DNA of 63,283 bases from an uncultured bacterium (GTDB lineage Bacteria; Patescibacteriota; Gracilibacteria; Absconditabacterales; Absconditicoccaceae): assembly GCA_937872535.1 (NCBI GenBank), contig CALMTC010000008.1:1-63283 (forward strand), given 5' to 3'. The notes under the pieces were generated by a model. That model made no database searches and was not told the DNA's origin. It worked only from the letters and a program-made list of their open reading frames with translations. Shown piece after piece: positions 1 to 63,283 of this stretch. A program made the translations under genes and the position numbers. How positions within the stretch are numbered: position 1 is the first letter of the stretch; every line of letters begins with the position of its first letter.

Positions 1-224
1 TGATTCATAAGAGAAAAGAGCAATATAAAGTAGTCAGGACTTATAAGTTTATTTTTAGAAATGTCAAGACATGTTGTCAGAAAGACTTCTTTGATATAAG
101 GGAAACCAGAGAATAATTTTTTTTCTTTTTTTTGTCCATAGTTTTCTTTGAGCTTCTGAGTATAACCCTGTCGTTAAATGAACTTTAACAAAAATCACTA
201 TCAACAATCATTCTTTTAAACGGT
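1..224. other. Intergenic start of window
   Basis: I see no gene here. Positions about 105-150 hold a T-rich run followed by TGTCCATAGTTTTC, which recurs near 29671-29704 and, with one change (TGTCCGTAG), near 51851-51884. No TTGACT-type promoter like those of the other TGA-free genes is visible in front of the gene at 225. Confidence 0.5.
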
Positions 225-1373
225 ATGCGTAAAAAAGCATTGAGCATGGCGTGGCTTTTGCCATTGGCCCTGATGGTCTGTCTGATGACAGGTTGTCAAA
301 AAGAAGAGCTGTCGACTTTTCCAAGTCAAGCAGACAAGTATGAAGATTCTGCTCAGTTATCTGAGCTGAATGACATTGCAGAAGGCAATAAAATGCCACT
401 TCTCATTGGAGATCCAGTCTCTTTGGATCAAAGTGATAAGACAAACGCAACGACTTATGGGCCGTTGATAAAACAGTCTCCACAGACTACGGCAACAGCT
501 CCATATTGTATGTGGCTTGTAAATGCAAATGGTTCTTTATGGACTCCCCAAGCTGGTTATTCTTATGCGGTTGAACTTGAGCTTCTTTCAGGAGATGCCT
601 CGTTCAAATTGTATGGGAAAAATGATGCAACTGGAGCTGAGAGAAGGGAAGAAACGAATGGTACGCTGACGACGAACAAGAAAGTTATTTATTTTTCCGC
701 TTCCAAATTACAAAGCGGGGAGAGTCGGTTTCTTTACTATGTTTTTCCAAACACTCCTTCGGTGACTTTTGTGATGCGTTTCTATAAGTTTGCACCAACC
801 GGTGTAGTCTATAGTTATGCTTATCAGGGATGGACTGGAATGGCAAACTATCTGCACAGCAAACAAGCTACAGGTAGCCATGACTGTGGTCCAAATTCTT
901 ATATGATTGCGAGACATTTAGTTAAGCCATCATATCAAGTTTCTGCCAATGATCTAACCTCAATTAGAAGTAGATCAGGAGTCTCTACCGGCCCTGTTGC
1001 TATTGATAAGCTGAAAATTGTAGCAAACCAAGACTTTGGAACTACAAAGTGTGAATTGAAATTCAGTGCAAGTACAGCAAGGGCATCGTTTTATGCTTGG
1101 TTAAAAGATCAATTCCTGGCAAAACGAACAGTTATTGTTCCACTCAGAATTGTCGGATCGACCGGACAAATTACTACAACGGGAAATGTTGGGCACTATG
1201 TGGTGCTGGTCGGTATGGATCTGACCTCTGGAGGCACAGGTTCCAATGTTTACTACAAAGATGGCTTGTTTGATGACAGTTCAACGAAAACTGTCGATCT
1301 TTCAACAATGCTTGATGCAATGGCAATAAATTCAGCCTATAATGGCTACAATGCATTGTCTCTGTATCCTTAA
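225..1373 (+). CDS. Lipoprotein with C39-like cysteine-peptidase features
   Basis: A 382-residue exported protein. The N-terminus is a lipoprotein signal: a hydrophobic stretch ends in MTGC with the lipidated Cys at residue 24. The C-terminal half has GSHDCGPNSYM (Cys about 222) and, near residue 330, GHYVVLVG. That Cys/His arrangement is typical of C39-like and related papain-fold peptidases. The middle region (about 95-200) looks like a beta-rich accessory domain that I cannot name. The gene stands alone, stops at TAA and is followed by a strong intrinsic terminator. Unlike nearby genes it contains no in-frame TGA in 382 codons, which suggests recent acquisition. The peptidase call is by motif only; the substrate is unknown. 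Confidence 0.55.
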   Translation: MRKKALSMAWLLPLALMVCLMTGCQKEELSTFPSQADKYEDSAQLSELNDIAEGNKMPLLIGDPVSLDQSDKTNATTYGPLIKQSPQTTATAPYCMWLVNANGSLWTPQAGYSYAVELELLSGDASFKLYGKNDATGAERREETNGTLTTNKKVIYFSASKLQSGESRFLYYVFPNTPSVTFVMRFYKFAPTGVVYSYAYQGWTGMANYLHSKQATGSHDCGPNSYMIARHLVKPSYQVSANDLTSIRSRSGVSTGPVAIDKLKIVANQDFGTTKCELKFSASTARASFYAWLKDQFLAKRTVIVPLRIVGSTGQITTTGNVGHYVVLVGMDLTSGGTGSNVYYKDGLFDDSSTKTVDLSTMLDAMAINSAYNGYNALSLYP

Positions 1374-1388
1374 ACTCTAAAAATTTTT

Positions 1389-1423
1389 CACCCTGATTTT
1401 TGTAATCGGGGTGATTTTTTTTG
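1389..1423 (+). terminator. Intrinsic terminator of the lipoprotein gene
   Basis: CACCCTGAT (1389-1397) pairs with ATCGGGGTG (1405-1413) and is followed by a run of eight T's. It starts 16 bases after the TAA stop at 1371. Confidence 0.85.
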
Positions 1424-1476
1424 TAAAAATAGCGTACTTTTTTGCTTGTTTTTTAGTGTTTTTTTATGTATTATAT

Positions 1477-1497
1477 ATACATATGTTTTATATGTAT
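1477..1497. promoter_or_regulatory. Palindromic operator before the toxin-antitoxin pair
   Basis: Inverted repeat ATACATAT-N5-ATATGTAT lies 11 bases upstream of the antitoxin start in a very A+T-rich promoter region. Type II antitoxins normally autorepress by binding such palindromes, so this is the likely operator. That role is inferred. Confidence 0.6.
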
Positions 1498-1508
1498 GAT
1501 TTATAAAA

Positions 1509-1739
1509 ATGAATATAGTTCTCACGACTACGCTTTCTCAGCCGATTTATCAATTTCTCAATGAGCAGGCTACTACTAAAAAAACGACAAAAAAGAATAT
1601 CTTGGAGGAGGCATTGCGTTTATATCAGAAGCAGCAGCTTGAGATTCAGATTAAAGAAGGTTTCAAAGACAGAAAGAAGGAATACCAGCAGATTGCTAAA
1701 GAATGAAGAAATGCCCAGTTTAAATCGTTTCGTGAATAA
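1509..1739 (+). CDS. MazE/RHH-like antitoxin
   Basis: A 76-residue protein when the TGA at 1704-1706 is read as Gly; it then ends at TAA 1737-1739, three bases before the toxin start. The N-terminus (MNIVLTTTLSQPIYQFL) followed by a helical, Lys/Glu-rich region fits ribbon-helix-helix antitoxins that neutralise MazF-family toxins. The call rests mainly on partnership with the toxin and on small size. With the standard code it would lose its last 11 residues. It probably represses its own promoter through the palindrome at 1477-1497. Confidence 0.7.
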
Positions 1740-1741
1740 AG

Positions 1742-2089
1742 ATGAGAAAATATGAAATTTGGATGGCAGATTTTGATCCGAGAAAATGACATGCTCAAAG
1801 CGGGAGGAGACCATGTGTGGTTGTTCAAAATAATCTTTTTAATGCCTATTCTCCGACTGTAATGGTTGTGCCTTTGACATCTATTGTCAAAAAACCATTC
1901 CCAAGTGAGTTTTTAGTTGAGCCATCAGTTTATAATGGTTTGACTCATACAAGTAGATTTTTAGGGTCTCAAGTAATGACATTAGATAAGGTTTTCTTGC
2001 ATGAGAAACTTGGAACTATTGAAAAAAATTACTATAAGCTTGTCTCTGAAGCACTTTCTCTTTCATTAGATATCGAAAATAGATATTAA
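1742..2089 (+). CDS. MazF/PemK-family mRNA interferase toxin
   Basis: A 115-residue protein starting MRKYEIWMADFDPRKG. This matches the MazF opening (usually I-W-x-x-D-F-x-P-x-x-G-x-E-x-x-G-x-R-P-x-x-V), continuing with SGRRPCVVVQN and VVPLTS. In the family these residues form the SH3-like barrel that cleaves single-stranded RNA at short motifs. The Gly closing the first loop (after RK) is encoded by TGA, so standard-code reading destroys the start and leaves only a later fragment. The start is the ATG two bases after the antitoxin stop, a typical coupled TA arrangement. It ends with TAA. Confidence 0.85.
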
Positions 2090-2386
2090 AGCCTCTAAAA
2101 ATTTTTTACATTCATGTTTTCTATAGAGACGCAATTTATTGCGTCTACATTTGCAATTTATTGCGTCTACATTTTTTTGAGATTGTCAGAAAAAAATATT
2201 TCTAAAACATATCAGATTCTGATTCTCATTTGAAATCAAAAAGGAAAAAACTACATTTAAGTGAACTATGAATAAGTTGAAAAAATGATTAAAAGAAGTC
2301 TTTACACACTGCTTTTTTATTGCCAAAAAATAGACCAGTGTTTTTGTGTTTATAGCAGGAATTTTAAATTTTTTTAGAGACAAGAG
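2090..2386. other. Intergenic region with tandem palindromic repeat
   Basis: There is no convincing gene between the toxin and pheT. It holds the repeat at 2123-2172 and otherwise A+T-rich sequence that should contain the pheT promoter; I cannot fix a -10 with confidence. Confidence 0.5.
2123..2172. repeat. Palindromic repeat, 1.5 copies
   Basis: AGACGCAATTTATTGCGTCT (2127-2146) is a near-perfect palindrome. A second partial copy (GCAATTTATTGCGTC plus TACATTT) follows directly. Another copy lies at 14701-14725. The copies are intergenic, so this looks like a small REP- or MITE-like element. Confidence 0.75.
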
Positions 2387-4900
2387 ATGTTGTTTTCCCA
2401 ATCATTGCTCAAAAGGTATATAGCTCTCAATCAATCAGCAGAAATAATTTGAAGAGAAATGACTCACAAAACTTGTGAAATTGAGTGAATCACGCAGAGA
2501 AAAATTCCAGAACTTGTCGTCATTGGAAAGGCTACCAAAGTCGAAAAACATCCAGAAGCTGACAAGCTTTTCGTCTGCCAGATAGACTGTGGTTCGAGAG
2601 GAATTTTTCAGATTCTCACTGGTGGAGAAAATATTGTTGAATGAGCTTTTGTCCCAGCAGCTTTGCCAGGTTGTTATCTGCCAGTCATCGATCTTTCGAT
2701 AGCTGAGAGAAAAATGAGAGGCTTAGATTCCAATGGAATGATCTGTTCAAAAGGTGAACTCGGAATCAATGAAGACGAAGATCAGCATTGGATTTGGGTC
2801 CTCCAACACGGAGACCAAGGTGATTTTTCAGACATTTCAGACGCGGATCTATGAAAATCTTTGGGAGAAAAATATCCTCGACTGGAAAATATTATTTTTG
2901 AAGTAGATAATAAAAATCTTACAAATAGACCAGATCTTACTGGGCATTTTGGTATAGCTATTGAGCTCAAAGCTCTCTTTGCTCAAGAGCCAAAGTCGCT
3001 TATTTTTGATTCAGTCAGTCCGTTGCTTCAGGAACGAGCAGTGACAAATCCGGTCGAAGCTATTTCAAATGGTAATCAAGCTTCTCGTAAAGTAGAACTT
3101 CAAAGCTCTGGAGCGAGATCATATATCCTTGGAGAAATTGAGAATGTCTCTGTCTCAAAGTCGGATTTTTTGACGAGATTATTGATGATCGATATTGGAC
3201 AAACTCCAAAAAATAATCGAGTAGATTTTTCCAATCTTTTTATGGCTCTTGCTGGTCAGCCGATCCACTTTTTTGATGCTGCGAAAGTAAACTGAAATAT
3301 CATTGTGAGGGATGCTAAAACTGGTGAAAAATTTACTGATCTTTTGTGAGTAGAACACAGTTTAGATGCACAAGATATCGTGATTACAGATTCTGAAAAA
3401 ATTCTAGCTCTTGCTGGAGTAATGGGAGGTCAAAATTCAGCTATTACAGATTCTACCAAAAATATTCTCGTGGAAATTGCAAATTTTGATCCAGTGAGAG
3501 TGAGAAAAACTGGTACGAGATTATGACTCAGAACCGATGCAGAATTAAAATTTGAAAAAAATATAAATCCAGTTTTTTCACTATATTCGCTCTTTTTATT
3601 TATGAACGAGCTCAAATATTTTGCCAAAAATCTTTGAAATTATGAAATAAAAGGTTTTTATTCTGCACTTTCTTCTGAAACTCAGGCACAATTTTCTGCT
3701 CCTCGCACTATCAAGCTTTCGAGAAAAAAACTTCATACGACGCTTTTTGGAAATATGAGAGAGGACTTAGAAATGCAGCTAGTGGGTATCTTGGAAAATA
3801 TTGGCTGCAAAGTAATCTCCCAAGATGATGAGCTGAGCTGCCAGATACCATGGTGGAGAGGTCCGACTGACCTTACTATTCCAGAAGATATGATCGAAGA
3901 AGTAGCCAGAATTTATGGTTATAATCGTATTGAAGGAAAAATGCAGACAGGCCAGGTAGAGTTTATTCCGTTTAGTACTGCAGTAAAAACTCTCAGAAAA
4001 ATAGAAGAAACTTTGATAGAACAGTGTCATTATGATCAAGTAGAAACATATCCTCGAGCAGAAAAAAACCGTTTAGATTTATTTGAGACTGATACGGCGA
4101 CTCTTTATGAGCTTCAAAATCCTACTGCTCCAGAAATGAGCTATATGAGAGATAAGCTCATCTATAATCTTCTCGACTATACAGCCAAAAATGCTAAGTT
4201 TTTTGATCAGGTTCAGTTGTTTGATTACGGGAAAATTTGGAAAAAAAACCCTGATCAATCAGCTAGTGATCGTGGAGAAAGAGTTCAGCTTGGAATTGTG
4301 AGATACCAAAAAAATAATAAAAACTGGGAAAAAGATTCTTTTCTCATATTGAAGTGAGAGTGTAGTCTTTTACTCAAAAAGATTGGACTTACAGGAAAAG
4401 TATCATACGAATCAGCAGATATTTCTCTGAATCACCCTAAAAAACAAGCAAAAATTTTGTACGAAGGAAAATGAATAGGTTTTGTGAGCCAGATTCATCC
4501 TACGATACTGGAAGCTTACAAGATGGAGCTCAATAGTCAGTTAGCTTATGCTTGTTTTGATATGACAACGGTTCACGAACTTCTTGAGCAAAAAGTGACT
4601 ATTATCAATCAGATCAAATATGAAACACTGCAAGATCAGATAGTATACAGAGATTTGTGTTTTGTTCTTGATGAGAATCAGCATTTTAGTTCGGTTTTAG
4701 AACCGATAAAAGCATTGCCTCAGATAGAAGAGATAGAAATTTTTGATCTTTATCAGTGAGAAAATTTGCCTCAAGGGAAAAAATCAGTAGCATTGACCAT
4801 GAAGATAAAAGGAGATGGTTCTTTGACGACAGATCAGATCAATGAAATTATGAACTCTGCGATCAAAGAAGCTGAAAAAAATGGTGGACAATTGAGATAA
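2387..4900 (+). CDS. pheT: Phenylalanine-tRNA ligase beta subunit
   Basis: An 837-residue protein with TGA as Gly. Reading order matches PheRS beta: an N-terminal domain with LLKRYIALNQSAEIIG, the OB-fold (EKHPEADKLFVCQI), the segment leading to DNKNLTNRPDLTGHFG (the family signature V.NRPD...G), the B5 domain ending near VARIYGYNRIEG, and the C-terminal catalytic-like core. PheT pairs with PheS (not in this window) to charge tRNA-Phe in the cytoplasm. The frame is interrupted by many TGAs, including those after NIVE, DADL and DLYQ. The C-terminal anticodon-binding (FDX) region is present (KIKGDGSLTTDQI). The start ATG is the first in frame giving a normal N-terminus; no Shine-Dalgarno is seen. 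Confidence 0.93.
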
Positions 4901-4928
4901 AAAAATGTTCAAAATAGTACTGCTAATT

Positions 4929-4960
4929 CCTTCCTTAAGTAAGGAGGGGCAGGGGAGGTT
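4929..4960. repeat. Intergenic repeat CCTTCCTTAAGTAAGGAGGGG family
   Basis: An inverted repeat (CCTT..AAGG) followed by GGGGCAGGGGAGGTT. A close copy is at 17444-17475. Both sit in spacers 3' of genes. Similar sequences are dispersed in many bacterial genomes. Confidence 0.65.
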
Positions 4961-4990
4961 TATAAAAAATTTTTATTCTGCAAAATATAC

Positions 4991-6211
4991 ATGGCTTCAA
5001 CAAATACCAAAAACACTCTCCGAGAAAAATTGATGGATGATATTTCAGAGCTTACTGTTGATCTTCAGGAGCTTTTAAGAGCAGGATATAAATCTAGTAC
5101 GATCAATGAAGATGATATTCTTTCAAAGATTGATGACATCGACAGCAAAGGGAAAATGCTAGAAAAATTTTACGAACTTGCAGAAAAACTAGGTATCAAG
5201 ATTGAAACGATTGAAGATATGCTTGAAAAAGAAGCTAAAAAGCAGTTTGAACAATCTCAGTCAAAACTCGGAAAAGTTCAGCTTTATGAAAAAAAACATA
5301 ACGCTAACGACAAACAATATAAAGATCACATTAAACTCTACTTCAACGATATTTCAAAAATTCCACTTTTGTCAGCAGAGGAGGAAAGAGAAATAGCAAT
5401 GCGTGTCAAAAGATGAGATGAAAATGCAAAGAAAAAACTCATTGAATCGAATCTAAGACTCGTGATCTCGATAGCAAAAAGATTTTTCGGTTCGAGACTC
5501 AGTTTTTCAGACTTGATCCAAGAAGGAAATGTCTGATTAATTAAAGCAATCGAGAAATTTGAACCAGAAAAAGAATTCAAATTTTCGACCTATGCGACTC
5601 GATGGATCAAGCAGTCTATCACCAAAGCAATTGCAGATATGACCAAAAATGTAAGAATTCCAGTCCATCTGATCGATGAGATCAACTCGTACAATAAGGC
5701 ATATCAAGAGCTTTTTCAGAAATTAGGTCGTGAGCCAACATCAAAAGAAATTGGGCAGAAATTAAATTTTCCGATCAAAAAAATTAAAAAATTGGAAGAA
5801 GTGATTTTTGGTAATGTGTCTCTTGATTCTGAGGTGGGAGACGATGGTAAAGATAGCCTTTGAGATTTGATTGAGGATAAAAACACATTGAGACCAGATC
5901 AGTTCGTAGAGAGAGAAACAGTGAGACAAAATCTCGACATGATTCTTGATATGCTTGATGAAAGAGAAGCTAAAATTATCAAGATGAGATATGGTATTGA
6001 TGGTCCAAAATATACGCTTGAACAAGTTTGAGAAGAATTTCAAGTGACTCGTGAAAGGGTCAGACAGATTGAACAAAAAGTTATTCAGAAACTGCAAGAA
6101 CATGTTGGGCTTCAAAAAATTCTGGGTATTGAAGATGATATTGAAAAGCTCGAACACCAGCAAAAAAATCAAAGAAAGAAAAGAGAAAGAAGACCAGAGG
6201 ATGATGAATAA
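4991..6211 (+). CDS. rpoD: RNA polymerase primary sigma factor (sigma-70 family)
   Basis: A 406-residue RpoD/SigA-type factor. It has sigma region 1.2 ([18 protein letters not shown]), region 2 with [10 protein letters not shown] and the -10-recognising [15 protein letters not shown], region 3 ([12 protein letters not shown]) and region 4.2 ([21 protein letters not shown]) that reads the -35 box. Region 1.1 is short, about 100 residues. TGA supplies Gly in VKRGDEN, EGNVGLIKA, SLGDLIED and QVGEEF. The last two are standard glycine positions. It should recognise the TTGACT/TATNNT promoters found elsewhere in the window. Start ATG follows TATTCTGCAAAATATAC directly. A TTTTATTCTG copy at 4971 lies just upstream. 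Confidence 0.95.
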
Positions 6212-6217
6212 AAAACA

Positions 6218-6241
6218 AGAAAGGGCTTCTGCTCTTTTTTT
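6218..6241 (+). terminator. Intrinsic terminator of rpoD
   Basis: AAAGGGC (6220-6226) pairs with GCTCTTT (6231-6237), followed by T's. It starts seven bases after the rpoD TAA and runs into the next start codon at 6242. Confidence 0.65.
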
Positions 6242-7639
6242 ATGAAAATAAAAAAATCTGTAATGACAAATAATTCACCACGAATAAGACAATTAAAAAA
6301 ACAATCATCTCATCCGACTGTGGAAAAGTGATTCGATATCGAGACGGCAATTATTGGCTGATGAATTGCTGGAACTATGACAGCTTATTTTTTACTTTCA
6401 GAAACAAATAAAAAAATTTGTCTGCTGGAAGGATACAAGATTGCACACTGAGCTACAGGTCACAATGCCGGTCAGATAGTAGGCTATTTTGAAAAATCTT
6501 TTTCAGAAATAGTAGACCAATATGGAGCAAATATGGCATTAAAAGCTCAAAAAGATATTTCATGAGCGCGAGAGCTTTTAGAAAATATTGTCGAGTCTTG
6601 CAATCTTAAAACTCCCATATCGATTTTTCAGGGCTATGCTGGTTGTCAGACTGCTCATCAGGTTATCGAACACTTAGAAAAAAAACTGTTGCGTGAAAGT
6701 TGATGAATTCATATTGATACCATACTTGTAGATGAAAACTGGATTAAAAAAAATGAGATCCCAAAGAAATATGAACATCTTTACTCAACAATTTCTTCTG
6801 AAAAAATTAAAATCCTGCTTAATACAAATCAAGAAGACTATATTGCAGTACTTTCAACTAAAAAATGATGTACAAATAGTGCTTTACTTTGTGAAGAGTT
6901 GCTATTGTATCTTCAAAATAAATATGCAGACAGATTTACAGTATATGAAAATACTCCAATTAAACAGATAAATTGTTTTAGTGAAAATACTGTGCTCTCG
7001 ACAGAAAAAGGAGAAAAAATCACAGCAAAAAATACTATTCTTTGTACCAATGGTTTTGAATCTATCGAAATAAAAAATCATGCTTGATGAGATATTGATA
7101 AGAAATTTCATGAAATGGTAGAATGAGTTACTTGATATATGGCAGGTTACCTTGACAAGCCAGGTCAAGACCCTACGGCGATTAGTTATTTTCTTAAGCC
7201 ATGAGAAATATTAGAAAGTGTAAACGAAATGGATGTTTATTTTTACCTTACTCGTAGAAATTATGAGCTAGAAAATAATAAACACTCGTTGGTTTGTATT
7301 GGTTGACCAGAAGTATTTCTTGCTGAGAAAACACTATACGATAGAAATCACTTATATCCCCAAGAGCATCAACAAAAAATAGATAACTTTTTGCATCAAA
7401 CATACGAGCCGTCACCAAAGTGAGAAATTAACTATGAGTTTAAACGACATTGATTGATGGGATACACGCACAATTGACTTCGTTGTATCGGTCCAGATCC
7501 CAAAAATTCCAGACTATTCTATAACTTGTGATGTAATGGAGTGGGTATTTTGAGTTCAATTTTTGGTGGTTATAAAATAGCTCAGTTTATGCTATGAAAA
7601 GTGACAGAAAAAAGTATTTTTGATCCAGTTTATCAGTAA
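6242..7639 (+). CDS. FAD-dependent oxidoreductase (DAO family)
   Basis: A 465-residue protein of the D-amino-acid oxidase/glycine oxidase-like FAD family. The Rossmann motif AIIGGGIAGT is at about residues 38-47; two of its three consecutive glycines are TGA, a clean demonstration of the Gly reading. GATGHNAGQIVGYFEKS matches the FAD-contacting segment of amine/deaminating oxidases. The C-terminal GYTHNGLRCIGPDP and YNLGCNGVGILSSIFGG fit the second FAD-binding stretch. The substrate cannot be told. It is followed 33 bases later by ligA on the same strand. A later in-frame ATG at 6263 could be an alternative start. Confidence 0.82.
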
Positions 7640-7672
7640 AACATCTTTTCATTTTACTTAGAATTTTCTGTC

Positions 7673-9877
<2,205 letters not shown>

Positions 9878-9894
9878 GAAAAAATATTTTTGCA

Positions 9895-9922
9895 CACAAA
9901 AAAACCCAGCCGTTTCGGCTGG
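9895..9922 (-). terminator. Intrinsic terminator for the gene at 9943
   Basis: CCAGCCG (9906-9912) pairs with CGGCTGG (9916-9922). On the minus strand a U-run follows (A's at 9896-9904). It lies between convergent genes and may also slow ligA transcripts. Confidence 0.8.
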
Positions 9923-9942
9923 AGTGATTAATGAGTTAGTAA

Positions 9943-10713
9943 CTATCTCTTATATGGTACATTACCAACAGAGGAAAAAAATGCATTCAGTTCATTAAGA
10001 ACTTGTTGAAAAGTTTTTTCTGTCGTGTTTCCAGCTTCGATTGCTGTAAACAGGACAAACACAGGTCTAATAATGTTTTTCTCTAATTCTGATGTCCCTG
10101 GAAATAATTCGTTTGTTAGTTGGAATAAATCCGTCGCGATCCCCTTTTCTTTGTATAAAGGAATAGCTTTTTTCATAAATTCGTCATACCGCTTACCAAA
10201 TACTTGCTTGATATAGTTTCTTTCGACCATATAAGCTTCGAGTTCACTCTGTGCTTCACTTAGTCCGCTCAATTGAGTTGTATGAAATAACTCATGGAGA
10301 AACACGGCTCTTGCAATGGTGTCGTTTTTCACCATAGGTATTACTACCATTGGTATCCCGTAGGGCCCATTGTTTGTAGAACTTGCTATGGACTTTTGTT
10401 TTCCAGTTGCCATATTATTAGTAGCCTGTTCAAGGTCTGTGATGACAAGTGTGAATCTTGCGTGAGAATCTGGCATTAAAACACGACATGTACCGACTTG
10501 TTCCTTAGGTTGGAATTGAATAGCGATATGGCAATTTTGTCCTTGGCTTATGCGCTGGGCATACTCCAATACTGATTTATCCATTTCGATAGATGAAATT
10601 GGTGCTTCTTTTTCCCTTTCTTCTACCTGATTTACTTTCTTGACTTTTTTACATGAAGTAAAAGTCAAAAAAATAACAAATGCGAGTGTCAAAAATATTT
10701 GTATCTTTTTCAT
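9943..10713 (-). CDS. Lipoprotein with HExxH zinc-protease motif
   Basis: A 256-residue lipoprotein. The signal peptide ends in TFTSC with the lipid Cys at residue 21. FLHELFHTT at about 138-146 carries the HExxH zinc-binding motif, and Glu residues in SEAQSELEAYMVE shortly downstream could be the third ligand. It resembles gene 62136 (HELCH) in layout and probably acts at the outer face of the membrane. It stops at TAG and has no internal TGA. It has its own TTGACT-16 bp-TATTAT promoter and its own terminator. The protease function is motif-based; no catalytic data or named family is claimed. Confidence 0.6.
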   Translation of the reverse strand: MKKIQIFLTLAFVIFLTFTSCKKVKKVNQVEEREKEAPISSIEMDKSVLEYAQRISQGQNCHIAIQFQPKEQVGTCRVLMPDSHARFTLVITDLEQATNNMATGKQKSIASSTNNGPYGIPMVVIPMVKNDTIARAVFLHELFHTTQLSGLSEAQSELEAYMVERNYIKQVFGKRYDEFMKKAIPLYKEKGIATDLFQLTNELFPGTSELEKNIIRPVFVLFTAIEAGNTTEKTFQQVLNELNAFFSSVGNVPYKR

Positions 10714-10745
10714 TTTTTTCGACCATCCTTTTATTGGTCAAATAT

Positions 10746-10773
10746 ATAATAGTTATTTTAGAGAGAAAGTCAA
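10746..10773 (-). promoter_or_regulatory. Sigma-70 promoter, shared TTGACT-N16 design
   Basis: On the minus strand TTGACT (10768-10773) is followed after 16 bases by TATTAT (10746-10751), 33 bases from the ATG at 10713. The same design precedes six other TGA-free minus-strand genes. Confidence 0.75.
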
Positions 10774-10779
10774 GTAATT

Positions 10780-12036
10780 TTACTTCCCGACCATCTCATC
10801 CAGTACCTCAAAAAATCTCTCAAGATCGGCTTCATCGTTGTAGCCATACAGACTCATTCTGATACTACCATTTGAAGTTCCAAGATACTGATAGAGTGGG
10901 TGAGTACAGTGTCCTCAGCTTCTCACACAGATTCACTTCTCAGCAAAAAGTTCACCAACCATCTGGATATTTTTTTGATTTTTGAGTACAAAAGAAAAAA
11001 TTCCTAGCCTATTTTCCAGCTTATCACTACCGATCAGCTCAATCTGATCCCCATAGCCTCTAAAACGCTCCAGAGCTCTGCTCATCAGCTTTTTTTCGAT
11101 GTCTTCCAGAGTCTGGTATCCTCCGATTTTTTCCAGATACTCCAGTGCCTTCAGTAAACTCACAGCTCAGACGATATTTGGTGTACCAGGTTCCCATTTT
11201 TCGACACCACTCTTAAAAGAAAATCAGCTCGTAGTGACCCCTCCAATCGCACCACCACCCACGATCGACGGCTCCAGCTCTTTCATTAGTTCTTGGCGAG
11301 CTACGAGCACTCCAAGCCCTGTATCCGCCATGATTTTATGTGCTGTGAAAATCAAAAAATCAGCCCCAAGTTTCTGAAAATCTAGCTGAAAATGCGGCAC
11401 ACCCTGCGATCCATCAACGATAAAAAAAGTCTCGTCACGAAGCTGGTCGCTAATTCTCTGCAGATCGAGAATCTCGCCTGTCACATTGGAAGCAGCAGTC
11501 AGAGAAACGACTTTTACATTTTTTGTATATTTTTTCTCAAAATCTTCATAATCAAAATGACCACTTTCAAAGTGTTTGTGGTCCCGATGAGACTTATCAA
11601 GAGAGTCGATATCGGGATTCTGGTTAATTCACACAAAATCTACTGTAAAACCATACTGCTTACTCAAATGGTGCCACGGTACGATATTGGCATGATGCTC
11701 GAGGACCGACAGCAAAACCACATCGCCAGCTCCGAGTTTGCCATTGATACACAGCGTCTGAGCTACCAAGTTAAAAGCAAAAGTGCTGTTGTAAGTGTAA
11801 ATCACCTCATGAGCTTGAGAGTTCACGAGCTTCGCTACCATCTTTTTAGACTGAAAAAAAAGCTCCTCACTTTTTTCAGAAAGAGAGTAGTGGCCTCTAT
11901 GGATATTGGAGTAGCTACTTCTGAGAAACTCAGCCACTCAGTCTATCACCTCAGCTGGCTTCTGAGAACTAGCAGCACTATCCAGATAGACCAGCCCTAG
12001 ATTATTGGTAAACACAGGGAAATCAGATTTTTTCAT
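10780..12036 (-). CDS. sufS: Cysteine desulfurase, SufS type
   Basis: A 418-residue class V aminotransferase fold. LVYLDSAASSQKP opens the protein, SNIHRGHYSLSE is the cofactor-loop region, and the PLP lysine lies in FTAHKIMADTGLG. The catalytic Cys sits in RGGGHCTHPLYQYLG near the C-terminus, and SIRMSLYGYNDEADLERF is the usual end. The family takes sulfur from L-cysteine as an enzyme persulfide for Fe-S cluster assembly. No SufB/C/D/U partner is in the window. Many glycines are TGA. The start ATG is the first with the full N-terminal motif. Confidence 0.92.
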
Positions 12037-12096
12037 AGTCAAAACAAAAACAAAGTGAAACAGTTTCAGTATAGGGGAAAAAATCATATTTTCAAA

Positions 12097-12132
12097 CAAA
12101 AAAACTCCTCGGTCGGGTTACCGCCAAGGAGT
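12097..12132 (-). terminator. Intrinsic terminator for the gene at 12161
   Basis: ACTCCT/AGGAGT (12104-12109, 12127-12132) with inner CGGT/ACCG, followed on the minus strand by seven U's (12097-12103). It lies 28 bases beyond the TGA stop of 12161, and no in-frame TAA or TAG occurs before it. Confidence 0.85.
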
Positions 12133-12160
12133 ATAAAGTAATTTTTGCAAATAATAATAA

Positions 12161-12718
12161 TCACACTAAGCTTTGTTCCTGTAGCACCGTAAAATTAGGT
12201 GCCATAGGTGGTAATGTAAAGGACTCATTGTCGGTAAGCAGTGGGTTCCACTTATATCCATCAAAGTCCCATTCCGGTAAAATAAGTGAACCTTTACCCT
12301 TCGCTTCCCAAAAGAAGTCGATAGGTATGGCTTCATAGCAAGCTGGAACAATTACTGTTCCATCATCGATATGTTTAACACCTAGTAGACCTTTGGAGTT
12401 CTCGAATGTAGAAAATCCAGCTTTTTTCCAGTGTACTTTTTCCAAACCAGAATCAAAACTGGGATGAAAGTGAATATTACCATGGGTATCCTTGTAGGGG
12501 ATAATAAGAGTTGCTGCTTTACCATTTTGTCTTTTAATGTGAGACTTATCTCTTCTAAATATTGAAAATGGACCTTGTGGGGTCTCACAAACAATAAAGA
12601 ATGATAGTGTGTTCACCTGAATCAAATAAGGCATAATCATTGTCATCCCTTTTCTCCACTTTGGTGGTAGACTGAGTGCTACCTCGAAAAATGTTTCTCG
12701 TTTTTCTTTTTCTTGCAT
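12161..12718 (-). CDS. Unknown protein, TGA-free with a TGA stop
   Basis: An unrecognised 185-residue protein, perhaps WG/KWG-repeat-like in its second half (KGLLGVKHIDDGTVIVPACYEAI). The start MQEKEKRETF at 12718 is preferred because an upstream ATG at 12757 falls inside the -10 box of the promoter at 12756-12783. There is no signal peptide or membrane segment. It has no internal TGA, and its first stop is TGA (12161-12163). If that TGA were Gly, translation would run through the terminator hairpin at 12104-12132 with no stop before the transcript end. It resembles gene 14088 in style (short beta-rich segments with VIVP/ITLP blocks). Confidence 0.5.
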   Translation of the reverse strand: MQEKEKRETFFEVALSLPPKWRKGMTMIMPYLIQVNTLSFFIVCETPQGPFSIFRRDKSHIKRQNGKAATLIIPYKDTHGNIHFHPSFDSGLEKVHWKKAGFSTFENSKGLLGVKHIDDGTVIVPACYEAIPIDFFWEAKGKGSLILPEWDFDGYKWNPLLTDNESFTLPPMAPNFTVLQEQSLV

Positions 12719-12755
12719 TTTTTTTAATTCCCACTGAAATGACAGCAGGGACGGC

Positions 12756-12783
12756 AAGATAAATATTTTATGACTAAAGTCAA
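12756..12783 (-). promoter_or_regulatory. Sigma-70 promoter, shared TTGACT-N16 design
   Basis: TTGACT (12778-12783) and TATCTT (12756-12761) on the minus strand, 16 bases apart, 38 bases from the ATG at 12718. This fixes the start of the gene downstream of 12756. Confidence 0.7.
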
Positions 12784-12824
12784 GGGAATGTGTAAATAAA
12801 AAATAAAATTCTGCTCAAAAACAC

Positions 12825-14006
12825 TTATTTCTTAGGGATCAAAAGCATGCCATCACCAAAGCTCAGAAATCTGTAATCTCTGTCCAAGCCATGCTGATAG
12901 ATTTTTTTCATCTCATCATAGCCAATAAACCCAGCCACGAGCATGAGGAGACTGCTATGAGGAGCGTGAAAATTAGTAATGAGCTGATCGACGAGACGAT
13001 AAGTTTTACCAGGATACAAGAAAATCTGAGTCGATCAGCTCACGAGCTCGTGAGTTTCATCGATAGACCAGTTTTCAAGAAAGCTATCAGCTTCTTCGAG
13101 AGAGATTTTTTTGGTGAGTTCATCTCGCCAGAGTTGTTCTTCCTGAGTGATAAATTTTTTGAGCAGTTCAGACAATTTTTTCCAGACATAAGGAAGAGAT
13201 TCTAGTGTCCTCATGACTGTTGTTCAGACAGCCACCAGCGGAAAATTATTTTTTTTCAGGATAAAAATTTTTGAAAAAAGAGAAAGAGAAACAGATATTT
13301 TTTCTTTGTGAATTTGGTGGTGGCTGATATCAGGAGTATCGACCGGTTTGAAAGTCCCCAAGCCAATCTGTAAAGTCACAAACTCAGTTCAGATACCTTT
13401 TTTCTCCAGATTTTTCAAGAGCTCAGGGGTAAAATGAAGCGATGCAGTCGGAGCCGCCACAGATCCAGATTTTTCAGCAAAAAAGTGGTGATAGTGCTGA
13501 GATTTTTCGAGGTCGTAGTCGATATAAGGAGGCAGTGGCACTGTTCCAAATTTCTCAAAAAAATCCAGAGCCCCCAAGCCATCTATCGAGCAAATCACCC
13601 CTTGTTCAGTGAGTTCATCAACGGTGATCGTAATCGTCTCAGAGAAGTGAATTTTTGAGCCAGCTTTCACCCTCTTGGTCAAGCGAATCAGCCCCTCAAA
13701 GCGCTTATCATCCAAAATTTCTAGACAAAAAAACTCACCGTTGTCGACGATTCTCTCTTCACCTCGCGGCATCGTGACAGAAATATTCTCAAAAGTCACC
13801 CTCGCTGGTAAAACTTTCGTGGTATTAAAAAATAAAACTGAATTAGTATCCAGTAAATCTGGTAAATCAAAAAAATGAAAATCTTCTTCATTCTGGTTAA
13901 ACACAAGAAGCTTTGCATGATCCTGAGGTAAGACAGGATTCTGGGCTATTTTTTCTGGTGACAGCTCATAAAAATAATCATGAAGATCAAGCATAAAAAC
14001 TTTCAT
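12825..14006 (-). CDS. queA: S-adenosylmethionine:tRNA ribosyltransferase-isomerase
   Basis: A 393-residue QueA, which makes epoxyqueuosine in tRNA anticodons. The N-terminus LHDYFYELSPEKIAQNPVLPQDHAKLLV is characteristic (normal bacterial form: YxLPxELIAQxPxxxRDxSRLLV). LFFNTTKVLPARV, SVAAPTASLHFTPELL, TVMRTLESLP and LITNFHAPHSSLLMLVAGFIG are diagnostic family blocks. It is slightly longer than the usual ~345 residues because of an insertion after the RITLE-like middle region. ATG at 14006 (MKVFMLDLHD) or 13994 (MLDLHD) are both possible. TGA encodes Gly at several places, including after EKKGI. Confidence 0.92.
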
Positions 14007-14046
14007 ACACAATAAAAAACTCACCAAATTATAGCAAAAAAAACTG

Positions 14047-14077
14047 AAAAAAAAAGAGCGATGGTACACCATCGCTC
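14047..14077 (-). terminator. Intrinsic terminator for the gene at 14088
   Basis: GAGCGATGG (14056-14064) pairs with CCATCGCTC (14069-14077). On the minus strand eight U's follow. It starts 11 bases after the TAA stop and sits just upstream of queA. Confidence 0.88.
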
Positions 14078-14087
14078 TCATTGAGTT

Positions 14088-14624
14088 TTATGAAATTTTA
14101 ACCAGTCCGATATAAGTACTGGTATTTTTGATAAGAAAATATCCATTGTTTAGATATTTTATCAAATCATATTCCACCGGGAGGGTGATTTCTCCCAGAT
14201 GGTCAATAAGACCATAAAGATCATTGTTTTTTACGATGAAAACTTCTGGGAGTTCAGTAGTTTCAATACTATCAAACCCATTATTATGAAGATACTTGTT
14301 TGAAACTAGATCAAATAGTACCCATTTGGCTGGTGTTTGGAAAGCAAAGAGATTCTCTTGGAGAAATTTCATATTATTGGCTTTTACACCCTTTTCTATG
14401 AAATTTTTATCCAATAATTGGTAAGTTTCATTCTTTTTTACCTTGAAAAAATAATTTCCAAGATAAGAAATAAAGTCATACTTATCAAACGGGACTACTA
14501 TTTCTGGGCAGCCCTCCTTATCCTGAAGAATAGCTTGTTTACCACTTTTTTCCAAGAGAAAAATACCTTGGTAAACTTCAGTAATGTCGGAATATTCGCA
14601 TGCAGCGATTTCTTTTAGTTCCAT
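14088..14624 (-). CDS. Unknown protein, WG-repeat-like
   Basis: A 178-residue soluble protein. It shows loosely repeated units such as SGKQAILQDKEG...VVPFDKYDFI and NNDLYGLIDHLGEITLPVEYDLI, the pattern of WG (KWG-like) beta-repeats: 'x-x-G-L-I-D..G.I..P..YD.I'. The function of such proteins is usually unknown. There is no signal peptide. It is TGA-free and ends in TAA. It has its own TTGACT-N16-TATAAT promoter and terminator, so it is monocistronic. I cannot assign a role. Confidence 0.55.
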   Translation of the reverse strand: MELKEIAACEYSDITEVYQGIFLLEKSGKQAILQDKEGCPEIVVPFDKYDFISYLGNYFFKVKKNETYQLLDKNFIEKGVKANNMKFLQENLFAFQTPAKWVLFDLVSNKYLHNNGFDSIETTELPEVFIVKNNDLYGLIDHLGEITLPVEYDLIKYLNNGYFLIKNTSTYIGLVKIS

Positions 14625-14646
14625 TTTTTTTATATTTATTGATTAT

Positions 14647-14674
14647 ATTATAAAATAATCAAAAAGAAAGTCAA
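14647..14674 (-). promoter_or_regulatory. Sigma-70 promoter, shared TTGACT-N16 design
   Basis: TTGACT (14669-14674) then 16 bases then a perfect TATAAT (14647-14652), 23 bases from the ATG at 14624. Confidence 0.85.
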
Positions 14675-14700
14675 GTGAAAGGGAATTTTTTGTAATATAG

Positions 14701-14725
14701 AGACGCAATTTATTGTGTCTACATT
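14701..14725. repeat. Copy of the GACGCAATTTATTG(C/T)GTC palindrome
   Basis: AGACGCAATTTATTGTGTCT followed by ACATT. It is the same element as at 2123-2172, with one change in the right arm. Confidence 0.7.
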
Positions 14726-14828
14726 AACCGGCATAAGAAATTTTTTTGAAGTTTTCAGAAATTTTAGTTTTGAATAGAGAGATAAAAAAACTATACTCAT
14801 CAAAAATTTATTTATCTAAAGACAGAAA

Positions 14829-15887
14829 ATGCTATTGGAGCTAAACAGAATAATTATTTTTTCACTCTTTGCATTTTTTATGGCACTCGGAGCGTATCCA
14901 TTTTTCATAGCTTTGCTCAGAGATTTCAAGATGGGGAAGTCGATTCGTGAAGACTCAGTCACTGGCTCAAAAGCAGAGATTTTTCAAAAACTTCATAGTC
15001 ATAAAGCCTGAACACCGACAATGGGCGGCGGACTTTTTTTGATCATCATGGCGATCATGATGGGAGTAGCTTTTGTGCTTCAGTATTTCGACATCATCAA
15101 CAATAGCCTTGTTACGAGACAAGAAACCTACATTTTACTCTTTGCATTTTTTGGAATGGGAGCTATCGGGATTGTCGATGACCGACTCAATATCAAGGGT
15201 TTCTGAAGAGCAAAAGGAATGGGAGCAAAAGTAAAACTGATCAGTATGTTCGCTTTTGCTGGATTTGTCAGTTACCGATTTTTTGTCAGACTCGGTATCT
15301 CGACGATCAATTTCTGGCCGATTGCAGGGGTGATCGACATCGGTCGATTCTATCCAGTTCTCACTTTTTTCATGACTTTGGCGATCGTCAATGCCATCAA
15401 CATAACAGATTGACTCGATTGACTTGCTGGGGGTCTGATGATCATTGTTCTCGGAGTTTTTGCAGTAATGACTTTCATCTACAATCGATACATTGCTACG
15501 ACTTTGATCGGGATTATTCTAGCTATTTTGATGGCATTCCTCTGGTTCAATATCGCTCCAGCTCAGATTTTTATGGGAGATTCAGGGGCTTTGGGACTTG
15601 GAGGCCTCTTGGCGACTCTCGTTTATTTGCTCAATATCAAAGTCTGAATAGTCATTCCTTTCATGGTGCTTTTCCTGATTTTTTGGGCAGAATTATCATC
15701 GAGTTTTTTACAGATTCTCCGAAAAAAAGTTTTTCACAGGAAACTGTTCCCGATCGCTCCGCTTCATCACCTCTTCGAATACAAAGGAAATTCAGAGACC
15801 AATATCGTTATGAGAATGCGACTTATTCAATGAATCCTTGCCGCTCTTACGCTCATTCTTCTTCTCTATCAAATCAACATTCACTAA
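14829..15887 (+). CDS. mraY: Phospho-N-acetylmuramoyl-pentapeptide transferase
   Basis: A 352-residue polytopic membrane enzyme. [12 protein letters not shown] is the MraY signature after the first helix, [11 protein letters not shown] the second, and INITDGLDGLAGG (Gly by TGA twice) the third Asp-rich motif. [14 protein letters not shown] with VMRMRLI gives the HHH-type C-terminal motif. It transfers phospho-MurNAc-pentapeptide to undecaprenyl phosphate to make lipid I at the inner membrane. It shows the organism makes peptidoglycan precursors. The frame only holds if TGA is Gly (breaks after SHKA, IKGF, INITD and NIKV). Confidence 0.95.
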
Positions 15888-15917
15888 AAACTTCGTTCTC
15901 TGAACCAATCTCCCTGG

Positions 15918-15938
15918 TCCCTGAGCCTGTCGAAGGGA
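15918..15938. repeat. Dispersed repeat TCCCTGAGCCTGTCGAAGGGA
   Basis: One of four copies (also near 35594, 35959 and 57401). Arms CCCT/AGGG flank a conserved core. All copies lie in short intergenic gaps. This palindrome family is common in many bacterial genomes; its function is unknown. Confidence 0.75.
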
Positions 15939-15971
15939 AAAAATTTATTTTCTGGTTATCCCCTATAAACC

Positions 15972-17324
15972 ATGACAAACCGACTCCAAAAAAAACTTCC
16001 AATGCTAACCATGATTTTTTTATGAGGTCTCCTGATCCATTTTTTTGTGTTTACGGTGGTAACTCGATGAGTTCGTCTTTCAGCTAGCCGACTAGAAATT
16101 CTATGGCTCTGGAAAGAAATCTTGGTGGCAGCAGCTGGTCTGCTAGTGGTCTGGTTTTGGTTTACCAGTGGACGAAAAAAATACCTCGAACTCAATAAAA
16201 AAGTTCGACTCTGGGAGTTTATTTTTCTTCTAGGAATAGTGGTGACAGCTTCTTTTTCATTGCTGATTCACGATCAGTCGATAGGGCAGTATTTCTTAGC
16301 ATTCAAGTACGATTTTCTCTGATTTTTGATCTTTTTCATCTGGTATCATCTTTGATATTTTTTGTCCTCAGAGCAGAGAAAAAATATTTTTTCATGGTAC
16401 GGGAAAGTGATTAAAATAGCTTTGATTGGAGCTTTTGTTTGGTATTTTATTATTTTTATCAAGCCATGAGCTCTCAAGTATTTTGGCTATTCTACAGCAG
16501 TTTTTGAGTGAAAAGTGGGTCAGCAACCACCAGCCACTTATTACACCCATCTCAACCAGTGACTTCCTCGTAATCAGTTTCTTTTTGAAAGACCAATTTC
16601 ACGATGATTTTTTCTCATAGCATTTTGGCCATTATTTTTTGTACTCGTCATCAGGAAAAAATCTTTTGAAAAAACTCGAGTCTGGCGATTTCTCTATGCT
16701 TTCAATGTCATCGTAACTTTTTCGAGAGCAGCTCGATGAGCTTGGATGGTAGAAGTTTTAGTGTTAGGAGTTATCTCTCAGAGAAAGTCTCTCGTTCGTT
16801 TTTGAAAGTATGTGATTTTACCACTTGTTTTAGTTTTAGGGCTGGTAGGGTATCTTTGAAGAGAGCAGATTTTTTATAGAGATTACTCAAATACAGGGCA
16901 TCTGAAGATGGTCTCTCAGTGAATCGAAAAAATCTCAGAAAAGCCTCGATTTGGTCGATGAGCAGGTTTCGCCGGTCCAGCATCTCATCAGACTGAGATC
17001 AACACCACAGCCACAGAGTACAATCCAGAAAACCAGTTTCTTCAGATAATTCTCGAGTTTGGATTCATAGGTTTTCTTTTCCGATGATGACTTTTCGCTC
17101 GATTTCTGCGACTTGGTTTTGCACTAGTTTTTTCTCTTTCATACAAATCTCTTTCTGCAAGCGACTCAAATCGGCTTCTCCTCTCAATGAGTACCGGGCT
17201 TTTGTGACTAGCAATCAGTGGTCTCGTTCTTCACTCTTTCACAGACAGAATGATCGTCTATCCTTTCATGGCTCTCTTCTGACTCATTCTCACCCACCAC
17301 CTCTCCGAAAAAAAAACTCACTAA
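15972..17324 (+). CDS. O-antigen-ligase/polymerase-like membrane protein
   Basis: A 450-residue protein with about ten hydrophobic segments. A long periplasmic loop toward the C-terminus carries GIEKISEKPRFGRWAG and ENQFLQIILEFGFIGFLFW-like sequence, then GLLGLAISGLVLHSFTD. This is the Wzy_C/WaaL layout, in which the loop GxG..P...H/N..FL.......G..G is typical. The family joins or polymerises lipid-linked glycans. Neighbour mraY also works on undecaprenyl-linked intermediates, so a surface-glycan role is likely. Many TGAs encode Gly; the end lies in EKKTH at TAA 17322. Substrate unknown. Confidence 0.7.
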
Positions 17325-17443
17325 GAACAAGGCACAGAACTTGTTGTAAATTCCTGCTCATCCCAGGAATTTTTTTGTGGAAAAAATTCTCCGTTCTACG
17401 GACACCTCCTTTCAAGAAAGGATGAATAATATAAAACTCAATA

Positions 17444-17475
17444 CCCTCCTTAGTGAAGGAGGGGTAGGGGAGGTT
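17444..17475. repeat. Intergenic repeat, copy of 4929-4960
   Basis: CCTCCTTAGTGAAGGAGG followed by GGTAGGGGAGGTT. The stem CCTCCTT/AAGGAGG could act as a weak transcription barrier. A related partial copy (CACCTCCTTTCAAGAAAGG) is at 17403-17421. Confidence 0.65.
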
Positions 17476-17561
17476 TTTCAGAAATGGAAATTTTTGTATT
17501 GATTTTGAGTTAAACTTCCCTATCCTCAAAACAATAACAACTTTATTTTCTAGTAAATCAG

Positions 17562-17834
17562 ATGGACTGTCTATTTTGCCACAGTGATGAAACTCTTAAA
17601 AATGGCACTCTCAAGGGAGGTTGACAAAGATACAAGTGTATAGACTGCAAAAAACATTTTACCCTGGGAGGTCTGAGAGGAACATACACCGAGGAATTTA
17701 GAAAAAAAATAGTCGAAGCGTACTGCCACGACAGAGCCAGAGTCAGAGAGCTAGCACAGAAATTTGAACTGTCGACTTCTACGATCGTCAGCTGGGCAAA
17801 AGCTCATAGACCAGGCTGTAAACAGTGCCACTAG
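17562..17834 (+). CDS. Zinc-ribbon/helix-turn-helix protein, transposase-like
   Basis: A 90-residue protein. The N-terminal half is a zinc ribbon (CLFC ... YKCIDCKKHF) like those opening IS1/IS3-type InsA proteins. The second half is a helix-turn-helix (EEFRKKIVEAYCHDRARVRELAQKFELS-type, then TSTIVSWAKAH) as in transposase OrfA. A catalytic domain is missing and no terminal inverted repeats are visible, so it is either a domesticated DNA-binding protein or a remnant. One TGA (Gly in KGGGQRY) is in frame. It lies 30 bases upstream of the ZIP gene and may regulate it. Confidence 0.65.
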
Positions 17835-17864
17835 AAAAATATTTTACCACTATAGTAATAAAAA

Positions 17865-18617
17865 ATGACTCGATTAAATACACTTTTAGCGGTCGGGCTC
17901 GTCAGCTTAATTTCATTTATCTGAGCTGCCGTCCTGCGAATCAAAGCGAAAAAACTAAGTCACATAGCACCGTTCCTCGTCAGCTTAGCAGCTGGAGCAT
18001 TGTTTGGAGATGTGTTTTTTCATATGATTCCAGAGCTTGTAGAAGAGTATGGCTGGCCATTATGGGTCTCTGGTGTGGTACTTTTGGGAATTATTTTCCA
18101 CTTTATGGTCGAAAAATATATCCATCGAAGACATTGCCATGTTCCAGTTTCAACTCATCATGTTCACAGTTTTGCTTGGATGAATCTTGTTTGAGATTTT
18201 ATACACAATTTCATTGATGGGCTGATTATAGCTGCTAGTTTCATCATTTCACCAGCTGTTTGACGAGCTACGACTATAGCAGTAGTTCTTCACGAGATAC
18301 CTCAAGAAATTGCTGACTTTTGAGTACTCATTCATGGCTGATTCTCAGCAAAAAAAGCCCTCATGCTCAATTTTTTGACAGCTCTGTGAGCTGTACTAGG
18401 TGCTATTATAGGTCTCTCTCTTGGCGAAGCTAATGAAATGATGCACTGAGTACTTGTTGCTTTTGCTATCGGTGGCTTTCTCTATATCGCAGGCTCAGAT
18501 CTCCTCCCCGAAATTCACAAAGAAACCCATCCTACTCGCTCTGCTTTCCAGCTTTCTATCTTTATTCTCGGTATTGTTCTCATGGTTTTTCTTACTTTTT
18601 TAGAAACGTCTCACTAA
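17865..18617 (+). CDS. ZIP-family metal transporter
   Basis: A 250-residue membrane protein with about eight helices. A cytoplasmic His-rich loop (HRRHCHVPVSTHHVHS) precedes helix IV, which carries HNFIDGLIIAA. Helix V has VLHEIPQEIADFGVLIH. These are the HN..DG and HE.P.E.GD motifs that form the binuclear metal site of ZIP transporters. They move Zn2+, Fe2+ or Mn2+ into the cytoplasm. Several helix glycines are TGA. It starts 30 bases after the zinc-ribbon gene and probably forms one transcript with it, ending at the terminator at 18874. Confidence 0.88.
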
Positions 18618-18625
18618 AAAAATAT

Positions 18626-18841
18626 ATGAAAAAATATATGAAAAAATTTATTTTCTGGCGATTGAAAAGTGATGAAAATTGCAGTAGTATGAAAATGATC
18701 TCAAATGAAATCTACGGCTGTAGACTTGGTTCCCAGATCCTCCAAGACTCAAACGAAAATCTGTTCATGAGAATCGGAAAAAAACTTTTCCTCTCAATAA
18801 TTCTCAAGATAATCCCGTCCTTGAAGCACAAGAAAGACTAA
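18626..18841 (+). CDS. Possible small protein or degraded gene
   Basis: An ORF of 71 codons starting MKKYMKKFIFWRLKSDENCS, eight bases after the ZIP stop and before the shared terminator at 18874. I do not recognise it. Another frame over the same stretch reads plausibly (YENDLKGNLRL then TWFPDPPRLKRKS to a stop near 18860) but contains two TAG codons, so this may be a decaying gene. Confidence in either protein is low. Confidence 0.3.
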   Translation: MKKYMKKFIFWRLKSDENCSSMKMISNEIYGCRLGSQILQDSNENLFMRIGKKLFLSIILKIIPSLKHKKD

Positions 18842-18873
18842 AAAATTTTCTCTCTGCTTAAAAAACTTCTTGA

Positions 18874-18902
18874 TAGAGAGCTTATTTAGCTCTCTATTTT
18901 TT
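18874..18902 (+). terminator. Intrinsic terminator after the ZIP transcript
   Basis: TAGAGAGCT (18874-18882) pairs with AGCTCTCTA (18888-18896) and is followed by TTTTTT. Confidence 0.88.
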
Positions 18903-18942
18903 AGTAAAGTATGAAAATAGTGTATTGGAAGAAATTTAAAAT

Positions 18943-18972
18943 AAAAAAAACCCGTCCCCCAAAAGAGAACGG
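18943..18972 (-). terminator. Intrinsic terminator of the SulP gene
   Basis: On the minus strand CCGTTCTC-TTTT..-GGGGACGG forms an eight-pair stem with two G-U pairs (18952-18959 with 18965-18972), followed by eight U's. It starts six bases beyond the TGA stop of the SulP gene. Confidence 0.8.
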
Positions 18973-18978
18973 ATAAGA

Positions 18979-21210
18979 TCATTTTATAATTTCAATAATT
19001 TCTTTTACCAGTTGTATAACTGCTGGCAAATCTTCTGAATCCTCTCGGACTTTTTTTCTAATTATTAAAACTTTATTTTCTGATGATTCCATATAATGAA
19101 TTCTGTAGGCAGAAAATTTTTTTAATAATTTTGCATCATCGTTTCTAAATAAAGCAACACAATCGGCCTCCTCATAACTTTTTAGCAGATAATGGTTCGA
19201 ATAAGCTTTATAGTCTTCAAAGTTTATATCGGTATTATCTAAAATATCAGCTATGGTTTCTGGGCTTTGGATAAATTGCGGGATTTTTTTGTCGCCAAAA
19301 TCTATGATCGCCACTGAATACTTCATCTTTCTAAAGCCAAGGCTAGAGAACCTAGCGCTACTTACATCGCAGATTGAAACTTTGATGCCATCAATAAATC
19401 CTTCAAGAATATTTTTAACTTGATTGTCACCAAGATAAAAAAATTTGAAAGGTGTTACCAATGTGTTATTGAGTTTTATACCTTTTTCAAATTGAAAACC
19501 ATATAAAGCTCCAATTTCCTGCAAGACTATTTGTCTTTCATTTGCTAGGATAGATAAACCTTTTTTTGATGGGATATCTCCTCTCGAAGATAATGGATGT
19601 TTTGAAAAGGGTTGTAGATTATCTATGCCTTCGATAGTCAATTTTCCACCACTCACAGCAAATTTTCTTCTAAACTCTTGCAAGTTTTTAAGACTATCAG
19701 AATCAATATATCTCAACTTCTCTAAATTCAGAGTTATCTCATTCTTAAGATGATCATCCAGAAGTTGTTTGATTTTCTGGAAATTGAATATAGTTAAGTT
19801 TGATATTATGAAACTAAAAGTTTTATGGTCAGAAATTGTTTCTATGAAGTTATTTTTTCCTATTTTGAATAACTGTATTGGCTGTATTGTCTGGCCTTTT
19901 TCAAATCTCATGATATTTCTGTATTGTCCAATCCAATAAGCAAATAGTCCAATAAGTACTCCAATGAGTAAATCAGTAAAAATAATTCCAAAAACAGTTA
20001 TCAGCATCACAATTTCTTCAGTTTGCCCAAGTCTAGCAGTAGGAATATTTTTTTTGATCATAGAATATCCAGTATATACCAATATTGCAGACAAAGCTAC
20101 ATTTGGTATAAGAACTAAATAGTTCATAAAGCTTAAAATAAGGACTGCCAAACATATAGCATGGAAAAAATTAACTTTTTGAGTCTTTGCTCCTTCATGG
20201 ACTCCATTATGACTTCTTACTATCTCGTTGATAACGGGAAGTCCTCCAAGAAATCCAATAAGCACATTAGAAACACCATTTCCAAAAATATCAGCGTTCA
20301 TGTTTCTTTGCCTTTTCTGTGGGTCCTCAGACTGTATTGCGGAAGAAGTTACTAAACTTTCGATTGTAGAAACTCCGAAACAGATAATGGTTGAGCTAAT
20401 TCCATGAAATGTTATTAACATATCAAAACTAGCACTTGAGAACCATTTTGATTGGTCTGTAGATATTGAAATAGTTGGTATTTCATCAGTGCGGAGACCA
20501 AATGGGATCAGTATTGCTATGACTAAAACAATGAGTGATGGTGGAACTAATTGTAATATTTTTTTATCTGAATAACTAGACAAAAAAAATATTGAAATTA
20601 AACATATTAGTCCAGCAAGCACTACTAATGATGGTTCAAATTTATTTAACTCGTCAAAAAAATTAAATAAGATTTCTTTTGGTTCAACATACGAAGGTTT
20701 TATTCCTAATATTTTAAAGCCTTGTGTTAAAATCAAAATGCCACCAATAGAACATTTTAAACCTGCAATCACAGGGGATGGAAAAAAATTTCCAAACCAT
20801 CCTAAATTAATAGGATAACCTGAGATTTTTAAATTTAAAGCAGAAAATAATGAAAATGTGATTTGTAATGCACCAGAAATGACAAAAACACCAAGAGTAT
20901 TTCGCATTCCAAGTACAACTTTATCAGATTCAATCATATTTTCTGGAGTCATTGCATAGAACCCATGCAATATAAACAATACAATCGGGATCATTCCAGC
21001 AGCTGGACCAGTGATGACTAAATCAGTTCCTTGCCACAAACGATACATGATAAACATGACGATACCGCTTATTACAGCGCTAATGAGACCAGCCATTGGA
21101 GGAAACCCAGAGGCTGTAGAGACTCCTAAACACAGCGGTAAAGCTATGAATAGACCAATTTTAAAGCCAGCTTGCATATCATAAGCAAGTTCAGCAATTT
21201 TTTTTTTCAT
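18979..21210 (-). CDS. SulP-family anion transporter with STAS domain
   Basis: A 743-residue transporter. Residues about 15-425 form the SulP core: GLFIALPLCLGVSTASGFPPMAGL opens the first repeat, DLVITGPAAGMIPIV is the family signature, and NMNADIFGNGVSNVLIGFLGGLPV the second (usual form: ..ElxaQGxxNxxxGxxGgxPxtg). A STAS domain follows (about 440-545) and then a C-terminal region of about 150 residues that I do not recognise. The family moves sulfate, bicarbonate or other anions. None of the roughly 53 glycines is TGA, and the first in-frame stop is TGA at 18979-18981, directly before the terminator. With code 25 there would be 24 extra codons past the U-run to a TAA at 18901. Strong sign of standard-code origin. 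Confidence 0.88.
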   Translation of the reverse strand: MKKKIAELAYDMQAGFKIGLFIALPLCLGVSTASGFPPMAGLISAVISGIVMFIMYRLWQGTDLVITGPAAGMIPIVLFILHGFYAMTPENMIESDKVVLGMRNTLGVFVISGALQITFSLFSALNLKISGYPINLGWFGNFFPSPVIAGLKCSIGGILILTQGFKILGIKPSYVEPKEILFNFFDELNKFEPSLVVLAGLICLISIFFLSSYSDKKILQLVPPSLIVLVIAILIPFGLRTDEIPTISISTDQSKWFSSASFDMLITFHGISSTIICFGVSTIESLVTSSAIQSEDPQKRQRNMNADIFGNGVSNVLIGFLGGLPVINEIVRSHNGVHEGAKTQKVNFFHAICLAVLILSFMNYLVLIPNVALSAILVYTGYSMIKKNIPTARLGQTEEIVMLITVFGIIFTDLLIGVLIGLFAYWIGQYRNIMRFEKGQTIQPIQLFKIGKNNFIETISDHKTFSFIISNLTIFNFQKIKQLLDDHLKNEITLNLEKLRYIDSDSLKNLQEFRRKFAVSGGKLTIEGIDNLQPFSKHPLSSRGDIPSKKGLSILANERQIVLQEIGALYGFQFEKGIKLNNTLVTPFKFFYLGDNQVKNILEGFIDGIKVSICDVSSARFSSLGFRKMKYSVAIIDFGDKKIPQFIQSPETIADILDNTDINFEDYKAYSNHYLLKSYEEADCVALFRNDDAKLLKKFSAYRIHYMESSENKVLIIRKKVREDSEDLPAVIQLVKEIIEIIK

Positions 21211-21252
21211 ATGAGACTTTTTTTTATTTTAATGATCGTTTAATCAAAAAGT

Positions 21253-21280
21253 ATAATGATTATTACTAGAAAAAAGTCAA
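21253..21280 (-). promoter_or_regulatory. Sigma-70 promoter, shared TTGACT-N16 design
   Basis: TTGACT (21275-21280), 16 bases, CATTAT (21253-21258) on the minus strand; 43 bases before the SulP ATG. TATACT three bases further is an alternative -10. Confidence 0.65.
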
Positions 21281-21433
21281 TAGAAAGAATTCTTAATCTT
21301 ATTTAAAATAACTACCAATAATAACTGAACATAATTTTCTCATTTTCATACATAAAAATAAAAAGTTGTATTCTGGTTTATGGATAATTCAATTATCAAA
21401 GAGAGTAGTAGTTACATCATAATAATTAGAAAT

Positions 21434-21459
21434 AAAAAAGCACTCTCAGATGAGAATGC
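21434..21459 (-). terminator. Intrinsic terminator of the Met-rich gene
   Basis: GCATTCTC pairs with GAGAGTGC (21440-21447 with 21452-21459, one G-U pair), followed on the minus strand by TTTTTT. Confidence 0.8.
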
Positions 21460-21495
21460 CTTCTATAGATTGAATGATACGCTATTAATTAGACT

Positions 21496-22032
21496 TTATT
21501 TTTTAGTTGTATCGCAACCATAAACTACATAGAGGAAAACTTTGTAGTAAAGAATCTGGAGAATATAACTTCGGATGATAGTCATCGCAAGAGCTATTCA
21601 GATTTTTTTAGCAACCATAAGAGTTTTTTCTCACATAGTTTTAGTCATTTTTTCAGTTGTCATCATAGCACAACCAGAACCATCACAGCTACCAGACATC
21701 ATAGTGCACCCAGACATTTCCGAACAAGCCATTCCAGAGTGATTTGCCATCATTGTATCCATTTTACCACTCATTATCATAGTTTTCATCTCTTCTTTCA
21801 TCATTCCTCTATCGTCTCTCATCATAGAATGCATCATTTTACCATCCATTTTCATCATCATCCCATACTCTCCACGACCAAATCTATGACCTCTTCCTCA
21901 CAGAGTAGAGAAAAAAGTACAAAGAAGACAAAGCGTAAACAAAACTACAGCTAATCTATGCCATCGCATAGTCGACAAATTGTGAGTGTCTTTCTGAGCA
22001 AAAGGAAAGAAAAAGTTACAAAGAGCTTTCAT
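21496..22032 (-). CDS. Met/Cys-rich secreted or membrane protein, candidate metal binder
   Basis: A 178-residue protein. The N-terminus has a hydrophobic segment (about residues 28-46, RLAVVLFTLCLLCTFF) that could be a signal anchor. Residues about 60-135 are extremely Met-rich (runs MMMKMDGKMMHSMM and GMMKEEMKTMIM), with Cys/His pairs (GMACSEMSGC, GSCDGSGCAMM). Such clusters bind Cu(I) or Ag(I) in CopA, PcoE/CusF-like and Ctr-type proteins. A C-terminal region KIGIALAMTIIRSYIL may be a second membrane helix. TGA encodes Gly in STLGGRG, TMGEKT and KKIGIA. It lies between the SulP and ABC-exporter genes. No family name is claimed. Confidence 0.6.
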
Positions 22033-22246
22033 AATTTTTGTGTATTAAAACGATAAAGATTTTTTTTCTGGAAATATAAAATATCTCTGTGTCAGTATAA
22101 ACTTCTGGTATACTTCTTGCAAGAGAAATATATTTCTAAAGCTTATCGGTAAGAAAACTATCTCGCTTTTTTAATAATTGCCTGAATTTTTATGGAACAT
22201 ATAGGAATTATATGCTTTTGATTTCAATAAAAATATAGACAAAGAT

Positions 22247-22291
22247 AAGAAAAAAAAGGAGGAGGGGAGAATTCGAATTCCACGCCTCCTT
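22247..22291 (-). terminator. Intrinsic terminator of the ABC transporter gene
   Basis: The minus strand reads AAGGAGGCGTGG, then palindrome AATTCGAATT, then CTCCCCTCCTCC and eight T's. A near-copy terminator, with GAATACGTATTC at its centre, ends the hydrolase gene at 25054-25094. Confidence 0.75.
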
Positions 22292-22298
22292 CTCGAGT

Positions 22299-24041
22299 TT
22301 AAAATCCTGTTTGAATATCCAGCATTTTTTTGTAGTGCCCGTTGAGAGAGCTGAGAGATTGGTGTGTGCCGTCTTCAATAATGAGACCATTTTCAAAAAA
22401 GAGAATACGATCAGCTTGTTGTACAGTTTGGAGACGATGAGCTATGATAAAGACCGTTTTTCAGAGGAAAAGATTATGGAGAGCTATATTGATTTGCTCT
22501 TCATTGAAACTATCAAGAGCAGAAGTTGGTTCGTCTAGCATAATGATTTCTGGATTTTTGAGCATAATTTTGGCTATTGCTAGTCTCTGTTTTTGACCTC
22601 AGCTTAGTCTGACCCCTCTTTCACCTATTTCACTCTGTAATCAATCTGGAAGTTCTCGAATAAAATCGCATTTAGATTTTTTTATCACTTCATGCAGTGC
22701 TGATTCTCATGGTTTTTTTGAAAGTGCATAGACGAGATTTTCATAAACTGTACCATCAAAAATAGATGGTTCTTGAGTAAGATAGCCTATATGATTGTAA
22801 TAACCAGATAATGAAATTTTTGAAAGAGATTGATTATCAATAAGAATTTCTCCTTCATTTGGATTGAGATAGCCAGCTAAGAGTTTTATGAGTGTAGTTT
22901 TTCCAGATCAAGACTCTCATACCAAAGCTGTTTTTGTTCATCATGCAAGAGATAAAGAAAAATTTTGAAAGACTGGTGTTTTTTTATTATAACTAAACGA
23001 TAAATTTTTGACTTCAAATTCTCATTTTTTATAGACAAATTTTTTTCATAGATGAATATTTGATGTGGTTGGAGTAGTGTCGATAAAATCTCGTAGCTTT
23101 TGAATAGTTGGAGTATGTTTTATTGTTCTTTTATAGATATTTGTGATGTCCATGAGACTTTTTTCTAGATATCAGACCACAGTAAGCATCAGCACAATAT
23201 CTCCATATCAAAAGCTTCCTGAAATCGCCCTAGTTCCCATATAAAGCAATAAAAACCACCTGATGAGATTGACACTTAAATCTCCAATATTATAAGTGAT
23301 ATGTTCAAAAAGATGTTTTTTCTTATCTATTTCTAGAACTTTATTGAGTCAAGAATTGAGAGATTCAATTTCAAGAGTAGTCTTATTTGACTGAACAATC
23401 TCAAACTTACTCATAATCATCCTAATAAAATGTTTGATATACAGATGTTCTGCTTCATTTCTTTTAACTCTTCGAGCAAATCATTTTTTTTGTAAAAAAG
23501 AAATAAAGAAGCTCATGACTACTAAAACTAGAAAAAATCCCAATAAAATCCGAGATCATATTTGACCGATAACTATGATCGCCATAACCAAAGAAACAAG
23601 TGCTTGAGGGAGATGTAGCATATAATCATTAATTCAAGAAGATCGCGTGTCGATTCATCTCTGTATCGTAGCTAATAATCTTCCCGTTCAGATTTTTTCA
23701 TAGTGATCGTTTTCTATTGCGAAAAAAAACGGAAAAACTTTTGTATTAAGTTCATGTTTGACTTTATGCTCGACATATCACCATCTTAGAACAAGATAAT
23801 TGCAGACATGATAAAAAATAATCCCACCAATTAAAACTATTAAAACTTTATACAATTCTCAAAGGTTTTTATTCTGGATGGCAACAATATTTTGTTTGAC
23901 TACCAGGGCAATGAAAACATTGTAAACTCACCATGATGTAAACCAAAATAATGCTCTTATCATATACCGTTTGTCTTTTTTCAAGGGCTCGAAAAATCTT
24001 TCCAGGATCGCTCGGTAACCTAGTCTTTTTTTCATCTTCAT
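22299..24041 (-). CDS. ABC exporter, fused permease-ATPase
   Basis: A 580-residue half-transporter. Residues 1-330 contain about six membrane helices (ABC type IV exporter fold). The ATPase has Walker A GESGSGKTT, Q-loop [16 protein letters not shown], signature [15 protein letters not shown], Walker [14 protein letters not shown] and H-loop [13 protein letters not shown]. It would work as a homodimer, or with a partner not seen here. The substrate (lipid, peptide, drug or metal complex) cannot be told. TGA encodes Gly in Walker A and in the signature. Start ATG at 24041 ([10 protein letters not shown]) or 24035. Confidence 0.9.
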
Positions 24042-24153
24042 ACAATAAAAAGTAAAAAAATTTTTTTTAATAAACAAAAAAACACAAAATAGACATCTTG
24101 GTTTTTTGTAAGTTTTTTTACTGTTTGAAACAGAAAGAAAGAGGCAAGTAAGC

Positions 24154-24267
24154 TTAGTTAAGCTTGCATTTCTCGTAAAAAACTTGATTACGATTTAAAG
24201 TGAATCTACTATAGATAAAACAAAAGCAAAATCAAAGGAAATGAGATTTTTTATACTCGATCATCAT
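24154..24267 (-). pseudogene. Short ORF after the antitoxin, possible gene remnant
   Basis: A 37-codon ORF starting MMIEYKKSHF, 43 bases downstream of the RHH gene. The first residues resemble the opening of RelE-family toxins but the rest does not continue. It may be a truncated toxin or chance. Low confidence. Confidence 0.2.
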
Positions 24268-24310
24268 GAATAGCAGGAAAAGTCACCAGAATAGAATTTT
24301 TACTTGAGCG

Positions 24311-24571
24311 TTATGCTATTTTTTCAAGCGATTTATTGATTTTTTTAGTTAACTTAACAGACTCAGGAGTTAGAAAAGCTTTTTTGAGATATTCATCAAA
24401 AACTCTATCGCTATCTACTTCTAGTGTAACGATATTTTTCGAAGCGATAAATCTCTCTAAGAATATCTTAACGATCATATTAAGGCTCAGTCACATTCAC
24501 TGAGCTTTTTGATAAGCGTGTTTTTTTAATATTGCTGGCAAGCGAAAATTGATCTGTGTTGTTTGTGTCAT
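24311..24571 (-). CDS. Ribbon-helix-helix antitoxin-like protein
   Basis: An 86-residue protein starting MTQTTQINFRLPAILKKHAYQKAQGMGLSLNMIVKIFLE. This is a beta-strand then two helices, the RHH fold used by RelB, ParD and DinJ antitoxins (compare 'TxINfRvdxelKxxAxxxAxxxGLSlsxavrxfL'). Two glycines of the turn (QGMG) are TGA. It follows the gene at 24634 on the same strand with a 62-base gap, so it is probably the antitoxin of a toxin-first pair. Confidence 0.68.
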
Positions 24572-24633
24572 AGAATTTTAGTTAATTTATAAATACTATG
24601 CAATGTATAGTAAACGAAGCTAAGAAATCAAGA

Positions 24634-24987
24634 TTAAAAATGTCTGATCTTGAAGAGTTTTCTATTGATGTTCATCAAAAAAATCTCTTGCCAAGCCAAA
24701 ACATATTTTGCGACAACTTGCTTAGTAATATTGTTGCCAATCTTATCTCCTTTGTCTCCTACATAGACTGGGTAGATCAATCATTTGGTAACAACAACAA
24801 AAAAAATCCCTCTATGGAGTGGTCAAAGGTATGCCTTATAAACAATTGTGTCAGGAAGCGGTGAACATAACTCAATCAATTTATTTGATCATTGAGGAGT
24901 CTTCTTCAAAAACATAATCACTTGATCTATGGACATCCCAAGTTTATTCAAATCTTGCTCGATATTTTCAGTTATTACTAATTTCAT
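24634..24987 (-). CDS. Candidate toxin of a toxin-first TA pair
   Basis: A 117-residue protein (MKLVITENIEQDLNKLG...). The middle reads TIVYKAYLGPLHRGIFFVVVTKGLIYPVYVGDKGDKIGNNIT, a beta-rich RelE-like pattern often found in CPR genomes next to RHH antitoxins. Three TGAs serve as Gly (PQGSN, LGPLH, KGLIY). It stands first in the operon, upstream of the RHH protein at 24311, an order seen in HigBA-type loci. Catalytic residues cannot be named with confidence. Confidence 0.5.
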
Positions 24988-25053
24988 CGGAAACATAAAC
25001 TATAAAGTCCATGTTTCTAATGATATCTTTCCAGAAAAAAATGGACAAAGATA

Positions 25054-25094
25054 GGAAAAAAAGGAGAATGGGAGAATACGTATTCGCCGCCTCT
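25054..25094 (-). terminator. Intrinsic terminator of the hydrolase gene
   Basis: On the minus strand GGCGGCGAATACGTATTC runs into CTCCCATTCTCC and seven T's. Its flanks match the terminator at 22247-22291 (GACAAAGATA.GAAAAAAAGGAG on plus), so the two may be duplicates. Confidence 0.7.
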
Positions 25095-25097
25095 TCC

Positions 25098-25793
25098 TTA
25101 CAAATTTACGAATTCACCAGGTTGTAAAATTTTGGCCTCAGATTGGGTATTTTGATGAACGAGTTGAGCTCGTTTTTCTGAATCAACTTTCAATTTATCC
25201 CATGTGTCAAAGTGAATAGGAAAAGCTATTTTTGGCTTTATAAATCATACCGCTATAGCTCAGTCTTCAATTCACATCGTATAAATGTCTCCAATTGGTA
25301 CACAAGCCACATCAACTTTGTGGTACTCTCAAAGCAATTTCATATCGTAGGTCAAAGAAGTATCACCAGCATGATAGAAAGTTTTTCAGTCTATAGTGAT
25401 AAGCAATCAAGTCGACATACACTTATAAGCTAAAGCATTGTCCATAATTCCTCATCAGTGTGGTGCATTAAAAAATTTAATAGTTGCTTCGCCACATTGT
25501 ATCGTTCCACCAAGACTCCCTGCAATAATATTGATGTTGTGTTTCTGGGAAAAATAATCACGAAGCCCGTACTCTCAGACAATTCAAGCCTGTGTTGCAT
25601 GGTAAATCTCCACTGTATCTCCTATATGATCAGCATGTCAATGAGTCAAAAAAATTCAAAGTATTTGTTTCTGGCTAATTTCTTCCAAAGTCACATCACA
25701 CTTCGGATTTCCAGTAATAAACGGATCAACGAGATAGCTTCAAATATCAGTTTGTATCTCTACAAACGAGTGTCAGTGTCGTATTATTTTCAT
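25098..25793 (-). CDS. Metal-dependent hydrolase, UPF0173/metallo-beta-lactamase fold
   Basis: A 231-residue MBL-fold hydrolase. It shows MKIIRHGHSFVEI, LTHGHADHIGD (the HxHxDH metal motif, with one Gly by TGA), FNAPHGGGIMDN, FYHAGDTSLTYDM and PIHFDTWD near the end. This order is typical of the UPF0173 (YtkL/UlaG-like) group, which binds two metal ions and hydrolyses unknown phosphate or lactone substrates. The Nudix gene ends 16 bases upstream on the same strand, so both probably share one transcript. Confidence 0.88.
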
Positions 25794-25809
25794 TTTTTTA
25801 TCGTAAAAA

Positions 25810-26328
25810 TTATAAATTTTCTAGATTCTCCATCACATAAGCCAGAATAATTTTTTCCCTCATAGAAACCGATCTTCACTGTTTATGTTGGGATATATTG
25901 TACAATTCACTAATCTTTTCATAAGCCTCATCTAAGCTCATTCGGATCAGCTCGTGTCACTCTTCGATCTCATCAGCTTCGAGATTAAGTCCACCAAGAT
26001 TTTTTGCATTAGCAATAAATGCGTAAGTGGTAGCTATTTGTTGATTTCGCAATCTATTTTCCACTATTTGTCACAGATATCTTAAATTCACGATCTCACA
26101 GCCAGTTTCTTCCATAGATTCTCTATACGCAGCTTCTTCTTTTGTCTCTCACTCGTCCACTCATCATCAAGGAATCATCAAAAATCACTTACCAGTTTTT
26201 ATAATCGCAATTTTATTATCATGAAAAATTATTATTCTGACCGCTTGCCTGATTTTACAATCATCAATAGAAAGTCAGATAGTTTCTTCAACTCACAGAA
26301 TTTCTTCAGTTATAATAGCGTCAATCAT
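25810..26328 (-). CDS. Nudix hydrolase
   Basis: A 172-residue protein with a Nudix box GGGVDEGETKEEAAYRESMEETG at about residues 56-78, where all three opening glycines and the inner Gly are TGA. Ten of its 14 glycines are TGA, an example of how heavily native genes use the codon. The enzyme would cleave a nucleoside diphosphate linked to another moiety; the substrate is unknown. The ATG is preceded in frame by TAA six codons upstream, which fixes the start. It is likely co-transcribed with the hydrolase at 25098. Confidence 0.88.
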
Positions 26329-26355
26329 ATCTTTTATTATGACTTAAAAAGTTTC

Positions 26356-26416
26356 CCCCATTTCTACAACGCTCTCTCCCCATACTCATTCACTCTCTCT
26401 CCCAAACTATTGATGA
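26356..26416. repeat. Pyrimidine-rich repeat, related to 27521-27583
   Basis: The plus strand has CTACAACGCTCTCTCCCC then ATACTCATTCACTCTCTCTC and CCAAACT. The second copy, at the 3' end of thrS, reads CTACAACACCCTTCCCAC then ATACTCTTTCACTCTCTCTC. Order and spacing are kept, so it is a duplicated segment. Confidence 0.5.
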
Positions 26417-26655
26417 TCTGAAATGCTGAATACAATAAGGCCATCATCTTAAAATGTTGCTATTGCTCTGTATTGTTTGTTGATTCTAAAGTATCGGATA
26501 TTATCTGATTTAGGTTGCATTTGACCAAATTCTGTTCATCATGCAAATCCTGGTAAAATATAATTTTTTGATTTCTTGTATTGTTTCATTAAGCCTCTTT
26601 CCAGAAGATATTTTTCTACTTTTTCACTTTCAAAAAATGCTTTTGGTGTCTTCAT
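26407..26655 (-). pseudogene. RelE-like toxin with internal TAA
   Basis: The reading frame has 82 sense-length codons from ATG to TAG but TAA at 26449-26451 (codon 69). Upstream reads PKSDNIRYFRINKQYRAIATF; downstream DDGLIVFSISDHQ, which is the expected C-terminus of this RelE-related toxin family (usual form: RINKQYRalayf...i.vf.IddHq). A single change of GAA or similar to TAA explains it. The antitoxin gene directly upstream is intact. So the toxin is probably inactivated, or C-terminally shortened by 13 residues. Confidence 0.7.
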
Positions 26656-26658
26656 AGC

Positions 26659-26874
26659 TTACAGATCACGAAGTGAAGACTTTTTCATACTGCGTGCTTT
26701 TTTTGCTTCTGCCAAGAGTTCAGGGGTGACTTCACTTTCTGGCACAGGATAAAGTCCACGATCAATATCGTCCTTACTCAAAATTGTTACCATAACTCTG
26801 GCTTTTTTAAATGAAACTTTCTGCTCAAATGTGATCGTCCCATTGTCATATGTTCAAGATAATGTTGGATACAT
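26659..26874 (-). CDS. Antitoxin of the 26407 pair
   Basis: A 71-residue protein (MYPTLSGTYDNGTITFEQ...), with a beta-rich N-terminal half and a charged C-terminal tail (EAKKARSMKKSSLRDL). It ends three bases before the ATG of the damaged RelE-like toxin, the usual antitoxin-first overlap spacing. TGA gives the Gly in LSGTY. It may persist as a repressor or anti-addiction module after loss of the toxin; this is inference. Confidence 0.62.
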
Positions 26875-26964
26875 AATTATTTTGTTGGTAAGTAAACTAT
26901 CTATCTCAACTCTAAGTAAGGATTTACAATTTTCAAGTCTAAATATTTTTTAAAAATTTATTTT

Positions 26965-27498
26965 TTATTGAGAATCTAAATCTCATATTGATGATGTAGA
27001 ATTTTTAAAAATTGCGACAACTTTTGAAAAAATTCTTTGTGGGTGAGTATCATTTTGGTCAAAAGATAATCTTTCATTATTTATATCAAGAAAAAGTTGA
27101 GCCTTATCTTTCTCTTTTTTACTTCACGCCAAGACCATCAATTGTACTTGTCATTTTTTATTTTTAGATATTTTTGCATCTATCCAATAATCATCATCTT
27201 TTTGCGACTCTCTTTGTACTCTTACTAAATCTCAGTCAAGGTTTATAATCTCGGCATCTTTGTATTTCTCAGCATTTAGAACATTAAGAAAATCTAATCA
27301 CTTTTCTTCAATACTTTTGTCTAATGTTATAGTAAAATCACATTTGATGCACTTGTATTTATATTCTCAGAAAGCATAAGTTTCTTTAGACTTTGATAAT
27401 CTACACTTACATTGAGGACACAATCAAACTATCTCTCTATTTGTTAAAGCATCGTATTCAATACTTCGAAATAATTTCGCAAATTTATAGATTTTCAT
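26965..27498 (-). CDS. Unknown zinc-ribbon protein
   Basis: A 177-residue protein with GLCPQCKCRL (about 27-36) and KYKCIKCDFTI (about 47-57), two CxxC pairs forming a zinc ribbon. The rest is charged and probably mixed alpha/beta (KDDDYWIDAKISKNKKG, VQLMVLAGSKKEKDK). No DNA-binding or catalytic domain is recognised. TGA encodes Gly at least five times. It lies 30 bases downstream of thrS on the same strand and may be in its transcript. Confidence 0.55.
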
Positions 27499-27520
27499 CA
27501 ATCTTATTTCAAAATCTAAA

Positions 27521-27583
27521 CCCTCTCCCTACAACACCCTTCCCACATACTCTTTCACTCTCTCTCTCCCAAACTCTTCAACT
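27521..27583. repeat. Pyrimidine-rich repeat at the 3' end of thrS
   Basis: Related to 26356-26416. It overlaps the last codons of thrS (minus strand), whose tail [14 protein letters not shown] is encoded by it. Confidence 0.45.
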
Positions 27584-29424
27584 CCCATCTCGTACTGCTT
27601 CTTGCTTCTAAACTCTCTCACACTTACTGTATTTTCAGTTTCTTCTTTTTCTCAGACGATGACGATGTAGGGGATTTTTTCGAGTTCGGCGTTGCGGATT
27701 TTTTTGGAGAAGCTGTCCGTTGAGTCATCAGTTTTGACGCGGAGTCAGTCAGATTTTAATTTTTTTTGGAGAGAAAATGCGTAGTCGTTGAATTTTTCGG
27801 CGACGGGGACGATTTGGATTTGAGTTGGAGCGAGCCAGAGTGGGAATGCACCAGCGAAGTGTTCGATCATCACTCACATAAAGCGTTCGAGTGAGCCAGA
27901 AATCGCGCGGTGGATCACGACTGGGCGTTCTCTTTCTCAATTTTCGTTGGTGAAACCGAGATCGAATCTATCTGGTGCGTTAAAATCAAGCTGGCAAGTC
28001 GCAAGTTGTCGTTCGCGGTTGATCGCGTCTTTGAACATGAAGTCGAGTTTTGGACCGTAAAAAGCGGCTTCTCACTTTCATTCTTGGTAAGGAAGTCATT
28101 CGCTTTCGCAGATCGCTTTGAGGGCGTTTTCCGATGTTTCTCGGACCTCGTCGGAGCCTAGATAGTTTTCTTTGTCGTCTCATCTGATCGAAAGTCTGAC
28201 TCGATATCAGTCCATCATTCACATTGTCGTGTAAAATTCTTTGATGATCTGCACGATTGTCGAGACCTCTTCGTGAATTTGGCTGACACGGCAAAATAAA
28301 TGTCCATCGTCCTGTGTGATCGATCTCACTCTTGTTAAACCTGAAAGCTGACCGGTTTTCTCGTCTCTATAAACTGTCGCTGGCTCAAAATATCTGATCG
28401 GCATATCGCGATATGAAAATTGATTATCTGCAAAAAGCTGATAGTGATGCGGACAATTCATCGGTTTCACATAAAATTTTTCTTTTGAAGAACCTCCATA
28501 AACAGAAAACATATCATCAAGATAATGTCCAGAATGCCCAGAAATTTCGTAAAGATCTTCCTTCGCCAAATGTGGCGTCCAAACTCTATCATATCCTCTT
28601 ACTTTGTGCAAAGATCGCAAATAATCCTCAATTTCTTTGCGAATCACCATTCCATTTGGTTGGATCAAAGGCAATCCAGAACCCACTAATTGCGAAATTG
28701 TAAAAAGTTTTAATTTCTGCCCTAGCACTCTGTGATCGCGTTTTTTAGCCTCTTCCAAAAAATTCACATACTCTTTCAAAGCATCTTTCGTCTGAAAAGC
28801 AAGCCCATAAATTCTTGTCATTTGCGGATTTTCTTCTTTTCATTGTCGGTATGCTCACGCTATTTTTTCCAGCATAAACGAACCATCAGCGATCTCTTTT
28901 GTATTTTCGACATGGCCTCATTCACACAAATCCAAAAAAGTAACATATTCTCATCTTTCAGCTAACGAGCCGTCCAGATTACTAAGTTCTGAATTGATTT
29001 TTTCATAGAGTGAGAAGTAGTCAGGTTTAGATTTTTTTTCAAGAATGGGTTTAGATTTGATATCGACGAAATTATAATAAAAAGTGTAAACAGCCTTTTC
29101 ATCTGCCTGATAAAATTTTTCGATCAGCTCTTTTTTGAAAGATTGCTGCATCAGATCACAGATTTTCAGAGCTTCAGCCTTGTCTTTCGCTGTATAGTGC
29201 CCAAATCACTGATTTTCTTTGGCAATTCATTCGATAGCTTTATTGAGAGCTTTGAGCTGTTCCTCATTAAAATCCACTCCTTCAGAAAACTTCATATCAT
29301 AGTAAAACCCCGTCTCAATCGCCGGCCCCGTCCCCAATTGAACAGCAGAATCTATGGTACGCTGTACCGCTTGAGCCAAAATATGAGCCAAAGAATGACG
29401 AAGATTTTGAATTTGAGATTGCAT
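27529..29424 (-). CDS. thrS: Threonine-tRNA ligase without TGS domain
   Basis: A 631-residue class II synthetase. It opens with [13 protein letters not shown], the HxxxH of the editing domain, and continues with [19 protein letters not shown]. The catalytic core has [48 protein letters not shown] (motif 2) and [29 protein letters not shown] (motif 3). The anticodon domain ends with [14 protein letters not shown]. The N-terminal TGS domain usual in bacterial ThrRS is absent, as in some minimal genomes. The start is ATG at 29424. TGAs fall on conserved glycines. The last 15 residues are coded by a GA-rich repeat. Confidence 0.94.
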
Positions 29425-29576
29425 CAGATAAATCAATTACTATTTAAAAACAATTTCTTTTCAAAAATATAGCAATATCCACTTTCAAAAGCAAGCTCTA
29501 CTTAATGAAAAATCATAAAAATTTTTTATTCTGCTCATTCCACACAAAAACTAATTTGCCTGAAAACAAAGAAAAA

Positions 29577-29704
29577 AGCCTGCATGTAGTAGGTATGCTA
29601 GTCCGATGAAGGGCAGTTAAAAATCTTTTAATAGTCTCTTCATTGAAAGAAGCGGGAGGCTGTACTAGAGAATTTTTTTTTCTTTTTTTTGTCCATAGTT
29701 TTCG
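29577..29704 (+). ncRNA. Candidate structured RNA with U-rich 3' end
   Basis: No ORF is seen between thrS and the gene at 29859. AGCCT (29577-29581) can pair with AGGCT (29657-29661), enclosing GCAT/ATGC (29582-29585, 29594-29597) and GATGAAG/CTTCATT (29605-29611, 29638-29644) with an inner TTAAAA/TTTTAA hairpin. A long U-tract follows at 29671. It could be a small RNA or leader. It does not match tRNA, tmRNA, 4.5S or RNase P RNA as far as I can see. Confidence 0.4.
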
Positions 29705-29858
29705 TGAAAAATTTTGATAAAGAGACGGCGTTTATTTTTCCAGAGCAATAAACCTGTCTCAAAGAAAAATAAAATTCGTACTACTACTGAAAGGATAAAA
29801 AAAATGATGAGTTTGAGAAAACCAGAAAAAAGATTTTTAAATTTTCTTGAAATAAAAC

Positions 29859-30431
29859 ATGAATATCGAATATGAAGTTAAATTTCTGGCAATAGAACAG
29901 GCTGAAATGCAAAAAAAACTCAAGGCAATCGGAGCGGAACTCAGACACGAAAAGACGATGATGAGAAGATTAGTGTATGAAAATCTACTCAATAAAAGCT
30001 CGTATCTCAGACTCAGAGACGAAGGCCACAAAGTGACGCTGACCTACAAAGAAGTTGTAGCAACAGACCATATCGAGTGAGTCAAAGAGATTGAAGTGCA
30101 AATCAGCGATTTCGAAAGCATGAAGCTCATGATAAGTAAACTAGGAATGAACATGAAATCGTACCAGGAAACCTATAGAGAAACTCGATTCAAAGATGGC
30201 ATTCAGATCACAATCGACGAGCGACCAGGACTCAGACCTTTTATCGAGATAGAAGCAGAAAGTGAGGAAAAGGTAAAAGAGTTTTCTCAGCTACTATGAT
30301 TCGATTATGAAAAATGAGTTTTTGGGACAGTTTCAGATATCTATTTGCTGGAGCTAGGTATCAAACCAGATGTCATCAACTATATGCCAAAGATAACTTT
30401 TGAAGAGCCACCGCAGCTTTATATTTCTTAG
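29859..30431 (+). CDS. CYTH-domain protein (class IV adenylate cyclase/ThTPase-like)
   Basis: A 190-residue protein starting MNIEYEVKFLAIE, with the ExExK signature of CYTH triphosphate-tunnel enzymes, then YLRLRDEGHKVTLTYKE, KEIEVQISD, and ITIDERPGLRPFIEIEAESEE, where the alternating charged strands line the tunnel. The family hydrolyses or cyclises triphosphates (ThTP, polyP, ATP). Such proteins are often annotated CyaB. It heads a tight five-gene run (gaps of 14, 9, -26 and 21 bases) with a methyltransferase and a dioxygenase. Ends at TAG. Confidence 0.85.
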
Positions 30432-30445
30432 TACCCAAAAAGACA

Positions 30446-31912
30446 ATGAATAAGCCATCAAATCAGCTCTCTCACAAAGAGCATAATTTAGCTCGTTATC
30501 TAAAAGGAATCTGAAATTATGCCTTAGAAAAAAATCAGTTGCTAGAGCATATTATCAGACAACCAGAAGGAATTTATGTCGATATATGACCAGGAAGTGC
30601 TGGTTTACCGACATTTATGACACAGCTCCCCAATTCGCCAAAACTAATGATAGTAGCATGTGACCTTTCTTACGGAGTTCTCCAAAATATCGTACTCAAA
30701 AACAATGTCGCCCAGTTTTTGCCTAGTGGAAATGCCGTGAAAAGAAATGACTGATTGACTTTATCGACCAAAGTTTGTACAGCAACCGAGTTGCCTTTTA
30801 CCGATGGTACGATCTCAGGAATCAATATGTCAGCAGTTTTTCACAAGATTTTTTCGTATGAAGGAATCGAATGAGTAGAAAAGGCATTTCAAGAGCTACA
30901 GAGAGTCTTGGAGGTTGGGGGGAAATTTATTTACCGTGACGGCGAGCAACTAGACCAACCTCAAGAAAAAGTGGTCTTAGAAGTAACAGAATCGGACATG
31001 AAGCAGTTTATAAATTTTTTCTTGCCTTATTTTGTCATGAGAGATAAAAAATCTCGAAGAATGCAGCGAGCCAGCGAGACGAGCATTGAGTTTTTCTTGG
31101 CAGGTATCGAGAAAAAACAAGAGATGTCATTGACCGACTATCTGATGATTCCCACAGATCAGATTGATTTTGAAGCTGACTATCGCGTCAACTGTTCAGC
31201 TCGACTAGCTCATGAGATCAAGAGACACTATATCACTTTTTTGCATCACTGTGGCATCGATCAAGAAAAACAGACTGCTAACCAGATATTTGGCGATCAA
31301 GGACATTATTTATCAGTCCAGTGACTACAGCATCTCCCAAAGGGTAGCCTCAAAACGCGAAGCTACGCTCTGAGAAAATACGATAAAAAAGTCAGAGTCG
31401 ATCCGAAAATGTTGCCATTTCTGAGCTCTGTAGCTTTTGAGAGCGTTTCGAGTTTTATCCAATGACAGACTAAAAAAGATAGAGTAATTATCAACTACTT
31501 AGTCTCGGAGTGACTAGAAAATTATTTTTTTATGACGCTCGATGAGTTTTTATGCTCGATAATAAAACAAACTCTGATACTCGATCATAAAGAAACCGAC
31601 CAGAAAAAATGGCTCGTATTAGCTCCGCTATCCAGTGAAAAAAATTATTACATCGAAAGGAGTTCTCACAAATGAATACTCCAAAAAACCTGCCAGATAA
31701 ACGGCTACAGCGGTGATACTTCGATTCAAGGGAAAAGAATAATACACTTTGAGAAAATGAGCCTAGAAAAAGCTTTTATCACTCTCTCAAAAATCGTACT
31801 TGAGAATCCTGAGAGATATCCGAAGCTGAAGAAATTATTGAGTGAAATTTTAGAAAATCCAGATTATCAGCTAGAGCAGTGGACAAATAGAGCCAGAAAT
31901 TTACATTTTTAA
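30446..31912 (+). CDS. SAM-dependent methyltransferase with long C-terminal domain
   Basis: A 488-residue protein. Residues about 42-150 are a class I methyltransferase: GIYVDIGPGSAGLPTFM is motif I (Gly by TGA), VACDLSYGVLQN motif II, and TELPFTDGTISGINMSAVF then AFQELQRVLEVGGKFIYRD motifs IV-VI. After about 190 there is a large domain of unknown fold (including TSIEFFLAGIEKKQEMSLTDYLMI). The methyl acceptor is unknown. Neighbours (CYTH protein, Fe/2OG dioxygenase, unknown 422-aa protein) suggest a small-molecule or modification pathway. Confidence 0.72.
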
Positions 31913-31921
31913 TCAGTAAAA

Positions 31922-32839
31922 ATGAAACAGATTATCACTTCGACGATTTCAGAAAAAGATTTGTGTATAAAAAAAATTATTAGAGAATTAGCTCCTGACT
32001 CTCCCAGCGATGAGAAAATCATAGCCAGTCAGCGAGCTTGAGTGATCGAGAAATCTCAGACTCAGCTCGTACAAGAACTTCTGGCTGTCCAAGATTTAGT
32101 CAGTGAGTATTGATTTGCTCTTCTCAAAGGGATAAATTTTGCAAAATTGGATGAAAAAAACAGAAAAAATCTGCTTTTGGGAATTAGTAACTTACTTGGA
32201 AAGCCGACTTATACCGATCAAGTTCAGAAGTCTGTGATTCGAGATATTGCTCCGAGAAAAAATTCAGAAAATAAAAGAGCGACGATCTCAGAAATCTCTG
32301 GAGAGGCTGAGTTTCATACAGATTCACAATATCTTCCACTTCCAGAAAAGTTTTTTATTCTGGCTTGCCAAACACCAGCAGTCTGGTGAGGAGATTCGCT
32401 CTTGCTCGATGGAAAAAAACTCATAAACGATCTTCGTGAAGATAGCGAGCAATTCTATGAAGATCTACAAAATGAACAGTTCACTTTTCTCGTGCCGACC
32501 TCTTTCACAAAAACTGGAGACAATAGGTCTTTAGAGCTCTTGAGGGCCCCGATCGTCTCTGAAGAGATTCCAATCAGATACAGAGAAGACACGATTCGCA
32601 ATGCTCAGCAGCTCGTTCCGACTCTTTTTACAGACAAGCACGAAAAAATACTCCAGCAGCTCAAGCAAAAAATCCAAGAATCAGAAAAACTTCAGCTCAG
32701 ACTCGAAAAAAATGATATTTTGGTCGTCGATAATCATAGATTTTTGCACGGTAGAACCGATTTTTCAGACGCTCAGAGACTACTTTACAGAATTAGAATG
32801 AATCCAAAATCCAATGCTCAATCTTCTCAAAAAATTTAA
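31922..32839 (+). CDS. TauD/TfdA-family Fe(II)/2-oxoglutarate dioxygenase
   Basis: A 305-residue protein with the facial triad AEFHTDSQY (His132, Asp134) and DNHRFLHGRTDF (His276), plus Arg290 in LLYRIRM for 2-oxoglutarate. This layout fits the TauD/clavaminate-synthase group, which hydroxylates or desaturates amino acids, sulfonates or related small molecules. The first 60 residues are helical. Two TGAs (RAGVIEK, WGGDSLL) are Gly, the latter typical near the family's product-binding loop. It lies between the methyltransferase (9-base gap) and an overlapping unknown gene. Confidence 0.82.
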
Positions 32840-34082
32840 TTTTCTGCAAAATACAGGCTACATCAACTATCATATTAGCCAGGTCAGAAGCGTAGTCACC
32901 AAGGCTATGCTTTCTAGAGATTTTTCTCACCAAAAACTGATCAGTCCAGCTTTGGACGAAGCGATAGAGCTCTTGAGCTTGCCAGCTCAGCTGATTGTGT
33001 GAAGCGACGAGACGAGCCAGCTTCAGTTTGCTCAGGAGCTCGACAGTCTGATAGTACTGCTTCAGTCAAGATCTGCAAAAAATATCTACGCTCATCAGCT
33101 CGACCAGATTCTAGAAATCGTTCAAGATTACCAAAAAAATCGATCAAGTTGATTTGCAAAGGTATCTATCTCAGCTGGCAAGATTGAAAAAATATTTTGA
33201 GTGCACTGATTATTTTATTCAGCTCCCAAGCTTCTCACTCACACACTTTTTCTTCCCCAAAAAATCAAAAAAAATTTCTACCTCAGTAGTGATCGAGGTA
33301 CTATTTCTCCAGCAGAAATCAAAAAAATAACAAACTTTTTCTTCAAAAATTTTTTCTGAAAAATTCCAAAAAAAATAAAATTTTGTGAAGAAAAAAATCC
33401 TCAGCTCAGAAGATTAGCTCGACACGATCTATGAGATTCGATTTACTATCTTTTCAAGCAAGACTACTTGCTGACTGACTTTCTCATCTACGAACTTCCT
33501 CACAATCTCGTCCATCTTTTTCATCTATCGACTCTAGTCAGCCAGGGTAAAAGCTACCGAGACAGGCCAGATCAGAGAGCATTTTTTGAAGCGGTTGCGT
33601 TACTGTGAGAGTCAGCTTTCCAGGAAAAAATTCTCAAAGATCCCAAATTTTCTCAGGGGCTATATGACTGTCTTGATCGATCATCCAGACCGCAAATTTC
33701 AAGAGAGGAGTTTCGTGATTTTATTCTTTTTCACAGAATTCAAGAAAATCAGCTTAGAGCCGTCAGACTTTTCTCAGATCTCTCATTTACCCATCAAAAA
33801 TCTATTCACCAATCTCTCGCTTTTCTTCAACAGAAAACAAAAATTTCTGATGCTTCTCTTCTTTCGGAACTCAAAAAATACTCCAGCCAGCCCTGACTTT
33901 GAGGATCTTATACACGAGGTCTTTCCAAACTTCACGAATTATGATTTACTCATCCTTCCCAAATCTTCCATACCTCAAGCTCTCCATCTACTCGGTCAGA
34001 CTTTCTTATATCTTCCTGAATCTGAAAAAATAATTTTCTGGGAAATGTCACATTCTCTCATCCTCTCTCGTACTTTTATTAA
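32814..34082 (+). CDS. Unknown protein in the dioxygenase cluster
   Basis: A 422-residue soluble protein whose ATG overlaps the end of the dioxygenase gene by 26 bases, implying translational coupling. I do not recognise the family. Visible segments are a helical first half (YINYHISQVRSVVTKAML), a middle NLVHLFHLSTLVSQGKSYRDRP, then ECF-like FILFHRIQENQLRAVRLFSD and a Gly/Ser-rich QPGLGGSYTRGLSKLHELG. At least ten TGAs are needed to keep the frame open, so it is a genuine code-25 gene. No signal peptide or membrane segments are visible. Confidence 0.6.
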
Positions 34083-34103
34083 AATATTTCTCAAAAAAAA
34101 TAA

Positions 34104-35570
34104 ATGAAAACAACAATCAATATCTCAAATGTGAGTAAAAAATATGGAGAAAAAATATTATTTGAAAAAATCAGCATATCAGTTCATGCTGGTGATAAAA
34201 TAGGAATTGTCGGAGCAAATGGCTGCGGAAAATCAACTTTTTTAAGCATCATAGCTGGCGAACAAAAAGCTGATGAGTGATGAATTTGAGTAACTGGTTT
34301 CCCAGTTTTGATGAAGCAGAAATTAATTTTACCACCTCAAACCACAGTCTATGACTATCTCAGTCAGTTCATAGAAAGCCGAGAAGATTATAAATTATAT
34401 ACTTATCTTGAAGAATTTGGATTGCAAATAGACTTGTATCAGTCGATTGATTCTCTGAGCGGTGGAGAACAAAAGAAAATAAATTTAATTGCACTCCAGA
34501 TGCAGAAGCCAGATATTTTACTTTTGGATGAGCCGACCAACCATCTCGATCAGAACTCACTCGAAAAGCTAAAAAAAATGATAGCAAATCACAAATGAAT
34601 CTCAATTTTTGTCTCGCACGACAGACATTTTTTAAACGAACTAGCGACCAAGATTCTCGAGATTGATAACGGAAAAATGACAGTTTTTCATGGAAATTAT
34701 GATGCTTACAAGATCGAAAAACAAGCTTTGTATGAAAAACAGTTTCAGGAGTATATGCTTTACCAAAAAGAAAAAAAGAAACGAGATCAGTGGCTTGCAG
34801 ACTTGAGACAGAGAGCTTCAGTCTATGTCAATCCAGCTCGAGGTCGTTTGCTGAAAAGTAAAGAAAAATTTGTCGAGAGAGAAATCGTCTCCAAAAAAGT
34901 TGATAAGCCACTAGTAGAGGACTCTCTCGTTTTGAGAGCTGCCGGAGGGACTCACGAAGCCAAGCTACTTTTTCAGCTCCAGAATCGAGAAATTTGATTT
35001 CCAGAAAATAAACTGATAGAAAATATTTCTTGTGAGATGAGGGGCAAGGATAGAATCCAGCTCATCTGAGAAAACGGCTCTGGGAAAAGTAGTTTTCTGA
35101 AAAAAATTATGGAACATTTTCAATCTCCAGATACCGAAAAAAATTTTAAATCTGGTAACTCCATAAAAATAGATTATTTCGACCAACATAACGAGATCTT
35201 AAATTCTCATGAACAAGTCTACAAGCGATTCGAAAAAAACATAAAAATCCCAGCTCCGGACACCAGCCTCAGATCTCAGCTTGCTATGATATGATTAAAC
35301 CAAGTCGAGATAATGGGAAGAATCTCAGACCTTAGTTACTGACAGAGAGTAAAAATAAAATTCCTCCAGATGTTGAGCTGAAAAATAGATCTTCTGATTC
35401 TTGACGAACCGACGAATCATCTCGACATCTCTACGAGAGAATCTATCGAAGAAATGCTCCAAGACTATGAATGATGACTACTTTTCGTCTCTCACGATCA
35501 GTATTTTGCTGATCAAATTTCCACCACTAAAAAACGACAGATCTCCTGAAAATCTCTCCAAGAAATCTAG
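34104..35570 (+). CDS. ABC-F family ATPase
   Basis: A 488-residue soluble protein with two ABC domains and no membrane helices. First domain: Walker A GANGCGKST, signature DSLSGGEQKK, Walker B DILLLDEPTNHLD. A linker (about 190-270) is rich in Lys/Arg. Second domain: Walker A GENGSGKSS, signature SDLSYGQRVK, Walker B DLLILDEPTNHLD. The paired EPTNHLD boxes define ABC-F proteins, which bind ribosomes (EttA, Uup, antibiotic-protection types). Which subtype cannot be said. Several Gly are TGA, including in the second Walker A. Confidence 0.9.
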
Positions 35571-35593
35571 CTTCCGTTCTCTGAGTTTAAAGG

Positions 35594-35614
35594 TCCCTGA
35601 GCCTGTCGAAGGGG
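35594..35614. repeat. Dispersed repeat TCCCTGAGCCTGTCGAAGGG, copy 2
   Basis: Same element as at 15918, in the gap between convergent genes. Its right side (GGGGGTCCCT) reaches the stop of the gene at 35619. Confidence 0.75.
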
Positions 35615-35618
35615 GTCC

Positions 35619-35885
35619 CTAGCTCTGCAATAAAATCCCAAAAAAGACAGCCATCCAAGCCACGACGATCAGCCAAAATTTTCGTAAAAAAGCGCCTTTG
35701 ATAGTTTTGTGTCTAAAATAGCTCATTCCTCAGACAGCTCCCAAGAAACCTCAGATAGCTGTCATCATCAAGAGATCTTTTTCTTTGATGCGTCGTTGCT
35801 GTTTTTCAGCTTTGTACTTATCTCGTCCAAAAAGACCAAAAGCAGCCAAGTTTACCAGCAAAAAATAAGAAAAAAAGATTGCCAT
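35619..35885 (-). CDS. DUF1294 membrane protein
   Basis: An 88-residue protein. LLVNLAAFGLFGRDKYKAEKQ, RRIKEKDLLMMTAIGGFLGAVGGMSYFRHKTIKGAF and two or three hydrophobic segments give the DUF1294 pattern (N..af..mg.DK..A....RI.E..Ll.lal.GG..Ga..gm..frHKT.K..F). The GG and GG pairs are partly TGA. Function unknown; the proteins are inner-membrane. It sits convergent to the ABC-F gene. Confidence 0.85.
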
Positions 35886-35958
35886 GATCAAGACAAGAAA
35901 GTAAAATAATTATGAATCAAGATTTTCATTTAATTGCGTCTCCCTTGATGCCTTCCGA

Positions 35959-35979
35959 TCCCTGAGCTTGTCGAAGGGG
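35959..35979. repeat. Dispersed repeat TCCCTGAGCTTGTCGAAGGG, copy 3
   Basis: Differs from copy 1 by one base. It lies just downstream of ppa on the minus strand. Confidence 0.7.
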
Positions 35980-36001
35980 AAGGGAAGTCGGAGAGAAGGT
36001 T

Positions 36002-36538
36002 TTATCCAGAATATTTATTTTTGAAGTTTTTGTAGCATTCGTTGGTGATGAAAATAGCTTTTTCTTTGCTCGCAAATCAGCTTACATCCACATGTTTTCC
36101 TTCAAGAGCTTTGTAGTGTTTCAGAAAGTGATCGATCTGATCTTTAGTATGTTTGTGAACATCGTCAATCGTGTCGATTCCCCAGAGAAACGGATCTTTG
36201 TAAGCGATTGCAATGATTTTGTCATCAGCTTCACCACCATCGACCATATGGAGAACTCCAACTACCTTAGCCTTTGCAATCGATCCAGGAGCCAAAGAGT
36301 AGTGAGAAAGCACGATTACATCGAGAGGATCCTTATCTTCAGCATTATAAGTCTGAGGAAGAAGCCCATAGTTGTAAGGCATCGCCATCGGAGCAGTCAA
36401 AAATCTATCAAGCTCGACGACATTTAAGTCCTTGTTATACTCATATTTTACCATCGATCCCATAGGAATTTCAATGATAGTATTGATAATAGCAGCATTT
36501 TCATCAGCCCAGAGAGGCAAATCTTTATACAAATTCAT
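36002..36538 (-). CDS. ppa: Inorganic pyrophosphatase, family I
   Basis: A 178-residue enzyme that hydrolyses PPi to phosphate. VKYEYNKDLNVVELDRFL, MPYNYGLLPQT, DKDPLDVIVLS (metal-binding aspartates) and VDGGEADDKIIAIAYKDP are the classic blocks. The TGA at 36077-36079 is Gly; standard reading would drop the final 25 residues (FASKEKAIFITNECYKNF-type helix) that the family normally has. This is good evidence for recoding in an otherwise TGA-poor gene. It ends with TAA at 36002. Confidence 0.95.
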
Positions 36539-36602
36539 TATTTTCTCATAAAAAATTAAAATTCTGCTTTAAAAAATAACAATCCACACTTTCAATGCAA
36601 TA

Positions 36603-36634
36603 GAAAAACCAGTTTTATTAAAACTGGTTTTATT
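36603..36634. terminator. Terminator downstream of the pseudo-receiver gene
   Basis: AACCAGTTTT (36607-36616) pairs with AAAACTGGTT (36620-36629). A's on the plus-strand left side give U's on the minus strand, six bases past the TAA of 36640. Confidence 0.8.
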
Positions 36635-36639
36635 GATAG

Positions 36640-37032
36640 TTATCAGAGATATGATTTTACTTTTTCTTTCAAATCATCTAAATGCGGGGGAGAATAAAAA
36701 CGATGAGCAATTTTGACTTTTTTTTGAGCTTCCTCAACAATCTCTGGAGCCGCTGATGTTACTAAGAAGATAGGGACAGCAGGGTATTCTTTCTGAAGAT
36801 TTTCAAGTCCAGAGATAGACTGTTCCGCAGAGTACTCTCCCAAATGAGAGAAAATCATTTTTGGCACCAGTTCATTTTGGTTTTTTAGAAACGCCATAGT
36901 CTCATTATGAGACGGAAAGTGTTGGATAAAAAACTCATCTGGATTTTCGAGTACATATTTTTCAAGCACTAGCTTCAGTGTCTGAAACTTGCCTTGATCA
37001 ATAATCAAAATAGTCTTTTTTTTATTTTCCAT
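36640..37032 (-). CDS. Degenerate receiver-domain protein
   Basis: A 130-residue single-domain protein. ILIIDQGKFQTLKLVLEKY and VPIFLVTSAAPEIVEEAQKK give a CheY-like alternation. However the strand-3 phosphoacceptor region reads PKMIFSHLGEYS, with no Asp at the usual place, and the acidic pair after strand 1 is reduced to one Asp. The Thr/Ser of strand 4 (VTSA) and a Pro-containing end (SPPHLDDL) remain. It is probably phosphorylation-independent. No internal TGA except the last codon (ctc-TGA-TAA), which would add one Gly before TAA. It has its own TTGACT-N16 promoter and terminator. Confidence 0.6.
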
Positions 37033-37054
37033 TTTAAATTTTTATTGTAATGTT

Positions 37055-37082
37055 TTTATACTTGTAAAATGGAAAAAGTCAA
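37055..37082 (-). promoter_or_regulatory. Sigma-70 promoter, shared TTGACT-N16 design
   Basis: TTGACT (37077-37082), 16 bases, TATAAA (37055-37060) on the minus strand, 23 bases from the ATG at 37032. Confidence 0.8.
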
Positions 37083-37088
37083 TAAAAA

Positions 37089-37108
37089 AGCTAGAGAAAT
37101 CTCTAGCT
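37089..37108 (-). terminator. Intrinsic terminator of the secreted-protein gene
   Basis: AGCTAGAG-AAAT-CTCTAGCT hairpin with U's following on the minus strand (A's at 37083-37089). It starts directly after the TAG at 37109. Confidence 0.8.
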
Positions 37109-37864
37109 CTATACATTTTCACAACAAAATCCTCAGAATTTAGTTATTTTTCTCACAAAAAATGGAGAAGTAATAATATAAACTCCGGAGCTTAATTCTT
37201 TGAGTTCATTCTCTCCGACACACAGAGATTTGATAAATTCTCCTGTGAGGGAGAAAAGTTTCATTTCCAGCTTTTCCTGTCCTTCGTACTCGATTGTAAG
37301 CCGATCAGTAAAAGGGTTTGGATAGAACTGGATTTTTTTGTTGCCCTGATCTTCTTCAAGACCAGTCTGGATACAAAGACTAAAAACCGAGCTAGACTGG
37401 TCACAGTTCAATGAAATAAACGGACTGAGAGTCCACATTTTTTCAAAACAAGTGATGTCAGTAGCAGTCTTGCTCGTAGCTACCAAGCTACCGAGCTCAA
37501 TAGCTGAGAACTGATGAGTCGCTTTCAGATAACCAGTCAACTTAAACGGATAGTCCATAGGAGCTGGTCCGTTAAAGCTAGACTGAAACAAGAATTCCAG
37601 TGTATCACTGATAGAAGTTGGTAAAGAAACTACTCTTGCATTACTGATAGTCAGTACGACAGAGTCAAAGTTTGTTACCAGTTCATAAGCTGTCAAAATC
37701 TGATCATTTTTTTTGATTTTGACTTTCAGACCCTCGATCATTAGCCCTTGAGAGGACTTGATCTTTAGCTGTTGACAGCTTTTGATAAGTTCCACAGTCT
37801 GCTGGGCAGAGACATTGCTGGTGCTTACCAGTAGGCAGACTAAAAGAATGATAATTTTTTCCAT
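37109..37864 (-). CDS. Secreted protein with T9SS-like C-terminal sorting domain
   Basis: A secreted protein. MEKIIILLVCLLVSTSNVSA is a signal peptide; this ATG (37864) is chosen because a start 11 codons upstream lies inside the -10 box. The last 65 or so residues read IQFYPNPFTDRLTIEYEG, MKLFSLTGEFIKSL and LSSGVYIIT. That is the 'YPNPf.d.l.i......i.l.s..G..v.......s.G.Y.i' pattern of type IX secretion C-terminal domains in Bacteroidota. The body is unrecognised. There is no internal TGA for 243 codons. The first stop is TGA at 37133-37135; with code 25 it extends eight codons to TAG at 37109-37111. Confidence 0.62.
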
Positions 37865-37894
37865 TTTTATATTTTTTTTATATGACCAACTTTG

Positions 37895-37922
37895 CATATA
37901 AGGGAAAAAATAGAAAAGTCAA
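37895..37922 (-). promoter_or_regulatory. Sigma-70 promoter, shared TTGACT-N16 design
   Basis: TTGACT (37917-37922), 16 bases, TATATG (37895-37900), 31 bases before the chosen ATG at 37864. Confidence 0.75.
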
Positions 37923-38039
37923 GAAAAGCGATCTAGAAAAAAGGAGAGAAACGGCTTATTTTTTGACAGATAAAAAAAATTAACTAGAATGAAGGAAAGT
38001 TAAATGAAGGTGGCAGAAATTTATTTTTGATCAAAAAAA

Positions 38040-41000
38040 ATGGGTAATACTACACAGACAGATTTGCTTGAAGATAAAGAACTCGAATATGATAAACCGA
38101 TCTGGGAAAGACCAAAGCAGCAGAAAAAAATGATCGAGTTATCGTGAAATAAGTTATCATCAGATGAGGCGAAAAAAATTCTGAAAAATTTTCCAGATAT
38201 TTTAAAAAAAGTAGATGAAGACTCATTAAATTTTCTGCTAAAAAACCCTAAAGGGAAAAAAATTCTAATCGATAAAAAAATGGTCTTACCTGATGGTGAA
38301 TATGAAATTTGACCTGATTTTCAGCTAGATTCTATTTACGATATGCTTAAGGAAATCGAAAGCTACGAAGAAATGATGATTCAGATTGATAAGCAAAAAG
38401 AGCTTGAAAAGATGATCGCTGTCAAAGAGTGATTCGATGGCAACAAAACCCAAAAAATTATTTCATCAGATTTACTTGCAGGAAGTAAATTTGAAAAAGA
38501 TTTGATGAAATTTACTGGTTCTGGAGAGTCTGCTAAAGAGATTATTTGAGCTCTCGATGGAATGTGGTTAGATTTTTTTAATCAGCGTTGTGATTTTCTT
38601 GATGAGTGAGTGATTCGTAATATGGCTACAGCTAGCATGATTGCACTGATGGAAACTCTTTCCAAAAATCCCGAATCCCAAGAAAAGTTTTTTAAAAATC
38701 TAAAATCTCTTAAGGGAAATACTGCTATCTCAGCTTTTAATGGTTTATGGTGACTATTCAAAGACCAGCCACAGTTGCAAGATACGGTAAAATATATGGA
38801 AATAGTGACCAAAACGATAGATAAAAATAAGGTATCTGTTTGATCTTGAAAAAAAATAAAAGAACTAGCGGATCCGTATTTTTTCAAAAAAAATATTCTG
38901 GAATCTTCTGAAAAAACACAGGAAGCAATTGAAAAATATTTAGTGGTCGATCAAGACTACTCGTTCACTGGATACTCTGCAAATAGTCCAGAACTAAAAG
39001 AATTAAAATCAGTAGCAGGAAACTTCCAAATCTCTGCTGAATGAGTTGCCGGACTCAAAAATTTTAACACATTCATGAAAACTGTTGAAAAGTCAAAAGT
39101 TTCTTACAAAAGCCAAGCACTAGCACTTGGTGATACCATCAATACGATCAAAAAAGGGCTAGAGTTTTTTTGAGAGACTGATTTCGTGGAGACAAGTGTA
39201 GGTCAAGTGATCAATCTGATTCTCAAAGTAATGTGATTCAAGTGATGATACGAAGGTTTTCAAAAAGAATATCTCAATACTAAAATTAAATTATCTGCAG
39301 AAGAAAAACTTTTTATTAAGGATATAGCAACGCAGTATAATGTCAAAAAGGAAAATGGAAAATGATTTGAAGAAAATTTGGTGAATAAAACAATGAGTGA
39401 GGCTTCAGATGGAGTGAAGAAAATATTTGACATAGACAAGAGATTGCTAAAAGAAACAATCATGGAAAGCGAGAAAAAATCAAAGCTTGTAAAGATAAAT
39501 CCAGAGTTATTGTCAATGTTGCTTGCTAATAAGGCAGGTCTGAGTAAACTTTTGCAAACGAATTATCAAAAAAATGGTGAAGTTCAAATAAACTCTGAAT
39601 TGTATTTCAAGAATCATGAGCTTATCATAGATTTATTTCTTGAATTTGTGTTAAAAAATCTACAAAATAATAAAGAACTTCACAAATTCTTTGAAAAAAC
39701 AAACAGATGAGCAGATGATATGGTTATAACTATTTTAACAGCTTTCACAGAAGGTGATATCGCTATTGAGTGAGCGAGTTACTGATTTTTTCACAAAGTA
39801 GAGTTTATGGATTTAAAAGCAGTAGAACAAGCGAGAAAATCAAGATTAGCAAGAGAGGAAACAGCTCGTAAACAGAAAGAGGCTGAAGAAGCTAAGCTAA
39901 AAGAAGAGAAAAATAAAGAAGAGCAAAAAAATATAAACTGAGAAACTATTTCTATGGGTTGACAATCAGAAAATTCTATTGAAGATGCGACTGAAAATAA
40001 CGCTATTCCATCGATCTATGACAAAAAATATATCGAAAATTTATCAAAGAAAAAGCCAAATATCGATTATCTTAAAGATGTACAATTTAATGGTTACCTA
40101 AGATCTCTTGAAAAATCTCACAATCTTCCACTATTTAGTTTGAGTGCTATGATGCAGGTTGAAAGTGGTGGTAGAAATTATGATGGCTACTGAAATGTCA
40201 TAGGATCACCAGTTGGTGCAATGGGGCTTTTTCAGTTTATGCCATCCTCGGTTACTGGCTTACAATTTAATAGGAGCGATCCAGTGTTGTGAGCAAAATA
40301 TGCTGCCAAAGCCTTGCAAGATCAGGGTGTTGTGCAGTGAAAATTTGATTTTGCTACTACAGTAGCGAGATATAATTGCTGAGCAGGAACTTATTTTTAC
40401 TCACTTTGAAATCAAGCAATATCTTCTACAAATATTCATAAACTGCCTTTTGAAACACAGCAACATGTCGCTCAAAATTTGGTTCTAGTAGATGCTGCCA
40501 ACGGAGTCGATTATACTTCAAAGCGATACTATAAACTTTTTCAACGTACACCAGGTTTCAATCTATTAGTACCAAATTTCTTATCAAGAATTCCAAAAAA
40601 TAGTGTAAAAAGAAACAATGAAACAGAGTCAGAAACAAATGCTGAAAAACTAAACGATAAAAAAACACTTGAAGCGATGGTTCTTTCAGAAATTTCAGGC
40701 ATTGGGGACTCTACCTTTGAAGGAATGGGTGTTTACTTAGCCTCTCTCCAGTGAAATAGATCAAAAACCACTGAGTTCTTGAAAGATAAACTGCCATCAG
40801 TGCTTGCTAAGATTGATAAATCAAAGACAAAATCTTTTTTGATTCAGTGAGGATTTAATGATATTGCAGACTCAGTCGATAAACCAATTGCAAATATGGA
40901 AGAGATGATCAAACTTGTTAAAAAGAAAAATATCCAACCAGTACTCTGTACACTCTACAGCGTCAAAAAAAATGCGACCATCTATCCATACCAAAAAAAT

Positions 41001-41204
41001 ATTCACTCATTTAATCAAAAAATTCGCGAACTCTGAAACAAATACTGAATCCCAGTGATCGATTACGACAATTTTGTAGAAAAAACTCCAGGTTACATAT
41101 CGTGAGATTGAGCTCATCTGACTCCTATTGGCTATGAAAAAGCAGTAGATTATCTCAAAAATTTTCTCAATCCATTAGCAACTTCTGTAGCAAGTAGTAA
41201 GTAA
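38040..41204 (+). CDS. Lytic transglycosylase fused to SGNH/GDSL hydrolase
   Basis: A 1054-residue protein. Residues 1-610 are helical and charged with no recognised domain. About 610-650 is a Lys/Glu-rich coiled coil (RLAREETARKQKEAEEAK). A Slt-type transglycosylase follows: MMQVESGGRNYDG (catalytic Glu708), GSPVGAMGLFQFMPSSVTGL and ATTVARYNCGAGTY. The C-terminus is an SGNH hydrolase: GIGDSTF (Ser891), IQGGFND (Asn940 region), DGAHLTPIGY (Asp1023, His1026). One polypeptide could thus cut glycan strands and remove O-acetyl groups. There is no N-terminal signal peptide. Many TGAs are Gly, including two in the DGAH block. Role in wall turnover, or attack on a host wall, is inferred. Confidence 0.85.
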
Positions 41205-41669
41205 GAAAAAAACTTTTCAGAAAAACATCGCCCCAAACAAAAACTAATCTTCTGTAAAACTCATAAACTCGAGCTTCGCTAGAGCTCACTTGTCGGATGT
41301 CGGAACCACAGCTTGACCGAAGCCACCAGAAGAGTGATGTAGTCAAGCAGAACAGAGCCGATTCTTTGATGATGAGGCGAGCTTCTAGAAAAAACAAGGG
41401 AAACAAGCCAAAGAAAAAAAGAGCTAGATTGGTGACGACGAGGGGTTTTTTAAGATGAGCATTTATTTTTCAAGCGAAGAGAAGAAAAATAAGAATGCGA
41501 CCTTACTTACGAAGTGTGATTACTTTTTTTACCTGGTAGAAAAAAAGTAATGCCCGTCCGGCAAGGACATAAGGGAAAGATTTTTTCAGAATAAAAGTAT
41601 GGCCCACCCGGCGAGGGATTAAAAAAATTAGATTGTTTTTTGCTGCTGTTTCCAGACCAAAATAATAAT
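41205..41669. other. Gene-free gap with composite repeat
   Basis: 465 bases without a convincing gene. It holds unplaced sequence at 41205-41440 and then the composite palindromic repeat at 41445-41627. Confidence 0.6.
41445..41627. repeat. Composite palindromic repeat, copy 1
   Basis: Blocks in order: TTTTTTAAGATGAG; ATTTATTTTTCAAGCGAAGA then GAAGAAAAATAA (hairpin); CCTTACTTACGAAGTGT; stem ATTACTTTTTTT/AAAAAAAGTAAT (41519-41530, 41540-41551); GCCCGTCCGGCAAGGA; and GGCCCACCCGGCGAGGGATTAAAAAAA. The same blocks appear in order at 54795-55054, where the long stem has changed on both arms. Nature unknown. Confidence 0.65.
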
Positions 41670-42356
41670 CTAGTTCTTCTGAAACACAGCGTAGCAGATT
41701 TTTTTTCCAGTAGCCAAGAACTTTTTTTCGAAGCCAGTGACAATTCAGTGCTGTTCCTCGAGATAAGGAGAATTTCGTAAATCATCAGTCGAGTAGAGGA
41801 GTTTTCACCAGTCTTGATTCATAAACTGAGTGAGTGAATACTGAAAAAAAGCTGGGTCATCAGTTTTGAGCATGATGCGGCCACCAGAAAATAAAATTTT
41901 TTGAAAAATATCCATATAGCGATCAGAGGTAAACCTCCTTTTGGTGTCTTTGTCCTTTGGCCTCGGATCAGGATGCGTAATTCGAATCGCCGAGAGCTCA
42001 TCAGTGTCAAAAATCTGGTCCAAATGCTGCGCAATACCACGCACAAAAGCAACATTTTTTAAATTTTTTTCCTGACTACTGCGAACTGCCCGACAAAGCC
42101 TATCACCCTTGATATCCAGCCCGATAAAATTCTGATTAGGAAACTGCTCAGCAAGTCAAACAGCGTGCTCTCACCTTCCACAGCCAAGCTCGAGAACGAT
42201 GGGATGCTTGTTACCAAAAAATTCACCCCGCTTTCCAAAATGCTCAAAAAGCTTGTTTTCTGCTTGCCCCGCAATTTCTGCACGGGGATTGATAAACGAA
42301 AAATAGTAGTCACACTTCTCCACTTCACTATACAAAAGTTTTTTATTTCTAGCCAT
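41670..42356 (-). CDS. trmB: tRNA (guanine-N7)-methyltransferase
   Basis: A 228-residue TrmB. [34 protein letters not shown] is the SAM-binding core (motifs I and II, two Gly by TGA), VRGIAQHLDQIF follows, and ITHPDPRPKDKDTKRRF is the family-specific block (usual FPDPWPK.RH.KRR). It makes m7G46 in tRNA variable loops. The start is MARNKKLLYS at 42356; an upstream in-frame start would add nine residues. TGAs at NQDWGK and EQHGIVTG are Gly. It is divergent from the helicase gene. Confidence 0.92.
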
Positions 42357-42485
42357 CTGTGTAAACACTACTAAAAAATACAATTTTCACGACTTTATAC
42401 GATTTTTCACTAGTAATTTCAAATAATTTCACTATATATGTCAAGTCCAGTTAACACAACTGTTCTTTTACAATAAAAACAATCA

Positions 42486-44075
42486 ATGAAATTTACAGAA
42501 TTATGATTACAGCCACGATTACTCAAAGCTCTGGATAGTTTGGGTTATCACGATGCTACCCCTATTCAGCAGCAAGTTATAGAGAGTTTTACGAACTGAT
42601 CACATATTGTCGGGCAATCTCAGACTGGTACTGGTAAAACAGCAGCTTTCGTCTTGCCTATCGTCAACACTATCGACCCAAAAGTGAAACATGTTCAGAC
42701 TTTAGTGCTCGTGCCTACGAGAGAGCTTGCGGTCCAGGTCAGAGAAGAATTTTTCAACCTCAGTAAAGGGCTTATCGGTTTTAGATCTGTTGCCGTTTAC
42801 GGAGGAAGTAGAATGGATAGACAGGTCGAAGAGATCAATAAATGAGCTCAAGTTATTGTGGGAACACCAGGAAGAGTTATTGATATGATTGAAAGAGGAA
42901 GAATCAAGACAGGTTCTATCAACTATTTCATTATGGATGAGGTCGATAGAATGCTCGATATGGGATTTGTTGACGATGTAGAGTACATCCGATCAAAAAT
43001 TCCAAAACTCAAGCAGGTGATGAGTTTTTCAGCTACGATCACACCAGAGCTCAGAGGAATTCTCCACAAGCATATTGGTGACAACTACACATCGATCAAA
43101 ATCGCTCAAGAAGTGGTAGTCGACAAGGTTGATCACTCTTTTATGGACGCTCCTCATTTCAAAAAATTTGAACTTCTGGCAAAATATCTTCGTGAACATA
43201 AAGATCAAAAGGTCGTCATTTTTACGCAGACTAAATTGATGACGGACGATCTCACTCAGACTCTCAGAAAAGAAGGCTTTGATGCTCTTGCTCTTCACGG
43301 TGACATTAGACAGCGAGAAAGAATGCAGACGATCAAAAAACTCAAAGACAATACAGCTCAGATCCTCGTAGCGACAGATGTTGCAAGTCGTGGGCTCAAT
43401 CTTAAAAATATTGCTCTGGTCGTAAACTACGATGTACCTCAGGATCCAGAAAGCTATGTCCATAGAATTGGAAGAACAGCGAGAGCTGGTCAGACTGGTA
43501 AGGCGATCATGTTTGTCGATAAGTCAGAGTACAAGTACCTCGAAGGTATCGAGAAAAGAAACAAGATCAGAATCAAGAAAATAGACGAACACGGTAAAGA
43601 AATGGAAAGACCAATGAGCCAAGGTAGAGGAGGAGACTGATGAAGACCAGCTCGAAGCCGTGGTAGAAGCAGAGGAAGCTACTCATCTGGAGGTAGAAGT
43701 TCTGGTGGCTACAGCGGTAGCTCATCAAGAGGCTCATCTGGAGGAGGCTACTTCGCCAACAAAGCCGGAAAAGAAGGTTTCTCTATAAGAAAATCCGCTA
43801 GTCCATCAAAAGACGGCGAGAAAAAATATTTCTCTTCAGTCGAAGGCTCTAGATCTCACGAAGGCTCTTCAAGAAGATTCGGCTCATCGGACAGAGGCTC
43901 TTCAAGATGATGATCATCAAGATCATACTGATCAAGCGCTCGCCCATCATCAGACAGATCGTCTGGCGGCTACAGCAAAAGATCAGAAGGTCATTCTTCA
44001 TCAAGATCATCGAGCAGACCATCCTCATCATCTGCTCGCTCTAGCGCTCCGAGAAGAAGATCCCCAAGCAAGTAA
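42486..44075 (+). CDS. DEAD-box RNA helicase with RG/SR-rich tail
   Basis: A 529-residue helicase. It has motif Q (ATPIQQQ), Walker A SQTGTGKT, PTRELA, TPGRVID, DEVD (in place of DEAD), SAT, and the second RecA domain with VATDVASRGLN and HRIGRTARAGQTG. After about residue 380 the tail is Gly/Arg/Ser-rich (RGGDGGRPARSRG and many SSRGSS/SSGG repeats), with Gly encoded by both GGN and TGA. Such tails bind RNA and help cold-shock or ribosome-assembly helicases. The tail's repeats make this region prone to slippage. Ends at TAA 44073. Confidence 0.93.
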
Positions 44076-44208
44076 AAAAATATTTCCTAAAATTATAAAA
44101 AAAATTATCCTGGCGGAAGCTAGGATTTTTTTGATGTGTAAGAGCTAGAAGGTTGAAAAGCGGGGAGGAATGATTAGAGTGATGGTGATTTAGTATGTAA
44201 TTTTCTCA

Positions 44209-46908
44209 ATGCTAGAATCAGAAACGCGTAAAATTATTGATCAAAAACTAAAAAGAGTCGGTCGAGATGTGACTAATCCAAGACAGGTAGTGGCAGAGTT
44301 TTTGGTGAAAAAATGATCTCAATCACTTTATGTGGATTATGTTTTGCTAGATAGTGATGGCACTGTTTTGGCTGTGATAGAGGCGAAAAAGTTTTCTAGA
44401 TCAGCGAGAGACTGAGAACATCAAGCTCTTGAGTATGCTCAACTTATTGCAGGACAGCAAGATTTTATGCCTTTTGTGTTTTTATCGAATGGTAAAGAAA
44501 TTTATTATATTCCAGCTTTGGATCATGAACCTATAAGAAAAGTACAAACATTTTTTACATTGAGTGATTTAAGCAGATTAAAAATTTTACATAAAATAAG
44601 AAGGTCTCCTTTAAGTGAAAAAATAAATCCTGATATTTGTGGAAGGCACTATCAACAAGCTGCGATCAAAAGTATATTGGAGTGAGCTGAAATGGGGAGA
44701 AGAAAATTTCTACTTGTAATGGCTACAGGTACTTGAAAGACAAGAGTAGCAATGGGTTTGATAGATGTAATGTTGAGAACACACAATGCTCAAAAAATTC
44801 TTTTTCTTACTGATAGAACCTCTTTGAGAAATCAGGCACGCGATGAATGATTTAACGAATTTTTGCCTAGTGAACCAAATACACAGATAATATCAGGAAA
44901 AACTGATGATACTGCAAGATTATATAGTGCAACATATCAAACATTGATCAACTACTTGGATAAATATAGTAGCGGATTTTTTGATATGATTATTGTCGAT
45001 GAAGTTCATAGAAGTATTTATGGAGAATGGAAAGCGATCCTAGATCATTTTGATTGTTATCAGGTCTGATTGACTGCAACTCCTGTAGATTTTATAGAGA
45101 AAAGTACCTACAAAGCATTTGATTGTCATGAAAAATGACCTCAGTACAATTACTGACTTGAAGAAGCTGTGGCAGAATGATATCTCGTGCCATACAAAGT
45201 TCTCATGGCAAGAACGCAATTTCAAATTCAATGAATCAAAGGACATCAGCTGCCAAAAGCTTTGAGAGACCAGCTGATAAAAGAATGAAAAAATCCTGAG
45301 GATTATAACTTTGAAGGATCTCAGATAGGAAAACTCATTGATAATAAAGATACGAATAGAGCTGTTGTCAGAGAATTTATGGAGCAAGCCTATACGATTG
45401 AAGATGGGCTTCCTGGCAAGTCGATAATTTTTGCTATGAACCAAAAACATGCCGAAAATCTCCAAAAGACTTTTGAGGAACTATATCCCCATCTGCGTCA
45501 TTTTTCAGTAGTTATAACTTCCAATGTAGAAAAAGCCGATGAATTGCTTGCAGATTTCAAAGCCTATAAAACAGAGAAAAAATACAGAGTGGCTATTTCT
45601 GTCGATATGATGGACACTGGTATCAATGTGCTAGAAGTGGTAAATTTAGTTTTTGCTAAGAAGGTACTTTCTGAAGCTAAATTCCGACAGATGGTGTGAA
45701 GAGGAACGAGATTGCGCCCAGATATCTTTGGTCCAGGTCAGGATAAAAAAGATTTTTTAATTATTGATTTTGCACTGAATTTTGATGAGGATCATGCTTT
45801 CAAAAATCCATGAATAAGACCACTTTCTTTGCAACAGCAGTACTTTGAACTCCAGCTTGAACTGCTGAAACTTTATGAAAATAGAAAAGATACGAAATCT
45901 TTTGATCGTACAAAAAAAATAATTCTGGCTATAATCAAAGGTCTACATGAAAATGATGAACTATTGGAATATCACGATTTGATTAGTATGATTGTCGCAG
46001 GAAGAATTTGGGATAATGTAGCAATTAATCCTTATGAACAGCTACAAAAATTAGCCCCTTTGATGAGATATCGAGATGAGAATACTGCTGATGAGTTAAG
46101 GTTTTTGATCAAGTGTGATAGGTTGGTCATTGCTGTAATCAAAAGTGAAGATACCACAGACTTGTCAAATAGTGTTGCGACAGATATCAATTCTTTATCA
46201 CTCAATATCTCAAAAATACAAGCTCAGCAAGATTTGATTGTTTGGGTTCTCAAACCAGCTTTTTGGGAGGAGTTAACGATTGAAAATATTGAACTGATAA
46301 AAAAAGAGTTTACTAAACTCATGAAATATAAAAACATAAAGAAGAAAGGGATGCTAGAGACAGATATTGATGATTTTGTGATAGAACGCAGATGGATTGA
46401 ATATGCTGAAGGTAAGAAAATGCAGTCTGATAAATACCGAGCCTTGTTTGTAGATGAGCTTGAAAATCTGACTCGTAGTAATAATGCTCTTCAGAAAATA
46501 ATTGAAGATGAAGAACCTACAGATAAAGAATGGATTGAGCTTGAAAATATGTTAGAGCAGTCTGAGTATCATTTGAATAGTTTCACTGTAAGAAGAGCAT
46601 TGGGTAGACCATTATTGACTATGAAGCAACTGATAAAAATAGCATTGAGAAGAATATCGTTACCAGACTGGGAAAAAGAAGTAGTCAAGATCTTTGAGGA
46701 ATTTTTACATCATAACAATTTCTCAAGTCATCAAATCAGATTCCTTCAGATCGTAAAATCATTACTGATCCAGAAAAAAACTGTCAGCAAAGACGATTTC
46801 TATGGACCTACATTTGAGGGTACACTTGGTATAGGTGCGTATGATAGATTTTTTAAGGAAGCTGAGCAGAAAGTGGTAGAGGGATTGGTGGAGAGATTTA
46901 GGGTGTAG
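44209..46908 (+). CDS. hsdR: Type I restriction endonuclease subunit R
   Basis: An 899-residue HsdR. The N-terminus has the PD-(D/E)xK nuclease core ([21 protein letters not shown]). The translocase has Walker A MATGTGKTRVA (one Gly by TGA), [23 protein letters not shown] (DEAH-type box), GLTATP and the second domain DMMDTGIN...GRGTRLRPD. It is the motor/nuclease of an HsdRMS complex. It stands about 3.8 kb from hsdS and 5.8 kb from hsdM. Its last 16 codons recur downstream at 48009-48056. Confidence 0.93.
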
Positions 46909-47001
46909 TAGTTTATATGAGAATGTTTATTCTTGTCTTGCCTTGAAAAATTTGCTCATAGATATATAGTATGTATCATTTTAGATCAAAAAAGTGTGAA
47001 G

Positions 47002-47985
47002 ATGGTAGAAGATCAGATTCTTATTTATAATGTTGATGGAAATATTTTTGTTGATGTAATGATTGAGTGAGATAGTGTATGGCTCAATATAGAACAAATG
47101 GCATTGCTTTTTGGAAAATCTCGTTCTACTATCAATGAACATATTCTCAATATATTTGAGGAGTGAGAGCTATTGGAAACTAATGTTTTACAGAAAATCG
47201 GAAATACCGATTTTCAGCAAAAACAGATAAACTACTATAATCTCGATATGGTTCTAGCTGTATGATATCGTGTTAGATCTAAGCAGGGTATTTTGTTTAG
47301 AAATTGGGCTAGTGAAAGACTTAAGGAATATCTTATTCAGTGATTTTCTCTCAATGAGAAAAAGTTAAAATCAGGTAAACCAACGGAATATTTTGATAGA
47401 CTTCAAGAGAAACTTAGGGAAATTAGACTCTCTGAGAGGCTTTTTTATCAGAAGATAAAAGATATTTACACAACTAGTATTGATTATGATCCGAGTGATG
47501 AAAAGACAATAGCTTTTTTCAAGGTGATCCAAAATAAGTTGCTTTGGGCGATAAGTGAGGAAACTGCTGCAGAACTAGTCTATCATAGGGTGGATGCTGA
47601 GCTTCCTTTTGTTGGGATGCAATCTTACGATAAAAAATCTGAAAAAGAGATCACAAAAAAAGATGTCTCTGTAGCAAAAAATTATCTCAATGAAGAAGAG
47701 ATAAAAGTACTTTGACTTCTGGTAGAGCAATATCTTGCTTTTGCTGAGAGCATGGCACAAGCACAGATACCCATGAAAATGAGTGATCGAATAGAGAGAT
47801 TAGATGTTATACTTGAGCTTAATAAGAAAAATATTCTCACTCATGCTGGTACTATATCTCACAAGTTAGCTATGGAGAAGGCTGATATAGAGTATGGTAA
47901 ATTTAAAGATAAACAGAGGCTTTTGGAAAAGAAAGAGAGTATGGAGGAGCTGGTTGAAGATATAAAGATGTTAATAAAAAAATAA
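47002..47985 (+). CDS. RhuM-family virulence/defence protein
   Basis: A 327-residue protein of the Virulence_RhuM family. It begins QILIYNVDGNIFVDVMIEGDSVWLNIEQMALLFGKSRSTINEHILNIF, the DNA-binding-like N-terminal domain (..tVWLtq.qmAeLF..s..tis.Hi.NI...gEL), then YYNLDMVLAVGYRVRSKQGILFRNWAS, and a C-terminal Fic-like region (FVGMQSYDKKSEKEITKKDV). This family sits inside type I RM loci in many bacteria; its role is unresolved. The start is ATG 47002. TGAs encode conserved glycines such as EEGELLE and AVGYRV. Confidence 0.85.
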
Positions 47986-48008
47986 TTTGGTTGATATACT
48001 TTAGAGAA

Positions 48009-48056
48009 GAGGAGCAGAAAGTGGTAGAGGGGCTAGTGGAGAGATTTAGGGTGTAA
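48009..48056 (+). repeat. Duplicated 3' end of hsdR
   Basis: The sequence encodes [16 protein letters not shown] then TAA, against [16 protein letters not shown] then TAG at the end of hsdR (46861-46908). The DNA differs at a few positions. It is probably the remnant of a second hsdR allele. Confidence 0.75.
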
Positions 48057-48098
48057 AAGAAAAACTCCCTGATTGGGAGTTAAACTTTCCTTTGTAAA

Positions 48099-48302
48099 TT
48101 ACTGAGTATGGCAAGCATTAGAGCAATAGTAGCATCCATTTGCTTGTGGGAAATACTTCTTTTCCTCTTGTACAGCGGTTTTACAACTCGTGTGCTCTCA
48201 AAGATTTATTCTATTGGCTGGTTCAGGTAGTCTGCTACATGTGTTTGTATGAACTTCATGGTCTCAATTGAACTGAGGATTTTTGTTGACATAATAGATC
48301 AT
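48099..48302 (-). CDS. Small Cys-rich hypothetical protein
   Basis: A 67-residue protein, MIYYVNKNPQFNGDHEVHTNTC..., ending FPQANGCYYCSNACHTQ. Four to five cysteines and two histidines could bind zinc or form disulfides. It resembles short proteins seen next to DUF2188 genes in other CPR genomes; I cannot name a family. Two TGAs (FNGDHE, NLGEHT) are Gly. It lies downstream of the DUF2188 gene on the same strand (27-base gap). Confidence 0.55.
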
Positions 48303-48329
48303 TATTTTTTTTATAAAAAATTAAAAATA

Positions 48330-48557
48330 TTAGTTTTCTGGAGGAAACGGATCGTTACCGTATGAGTTTCTGAATCATATTTTCCCATCCAGATTTTGCA
48401 CAAGCATTTCTAGTCATTGATTCTTTGCGATTTGTCTTGCTGTTTCTATTGCTTCTTGTTTTGTTTCTGTATGAGCACTGTCTCTTGTAGCTCAAGGTTT
48501 GTGAACTCTTCGATCTCCGTTTTTGTCAGGAGATACTCGTAATTGTTTGCTTGTCAT
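48330..48557 (-). CDS. DUF2188 protein
   Basis: A 75-residue protein: QLRVSPDKNGDRRVHKPGATRDSAHTETKQEAIETARQIAKNQGLEMLVQNLDGKIGFRNSYGNDPFPP. This is the DUF2188 pattern (v.P...gW.vk..g..ra....tk.eAi..ar.iak....el.ih..dG.i....syG.DP.PP). Function unknown. TGA codes for Gly in KPGATR, NQGLEM and GKIGFR. It is divergent from the LexA-like operon and shares the 170-base control region. Confidence 0.82.
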
Positions 48558-48624
48558 GTTCGATATGTGTTAATAATGTAAACTCCTTTGAATATATTAA
48601 ACTGTAATGTGAAATCAAGAGATA

Positions 48625-48639
48625 GTTAATATTATTAAC
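48625..48639. promoter_or_regulatory. Perfect palindrome in the divergent control region
   Basis: GTTAATATTATTAAC, a perfect 15-base inverted repeat between the divergent DUF2188 and LexA-like genes. It is a candidate operator for one of them. Confidence 0.5.
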
Positions 48640-48665
48640 CTAGATGTGAAATATTTAAAGTCTGT

Positions 48666-48700
48666 TGTAAATAGATTGTTTTTATTTACATTATTATAAT
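48666..48700 (+). promoter_or_regulatory. Candidate LexA-like operator and -10 box
   Basis: TGTAAAT (48666-48672) and ATTTACA (48684-48690) form an inverted repeat with an 11-base gap. A TATAAT at 48695-48700 lies 28 bases before the ATG at 48728. A repressor bound here would block the promoter. The match is to dyad symmetry only, not to a known LexA box. Confidence 0.55.
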
Positions 48701-48727
48701 CTTTTAGTTTACTATTATTCGACGATT

Positions 48728-49351
48728 ATGTTTAATACTCTTTCTGCACAGCAAAAGAAGATATGGGACTACTATTATGACTACTATAAAAAGAATTGAG
48801 TTTGCCCAACATATGCTGATGCTGCTGAGTTCTTCGAAATATCTACAGCTGGTGTATTTAAACATGTTATTAATTTAGAAAAGCTTGGGTATTTATATAG
48901 AAGTGCTTCCTGAGTAGTTAGTTTATTCTTGAGTAATTTATCTAGGGTTAAGGTTATCGCCAAAGCTTCATGTGGATATGGGAATAATATAAGTGATGTA
49001 GATATAGAAGAGTATTCTGATTCTCATCAAGAAATTGAGGTTCCTAGTGCTATGATTAAAAATTGAGATGCTTGATATGCTTTGATTGCTGAATGAGACA
49101 GTATGAAAGATATTTGAATTAATAATTGAGATTATTTGGTCATAAAGTATCAAAGTTTTGCCCAGAATGGAGATATTGTTGTCGCCATAATTAAAGATGG
49201 GTTTGAAGAAAAAGCTACAATTAAACAGTATTGGAAAGGTCCTCAAGAAATATTAAAACCTAAAAATTCTTTGTTTAGACCTATTATTCTTGATGAGAAT
49301 ACACAGGCAGAGATAAGATGAAAGCTTGTTTGAGTAATAAGAAAATATTAA
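48728..49351 (+). CDS. LexA-like self-cleaving transcription repressor
   Basis: A 207-residue protein. Residues 1-65 form a winged helix (YYKKNGVCPTYADAAEFFEISTAGVFKHV), as in LexA. Residues about 75-205 form an S24 peptidase: ASCGYG with a Cys82-Gly83 cleavage bond as in UmuD (LexA has Ala-Gly), AEGDSM with Ser125, and ATIKQYW with Lys166. These are the family's Ser/Lys dyad. It probably represses the operon it heads and is relieved by DNA damage through RecA. TGAs encode Gly in KNGDAG and EGDSM. The next gene starts 27 bases on. Confidence 0.88.
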
Positions 49352-49378
49352 TTTAAAATTTATTTAACTATACCTAAT

Positions 49379-50722
49379 ATGGAAGAAGATATTGCTCCAA
49401 GTGATTTAAATAAACAGAATTCTAGTGAAGATGTTACGGCTATTTTGAATGAATTAGTGCTTGAGAAACAAAAAGCTGAAAATATATTAAATATGTTGAA
49501 AAGCTTAACTGCAAACTGAGAAGTTTATAAAGATATTTTTGAAACCATAGAAAAGGAGGTGAAAGGAACTTATGATTCTATTAAATCAACAAAGTCACTA
49601 AATACAAAATTTTATAATGATCTCTTGCAACAACAAGAAGAGATTTCATCTTCTTTAGAAAGAGCTAGAGGATTTTTGAATGAATCTAAAGTAATACAAA
49701 AAAATATAGGAGATATAGAGAAGAATCTTAAATGAAGAGAGAATAATGTATGAATTGTTAAAGATAATGTGTTACAGATAAGAAAAGATGCAAATGATTT
49801 GAAATCGAAAATAAAAAAGGAATTAGATCAAACAATAAAGATATGAAAAGAAGTAGATGTTGTTTTGAATAAGATTAAAGATAATAAAGTTATGGCAAAT
49901 CAAATGATTTCTTATATCCAAACTGTCAATAATCAAGCAAAAACTAATCAACTTCAAATAAATAAATTGTTAGAACAATGAAAACAATCCTTGGGTACTA
50001 TAAAAGCACAAGAGAACTGAGTCAATTCTTTTTTTAATCAGTCGAATCAAAAAACCAAAGATATTCTATCTTGGCATGATAAGATATTTAATCCTTGATG
50101 AATAAAAGAAAAAATCTTACAAATTGATTCTAAGATAAAAAATAATCAGATATTGATAGAAAATCAGTTATCGCAGGCTAGTTCTAATAGGCTTACAAAT
50201 GCTTTAAGAGAGAGATTAAATAAGATTGAAAATGCTCTTTGGTATTGGAAATTCGGAGTTATAATGATTTCTTCTATACTATTTTTATTTAGTCTTGTAA
50301 GGTATTTTTGTTCAGAAGAGAATAGTAAGTTTGATCTTTTGCAAAATATAGAACTCATGTATCCAGCTATTTTTCTATTGATATTTTTTGTATTACAGTA
50401 TGTAAGAACAAATAAATTTTATGAAGAATATTATTTTAAGTATATCTCTGCATTCTGATTGCCTGCTTACTTTGAACTATTAGAGTCAAAGGACGATAAG
50501 CAAGCTGTAAATTATCTGATTGATACAATTGAAAGGATCCATGCTAATCCAGCCAAAGAGATAAATCAGAATTCAAAAGATACGGTTTTTGATTATGTCA
50601 TAGAATGAATTAAGTGATTTTTTTGACATAAGAAACTAGATCTTAATAAGATTGTAAAAGATTTAACAAAAGAACAGCTTTGAGAAATTTTTGAATACCT
50701 CCAGCAAAAGGTGATAAAATAA
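49379..50722 (+). CDS. Coiled-coil membrane protein of the RM operon
   Basis: A 447-residue protein of unknown family. Residues 1-280 are almost wholly helical with heptad spacing (long coiled coil: VLEKQKAENILNML, IEKNLKGRENNVG, KIKDNKVMANQMI). Two membrane helices follow (about 290-308 FGVIMISSILFLFSLVRYF, 326-345 ELMYPAIFLLIFFVLQYV), then a cytosolic tail of 100 residues. Coiled coil plus two helices recalls defence effectors that act at the membrane. It lies between a LexA-like repressor and hsdS with 27-base gaps each side. TGAs (e.g. NGEV, LKGREN, NPGGIKE) are Gly. Confidence 0.65.
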
Positions 50723-50749
50723 TTTTCAATTTATTCTATTCGGATAACA

Positions 50750-51844
50750 ATGACCCAATATTACCCTTTTTCAAAAGTTATATCTGATAATACTTGATGA
50801 AATCCTAAAATAAAAAAGGAAGATTATTTTGATTACTGAAAATTTCCTATAGTAGATCAATGACAGCAATTTATTTGAGGTTATACGAATGATGAAAATT
50901 TATTGTGTGAAGCTTCTTTGCCATGTATTATTTTTTGAGATCATACCAGAGTTTTTAAGTATATAGATTTTCCTTTTGCTATATGAGCTGATGGTGTTAA
51001 GGTATTAGAGTGTTCTGATAAACTAGATACAAAGTATGTCTACTATTTTCTTAGACAAGTTAGATTGGGTTGAAAGGAGGGCTATAATAGAAACTTTAAA
51101 TACTTAAAGGAGATTTCTATCCCCCTTCCCCCTCTCGCCACCCAGCAATCCATCGCCTCCAAGCTAGACCAGATACAGAGCTTGATAGATCTCAAGAAAG
51201 ATGCGATTAGCAAGACGCAGGAGCTGACGAAGTCTGTGTTTTTGGAGATGTTTGGTGATCCTATGAGGAACGAGAAGGGCTGGGAGGTGAGGAAATTGAT
51301 GGATGTGTGTGATGTGAGAGACTGAACTCATGATTCTCCGAAATATCAAACTTCGTGATATCCTTTGATTACTTCAAAGAATATAAAAAATTGAGCAATA
51401 GATTTTTCTGATTTGAATTATATTTCTGAAGAAGATTATGATGCAATTAATAGAAGATCTAATGTAGATGATTGAGATATTTTGATGCCTATGATTTGAA
51501 CTATTTGAAATCCTGTTATTGTGAAAAAAAATAGAGACTTTGCTATAAAAAATGTTGCTCTGATGAAATTTTCCAAACCATGATTGGTTAATAGTTATTT
51601 ATTGTGATTGCTGAATAGTTGTTACTTGGCTCATAAAGTGTCTGAAAATCATAAATGATGAACTCAAAAATTCATGTCGTTATGAGATATTAGGTGATTA
51701 GAGATCCCTCTTCCACCTCTTCCTCTCCAGCAACAGTTCGCTGATAGAGTCGAAAAAATCCAGCAGATGCTCGATGAGCAGAAGCTAGCGTTGTCGAAGC
51801 TGGAGGAGTTGTTTCAGGCCACGATGCAGGAGTGCTTTGGGTAG
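50750..51844 (+). CDS. hsdS: Type I restriction-modification specificity subunit S
   Basis: A 364-residue HsdS. It has two target-recognition domains, each followed by a conserved helix: ISIPLPPLATQQSIASKLDQIQSLIDLKK and LEIPLPPLPLQQQFADRVEKIQQMLDEQK are the two IPLPPL spacer helices. TRD1 is about 1-120, TRD2 about 175-325. The TRDs are TGA-rich and A+T-rich; the spacer helices are coded by distinctly G+C-richer, TGA-free DNA. That is the mosaic expected of recombining specificity genes. It ends with TAG. Confidence 0.92.
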
Positions 51845-51850
51845 GGTTGA

Positions 51851-51884
51851 AATTTTTTCTTATTTTTGTCCGTAGTTTTCTTTG
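51851..51884. repeat. Third copy of the T-tract/GTCCRTAGTTTTC element
   Basis: ATTTTTTCTTATTTTTGTCC then GTAGTTTTCTTTG directly after hsdS. Related to 105-150 and 29671-29704. It may serve as an intrinsic-terminator-like or leader element. Confidence 0.5.
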
Positions 51885-51929
51885 ATTCGTTTCGTATGGT
51901 AGTGTTTGATTTATCTGTTTATCCTTTTC

Positions 51930-52457
51930 ATGAGACAGTGGAGAAAAAACGCTACCGCAGAGTTTAAAGAGATTATGAAAATGATTGATATAGACTATCG
52001 AAATAGTACTAATAAAGATAAAATTGATTTCTCGCTGATGAAGGAAAAAGTCATAAAATGACATTTGATTATGATGCATACTTATTTGGAGTATCTTTTT
52101 ACAGAAAAAATAAATGCAAACTTTTTTCGTCTAGGAAACTCTCATTTTGCCAAAGCGATGCACAAAAACAAGAAGATAAAATTATTTAATCACTATGTTT
52201 TAGAGAAACTTACCTTCAAAGAAAAGTTTGAATTAGTGAAACAAATATATAGCATTAGTATAACAGACCATATCTATAAAAATATTGAAAAATTCAACGA
52301 GATGAGAAATTTGCTTGCCCATTGGTTTAGTCTTGAGATTAGCCATAAGCACCAATGAAAAAATTCTATTACCTATAAAAACCAGGATATTTTGAGTGTG
52401 AGAGGTCTTACCGTTCTTGTCGATGATATTAAAGAAATTTTTGAGCATATGCAGTAA
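51930..52457 (+). CDS. HEPN-like protein in the RM operon
   Basis: A 175-residue helical protein. FNEMRNLLAHWFSL near residues 127-140 holds R-N-x-x-A-H, the RX4-6H motif of HEPN ribonucleases and of related non-catalytic HEPN proteins. YLEYLFTEKINANFF near the start fits the first long helix of that fold. HEPN proteins often act in defence or abortive systems inside RM islands. The ATG (MRQWRKNATAEFK) is the first in frame. TGA gives Gly in VIKGHLI and HQGKNSI. The identification is motif-level only. Confidence 0.55.
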
Positions 52458-52480
52458 TTTTATATTTTATTCTCTGTATA

Positions 52481-52723
52481 ATGAAACAACCTACTCCCTA
52501 TATGCAATGGGTAATGAAAGTCGTTACAGGAGGAGCTCGCCAAATACGAGTCAAACCTAGCGATAATGGTCGAAAAGTTTATAGATCTGGAGCACAAAGA
52601 TCGGCAGTTTTTATGGATAGAAAAAGTGATGCTGAACATAAAGCAAGAGCAATAGCCAAGAGTGAGAACCTAGATCTGATTGTTCAAGGAAAAAATGGAG
52701 CTATTGTCAAAAAAAGCTTTTAG
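52481..52723 (+). CDS. DUF2188 protein (second copy)
   Basis: An 80-residue protein, QIRVKPSDNGRKVYRSGAQRSAVFMDRKSDAEHKARAIAKSENLDLIVQGKNGAIVKKSF. It matches the DUF2188 pattern as at 48330, though with only modest identity. There is no internal TGA. It lies 23 bases after the HEPN-like gene and 27 before hsdM, so it belongs to their transcript. Function unknown. Confidence 0.78.
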   Translation: MKQPTPYMQWVMKVVTGGARQIRVKPSDNGRKVYRSGAQRSAVFMDRKSDAEHKARAIAKSENLDLIVQGKNGAIVKKSF

Positions 52724-52750
52724 GTTTGTCTTTATTATTACACAATAGGT

Positions 52751-54247
52751 ATGCTTACACCATCTCTCAAATCAGATATTCACCAGCTATGGAATACATT
52801 TCGATCATGAGGAATTTCTAATCCACTTACTGCTATCGAACAAATTTCTTATCTGATTTTCATGAAAAGACTCGATGACTTGGATAGACAAAACATCATG
52901 AAAGCTAAAAAAGTGAGTAACTTTTCTTATCAAAGTATTTTTCAGTGAAAAGAAGAATTAAGACGATCATATTGGATGCAGCTTCCTGCTGAAGAAATGC
53001 TTTCACATGTGAGAGATATTGTCTTTCCTTTTGTGAAAACTCTCCAGACAGGAGATTGATTTTCGGGAACACTTTCTGATGCTACATTTCTTATTCCAAA
53101 GGCTAGTCTGCTCGTCACTGCTGTGACAATTATAGAAAATCTTCATATTTCTGAACAAAACGAGGATACATCATGAGATATTTATGAATACTTGATCAAT
53201 GAAATTGCGACTGCTGGTAAAAACTGACAGTTCCGTACTCCAAGACACATTATTCAATCTATAATAGAACTTGTAAATCCTACTAAAAACGATGTCATCT
53301 GTGATCCTGCTTGTGGAACAGCTTGATTTCTTATCAATACTTACAAACGAATTATCAAACAAAACAGCTCAAAAGATGCTATTTTTGAAGACGAATCATG
53401 AACTCATTATCCATGAGATCTTTTGAATGAAAAAGATTGGAAAAAATTAAAATCTGACACCTTACAAGGTTTTGATTTTGATACGACGATGGTCAGAATT
53501 GCCAATATGAACGAGATCATGCACGGTGTTACGAAACCAAATATTGCCTATAAAGATACTCTTGGCAAATGATTTTCTCATGAATCTGTTTATGATGTGA
53601 TCTTGGCAAATCCTCCTTTTAAGTGAAGTATTGATAAATGAGATCTCAATCCAGATTTTACTCTTGATACGAAAAAGACAGAACTTTTATTCCTTGAACT
53701 GATCTATCATAAACTTCGTATATGATGAAGATGTGCTGTAATTGTTCCTGATTGAGTACTTTTTGGTTCATCTAATGCTCACAAAAAAATCAGAGAACTT
53801 CTTGTCGAGCAATCAGATTTGAAAGCTGTGATTTCTCTTCCATCGTGAGTTTTTAAACCATATGCAGGAGTAAGTACTGCAGTTCTTATTTTTACAAAAG
53901 GTGATGATACTCAAAAAGTATGGTTTTATGATTTACAGGCTGATTGATATAGTCTCGATGATAAGAGAAATCCTATATCAGATAATGATCTACCAGACTT
54001 AATAGAAAAATATAAAAAATTTGTCGATGCTCGTTTATACAATAAACAGCCAGAGAAATGAGAAAAACGATTTCGAGTAGATAAAAAAGAGATCAAAGAA
54101 TATAAGTATGATCTTAGTATTTCAAAGTATAAAAAAATAGAATATGTGCCAGTAGAGTATGAAAAACCAAAAGTTCTTATCAAACAAATCAAAGAAATCG
54201 AAAAAAAGATCAATGACGAACTTTTAAAAATTGAAGAAATGCTTTAG
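52751..54247 (+). CDS. hsdM: Type I restriction-modification methyltransferase subunit M
   Basis: A 498-residue N6-adenine methyltransferase. The N-terminal domain ([33 protein letters not shown]) binds [19 protein letters not shown] and [17 protein letters not shown] are the SAM motif I region, and [10 protein letters not shown] is the catalytic NPPF. A C-terminal helix ([16 protein letters not shown]) follows. TGA encodes Gly in AGTAGF (motif I) and FKGSID. It needs HsdS (50750) for target choice and protects host DNA from HsdR. Confidence 0.94.
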
Positions 54248-54313
54248 TTATATTAATCACCAAATAAAAAACCTCAGATGGCTCGATGGAAGTTTCATGA
54301 TACGAAAGTCTAT

Positions 54314-54345
54314 AAAAAAAATCTCCACCTTTCGGTAAGATTTTT
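54314..54345 (-). terminator. Intrinsic terminator after tRNA-Trp
   Basis: On the minus strand AAAATCTTACC-GAAA-GGTGGAGATTTT is followed by more U's. It starts just beyond the tRNA 3' end. Confidence 0.85.
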
Positions 54346-54346
54346 A

Positions 54347-54421
54347 TGGCAGGGCCTGGGGGAATTGAACCCACGACGCGGAGCTTTGGAGACTCCCGCT
54401 CTACCACTGAGCTAAGGCCCT
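54347..54421 (-). tRNA. tRNA-Trp (anticodon CCA)
   Basis: Acceptor arms AGGGCCT/AGGCCCT pair perfectly. D arm GCTC-AGTGGTA-GAGC. The anticodon arm GGAGT-CTCCAAA-GCTCC puts CCA at 34-36. The T arm GTGGG-TTCAATT-CCCCC has one T-C mismatch. Discriminator G and encoded CCA. It reads UGG only, so there is no support here for UGA as Trp. Confidence 0.93.
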
Positions 54422-54512
54422 AGAGAAGAACAGTGACAGTATACTTTTTTCATGGTTTTTTTTCAATAGAGAATGAGAGAAGTTATCAGAAAAAAAATTA
54501 AACTCGACCAGC

Positions 54513-54794
54513 ATGAAAATTGAGAAAATTAGTGAGGATGAGAAGAATGATGAGATCTTCAGATTAGACTTTAAGAAAAAGTATTCTCAACAAAAGATCA
54601 CTGGTTATCAACGCCAACGCCCCGCAGTACTGCGGGGTCTGAGGTCCAACCTCGTGGTAGAGGAAGAAAAACGAGACGATCCTTTGATGGCCTGCCCTCG
54701 ATGACTATCGGGGTGAGTCGGTAGAACCAAGGAAAACATAGTGAGTAGTCAAGGAGCAAGAAGGAGAGTAAAGACGAGATTTTGCGTTGGCTAG
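54513..54794 (+). CDS. Uncertain ORF with embedded hairpin
   Basis: A 93-codon ORF (MKIEKISEDEKNDEIFRLDFKK...). The first 35 residues look like coding sequence. The rest is Arg-rich and crosses a strong palindrome (CCCCGCAGTACTGCGGGG, about 54620-54637), suggesting an inserted repeat or chance extension. Two TGAs are in frame. It ends where the composite repeat at 54795 begins. Low confidence. Confidence 0.3.
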
Positions 54795-55054
54795 ATTTTT
54801 TAAGGTGAGAATTTATTTTTCAAGCGAAGAGAAGAAAAATAATTTACTCACCTTACTTACGAAGTGTTTGGTTTCTTTTCGATTGCCAGTGTTTTCGATT
54901 CCGCAAAAATAGTAAATATAATTTTATGCGGGGTTTGTAGCAATGATAAGTTCGATCACCAAGAAAATTTTTTTATTTTCTTGGATGATAGAACCATACC
55001 GATGATTTAATCGGTACAAAAAAGAAACGCCCACCCGGCGAGGGATTAAAAAAA
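54795..55054. repeat. Composite palindromic repeat, copy 2
   Basis: Same ordered blocks as 41445-41627, with about 80 bases more inside. Here the long stem is GTTTCTTTT (54871-54879) with AAAAAAGAAAC (55018-55028); both arms differ from copy 1 but pairing is kept. The last block GCCCACCCGGCGAGGGATTA is almost identical. Confidence 0.65.
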
Positions 55055-55168
55055 AGAAAAATGATTTTAGGGATTATCAGAAAAAAAGTTTTTGAAAGAG
55101 AGGAGTAGTTGAACTTGATTAAGACACGAGACTTGACTATAAATACTACTCATAAACAAAAATTTTTT

Positions 55169-55759
55169 ATGCATACAAAACCATTAGTTATTGTCCTATT
55201 TGGAGCTCCAGGCTCAGGGAAAGGCACGCAGGCAAAGAAATTTGCAGAAGAGAACGGATTTATCCATTTTTCCACAGGCGATTTTATTCGCGATCAAATC
55301 GAAAAGCAAACAGAATTTGGCTTGCTTACCAAAGAACTTTCTGCCCAGGGAAAGTATGTTCCCGAAGAGATTTTCTTGCCAGCTATCGAAAAAGAATTGG
55401 ATTCACTGTTTGCGATGAATAAGCCATTGATTTTGGACGGTATACCTCGGACGCTTGTTCAGTGTGACTGGCTTACTGGATATTTATCAAGGTCAGATCT
55501 GAAAGTATCGCTTGCTATCGAGCTCAAGGTATCAAACGAAACGATTGTCAAAAGGTTGACGAGTAGGGCAGAAAAAGAAAACCGCCCAGACGACAAAGAT
55601 CTAGCTGTTATTCAGACTAGAATTCGCACCTATGAAGAAAAAACGGCGACGGTGTTGCGAGATTTCTATCCTCACATCTATCTCAGTATAGATGGTGAAA
55701 AACCTATGGACGAAGTCAGCGAAGTGCTGAGCGAAGTTCTTAAAGAATCTATTATTTAA
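55169..55759 (+). CDS. adk: Adenylate kinase
   Basis: A 196-residue kinase: IVLFGAPGSGKGTQAKKFAE (P-loop), FIHFSTGDFIRDQI, KPLILDGIPRTLVQ, and the short LID form (LTSRAEKENRPDDKDLAVIQTRIRTYEEKT). It interconverts ATP, AMP and ADP. ATG 55169 is chosen; upstream codons have no ATG. It has no TGA codon, with all Gly as GGN, unlike most housekeeping genes here; it may be short enough, or subject to selection, or acquired. Terminator follows at 55768. Confidence 0.93.
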   Translation: MHTKPLVIVLFGAPGSGKGTQAKKFAEENGFIHFSTGDFIRDQIEKQTEFGLLTKELSAQGKYVPEEIFLPAIEKELDSLFAMNKPLILDGIPRTLVQCDWLTGYLSRSDLKVSLAIELKVSNETIVKRLTSRAEKENRPDDKDLAVIQTRIRTYEEKTATVLRDFYPHIYLSIDGEKPMDEVSEVLSEVLKESII

Positions 55760-55767
55760 TTATCTCA

Positions 55768-55802
55768 AAACTACCGATCTTTTCTGAAAGGTAGTTTTTT
55801 AT
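55768..55802 (+). terminator. Intrinsic terminator of adk
   Basis: AAACTACC (55768-55775) with GGTAGTTT (55790-55797), then T's. Confidence 0.85.
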
Positions 55803-55872
55803 TAATATCAATTGATATCCCTTGTGAAAAAATTATATTCTGACTACCCAAAATAACGGGTAAATTGGTAAA

Positions 55873-56079
55873 ATGGCCGAAAACGAAAACATCGAAACAG
55901 CGACTGAGACAGTAGCTGAAGAAACAACGCCTGAGACAGCGGCTGAAGAAACAGCGGCTGAGACAACAGTAGAGGAAACTGTAACTGAGACAGTAGCAGA
56001 AGAACCAGCTACAGAAACGAGTGCTTCAGAAGAAAATTCAGAAGCAGTAACTGAAGAAGCTAAATCATCAGAAGAGTAA
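55873..56079 (+). CDS. Small acidic repeat protein
   Basis: A 68-residue protein made almost wholly of Glu, Thr, Ala and Val in degenerate ETVAEET-type repeats. It is strongly acidic, probably unfolded, without signal peptide or Gly. The repeats are not exact at the DNA level but clearly derive from a short unit. It has a start ATG and a terminator (56155). The role is unknown; some CPR genomes encode similar acidic tails on ribosomal proteins, but this ORF is separate. Confidence 0.5.
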   Translation: MAENENIETATETVAEETTPETAAEETAAETTVEETVTETVAEEPATETSASEENSEAVTEEAKSSEE

Positions 56080-56154
56080 AAAACTGGATATTCCAGTAGA
56101 AAGGAGAAAAAAATAAAAACCAGAATAAAAATTTTTGAGATACACCTGAACCTG

Positions 56155-56187
56155 AATCCCCCCATATTGTGGAGGGGATTTTTTTTG
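56155..56187 (+). terminator. Intrinsic terminator of the acidic-protein gene
   Basis: AATCCCC (56155-56161) pairs with GGGGATT (56174-56180), followed by eight T's. Confidence 0.8.
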
Positions 56188-56209
56188 AAAAAAAATAATA
56201 AAGCAAAAG

Positions 56210-56242
56210 TATAAAAAAATATTGCCCGAAAGAGCAATATTT
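56210..56242 (-). terminator. Terminator after the TPM-domain gene
   Basis: AATATTGC (56218-56225) pairs with GCAATATT (56234-56241); on the minus strand U's follow. Confidence 0.75.
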
Positions 56243-56256
56243 CTGAGAGAATATTT

Positions 56257-57264
56257 TTAGTCTCAAGACCCTCAGCCACCAGAACTTCAGCCTCCGCCAG
56301 AGTACGAGCTCGAAGAGCTACTATCGTCGCTGCTACTTGATGACGACCAAGACGAGCTGCTAGAGTAGTCAGAAGAATCATACGAGCTAGAAGAGCTACC
56401 ACCAGATGATCAGCCACTAGATGACGATCAGCCACTAGAACTTCCGGTATCGAGTAAAGAAAGTCAGTAAATTACGACAGATCAGAAGATTCAAGCCCCA
56501 AAGCTGAGTAAAAATGGTGACCAGCCACCTAAAGTAGCAATCAAGGTATTTGAAGCCATAACTCCTAGGAAAAGTTTACCATATCAAATATTTTTGTAGG
56601 AACTGGTTGTCCAAAAAAATGAAAATACTCAGATAACAAACCCTGCTATGATGCCCAAAAAATCCCAAAATCCACTGGAGTTACTTCATATATCTTCTGA
56701 TGAACTATCAGAATTTTCTTCGTGCCCAGAAGCCAAATCCTCATCAATCAAACGAGTGCTATCCTCATAAAATCACTTGATGGCTCCATAAAAATCTCAA
56801 CTATTGACGAGAGGACGGACGGTATTCTCAATAATTTCTCTGGAAATAGAATCAGAAATCACGCCTTCTAGTCCATATCACGGCATGATTCTTATTTTTT
56901 TTTCATCTGTTGCAATCAATAAAAGTAGTCAATTATCTTTATCTTTTTGACCAATTCCATTTTCTCTAAAAATTTTTAATCCGATGTCCACTAATTCATT
57001 TGACTGTCTATGAGGAAATAAGACCACCACTATCTGAGCAGTCGTCTTTTTTTCATACTCTTTCCCTAGTGTTCAAAGCTCGAGAGCTTGCTCTGGAGTC
57101 AAGACACGAGAATAATCCATGACAAAATCAGTGATAGCTGGTAAGTTCATAGGATCTACGACAGAGCCACTTTGCTGGACACTTCCCGTTTCCAGCTTTT
57201 GTCAAAATGTGATCGTTGATAAACTAGCCACCAAAAAAGTAACCAGAATGAGAATTTTTTTCAT
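56257..57264 (-). CDS. TPM-domain (TLP18.3-like) membrane protein
   Basis: A 335-residue protein. The signal peptide ends near STITFG. The TPM domain (about 40-190: FVMDYSRVLTPEQALELGTLGKEYEKKTTAQIVVVLF, IGQKDKDNGLLLLIATDEKKIRIMPGYGLEGVISD) faces the periplasm or cell exterior. Two hydrophobic segments follow, then a long Ser/Gly tail that is typical of the YgcG family and here is coded with many TGAs. The neighbouring lemA is its usual partner. Function unsettled (phosphatase or envelope quality control suggested for relatives). Confidence 0.85.
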
Positions 57265-57325
57265 AGCGAAGATAAGTAAATGATGAATAAATGTTAGGAC
57301 ACATGAAGAGAATCTACCTATCTTT

Positions 57326-57337
57326 CGTCATTGCGAA
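57326..57337. repeat. Dispersed repeat CGTCATTGCGAA
   Basis: The core also occurs at 58127-58138. It is part of a wider repeat (CGTCATTGCGAa...gGCAATC) that is common in bacterial intergenic DNA. Confidence 0.55.
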
Positions 57338-57400
57338 TAGAACGGAGTTATAGATTGCTTCGTAATACTTCCTCGCAACAACGAGTTTTAATGTCTGTCG

Positions 57401-57422
57401 TTCCTTGAGCCTGTCGAAGGGA
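57401..57422. repeat. Dispersed repeat TTCCTTGAGCCTGTCGAAGGG, copy 4
   Basis: Same element as at 15918, with one T for C. Confidence 0.65.
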
Positions 57423-57438
57423 AATCACAATTTTTTTC

Positions 57439-57460
57439 AAAAAAAACCCGCAAAGCGGGT
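57439..57460 (-). terminator. Intrinsic terminator of lemA
   Basis: CCCGC (57447-57451) pairs with GCGGG (57455-57459); U's follow on the minus strand. Confidence 0.75.
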
Positions 57461-57470
57461 AGTTTGAGAA

Positions 57471-58082
57471 CTATTTGCTACCATCAAGCATAGCGTCTAC
57501 ATTTGGTACAGATTTGATATCTTTATCAGCTGGAGGAGTAATTCTATCTTTTGGAGCATAGCCAAAAAGCTTGCTAAAAATAATTCAGCTTGGGAAACTT
57601 CTCAGTTTGAGGTTGTAGTCTATGACATAGTCGTTGTAGTCTTTGATTGCTACTCTGATTCTGTTTTCACTACCTTCGAGTGTATCAAAAAGTTTCAAAA
57701 ATTGTTGATCAGCTTTGAGCTGAGGGTATGCTTCTACAGTCACTTTGAGTGAGCTAAGAGTCGTTCCAAGAAGTGTCCCAAACTCAGCAGATTTTACCTG
57801 TCCACCAGCGATCATCTTCTGAAGATTTTCAAGTCCCTGACTATCAGATCTTAATCTTGCGATATTTTCCTGAGTTCCTCTCTCAAATTCTGCATATCTT
57901 TTTACTACTGCAGCGACCTGAGGAACGAGATCAGCTCTTCTGTCATACATGTTATCAACTTGAGCACCGTGAGATTTGAGCTGTTCATCAAGTCCGATAA
58001 ATGAGTTATAAGTCCCCATTAAAGACAAAGCCAAAAATACCAAGAGCGCTCAAAGTCCAATAAGTCCATTTTTTAGTGTCAT
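57471..58082 (-). CDS. lemA: LemA family protein
   Basis: A 203-residue protein with one N-terminal membrane helix (IGLGALLVFLALSLMG) and a helical outer domain. YNSFIGLDEQLKSHGAQVDNMYDRRADLVPQVAAVVKRYAEFE is the LemA signature, and YNDYVIDYNLKLRSFPSGIIFSKLFGYAP the typical end. TGA gives Gly in IGLGAL and FPSGII. It sits directly upstream of the TPM-domain gene on the same strand (206-base gap with repeats and its own terminator); the two families are commonly adjacent. Confidence 0.92.
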
Positions 58083-58126
58083 ATCGAAAAATTTCAAAAA
58101 AAATAAAAAATTTTTACTCTGGTTTT

Positions 58127-58138
58127 CGTCATTGCGAA
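58127..58138. repeat. Dispersed repeat CGTCATTGCGAA, copy 2
   Basis: Followed by CGAACTGCGGCAATCCACCTG, the right half of the element. Confidence 0.55.
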
Positions 58139-58196
58139 CGAACTGCGGCAATCCACCTGATAAGGGGAGGGAGGTCGGAGATGCGCAGGGAAAGGT

Positions 58197-58535
58197 TTAT
58201 TTCGCCTTTCCAGCTTTGATCATTTTTTTTCTACCTCGCCCAGAGAGAGAGATTTCTACGAATTCAAGCCCTCCAGAAGGAAGTTTTACAAGTCTATAGC
58301 CATCTGGATCGACTCTCATTCTCGTTTCATAGCAGATTTTTCTTCCTCTGAGAAACCAGTTAAAGGTTCTTCCTTTTGGATTAGTTTTTGCCCCAATTGC
58401 TCCAATTTCTTTTCCTTCATCGATAGAAAGTTTTCTCTTCGGATATTCAAATCTTTTTTGCCCTCTATTTCTAGCAGCTACTTTCTGTAGCTTCGCCTTT
58501 TTCTGAGCAATTCACTGTTTATTTGTCCTTGCCAT
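58197..58535 (-). CDS. Unknown small basic protein
   Basis: A 112-residue, very Arg/Lys-rich protein: MARTNKQGIAQKKAKLQKVAARNRGQKRFEYPKRKLSIDEG, GAIGAKTNPKGRTFNWFLRGRKICYETRM, ISLSGRGRKKMIKAGKAK. It reads like a ribosome- or RNA-binding protein but matches no ribosomal protein I know. The SLSGRGRKK tail and the lack of membrane segments support nucleic-acid binding. One TGA (KQGIAQ) is Gly. It ends at TAA. Confidence 0.5.
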
Positions 58536-58688
58536 TCCGCACTTGAAAAAATAAATACTACGAAATCAGTCTAGTGTTTTTTTGGTCTATTTCAATATAT
58601 AAACAAACGGACTAATTATATTTGATAAAGTATACTTAAAAACTATAAACAGACCACAAAACTTTAAATCTATAATAAAGGTGAACAG

Positions 58689-59219
58689 ATGGGAAGTGAA
58701 ATTCTCCAACATTATGAGAATACAAATATAAAAGTTGTTCCTTGATGTTTTGCAGTAATAAAAAATTTAAAATGAGAAATATTGACTGTGATAGAATGAG
58801 ATACAAGATCTTGGAAGCGTTCAGGACAAATTTGATTGCCATGATGAAAAATAGAAAGTGAAGAGTTGCCTATTGAAGCTATTATGAGGGAAGTCCGAGA
58901 AGAAACCAATATAGACATAGCATATTCAGGATTGCAGAAAAAAAAGAATATCCCAGATTTTTATATGTTTGATTATAAAAATATTATTCCAATTTGGACC
59001 TTTAATATCAAACTAACCAAGGAAATTGTAAACATCAAAACAAATATGAGTAATGAAATTCTCAATGTTTTATTTATGTCTGAGGAAGATATTATGTCTA
59101 CTCCAAAAGATAAACTAAGACCATGAATAGTAGAGGCTATCTTTGCTTCTGATGGTAGAGAAATAAAAGATGTCATCCTGATCAACGACTGACTATATCA
59201 AAAAAATCCTTTACTTTAA
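58689..59219 (+). CDS. Nudix hydrolase paired with a kinase
   Basis: A 176-residue Nudix protein. The box is GGKIESEELPIEAIMREVREETN (about 57-79). A preceding IGLPGGK and FAVIKNLKGEILTVIEG are typical. Its stop lies ten bases before the isopentenyl-phosphate-kinase-like gene, so they are co-transcribed. In plants Nudix enzymes and isopentenyl phosphate kinase act on the same IP/IPP pool. A similar pairing here is an inference. Confidence 0.85.
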
Positions 59220-59229
59220 AAGAAGTAAA

Positions 59230-59892
59230 ATGTATCTGATTAAGCTAGGTGGGAGTATCTTTGCCCCAAAAACAAAAGAGAATTTTAGTGATCAAAATTA
59301 TTTACATAAATTTAGTGATCTCATCAACCAGATCAAAGAACCAATCGTTCTAGTCCATGGTACGGGGAATTTTTGACATTGATTGGTAAAAAAATATGGA
59401 ATCAATAGAGAAAGCTATCAGATGTGGCTTGATATAGAGAAAAATCTGATTTCAAATATTTCGTCTTTTTTTAAAAACTATAAAAGACTCCACCTTGAAT
59501 GATATCAACAAGAAAAATTGGAAAGTAACCAGAATTATATTATTGGTTGAGGTATGAGTTCAGATATTAAAGTAATCTCTTCGGATATAATTTTTAGTAA
59601 CTTATTAATGTATCCAACAATCACTAAAGCATTTATTTTTTCGGATGTTCCAGGTATTTTAGACAAAAATAATGAAATTATCCCAGAAATAAAGTCACCA
59701 GAAGATGCATCTTACTTTTGGGAAAAAGAGTGAGATGTGACAGGGAGCATGAAAAGTAAAATTCTGGAACTTTATAAGTATAATTCGTGATCAAAAAAAA
59801 TAGTTTACCTTTCTGATTGAAACGATTTTAAAACTATGAAAAGGATACTTAATGGTGAAAAAGATCTCATTTGTACAAAAATAATACTATAA
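59230..59892 (+). CDS. Isopentenyl-phosphate-kinase-like amino-acid-kinase-fold protein
   Basis: A 220-residue amino-acid-kinase-fold enzyme. MYLIKLGGSIFAPK and IVLVHGTGNFGHGLVKKYG carry the phosphate-binding glycines and the His (H of FGH) that marks isopentenyl phosphate kinase. IIGGGMSSDIKVISSD, FIFSDVPGILD and EGDVTGSMKSKI match the ATP and divalent-metal parts (usual GDVTGGM..K). It is shorter than archaeal IPK (about 245-260). It would phosphorylate isopentenyl phosphate to IPP, or another small phosphate. TGA is Gly in several motifs. Confidence 0.7.
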
Positions 59893-60063
59893 CATCATTG
59901 ATTGTAAGAACTCGGCTAGTATTCTTACTCGAAAAAAATACTAAAAAATTTTTATTCTGGCTTTTGAACAAATAAATCAGACTGAAAAATGATGAGATAA
60001 GGTTTGAGGACGAATAAAAAGAGAGAACACGAAGTATTGAATTAGAAAATAAAAACATTAAAA

Positions 60064-60093
60064 ACGACTTAGTCGTCATGATTATGACTTTTT
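60064..60093 (+). terminator. Intrinsic terminator before glyS
   Basis: GTCAT/ATGAC (60075-60079, 60084-60088) followed by TTTTT, with an overlapping alternative ACGACTTAGTCGT hairpin. It closes the Nudix-kinase transcript. Confidence 0.65.
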
Positions 60094-60116
60094 CAATACT
60101 TACTTATCATATCAAA

Positions 60117-61550
60117 ATGTTTTCACTCGAAACAATCGTCTCTTGGGCAAAGCGCAAAGGATTTGTCTATCCAGGATCAGATATTTATGGTTGACTTGCA
60201 AATGCCTGGGATTACGGTCCATACGGCTCTCAGCTCAAAAAAAATATCCAAGATTTGCGATGGAAATTTTTTGTCACCGACAGAGAAGATATGGTCGGTA
60301 TGGACACAGCTATTTTGGCTCATCCTCGTACGCGAGAGGCGAGTGGTCATGTAGGATGATTTTCAGATGCACTCGTCGACGACAAGAAAACAGGTCAGAG
60401 ATTTCGTGCTGATAAGCTCATAGAAGCTAGCCTAGAAGCTAAAAAACAAAGATTTTGAGAAGAAAGCCTGATGAGCTATCTCAAAGAAACTTTTGGAGTA
60501 GAAAATCTTTCTCCGGAAGCTCGATGACCAGTTATCATGAAAGACTATCTCGTCAAAGAAAAAGTAAAAAACCCAGATACCAATAAAGAAGCAGATTGGA
60601 CAGATATCCGCCAATTTAACTTGATGCTTAGCACTCATCTCGGACCAGTAGCTGACGATGCGAGCAAGATTTATATGAGACCTGAGACATGCCAGAGTCT
60701 CTTCACAGATTTCAAACAAGTTTGCGACACGACGAGAATCAGAATTCCTTTTGGACTAGCTCAGATAGGAAAAGCATTCCGTAATGAAATCACACCAGGT
60801 CAGTTTTTGTACCGTACTCGTGAGTTTGAACAGATGGAAATCGAATATTTTGTGCCAGCAGATCCTGAGGAAGCAGAAAAACATTTTTCATACTGGAAAG
60901 AAATTAGTATGCACTACTGGAAAGAAATTTTGTGAATACCAGCAGAAAAACTTCAGTATAAAAAACACGATAAACTAGCTCATTATGCTGCAGATGCTTA
61001 TGATATCGAATATCAGTTTCCATGGTGACGAGGAGAAGTTCAGTGAATCCACAATAGAACAGATTTTGATCTTCGCCAGCATCAAGAATTTTCAAAAAAA
61101 GATATGCAGTATCATGACCCCAAAACATGATTGAGATATATTCCACGATGTATTGAAGCTTCGACAGGACTAGGTCGTTCCTTGATGGTTTCACTTCTTG
61201 AATTCTACGACGAAGAAGAGCTTACGAACAAGAATGGAGAAAAAGAAACTCGTGTGGTTGTGAGATTTCCATTTGCTTTAGCACCAGTAAAATATGCGAT
61301 TCTTCCACTCATGGAAAAAGATGAAGCGATGGTTGCAAAGGGTCGCGAAATATTTTCAGCATTGAAAAAAATACATAATTGTGAATTCGATCTTGGTGGA
61401 GCAATAGGAAAGCGTTATCGCCGTCAAGATGAAATTGGTACGCCATACTGTATTACGATTGATCATCAGTCATTGGAAGATGGTACGGTGACGATAAGAG
61501 ATCGCGATACGATGGAACAGAAACGCGTTAATCGAAATGAGATTATCTAA
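60117..61550 (+). CDS. glyS: Glycine-tRNA ligase (alpha2 type)
   Basis: A 477-residue class II GlyRS of the dimeric type found in archaea, eukaryotes and many bacteria. [33 protein letters not shown] is the N-terminus, RPETCQSLFTDFKQ and RIPFGLAQIGKAFRNEITPGQFLYRTREFEQMEIEYF are motif 2, and CIEASTGLGRSLMVSLLEFYDEE is motif 3. The anticodon domain follows. It charges tRNA-Gly; in code-25 lineages it must also charge tRNA-Gly(UCA), the tRNA that reads UGA. It itself has TGA-coded glycines (IYGGLAN, WGRGEVQG). Confidence 0.95.
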
Positions 61551-61626
61551 AGTCTTGTCAAGAAGAAAAGCCGATTAATAATGTCAGACTTTTTTACTTA
61601 GTTTTATTTTTCTCAAATACAAAACT

Positions 61627-62031
61627 ATGGAAATAAACTACATTGCTATTATCATTGCTTCACTAATTGTCTTTTTTGTTTGAATGTTATGGTACTCTGA
61701 GATCCTTTTTGGAGGATTGTGGATAAAAGAAATGGGAATTAGCCTAAAAGATGCCAAAAAAGAACAAAGTGGTATGCGAAAGATGCTCGTTATACAGTTT
61801 ATCACGACGGTAGCGACGACTTATATTTTAGCTTATTTACTTGTCATGCTCCAGATTACTGAAATGCGACCAGCTCTTCAGTTAGCATTCTGGATATGGT
61901 TCGGATTCTTGGCTATGCCTGGTATCACTGCTATGCTCTGGGACAAAAGATCTCTCACTTTGACCCTTATCAATCAGTCTCACTTTTTGCTCAATCTCAT
62001 AATCGCTACACTTGTTCTTGTCTCAATGTAA
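61627..62031 (+). CDS. DUF1761 membrane protein
   Basis: A 134-residue protein with four hydrophobic helices. NYIAIIIASLIVFFVGMLWYSEILFGGLWIKEMG is the DUF1761 opening (n...v..a.......g.lWY..lfg..W...mg), and LAFWIWFGFLAMPGITAMLWDKRSLTLTLINQSHFLLNLIIAT the rest. Function unknown; inner membrane. A single TGA codes for the Gly of VGMLWY. Confidence 0.85.
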
Positions 62032-62048
62032 ATCTAAGAAAAATCACA

Positions 62049-62062
62049 CCTGCCTAGGCAGG
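62049..62062. repeat. Palindrome CCTGCCTAGGCAGG
   Basis: A perfect 14-base palindrome 18 bases after the DUF1761 stop. A widespread intergenic motif; it may act as a weak terminator or repeat. Confidence 0.5.
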
Positions 62063-62091
62063 CTTATCAAACTTTCTGGTTTTTAAATAAG

Positions 62092-62126
62092 AAAAACGGC
62101 TGATCAAATACGATCGCCGTTTTTTA
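62092..62126. terminator. Bidirectional terminator
   Basis: AAAAACGGC (62092-62100) pairs with GCCGTTTTT (62116-62124), with GATC/GATC inside. It serves convergent genes. Confidence 0.85.
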
Positions 62127-62135
62127 AAACTATGG

Positions 62136-63158
62136 CTAGATACCAAAGTTTGATGAGATCTTTGTATAAACTTTTTTCAAGTTTTCTACATCATCTTTTC
62201 CTTCAGCTTCAAAAGCTACTGCAATTACACAAGAAGCCATAATGAGTGCTTCTTCTTGATAAGATAGATTATGCTTTTTTATATATATGCTATAAATAAG
62301 CATTTGTAGCTTCTGAAAATTTTTTTTGTTATAATATGCTATGCCTTCTTGAAGAAGATAGGCATAGGCTTTGGGATTGAGACTTTTGACCAATTCCATT
62401 TCAAGGAGGTGAGCATTGACTTCACCCATGAGATATTGATTGAGGTCATTCCAGTCCTCTCCATCGTACTTCATGTCATAGACATGGCAAAGTTCATGAG
62501 CCAAAATAATCCCAAGCCATTCTTTACTAGCAAACGAAGTAGCAATCCGAATAGTTTTACCACCAGGTTCAGTTATGACAGGAGATCTCATTTTTTCATG
62601 TTTTTCTGGCATATAAACTACTTCAAAAAGAGTAGTGTCACGCATAATTCTATTCAATTCAGCAGAATCTTTGCTCACGAAAGTAGTGATAGTTTGATTG
62701 ACAGGTATACTGTAAAAAGCCTTATCTTGAAGCATTGTAATATGCTTCGCTACTTTAGGATGCCATTCAAACATTTTGAGAGATTCGATAGAAATCTTCT
62801 CCCAGTACTTTTGTTGTGCGACCATACAGTCGATTCGTTCAGTAGAATTCTTGTAGGCACAGTCAAATTTTTTGATTTCAGTAGTAGTATCGATAAAAGT
62901 TGGTTCTACTTTAAAGATTTTCTTTACCACTATAAACCCAAAAATACAGGACACAATGACAATAATACTAACTCTAAAAATAAAAGTGAATAGGTGTGCC
63001 TTAGCTAATTCTTTAGACTCCTTGATTCGAGAAGAGAAGTTCTCTTTCATTTTTTTGGTGCCATTTTTTTCTTCAAGAGTTCTGACTTTTATCAGCTCTA
63101 TACTTCTTTTTTTGAGTGGACTCATCCACCATTGAAACATTTTCTGAATTTTACTCAT
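62136..63158 (-). CDS. Membrane-anchored protein with HExxH metalloprotease motif
   Basis: A 340-residue protein. One membrane helix at about 57-79 (FTFIFRVSIIVIVSCIFGFIVV) leaves a large outer domain. GIILAHELCHVYDMKYDG holds HExxH (His221, Glu222, His225), and Glu246 in MGEVNAHLLEM could be the third ligand. It resembles gene 9943 in layout, and both could be exported peptidases of one family. No TGA is present in 340 codons; it stops at TAG. It has a TTGACT-N16-TATTCT promoter and a terminator, as other TGA-free genes. Confidence 0.65.
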   Translation of the reverse strand: MSKIQKMFQWWMSPLKKRSIELIKVRTLEEKNGTKKMKENFSSRIKESKELAKAHLFTFIFRVSIIVIVSCIFGFIVVKKIFKVEPTFIDTTTEIKKFDCAYKNSTERIDCMVAQQKYWEKISIESLKMFEWHPKVAKHITMLQDKAFYSIPVNQTITTFVSKDSAELNRIMRDTTLFEVVYMPEKHEKMRSPVITEPGGKTIRIATSFASKEWLGIILAHELCHVYDMKYDGEDWNDLNQYLMGEVNAHLLEMELVKSLNPKAYAYLLQEGIAYYNKKNFQKLQMLIYSIYIKKHNLSYQEEALIMASCVIAVAFEAEGKDDVENLKKVYTKISSNFGI

Positions 63159-63180
63159 TTTTTTTTGTTTTAGGGGATGA

Positions 63181-63208
63181 AGAATATATTAAAAAATAAA
63201 AAAGTCAA
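63181..63208 (-). promoter_or_regulatory. Sigma-70 promoter, shared TTGACT-N16 design
   Basis: TTGACT (63203-63208), 16 bases, TATTCT (63181-63186) on the minus strand; 23 bases from the ATG at 63158. Confidence 0.75.
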
Positions 63209-63283
63209 GAAATTTATTCTGCTCGCAATGTTAATATTGCAGCAATTAGGTTTACAGATTAGAAGATAGATAGGTATAGTAGG

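Follow-up and report, generated by a model that had tools for sequence, protein, structure and literature searches.

A TGA-ended SulP-family transporter gene and a UGA-avoiding gene class in a bacterium that reads UGA as glycine

Results

The SulP locus

The window, that is, the whole stretch of DNA analysed here (63,283 b), is contig C8 of a 1.25 Mb genome assembled in 23 contigs, which is 98.8% complete with an estimated contamination of 4.0%. It encodes a SulP-family anion transporter located between two native genes, both of which contain in-frame TGA codons and lie about 300 bp away on either side (Table 1). The SulP gene starts with an ATG at 21210 and runs for 743 codons up to a TGA. 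The terminator behind it consists of a stem (18974-18950, 11 pairs, loop of 3) followed by eight T residues (18950-18943), and its 56-nt strand folds at -16.5 kcal/mol compared with -7.5 +/- 2.2 kcal/mol for shuffled versions (z -4.2; equalled in 0 of 200 shuffles). As the original prediction stated, this TGA is the sole stop of the gene before the terminator; no TAA or TAG is found in frame between it and the U-run, the first being the TAA at 18901-18903. Translation in code 25 up to that TAA gives a product of 769 instead of 743 aa, thus an extension longer than the 24 codons claimed originally. None of the 53 Gly codons before the final TGA is itself TGA (P = 4e-4 from a zero-truncated beta-binomial fit that includes gene-to-gene variation). 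Repeats bordering the gene were considered and rejected as AT-rich chance matches.

Table 1 Features of the SulP locus and TGA-free frames in the window
Feature	Position	Strand	Remarks
TGA-free class member, lipoprotein-type signal peptide	225-1373	plus	TGA 0/29 Gly; TAA stop
TGA-free class member, lipoprotein-type N-terminus (TSCKK)	9943-10713	minus	TGA 0/11 Gly; TTGACTTT promoter
TGA-free frame	14088-14624	minus	TGA 0/10 Gly; TTGACTTT/TATAAT promoter
ZIP transporter, native neighbor of SulP	17865-18617	plus	TGA 7/22 Gly
Second hairpin, terminator of convergent plus-strand gene	18872-18898	plus	
Code-25 extension of SulP to first in-frame TAA	18901-18978	minus	26 residues, G744-Y769
Intrinsic terminator	18943-18974	minus	4 nt past TGA
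TGA	18979-18981	minus	Stop in standard code; Gly744 if read in own cell
SulP-family anion transporter gene	18979-21210	minus	743 aa; PF00916, weak STAS and C-terminal domain; ends in TGA
Sigma70-type promoter of SulP	21250-21280	minus	TTGACT 21280-21275, spacer 19, TATACT 21255-21250; TTGACTTT type
178-aa native neighbor of SulP	21496-22032	minus	TGA 3/17 Gly
TGA-free class member, signal peptide ...SAQ, T9SS sorting domain	37109-37897	minus	TGA 37133-37135, TAG 8 codons on, then hairpin
TGA-free frame	62136-63158	minus	TGA 0/10 Gly; TTGACTTT promoter

Genetic code and release factors

The genome uses the table-25 code (UGA=Gly) of Gracilibacteria and Absconditabacteria. The genome sample used here consists of stretches totalling 789 kb or ~63% of the genome; in its 424 genes with a product of 200 aa or more, TGA accounts for 4232 of the 12,323 Gly codons (34%). 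The tRNA-UCA was labelled SeC by ARAGORN and is Gly-like by alignment, with global alignment scores of 43 and 39 against two tRNA-Gly and 29 against tRNA-Trp. A release-factor domain is present in only two proteins of the genome, namely RF1 and an ArfB-like factor (80 bits, below its own curated cut-off of 100). The original prediction had proposed a check for prfB or RF2-like genes and for tmRNA: RF2 was not found in the genome by the release-factor domain search, tmRNA was. The GGQ rescue factor of ArfB type (L002:1486-1896, C5) thus occurs alongside tmRNA in an RF2-less genome. With this set of factors, ribosomes of its own cell would be expected to run into a non-stop end or an extension of the SulP product; without RF2, that cell is unable to use the SulP UGA stop by any known route.

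The TGA-rich native genes, the presence of RF1 without RF2 and the Gly-like tRNA-UCA all agree with the code of Gracilibacteria (BD1-5) and Absconditabacteria (SR1), NCBI table 25, and prfB has been reported absent from BD1-5 genomes (PMC6851277). Extreme use of the recoded codon was seen in a native gene of one relative (G034:C14, L292:12054-16457), where TGA occupies 119 of 135 Gly positions. In contrast to the code as it is known, a set of genes on the chromosomes of these same genomes does without UGA for Gly, and some of its members have UGA at their end. SulP differs from native table-25 genes on both counts, as these have TGA at about a third of their Gly codons and end in TAA or TAG before a terminator. 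A second, native SulP is encoded in the same genome (G000:C7:47784-48989) with 4 TGA within the matched stretch.

SulP is a divergent family member

SulP matches Sulfate_transp (PF00916) with 115.9 bits against a cut-off of 23.2, but reaches only 104 bits against NCBIfam sulP (TIGR00815, cut-off 380); its STAS domain scores 19.8 bits, slightly below the cut-off of 22.6. Based on these profiles, it is a divergent member of the wider SulP family only. All full-length relatives come from Bacteroidota (Persicobacter, Chryseotalea, Cytophagaceae and a Bacteroidia MAG) and are 726-751 aa long. SulP resembles these long transporters in length and in its C-terminal domain, but is only ~30% identical to them and falls outside or basal to the group on a very long branch (4.5 changes per site), making the placement unsure. 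As the C-termini of the relatives align with residue 743, the TGA marks the expected end of the protein.

No orthologue above 33% identity was found in 147 relatives and 380 genomes of the phylum, and no close donor in a scan of 85,000 species, where the best matches had ~30-33% identity. Scanning genome contigs with an alignment retrieved distant relatives only, and SulP alone as query retrieved none. Viral contigs contained no relative, and plasmids and phages carry SulP proteins only at <60% identity. Leaving TGA aside, the codon usage of SulP is recipient-like, being nearer the native mean than that of ~90% of native genes; it is also native-like when compared with low-GC Bacteroidota genes, a small reference of 12 genes. 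The share of TTA among Leu codons is 41% in SulP vs 17% in native genes. Codon usage and the long branch together would fit long residence better than recent arrival.

TGA-free, TGA-ended frames across the genome

In the genome sample, terminators were located and the frames preceding them collected: 102 end in TAA or TAG, and 12 have TGA as their nearest stop, none of the latter with a TAA or TAG before the U-run. Eight of these 12, including SulP, lack internal TGA, and in all eight clear cases the TGA sits 4-18 nt ahead of the hairpin. Among frames before strong terminators, 8 TGA-free ones end in TGA and 30 in TAA/TAG, as opposed to 2 and 53 of those with internal TGA (p=0.014 for the table). 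UGA ends are thus associated with UGA-free bodies, and TGA-rich native genes end in TAA/TAG; dual decoding in the own cell, one of the two explanations offered originally, is not supported. Likewise, the arrangement at SulP had been regarded as rare in a recoded genome, yet at least seven other TGA-free frames share the TGA-plus-terminator end. It is a property of a class, a point missed at the time.

Two further members of this group are rich in Gly. A CPA2-type Na/H antiporter (L157:2759-3985; C11:102759-103985) is TGA-free with 45 Gly codons and ends in a TGA 5 nt before its terminator, its Pfam domain ending at residue 403 of 408; this gene also has the top Leu-TTA share among the sampled genes. 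A long ThyX-like protein (L159:5280-6755; C11:195280-196755) has 31 Gly codons, no internal TGA and a TGA end before a terminator. In several other genomes of family f1, ThyX holds 10-21 TGA, and in G046 just one. The remaining five frames are Gly-poor, with 0 TGA among 29 pooled Gly codons.

Leaving aside the TGA-ended genes, the sample contains 8 genes that have 14 or more Gly codons and no TGA at all, vs 1.8 expected. The TGA-free genes ending in TAA/TAG include T9SS-tailed, lipoprotein-type and outer-membrane-like proteins, PPDK and FolD. The pyruvate phosphate dikinase (L167:12845-15538, C2) has 77 Gly codons and zero TGA and is of imported or native origin. Similar genes were noticed in relatives, namely a UPF0182 membrane protein (L283:10680-13709, G014:C4; 1009 aa, TGA 0/57 Gly) that directly follows a T9SS-tailed gene and has a TTGACTTT promoter, and TGA-free frames with PyrF- and PyrE-like N-termini near a T9SS-tailed gene (L295:1537-3200 region, G031:C9). 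Together with ThyX and FolD, the latter suggest that nucleotide-supply genes are found within the class. Phages were rejected as a source of the TGA-free cluster genes, since the only matches were to Ig-like and Hoc-like repeats.

T9SS-tailed genes in related genomes

The T9SS sorting domain (TIGR04183) was found in 25 of 59 relatives, mostly of the same family f1 as the present genome and including single-contig genomes, and all matches except one lie in TGA-free frames. About 50 T9SS-tailed genes of f1 genomes contain 0 TGA among 2081 Gly codons in their bodies. The 52 matches that could be read through end in TAA (37), TAG (9) or TGA (6); among the TGA cases, the one at L267 is internal to the sole TGA-bearing match, L281 belongs to G054, a genome of another family, and the gene at 37109-37897 of the window reaches a TAG eight codons on. 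An end like that of SulP, where no further stop separates the TGA from the hairpin and U-run, was found at L237 (this genome), L257 and L258. Either code can therefore be used to read most of the T9SS-tailed genes; for a few, only the standard code will do. In Bacteroidota loci, TGA accounts for 27 of 106 stops (25%).

By a crude rule, 41 of 53 class genes carry a Sec-type signal peptide vs 125 of 480 native genes, and many of the class signal peptides are cut before Gln. Bacteroidota signal peptides are usually cut before Gln as well. With the T9SS cargo of Bacteroidota (Por_Secre_tail, TIGR04183/PF18962), the tailed proteins share a Sec signal peptide often followed by Gln, Ig_7/PKD repeats and the C-terminal sorting domain. 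In contrast to that cargo, they occur in genomes without detected SprA: this T9SS core component was found in three Bacteroidota controls but not in 40 genomes of the group. None of the papers searched links T9SS to Gracilibacteria or CPR. SulP, a membrane transporter, has no T9SS tail, and only part of the TGA-free class has one.

Synteny and silent turnover of Gly codons

Comparison of species pairs over 20-kb stretches showed that TGA-free genes occupy matching positions, with orthologous TGA-rich genes on either side. In G034/G017, a 1140-aa gene with TGA at 0 of 76 Gly codons lies beside genes with TGA at 29/37, 14/14 and 119/135; the orthologues are 30% identical and the flanking genes 56-82%. 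Three TGA-free genes in succession are shared by G012/G022 at 54-67% identity, and further TGA-free orthologues are ~38% identical in G026/G035/G018 and 68% identical in G014/G033. At 284 conserved Gly positions, the class pairs show 178 silent GGN changes and 0 TGA. Flanking native genes have TGA in both species at 91 and in one species at 191 of 427 Gly positions. Silent divergence elsewhere is similar in the two sets (0.63 and 0.55). Synteny combined with silent Gly turnover that never introduces TGA shows that UGA has long been selected against in the T9SS-tailed members, for which recent import therefore fails as an explanation. One escape remains, namely separate import of related genes to the same site in each species, which seems unlikely.

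Promoters and transfer machinery

The class promoter has the sigma70-type form TTGACTTT-N16-19-TATAAT. It precedes 18 of 53 class genes vs 21 of 480 native genes. Within this genome, the figures are 5 of 8 for the class and 15 of 250 for native genes that have an upstream gap (p=8e-5). Sigma70-type TTGACTTT promoters also precede some TGA-rich native genes. Bacteroidota-type promoters show no enrichment (0 of 53 class genes), which counts against transcription inside a Bacteroidota cell; the promoters would agree better with transcription by the bacterium itself or by a non-Bacteroidota host that bears a T9SS. A coupling-protein search found a TraG-like ATPase domain in every genome searched, standard-code ones included, which does not discriminate, and it yielded no route of delivery.

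Discussion

The class described here is characterized by avoidance of UGA, mostly Bacteroidota-type export signals, often a TTGACTTT/TATAAT promoter, an end in TAA, TAG or TGA and an intrinsic terminator. SulP shares with it the TGA-free body, the single-gene layout closed by a terminator, the TTGACTTT promoter and the affinity to Bacteroidota. Its putative membership is based on these shared features, as the relatives searched yielded no SulP orthologue. Our main reading, to which we assign a probability of about 50%, is that SulP is a standard-code gene belonging to a maintained UGA-avoiding class in a UGA=Gly genome, with TGA as its stop. Whichever its origin, a maintained class or import, the best reading of TGA 18979-18981 is that of a genuine SulP stop.

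The class never gains TGA, and therefore something beyond translation in the own cell constrains its genes. The simplest single reason would be a standard-code cell with a T9SS, as the T9SS tails in genomes without detected SprA, the Bacteroidota-style signal peptides and the exclusion of UGA all point to such a cell. Class genes may avoid UGA because their products would be made by standard-code ribosomes, most likely those of a partner or prey cell equipped with type IX secretion. The RF2 of this partner would stop at the UGA of SulP, and the transporter would serve the partner cell. Read in its own cell, SulP would yield a non-stop or extended product left to tmRNA or the ArfB-like factor. 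We tentatively hypothesize, at somewhat less than even odds, that these UGA=Gly bacteria keep standard-code genes for expression by a T9SS-bearing partner, which would be remodelled by the products (surface proteins, SulP-type transporters and nucleotide-metabolism enzymes). It should be noted that TGA avoidance may have one cause in SulP and another in the T9SS genes.

For SulP alone, recent import is a serious rival, possible though somewhat doubtful. An unsampled donor using the standard code would have passed on the gene together with its terminator, and there would not yet have been time to replace the TGA. The mRNA would be non-stop or read to the TAA at 18901, and rescue would fall to tmRNA or the ArfB-like factor, both of which are at hand. 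A gene that is TGA-free, TGA-ended and lacking an orthologue above 33% identity in relatives and phylum is what such an event would leave, and TGA-ended imports are to be expected given the share of TGA among stops of Bacteroidota loci. Against it stand the lack of any donor nearer than ~30% identity among 85,000 species, the branch of 4.5 changes per site, the recipient-like codon usage and the long residence of T9SS-tailed genes with the same features. The recent acquisition proposed originally may hold for SulP and is contradicted for the T9SS-tailed members by synteny and turnover.

Explanations confined to the own cell are far less probable. If class genes were very strongly expressed there, selection for fast or accurate translation might purge TGA, and the final TGA would be Gly; the strong -35 elements of class promoters would agree with this, and EF-Tu (L177:12456-13784, C11), with TGA at only 1 of 39 Gly codons, indicates that strong expression can lower TGA use. 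However, ribosomal proteins, DnaK and RpoB do carry TGA (L2 9/37, DnaK 12/45, RpoB 31/90), the EF-Tu rate predicts ~53 TGA among the 2081 Gly codons in which 0 were seen, and TGA ends at a homologous C-terminus as well as T9SS tails without a T9SS would be left unexplained, making this reading quite improbable. Even less credible is a context-dependent stop, where UGA near the transcript end would release the protein via ArfB or tmRNA and terminators would act as stops. The short distance between TGA and hairpin in all eight clear cases and the existence of both rescue systems would agree with it, but where TGA-rich native genes precede a strong terminator, the end is TAA/TAG in 53 cases vs 2, and the absence of internal TGA is not accounted for. 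An assembly or binning artefact joining a foreign standard-code gene into the contig is the most improbable of all, even with an estimated contamination of 4%: TGA-containing genes flank SulP on both sides, and the class recurs at syntenic places in many separate assemblies, single-contig genomes included, by which an artefact is largely excluded.

Avoidance of in-frame TGA has also been described for code-11-compatible phages of Gracilibacteria and Absconditabacteria, proposed to be for use in standard-code hosts too (PMC10746230). Those are whole genomes mostly with other stops, whereas the class consists of single chromosomal genes located beside TGA-rich genes, some TGA-ended and with T9SS tails. 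For Vampirococcus, it has been suggested that reading through the UGA stops of foreign genes gives protection against such genes (PMC8080830).

In a recoded genome, the new sense codon is expected to spread through the genes. The class never takes it up, across diverged species and beside genes that do. The T-DNA genes of Agrobacterium are carried by one organism and written for expression in another, and the same is proposed for the class, which differs in being known from genes alone and in having promoters that are not of recipient type for Bacteroidota. If true, a partner-remodelling class would play a part in bacteria comparable to that of T-DNA or phage auxiliary genes. Should translation in a partner be the reason, the genetic code would tell apart those genes of an uncultured parasite that work inside the host, name the kind of host (T9SS-bearing) and single out direct candidates for the delivery of genes from cell to cell. 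Were SulP itself no more than a recent import, it would still show, together with the genes like it, that gene uptake is not strictly barred by the loss of a UGA stop.
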